A stretch of DNA of 7,483 nucleotides, from NCBI GenBank assembly GCA_020061285.1, contig JAGUYQ010000183.1:1-7483 (forward strand). The letters are read 5' to 3'. The stretch is from Betaproteobacteria bacterium. GTDB lineage: Bacteria; Pseudomonadota; Gammaproteobacteria; Burkholderiales; UBA9220. Positions within the stretch are counted from its first letter, which is position 1. The number at the start of each line of letters is the position of its first letter. Made by a program: the position numbers and the translations under genes. The notes beneath the pieces were generated by a model. The model was not told where the DNA came from. It was given only the letters and a program-made list of their open reading frames with translations, and made no database searches. Shown here piece after piece: positions 1-7,483 of this stretch.

Positions 1-126
1 ACTTTTTGGGGTCAGCGTGGGCGGCAAGAGAATACGTAGTTGAGGCAGGGCATTAGTAAGGGGCATTTCGTCCACCTTGCGCAGCACGGACAACTTAGAT
101 GCAATGACCATAAAGATGGTAACTCC

Positions 127-456
127 ATGGTGGCAACATACGATCAAAGCCGTTTGTGGAAAGAGGCTCTGGAGAACCTAGGCGATGGTTTTGATGAGCA
201 ACGGGGGCAACTGCGGGAAGCCTACGCCAAATTTCACCAGCGTGCCTCCGTTCTAGCTGCCCAAATCGCCAAGGATTTGCCTGCTCTAACCGTTCACAAT
301 GCCGACCATTTCAACGGCCTATGGCATTTGGCTTCCGAAATCGCTGGGCCGGGCTGGAATCTGAACCCAGCGGAGGCCTTCGTTTTCGGCGGCACCATTG
401 CTCCACGATGCCGGCAACTGCATTGCCGCTTTTCCCGGCGGAATCGAGGGCATTAA
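127..456 (+). pseudogene. N-terminal fragment of an HD-domain/HSP90-like ATPase protein, cut off by a frameshift
   Basis: This is the first part of a gene that continues in another frame at 398-2716. Starting at ATG 127, about 91 codons read as a plausible N-terminus, with a helical stretch and then LTVHNADHFNGLW (His57 and His61), which looks like the first metal-ligand segment of an HD domain. After Ile91 (codon 397-399) the frame turns into an Arg/Cys/His-rich tail and stops at 456. The expected continuation, LLHDAGN with the HD dipeptide, sits at once in the next frame. A loss of two bases or gain of one near 400 explains this; restoring two bases gives GGTI-LLHDAG, which fits the family spacing as I remember it. 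The frame is open from a TTG at 40, but I prefer ATG 127 because the recognisable family-like sequence starts there; its ribosome site is weak. The cause could be mutation or sequencing error. Confidence 0.7.
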
Positions 457-2716
457 GCAGGGCAAGGAATGGAGGGACGTGGTGGCCCAGTGGAAGCAGG
501 GGGAACAGTCCCTAATGCCCGGAGCCCTCGAATATCAATGTGTACTGCTGGAGGTGTTGCGCCTCCTTCATCCGCAGCAGGCGCCCAAGCTGGCTAAAAT
601 CTCCTGGCTGGCCCCTGGCGAGAGCGAGCCGATGTGCTTGCTGGAAGATAAAGAGTTGCGGGACTACTACGCTGTCGTTATGGGCGAGATCGCCGCCAGT
701 CATGGCCTACCTAGTCATGAAATCGAGAGGTTTGCTGCCCAAAGGGTCCACACCCCAGCCTGTCTCCATCCCGCCAAGTGGAGTGTCGATGTCCTCAAGA
801 TCGCCGCCCTGCTGCGCGCCACAGACGCCGCCCACCTCGACGCCACCCGTGCGCCCAAATTCCTTTATGCCTTGACCCAACCACAAGGTACGTCCGACAG
901 CCATTGGCGCTTTCAGTCCAAGCTGGGTGCTCCTGCGGGCGATGGCGAATTGAGTGAACTGGTGTTTTCCTCTGGCGGCCAAGCCTTCAGCCAGGAAGAA
1001 AGGGACGCCTGGTGGCTTTGCTACGATACCTGTGTCATGGTGGACAAGGAATTGCGGGCCATCGATCAGATACTCCGCGAGAACCAACGCCAACCCTTTG
1101 CGCTGCGGGCTGTGCGCGGTATTTCCGACCCTTCCCGCTTCGCCGATTATGTCCGTACCGACGGTTGGCACCCCGTCGATACCTCCTTGCGCATCAGTGA
1201 CGTGGCAAGCGTGGTGGAAAATTTCGGTGGCGAGAAACTTTACGGCAATAAACCTTGGCTGGCCTTGCGCGAATTGCTGCAAAACTCTGCCGATGCGGTA
1301 CGCGCCTGCCGTTCCTTGGGTGGTTTCGGCCCCAAGGAAGGCCGAATTGATGTCGAACTCGAGGAGATGGGTGGCGAAGAATGGCTGCACGTCAGTGACA
1401 ACGGTATCGGCATGAGCCGCTATGTCCTCACCCATACTTTGCTGGATTTCGGTAAATCCCTGTGGCGCAGCAACGACGCGTGGCGCGAATGGCCCGGCTT
1501 GGCTGGCAGTGGCTTCCAAGCTACGGGACAGTTTGGCATCGGTTTCTTTTCGGTGTTCATGCTCGGTGACGCGGTCAAGATTGCCAGCTTGCCCTATGGC
1601 AAGGGGCACGAAAGTTGCCATGTACTGGAGTTCAACTATGGCTTGCATCAACGACCTTTGCTGAGGCCGCCAGGGGAGGATGAAGCCCTTAAACGTCACG
1701 GGACGCGAATTTCTGTCAGGCTGAAAAAGCCATCGAAGAAAGGCTTATTAAGCATTCGGCGGATGGGACTGTTTATAACCGGAAAGAAAAGGGGAGAACC
1801 TGAACCCGCTGGATTCTCGCTACAGGAAATCGTTGCCGCAATGGTTCCGGCACTGGATATCGATGTATGGAGCGAAGAAGCAAAGTCTGGCAAGGTTTCG
1901 TGTGTCAAGCCCAACGACTGGCAAACACTGTCTCCCGAAAATCTTCTCCAACGCCTCCTGCCGATTTATGGTTTTGTGTATCCAATCCAAGGGTATATCG
2001 AAAACCCAGGGAAGCGGATGTTATCGATTCAATCCTCAGAAGGCGAACTACTGGGACGCGGAGCCCTCACTGTTGAGCAACAACTAGGTATATTGGTGGT
2101 CAATGGCATCTATGCCGGAAATGCCGCTGGTATCGCCGGAGTGTTGGTTTCCAGGCAAAACATTGACCTCGCGCGCAGCCAAGCCATTCCCGTCGCAGGT
2201 GCCGATGAAATGGCAAGTTGGGTAAACCAACAGTGCACCAAAATGGAGGCCAAAGAGAAAACCCAATGGCTCGCCGCATGCGCCCTCAGCCTCGGCGGCG
2301 AGGTTGCGGATTGGCCTTTGGTTTACAGCCAGGACGGCGTGCTTGACCGTGATGGTCTAAAGTCTTCGGCCAAAAAATACGCTGAACTTTGGCTTGTCGA
2401 GAGTTTGACGGATTATGACTACGATAATGATGCTGAATTCTCTCCAAACGAATTCGGACAAAATTTGCAGACTCAAGAAAAGTGCTTGGAGGACAGCGAC
2501 GTCCTCTGGAGGCTACAGACATTCATTGACGACGTCGAGTGGCCGCCGCGGGATATCCCTACTATCCATCATCGGCGTCTTATCGACGCCATCGTCGAGA
2601 TACTTGAAGAGGAATGGGGTGGTGTCACGGTGGATGAGCCAAAGGAACAGCAAATAGTCGGCCACGTTAATGGCCAACCTGTTTACCGAGGAGTAAAAAT
2701 TCTTCGTAAGGCTTAA
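398..2716 (+). CDS. HD/HSP90-like ATPase protein, main part, missing the first HD segment because of the upstream frameshift
   Basis: Numbering is from TTG 398, an artificial start that simply marks the frame. Residues 2-5 (LHDA) carry the HD dipeptide, and LLRATDAAHLDATRAP (139-153) looks like the last HD helix with its Asp. An HSP90-like ATPase follows: N-box RELLQNSADA (291-300, Glu292 catalytic, Asn296 Mg-binding), G1 box SDNGIGM (333-339), G2 box GQFGIGFFSVF (377-387) and HGTRISV (434-440). These match the nucleotide-binding boxes of HtpG/HSP90. The remaining 330 or so residues are not recognised. By family knowledge, HSP90-type domains hydrolyse ATP with clamp-like conformational change and HD domains are metal-dependent phosphohydrolases; the substrate here is unknown. 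No signal peptide is seen, so it is probably cytosolic. The natural start is likely ATG 127 in the broken frame. If this frame is translated alone, ATG 515 behind AGGGGG (498-503) is a candidate start. The stop overlaps the convergent hepT stop by four bases. Confidence 0.8.
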   Translation: MLHDAGNCIAAFPGGIEGIKQGKEWRDVVAQWKQGEQSLMPGALEYQCVLLEVLRLLHPQQAPKLAKISWLAPGESEPMCLLEDKELRDYYAVVMGEIAASHGLPSHEIERFAAQRVHTPACLHPAKWSVDVLKIAALLRATDAAHLDATRAPKFLYALTQPQGTSDSHWRFQSKLGAPAGDGELSELVFSSGGQAFSQEERDAWWLCYDTCVMVDKELRAIDQILRENQRQPFALRAVRGISDPSRFADYVRTDGWHPVDTSLRISDVASVVENFGGEKLYGNKPWLALRELLQNSADAVRACRSLGGFGPKEGRIDVELEEMGGEEWLHVSDNGIGMSRYVLTHTLLDFGKSLWRSNDAWREWPGLAGSGFQATGQFGIGFFSVFMLGDAVKIASLPYGKGHESCHVLEFNYGLHQRPLLRPPGEDEALKRHGTRISVRLKKPSKKGLLSIRRMGLFITGKKRGEPEPAGFSLQEIVAAMVPALDIDVWSEEAKSGKVSCVKPNDWQTLSPENLLQRLLPIYGFVYPIQGYIENPGKRMLSIQSSEGELLGRGALTVEQQLGILVVNGIYAGNAAGIAGVLVSRQNIDLARSQAIPVAGADEMASWVNQQCTKMEAKEKTQWLAACALSLGGEVADWPLVYSQDGVLDRDGLKSSAKKYAELWLVESLTDYDYDNDAEFSPNEFGQNLQTQEKCLEDSDVLWRLQTFIDDVEWPPRDIPTIHHRRLIDAIVEILEEEWGGVTVDEPKEQQIVGHVNGQPVYRGVKILRKA

Positions 2717-3051
2717 TAACTGAGCAAGGCGCGGATTTGCGCTTCCAGCTCCGGCAAATCCTTGGCCGCCACGTTCCAGACGGTGTTGAGGTTGACCTTG
2801 AAATAGCCGTGGACCAGCCGATGGCGCATGCCGGCGATGTCGCGCCAAGGAATGGCGTGGTGGTGGTTGGCGAATTCGGGAGAGAGGCGGTTGGCGGCCT
2901 CGCCGATGATTTCGATATTGCGGATGACCGCGTCTTGCATCATGCCGTTGGCGAGGAAGGCTTGCTTGTTGGTGTTGTCGGTGTATTCAGCAATGCGGCT
3001 AATGGCGTCCAGCATGTGCTGAAGATAATCGTGGTCGCGCAATCCTTCCAT
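2713..3051 (-). CDS. hepT: HepT-like HEPN-domain RNase toxin (DUF86 family)
   Basis: The 112-residue protein has the usual length of HepT toxins. It contains RNIEIIGEAANRL (44-56), and the catalytic motif RX4HXY appears as RHRLVHGYF (Arg76, His81, Tyr83). In characterised HepT/MntA (type VII) pairs this motif forms the RNase site, and the antitoxin AMPylates its Tyr; by analogy Tyr83 would be the modified residue. I chose ATG 3051 over an upstream in-frame GTG at 3081 because it lies one base after the stop of the antitoxin gene (TGA-C-ATG), which suggests translational coupling, and because the sequence before it would lie inside the antitoxin gene. No clear ribosome site precedes it. Its stop overlaps, tail to tail, the stop of the HD/HSP90-like gene. 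Whether it is toxic in this host cannot be told from sequence. Confidence 0.9.
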   Translation of the reverse strand: MEGLRDHDYLQHMLDAISRIAEYTDNTNKQAFLANGMMQDAVIRNIEIIGEAANRLSPEFANHHHAIPWRDIAGMRHRLVHGYFKVNLNTVWNVAAKDLPELEAQIRALLSY

Positions 3052-3052
3052 G

Positions 3053-3343
3053 TCAGAGGGGAATGGCCTCGGCCAGCACACGGGCGCGGAAATCCTCGGG
3101 CAAATCGTCCGGCGTCAGCAGGTCCACGGGAATGCCAAGACTGTCCTCGATCTCATGTTGTGCCTTGACCAGGTCGAGCAAGGAGGTGTCGGCGGCAGGG
3201 TCCACCAGCAGGTCGAGGTCGCTTCCCTCCTCGTCACTTCCATGCAGTACCGATCCGAAAACACGGGCATTCGACAGGCCATGCCGGGCGATAGCCATCA
3301 AGATGGCTTCGCGGCTGGATTGAAAGGCGGTGGACGGGCGCAT
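3053..3343 (-). CDS. mntA: MntA-like minimal nucleotidyltransferase antitoxin
   Basis: This 96-residue protein is a stand-alone nucleotidyltransferase of the MNT type. The signature GSX10DXD is complete: Gly30-Ser31, then Asp42 and Asp44 in SDLDLLVD. A likely third acidic residue is Asp74 in PVDLLTP. In known type VII systems MntA transfers AMP from ATP to the Tyr of the HepT RX4-6HXY motif and so inactivates the RNase; the intact catalytic triad predicts that this copy can do the same. It is the first gene of a two-gene minus-strand operon, with hepT starting one base downstream, so the antitoxin is made first. The start is ATG 3343; no strong Shine-Dalgarno is visible. Upstream is a 116-base divergent gap shared with aroC, which must hold the promoters for both directions. 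Confidence 0.9.
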   Translation of the reverse strand: MRPSTAFQSSREAILMAIARHGLSNARVFGSVLHGSDEEGSDLDLLVDPAADTSLLDLVKAQHEIEDSLGIPVDLLTPDDLPEDFRARVLAEAIPL

Positions 3344-3354
3344 GGCAGTCAGAC

Positions 3355-3383
3355 TATTTGTGGAGATTCCTTAAGCCTATGAT
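3355..3383 (+). promoter_or_regulatory. Weak candidate sigma-70 promoter for aroC
   Basis: TATGAT at 3378-3383 is one base from the TATAAT consensus. The hexamer 17 bases upstream (TATTTG, 3355-3360) is a poor -35 element. It lies about 77 bases before the aroC start, within the 116-base gap (3344-3459) between the divergent mntA and aroC. No other clear regulatory site or strong inverted repeat was seen in that gap. This is a pattern match only. Confidence 0.25.
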
Positions 3384-3459
3384 ATACCACGCCGCTAGGG
3401 ATAGCACCCCGTCGTGTTAAACTTGGCGGATTCTCATATTCGGTTGGGTTCATCACATC

Positions 3460-4566
3460 ATGTCCGGCAACACCTTCGGCACCCTTTTCACGGTCACTTC
3501 CTTCGGCGAGTCCCACGGCCCCGGCATCGGCTGCGTGGTGGACGGCTGCCCGCCGGGGCTGGAAATCACCGCGGCGGACATCCAGGCGGAACTGGACCGG
3601 CGCAAGCCCGGCACTTCCCGCCACGTGACCCAGCGGCGGGAGCCGGACGAGGTGGAAATCCTGTCCGGGGTATTCGAGGGCAAGACCACCGGCACTCCCA
3701 TCGCCCTGCTGATCCGCAACCAGGACCAGCGCAGCAAGGACTACGGCACCATCGCCGAGACCTTCCGTCCCGGCCACGCTGACTATACCTACTGGCAGAA
3801 GTACGGCATCCGCGACTACCGCGGCGGCGGGCGTTCCAGCGCTCGGGAGACGGCGGTGCGGGTGGCGGCGGGGGCCGTGGCGAAGAAATGGCTCAAGGAA
3901 CGCTACGGCATTGAAATACGCGGCTACATGTCCCAACTGGGCCCTATCGAGGTGCCTTTCCAGGACTGGTCCATGGTGGGAAAAAACCCTTTCTTCGCCG
4001 CTAACGCAGGCTTGGTGCCGGAGCTGGAGGCCTACATGGATGCTTTGCGCCGCGAAGGCGATTCCGTCGGCGCCAAGATTACCGTGGTGGCCGAAGGCGT
4101 TCCCGTAGGCTGGGGCGAGCCGGTGTACGACCGCCTGGACGCCGACATCGCCCACGCCATGATGGGCATCAACGCGGTGAAGGGGGTGGAGATCGGCGCC
4201 GGCTTCGCCAGCATCGCCCAGAAGGGCAGCGAGCACGGCGATGAGCTGACCCCGGAAGGTTTTCTCTCCAACCACGCCGGCGGCGTGCTGGGGGGGATTT
4301 CCACCGGCCAGGACGTGGTGGTCAACATCGCCATCAAGCCCACCTCCAGCATCCGCATCGAGCGGCGCAGCATCGACAAGGCGGGCAACCCGGCCACCGT
4401 ATCCACCGAGGGCCGCCACGACCCCTGCGTCGGCATCCGCGCCACCCCCATCGCCGAGGCCATGCTGGCCCTGACCCTGATCGACCACGCCCTGCGCCAC
4501 CGGGCTCAGTGCGGCGACGTGACTATCGCCACACCGAAAATCCCCGGCAAGGTCCGGGGCGGCTAA
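3460..4566 (+). CDS. aroC: Chorismate synthase
   Basis: Chorismate synthase converts 5-enolpyruvylshikimate-3-phosphate to chorismate, the last step of the shikimate pathway and the branch point to aromatic amino acids, folate and quinones. It needs reduced FMN and acts in the cytosol as a tetramer. The 368-residue protein is full length and the family signatures are all present: [10 protein letters not shown] (15-24), [15 protein letters not shown] (102-116, with the conserved His106), [11 protein letters not shown] (121-131) and [18 protein letters not shown] (318-335). ATG 3460 begins [10 protein letters not shown], which aligns with the start of E. coli AroC, so the start is firm although no strong ribosome site precedes it. 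There is no sign of damage. The MFS gene starts 30 bases after its stop, and the divergent toxin-antitoxin pair lies upstream. Confidence 0.98.
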
Positions 4567-4596
4567 GGCCGGCCGGCGACGCTCGTTCGGGTTGCG

Positions 4597-5748
4597 ATGC
4601 AGCACTACTGGCGCCTGTCCGGCTTCTACTTTTTCTATTTCGCCTTCGTCGGCGCCATGTCCCCCTATTGGGGGCTGTACCTGAAATCCCTCGACTTCAG
4701 TGCCTTCCAGATCGGGGTGCTGATGTCCCTCCTCCAGGTGATGCGCATTTTCGCCCCCAATCTGTGGGGCTGGCTGGCGGACCACCTGGGGCGGCGGGTC
4801 TTGATCGTGCAGGTCGCGGCGGGTGCGAGTTTTCTCAGTTACCTGGGGGTGTTTTTCGGCACCGGCTTTGCCTGGCTGTTCGCAGTGATGGCGTTGCTGA
4901 GCTTTTTCTGGAGCGCCTCCCTGCCCCTGGTGGAGGCCACCACCCTCAGCCACCTGGGGGAGCACACCGGCAAGTACGGGCGCATCCGCCTGTGGGGGTC
5001 GGTGGGCTTTATCGTCGCCGTGGTGGGGCTGGGCTACCTGCTTGATTATCTGCCCATCCGCGCCCTGCTGTGGGCGATCATGGGCTTCATGGCGGGGATC
5101 GTGCTGTTCTCCCGCTATATTCCCGAGGCCCAGGTGGTGCCCCATCACACCGACCATCTGTCGGTCTGGTTCGTGGTGCGCCGCCCCGAGGTGCTGGCCT
5201 TCATCGGCGGCGGATTTCTCATGGCGGCGGCCCACGGTCCTTATTACACCTTCTATTCCATCTACCTGGTGGACCACGGTTACAGCAAGGGCACCGTGGG
5301 CTGGCTGTGGGCGGTGGGGGTGATCTGCGAGATCGGGGTGTTCCTGTGGATGCCCCGCCTGTTCAAGGCCGTTTCCCTGCGGCGGGTGCTGCTGGCGAGT
5401 TTTTTCCTTGCCGTGGTGCGCTTTCTCAGCATCGGCTGGGGGGTGGAATGGTTCGCCCTGGTTCTGGCGGCCCAGGTGCTGCACGCCGCCACCTTCGGCG
5501 CCTACCACGCGGCGGCGGTGGCGGTGGTGCACCGCATGTTCCGCGGGCGCCACCAGTCCAAGGGGCAGGCCATCTACAACAGCATTTCCTTCGGCGCCGG
5601 CGGCACCCTCGGCGGACTCTACAGCGGTTACACTTGGGACGCTCTCGGCCCCGCCTGGACCTTCACCCTCGCCGCCTCCTGCGCTTTCGCCGCCCTGCTG
5701 TTGGTAGGGGCGAAGCTGCGGCTGGCGGAGGACGAGGAGGGCTACTGA
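4597..5748 (+). CDS. MFS transporter, HcaT-like (MFS_1_like) type
   Basis: A 383-residue, very hydrophobic inner-membrane protein with about twelve predicted helices; the first is near 8-28 and the last near 352-373. Family marks include the motif-A-like loop GWLADHLGRR (58-67), the segment GRIRLWGSVGFI (128-139) typical of HcaT and its relatives, and GAYHAAAVAVVHRMF with KGQAIYNSISFGAGG in the C-terminal half (311-325, 332-346). Members include the E. coli 3-phenylpropionate transporter HcaT, but substrates of most are unknown, and I would not assign one here. Spacing of 30 bases behind aroC, with a GGCCGGCC palindrome and no terminator between, suggests cotranscription. An aromatic substrate would fit that context but is speculation. 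ATG 4597 gives the natural N-terminus (WRLSGFYFFYF), without an obvious ribosome site. Its stop overlaps the end of the convergent REC-PilZ gene by seven bases. Confidence 0.9.
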   Translation: MQHYWRLSGFYFFYFAFVGAMSPYWGLYLKSLDFSAFQIGVLMSLLQVMRIFAPNLWGWLADHLGRRVLIVQVAAGASFLSYLGVFFGTGFAWLFAVMALLSFFWSASLPLVEATTLSHLGEHTGKYGRIRLWGSVGFIVAVVGLGYLLDYLPIRALLWAIMGFMAGIVLFSRYIPEAQVVPHHTDHLSVWFVVRRPEVLAFIGGGFLMAAAHGPYYTFYSIYLVDHGYSKGTVGWLWAVGVICEIGVFLWMPRLFKAVSLRRVLLASFFLAVVRFLSIGWGVEWFALVLAAQVLHAATFGAYHAAAVAVVHRMFRGRHQSKGQAIYNSISFGAGGTLGGLYSGYTWDALGPAWTFTLAASCAFAALLLVGAKLRLAEDEEGY

Positions 5749-6494
5749 AGCCCGAGGGGCTTGCCGGTCTTGCAGGAGGCGATGTAACCCTCAAGAGCCT
5801 TTCTTTGCTCGGCGTTTTCGTGGATGAACTCGAAGGCTATCTGCACGCAGCCGAAGGCATCGAGGGCGCAGTCGCCGGTTTCCACCCGCCGTATCTGCCC
5901 GTCCAGACGGAGGGGGGGATCCTTTTCCGGCTGCAAGGAGATGGTGGCGAGATCGTTGACGTGGCCGGTGTCGGGGTGGATGGGCGAGGTTTTGACCCGG
6001 CAGCCGCCCAGGGAAATATCCACCAGTTCGGCCGAGTAGACGTGAAAGGGATCGAAGCCCAGGTCCACCTCGCAGGGCAGGGCAGGCGTGAAGCGTTCGG
6101 CGGCCCTGCGCTCCCTCAGGCCGGCCAAGCGGCGCACCTTTTGGATCAATTGATCGGGGGAAAAGGGCTTGCACAGGTAATCGGAAACGTTTTCCCGGAT
6201 GGCGATTTCCCTGGCGGAAAGCTCTTCCCTGGCCGTTACCAGGACGACGTGGGCGTCCCTGTTGCCGTGATTGGCGCGAAGGTTGTCCAGAAAGTCCTGG
6301 GCGGACATGCCGGGCATTTCCAGGGCGCTGAAAATCCATTTGACGGCGGGGTTGGCATCCAGGAGGCGCAACGCATCCTCGCCATTGGCCGCTTCATGGG
6401 TCTCTTGAAAACGCAACTCGTCTTGCAGAATGGTGCGGATATATTTCCGCATCGAAAGAGAGTTATCCACCACCAGGGCAACGGTATCAGACAT
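5742..6494 (-). CDS. Degenerate receiver (REC) domain fused to a PilZ c-di-GMP-binding domain
   Basis: A 250-residue cytosolic regulator. Residues 5 to about 122 form a CheY-like receiver: LVVDNSLSMRKYI (acidic pocket, Asp10 but Asn11 instead of a second Asp), FSALEMPGM (55-63), Thr87 in VLVTA and Lys109 in CKPF. The phosphoacceptor position is Ala57 (SALEMP where SDxxMP is normal), so classical phosphorylation is not expected. The C-terminal part is a PilZ domain with intact c-di-GMP motifs: RxxxR as RAAER (130-134) and DxSxxG as DISLGG (159-164). PilZ proteins act as c-di-GMP effectors on motility, polysaccharide or surface structures; the target here is unknown. ATG 6494 is supported by GAGGTG four bases upstream. 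The gene follows a c-di-GMP-I riboswitch and, before that, a histidine kinase on the same strand. Expression control by c-di-GMP is inferred from that leader. The 3' end overlaps the convergent MFS gene by seven bases. Confidence 0.92.
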   Translation of the reverse strand: MSDTVALVVDNSLSMRKYIRTILQDELRFQETHEAANGEDALRLLDANPAVKWIFSALEMPGMSAQDFLDNLRANHGNRDAHVVLVTAREELSAREIAIRENVSDYLCKPFSPDQLIQKVRRLAGLRERRAAERFTPALPCEVDLGFDPFHVYSAELVDISLGGCRVKTSPIHPDTGHVNDLATISLQPEKDPPLRLDGQIRRVETGDCALDAFGCVQIAFEFIHENAEQRKALEGYIASCKTGKPLGLQ

Positions 6495-6498
6495 GGCT

Positions 6499-6504
6499 CA
6501 CCTC
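6499..6504 (-). promoter_or_regulatory. Shine-Dalgarno of the REC-PilZ gene
   Basis: GAGGTG on the minus strand, four bases before ATG 6494, is the clearest ribosome site in the window and fixes this start. Pyrimidine-rich CCTCC and CCTCA stretches in the leader could pair with it (for example CCTCA near 6594-6598 with TGAGG), so it may be the element masked when the leader refolds. Confidence 0.7.
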
Positions 6505-6526
6505 ATCTATTTCCATGAATTTCAGG

Positions 6527-6562
6527 CCCCCGCATTTATCGGCTAATCGCCAAATGCCAGGG
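6527..6562 (-). promoter_or_regulatory. Leader stem-loop before the REC-PilZ ribosome site
   Basis: On the minus strand GCATTT (6557-6552) pairs with AAATGC (6537-6532). Inside it GGC pairs with GCC around a GATTA loop, with a three-base bulge, and an outer CCCT/GGGG arm sits beyond one mismatch. No T-run follows, so it is not a canonical intrinsic terminator. It lies between the riboswitch and the Shine-Dalgarno and could be part of the expression platform. The stem is visible; its role is inferred. Confidence 0.5.
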
Positions 6563-6598
6563 ACGGAGGGGGGCGGAGGACATGGCTGGAGGACTGAG

Positions 6599-6614
6599 GG
6601 GAGGCAATGCTCCC
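6599..6614 (-). promoter_or_regulatory. Short stem-loop directly downstream of the riboswitch
   Basis: On the minus strand GGGAG and CTCCC form a perfect five-base stem around a six-base loop, just 3' of the riboswitch P1 stem. The loop-side TTGCC (6607-6603) repeats the 3' strand of P1 (GTTGCC, 6625-6620). It could therefore compete for the 5' strand GGCAA, a possible switch between two folds. The switching is inference. Confidence 0.4.
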
Positions 6615-6617
6615 GGT

Positions 6618-6702
6618 TTGGCAACCCCGCTGTCGTATGGCTTGCGCCCTTTAGACCGGTGGCTTTGCGTCCTTGTCTTTCGGCCAAGTTTGCCCTTTAC
6701 GA
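6618..6702 (-). ncRNA. c-di-GMP-I (GEMM) riboswitch
   Basis: The minus strand shows the ordered conserved blocks of the GEMM-I aptamer: AAAGGGCAAAC (6698-6688), a hairpin with a GAAA loop (CTTG at 6687-6684 pairing with CAAG at 6675-6672), GGACGCAAAGCC (6672-6661), CCGGTCTAA inside the third helix, and ACAGCGGGGTTGCC at the 3' end (6633-6620). P1 forms between GGCAAAC (6694-6688) and GTTGCC (6625-6620) with one bulged A. By comparison with the V. cholerae Vc2 aptamer, the base that selects the ligand (G20) is G here, at 6694, and the A stacked between the two guanines (A47) is at 6666. G at position 20 argues for c-di-GMP rather than the cGAMP-binding variant, which has A. It lies about 118 bases upstream of the REC-PilZ start, in the same orientation, and just after the histidine-kinase stop. 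Exact ends are approximate. Confidence 0.92.
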
Positions 6703-6740
6703 CCCTTGTTTGAAACCTAGCATGGGGCAGAAGGCTTGGT

Positions 6741-6760
6741 AATAAGTATAACTACTTATT
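6741..6760. repeat. Perfect 8-base inverted repeat around the histidine-kinase stop codon
   Basis: AATAAGTA and TACTTATT are perfect inverted copies separated by TAAC. The kinase TAA stop lies inside the right arm. The repeat is AT-rich in a GC-rich setting and has no T-run after it on either strand, so it is unlikely to be an intrinsic terminator. It also contains the best -10-like hexamer upstream of the riboswitch, so it could be an operator. The repeat is certain; a role is not shown. Confidence 0.5.
6745..6750 (-). promoter_or_regulatory. Candidate -10 element for the riboswitch/REC-PilZ transcript
   Basis: TATACT on the minus strand (five of six to TATAAT) sits inside the inverted repeat. 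Transcription would start near 6738, about 35 bases before the aptamer, a suitable distance. No acceptable -35 hexamer lies 17 bases upstream, so an activator or cotranscription with the upstream kinase gene is equally possible. Confidence 0.3.
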
Positions 6761-7483
6761 GAGGGAACGGGGCGGTGCCAACAAGAGGAGGGGCTTCGAG
6801 CGGGAATTGGATGTTGAATTCGGCGCCGCCGTCCGTATTGCGGGCGCTGATGGTGCCGCCCATTTTTGCCAGCATCGTTTTGGCGACGTAGAGTCCGAGG
6901 CCCGAACTCTTCTGCTTTGACGAAAAGTAGGGGTCGAATATCCGAGGGAGGAGCTCCTCGGCTATCCCCCCGGCATTGTCCGTAACGCGGATGCGGGAAC
7001 CTTCGTCGGTTTTTTCGACGGTTATGGAGACTTGTCGGCTATTTATGCTCTTCTCCAGGAAGGCATCGCGGGAATTGGACAGAATGGCCAGCAAGATTTG
7101 GGAAAGGTCCGTGGAGGAGCCCTTGATTTCAGCATCGCTGGGTGGGCTGGCGGTAAAGCAAAGACTTATGCCGTCGCTGTCGTAGGCGGGGCGAACCAGG
7201 TCGGCCACGCCCCCGACGACTTCGTTCAGCATGAAGGCCGTCGAATCCCGGTCCCGGTCAAGGTATTTGCAAAATGTGTCGATGGTGGAAGACATGTTCT
7301 GCAGGATGCGGCGGGAATCGCCAACGGACTTCTCGATCAGGTTTTCGTCCAGCTCATTGAACTGATAGGCATCCTTGATGTTGGTGCAGATCATGCCCAG
7401 AGCGGTCAAGGGTTGCCGCCAGTGGTGGGCGATATTGTGCAGCACCTCGCCGATAGCCAGATTGCGGGACTGGTCGAGGACGA
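6756..7483 (-). CDS. Sensor histidine kinase, C-terminal kinase core (5' end outside the window)
   Basis: The frame is open to the right edge, and the first visible residues (VLDQSRNLAIGE) run straight into the dimerisation helix, so the gene starts beyond 7483; the 241 visible residues hold only the transmitter. In visible numbering the H-box is IAHHWRQPL (17-25) with His19 as phosphoacceptor. This matches the AHxWRQPL type of kinases that often carry PAS or other N-terminal sensors, but the sensor part is not seen. The ATPase domain has an N-box (LSNSRDA), G1 (VTDNAGGI), F-box (IFDPYFSSK) and G2 (SSGLGLYVAKTM), so it appears catalytically complete. It probably autophosphorylates and passes phosphate to a response regulator. 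The adjacent REC-PilZ protein lacks the acceptor Asp, so the true partner is likely elsewhere. TAA at 6758-6756 ends the gene within an inverted repeat, followed by the riboswitch region. Confidence 0.93.
   Translation of the reverse strand, partial: VLDQSRNLAIGEVLHNIAHHWRQPLTALGMICTNIKDAYQFNELDENLIEKSVGDSRRILQNMSSTIDTFCKYLDRDRDSTAFMLNEVVGGVADLVRPAYDSDGISLCFTASPPSDAEIKGSSTDLSQILLAILSNSRDAFLEKSINSRQVSITVEKTDEGSRIRVTDNAGGIAEELLPRIFDPYFSSKQKSSGLGLYVAKTMLAKMGGTISARNTDGGAEFNIQFPLEAPPLVGTAPFPQ

Follow-up and report, generated by a model that had tools for sequence, protein, structure and literature searches.

A c-di-GMP-I riboswitch as the probable 5' leader of a REC-PilZ gene in Gallionella-type bacteria

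According to the available portions of the literature, GEMM RNAs were discovered upstream of certain cyclase or phosphodiesterase genes, or of genes potentially controlled by c-di-GMP, and in Vibrio cholerae the Vc1 RNA precedes gbpA and the Vc2 RNA precedes a tfoX homologue (PMC12564702). The named ligand contacts of Vc2 are G20, A47, and C92 (PMC4744006). Vc2 is described as a gene-on switch, and Cd1 of C. difficile as an off switch (PMC12564702, PMC4744006). In the parts of PMC7266159, PMC11124144, PMC4744006, PMC8683041, and PMC12564702 that were accessible, no c-di-GMP-I riboswitch before a REC-PilZ gene is described; our literature search, whose coverage is partial and no proof of absence, likewise found no such description.

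Here, we analyse a stretch of 7,483 nucleotides (the window) in which an aptamer of this class precedes, on the minus strand, the gene of a 250-residue REC-PilZ protein (5742..6494; Pfam Response_reg 1.1e-17 and PilZ 1.3e-12). With a probability of roughly 0.8, this c-di-GMP-I riboswitch is the 5' leader of the REC-PilZ gene, which is most likely transcribed alone.

The aptamer and its occurrence before REC-PilZ genes

The c-di-GMP-I (GEMM-I) aptamer occupies positions 6617..6704 of the minus strand. When the whole window was compared with Rfam, RF01051 matched from 6704 to 6617 over model positions 1-87 of 87, scoring 78.8 bits against a gathering cut-off of 35 (E 9.3e-15), and the remaining five of the six Rfam rows up to E 10 lay below their gathering scores. 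A preliminary description had already assigned this class and strand from the letters and had named the RF01051 covariance model as the check; the search agrees with it significantly, and the positions given there, 6618-6702, lie at most two bases from the ends of the match. The GAAA-capped P2 that it reported is present in the RF01051 alignment, and the gap between the neighbouring genes, 6495-6755, indeed measures 261 bases. The closing helix GGU/ACC is short, and it can form in the window aptamer.

The helices were further assessed by superposing nine orthologous aptamers, that of the window included, on the Rfam structure together with the GGU/ACC closing helix. Standard pairs account for 93.6% of the 234 pair cells, against 31.6-44.4% when the partners are slid by 1-3 columns. 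Changes on both sides occur in 6 of the 26 pairs; shuffling gives a mean of 2.0, and none of the 500 shuffles was equally high, a count that is not a probability because the nine aptamers are kin. In these alignments, the helices of RF01051 appear to be kept by compensatory change among relatives. We take G 6694, A 6666, and C 6620 to be the equivalents of Vc2 G20, A47, and C92, so that, in this presumed Vc2 register, all three contact bases would be present and the G claimed earlier for the ligand-selecting position is found at 6694. Judged by sequence and predicted structure, this is a real riboswitch of a well-known class, and the RNA itself is ordinary.

A search with the REC-PilZ protein returned 43 matches, 35 of which, including the window's own, carry both domains according to precomputed domain annotation. 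Contigs scanned with an alignment of 32 REC-PilZ proteins yielded 40 loci, and nine of them (L001-L009) hold full-length orthologs with 39-72% identity, from Gallionella, Ca. Ferrigenium, and Sulfuricella among others. Only these nine were used as orthologs, as L010-L040 match mostly in the receiver part; L011, L012, and L013, the members of that set covered by the RNA-family scan, gave no aptamer. An aptamer of the c-di-GMP-I clan was found by Rfam upstream of REC-PilZ in all eight orthologs whose leader can be read (L001-L004 and L006-L009), the contig of L005 beginning 122 bases before the gene and leaving aptamer presence unreadable there. Among eight distant loci (L082-L089), three (L083, L086, and L088) have a correctly oriented aptamer whose distance to the start of the match is 147-172 bases, and the other five have none at the gathering score. 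Together, 12 of 19 readable REC-PilZ loci, window included, have the aptamer, and seven have none, including the related locus L078 and L089, a paralog in genome G890; L078 and L080 gave no aptamer even at E 1. In the window, in the eight orthologs, and in three of eight distant loci, the RNA thus occupies the place of a putative 5' leader, ahead of a gene with a plausible link to c-di-GMP. In G890, the aptamer of L083 is the only such aptamer found in the genome, and the two close paralogs L083, with it, and L089, without it, offer a natural comparison.

By genome, the aptamer lies directly upstream of REC-PilZ in 11 of the 13 genomes found with both (8 of 8 and 3 of 5), which hold 39 aptamers over the cut-off; this count is made without the genome of L005 and with part of the candidates scored in most genomes. 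REC-PilZ and aptamer are both present and not adjacent in G170 and G649, four further genomes had no aptamer at all when searched, and 14 control genomes had none. The REC-PilZ family is patchy: at 1e-30 it was matched in 5 of the 158 genomes searched in one family and in 2 of 4 genomes; at 1e-25, in 3 of 22, in 1 of 6, and, among genomes drawn from the order (six candidates scored per genome), in 4 of 399; and with a more distant query at 1e-20, in 8 of 369 genomes drawn from the class (seven candidates per genome); since only some candidates per genome were scored in the large searches, the genome counts are lower bounds. A plasmid search with the stretch from the kinase to REC-PilZ gave no match. 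In general, the repeated pairing of aptamer and REC-PilZ, kept among related bacteria, is mildly interesting.

The same genomes carry further aptamers of the class. Eight genomes hold 29 aptamer matches, 28 of them over the cut-off, and eight of the 29 precede REC-PilZ. For 19 of the remaining 21, a plausible downstream frame was picked and scanned; L057 contributed two frames, and in some loci, such as L041 and L060, the frame chosen was not the first long one. L049, whose aptamer is the same as that of L041, and L061, which lies at a contig end, were left out. The 19 precede three PilZ, five chemoreceptor-like, one GGDEF, one HD, and one HisKA domain, four other domains, and four frames with none. 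This tally implies that these genomes generally tend to place c-di-GMP-I riboswitches ahead of signalling genes, PilZ genes among them. In G005 (Ca. Ferrigenium), the identical aptamers of L041 and L049 stand before frames that share their first 30 residues, and the frame downstream of L041 is HlyD-type.

The transcription unit

Upstream of the aptamer and on the same strand lies the C-terminal part of a histidine kinase (6756..7483, minus strand, HATPase_c 2.8e-20), cut by the window end, and the gap containing the aptamer extends from the kinase stop at 6756 to the REC-PilZ ATG at 6494. The aptamer had been presented as placed before this pair of genes, a statement that needs correction: the kinase is upstream of it, REC-PilZ alone is downstream, and tblastn (E 1e-5) with the kinase fragment gives no match in ten related loci, namely the nine orthologs and L078, whose upstream stretches differ in length and measure 122 nt in L005. 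No conserved kinase-regulator neighbourhood is therefore seen in these loci. G001, G002, and G007 contain 27, 27, and 39 matches to the kinase, and the top-scoring ones share about 40% identity with it; in G001 and G002, with 27 matches each, this marks these relatives, which lie elsewhere in the genome, as generic paralogs.

Beside REC-PilZ in L001 and L002, the two closest relatives, tblastn of the window proteins finds the MFS transporter (95% and 88%) and chorismate synthase (95% and 93%). The neighbours upstream of the aptamer are not related to one another. Judged by the closest scanned frame that has a Pfam match, those in L001 and L002 (aconitase family), L004 (flavoprotein), and L008 (HI0933-like) point away, and the same direction is seen in L003 (Tll0287-like), L006 (dihydroorotate dehydrogenase), and L007 (LTXXQ-type); in L009, the nearest scanned upstream frame is without family. 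Because the upstream frames point away in L001, L002, L004, and L008, the RNA needs a promoter of its own in these loci.

A candidate for this promoter lies inside the gap. The -10-like box TGC-TAGGTT (6714..6722, minus strand) is kept in eight of nine orthologous leaders, and 17 nt before it stands a -35-like box, TTACCA (6737..6742, minus strand), which was read from the sequence, agrees with the sigma-70 -35 consensus at 4 of 6 positions, and is weak on its own. The motif TGNTANNNT starts 17-21 nt before the aptamer in eight of the nine leaders; in 2000 shuffles it was found on average in 0.07 of 9 leaders and at most in 3, where the motif was picked after the sequences were seen and the shuffles do not keep relatedness. 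In the leader of L009, TANNNT is kept and the TG of the box is absent, as judged by eye. A consensus promoter scan found no minus-strand promoter and did not report the box at 6714..6722, so the case for a promoter is one of conservation and divergent neighbours. The conservation of the box in eight of nine leaders implies that the RNA most likely serves REC-PilZ alone, as its 5' leader. Transcription would most likely begin near 6707, just a few bases ahead of the aptamer, and would be driven by a promoter that lies within the gap and is independent of the kinase.

The alternative is a two-gene kinase/response-regulator transcript in which the aptamer, as an intercistronic switch, uncouples REC-PilZ from its cognate kinase. 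The co-directional arrangement of the two genes in the window, with the aptamer between them, accords with such an operon, but it is improbable given the missing kinase in the related loci, the paralogous nature of its relatives in G001 and G002, and the promoter-like box between the kinase stop and the aptamer. The receiver itself speaks against it as well: at the position of CheY D57, a CheY-based alignment places Ala in the window, where a phosphorylatable regulator has Asp, and A, S, E, or T in L001-L009. A kinase-regulator operon is rejected on the grounds of absent conservation and the missing phospho-Asp, and the same two observations leave the aptamer and REC-PilZ as the conserved unit. 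As deduced from these comparisons, the conserved unit consists of the promoter-like box, the aptamer, and REC-PilZ, and the kinase is outside it.

Some other features of the window may be recorded here. Positions 6741-6760 form a perfect 8-bp inverted repeat, AATAAGTA-gtta-TACTTATT, that spans the kinase stop codon and borders the predicted promoter; it may be an operator or may mark the end of the kinase gene. At 2713-3343 on the minus strand, adjoining HepT-like and nucleotidyltransferase genes form a HEPN-MNT-type pair, and the small gene of the pair matches PADLOC PDC-S09 models. On the plus strand, within 40-2716, the frame 398-2716 encodes an HD-CE domain with an HSP90-like ATPase domain and had no PADLOC match; since the overlapping frame 40-456 is matched by the initial positions of HD-CE, a frameshift or a sequencing error may be involved.

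The expression platform and its output

Between the aptamer and the start codon lies an expression platform of 122 nt (6495..6616, minus strand), in which no intrinsic terminator was found. It includes a C-rich, G-poor stretch at 6552..6611 (minus strand), a candidate Rho loading or anti-Shine-Dalgarno region with 30 C and 9 G in 60 nt, and a Shine-Dalgarno-like ATGAGG at 6501..6506 (minus strand), 6 nt before the ATG. According to class and conserved contact bases, c-di-GMP would bind the aptamer, and binding would change the fold of the 122-nt leader downstream, with the output at the REC-PilZ leader most likely being either ribosome access or Rho-dependent termination. The absence of an intrinsic terminator and the presence of the C-rich stretch make these two outputs the most likely ones; taken jointly against all other outputs, we consider them somewhat more probable than not. 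As for the sign, we lean only slightly toward an ON switch.

Control by Rho alone, a sub-case of this reading in which a rut site at 6611-6552 would be hidden or exposed by the ligand, is a tentative proposal. It draws on the C-over-G skew, which, in eight of nine ortholog leaders, ranks within the top 7.4% when compared with same-length segments of the respective sequence; the fraction of background as skewed is 0.018 in the window (both strands), 0.003 in L001, 0.019 in L002, and 0.030-0.073 in five others. On the other hand, the skew of L008 is not beyond background (0.31), C-rich leaders have other causes, and our literature search, over the parts of the sources that it reached, gave no stated Rho-dependent case for the c-di-GMP-I class.

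Folding calculations were compared with shuffled sequences. The 281-nt leader folds no better than shuffles (z -0.16), and free and bound (forced-aptamer) folds of nine leaders give no consistent ligand-dependent change in Shine-Dalgarno exposure. Similarly, in the nine leaders, neither the aptamer core (lowest p 0.055) nor the Shine-Dalgarno region (lowest p 0.273) pairs with the platform better than with shuffled platforms. Pairing of the anti-aptamer/anti-Shine-Dalgarno kind was dropped, as no leader reached p 0.05 against dinucleotide shuffles and the folds were inconsistent. The segment TTTGCGTTTAGC, common to L003, L004, L006, and L007, can pair by eye with GACGCAAA.

A transcriptional switch by intrinsic termination, as in many Firmicutes riboswitches, is known in the class, Bc1 of Bacillus having two rho-independent terminators in the accessible part of the report (PMC11218506), but it is quite improbable for this leader. 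One script found no terminator-like hairpin followed by a U tract in 11 of 12 leaders, window included, the leader of L088 having one terminator-like match, and a consensus scan found no minus-strand terminator at 6400-7000.

The ligand, the protein, and a possible two-layer device

That the ligand is altered, being 3',3'-cGAMP or another dinucleotide instead of c-di-GMP, is the least probable alternative and very improbable here: GEMM-I preference is reported as variable, and Geobacter GEMM riboswitches prefer cGAMP, in the available portion of PMC8683041, and ortholog L009 has A at the position equivalent to G20 while ortholog L003 is called by the GGC variant RF03167, but in the window the selecting position is G, the equivalents of A47 and C92 are present, and P2 is followed by GGACGC, that is, GAC without GGC.

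The deviating orthologs have further peculiarities. In L003, the aptamer at 1401-1487 reads GGCGC where GACGC is expected; it is called as RF03167 (c-di-GMP-I-GGC) with 60.5 bits (cut-off 59) and scores 69.7 bits with RF01051. The platform of L003 has GCGCCC where L006 and L007 have GCGTCC, by eye a possible matching change. Genome G008 carries two aptamers, L009:5778-5864 and L059:1501-1585, both with A at the Vc2-G20 position by eye, and the P2 loop of the L009 aptamer is AAAA, not GAAA. Among GEMM-I RNAs, the G20-to-A change is tied to altered ligand choice.

The motifs of PilZ c-di-GMP receptors are RxxxR and DxSxxG. Both are intact in the PilZ domain of the window protein (ERRAAER and DISLGG), which would make it a c-di-GMP receptor by sequence; in L007, the first Arg of RxxxR is absent, and L078 has DxAxxG. 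The REC-PilZ protein itself is likely to bind c-di-GMP. In combination with the receiver that has no phosphorylatable Asp, the intact PilZ motifs make signalling from a kinase to the receiver unlikely. The AlphaFold2 model has a mean pLDDT of 82.9 and a pTM of 0.57; its top Foldseek rows are CheY chains on the receiver half (TM 0.47 by query length), and the best 50 rows are all CheY or other receiver-type chains apart from a single uncharacterised N-terminal domain, with no row named as PilZ.

As REC-PilZ is, by its PilZ motifs, a probable c-di-GMP receptor, a single messenger would determine how much of the protein is made as well as how active it is. The Kd values in the accessible part of PMC12564702 are 1 nM for Vc2 RNA and 840 nM for a PilZ domain from E. 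coli; if such affinities apply to this pair, the RNA would be triggered by c-di-GMP levels below those to which the protein responds, giving a two-step response. Another finding is that the phospho-Asp is kept in 2 of the 12 loci with the aptamer (L083 and L086, which have both) versus 6 of the 7 without (L078 having neither) among the 19 readable loci (Fisher p 0.006). In the tree, nine of the 12 aptamer loci cluster in one 11-row group (support 86/93), whose other two members are the cut L005 and the aptamer-less L078, and four gains or losses of the aptamer are required. Given this grouping and the four events, the link between loss of Asp and the aptamer is a lead and not proof. It is conceivable, if doubtful, that several lineages have a two-layer c-di-GMP device in which the RNA sets the dose of a PilZ receptor for the same messenger, and that in the Gallionella/Sulfuricella-type group, whose receiver domain has lost its Asp, the RNA input replaced phosphorylation. 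If the receiver lost phosphorylation while the RNA stays, this would be a testable example of one control replacing another.

For the uncharacterised REC-PilZ of Gallionella-type bacteria, the leader provides a likely input signal. It also contributes a recurrent example of a single gene at which an RNA receptor and a protein receptor for the same second messenger are layered. Compared with Vc2 and Vc1 of Vibrio cholerae (RF01051), the window aptamer is alike in its G20, A47, and C92 equivalents and in the GAAA loop of P2; their targets are the tfoX homologue and gbpA, whereas the target of the window aptamer is REC-PilZ. The c-di-GMP-I-GGC family (RF03167) belongs to the same clan, but the window aptamer is best matched by RF01051. 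Similarly, the window protein resembles receiver-bearing PilZ c-di-GMP receptors, with Response_reg and PilZ over their cut-offs and both binding motifs, and it is unlike them in that its receiver has no phospho-Asp and its synthesis is probably under a c-di-GMP riboswitch.
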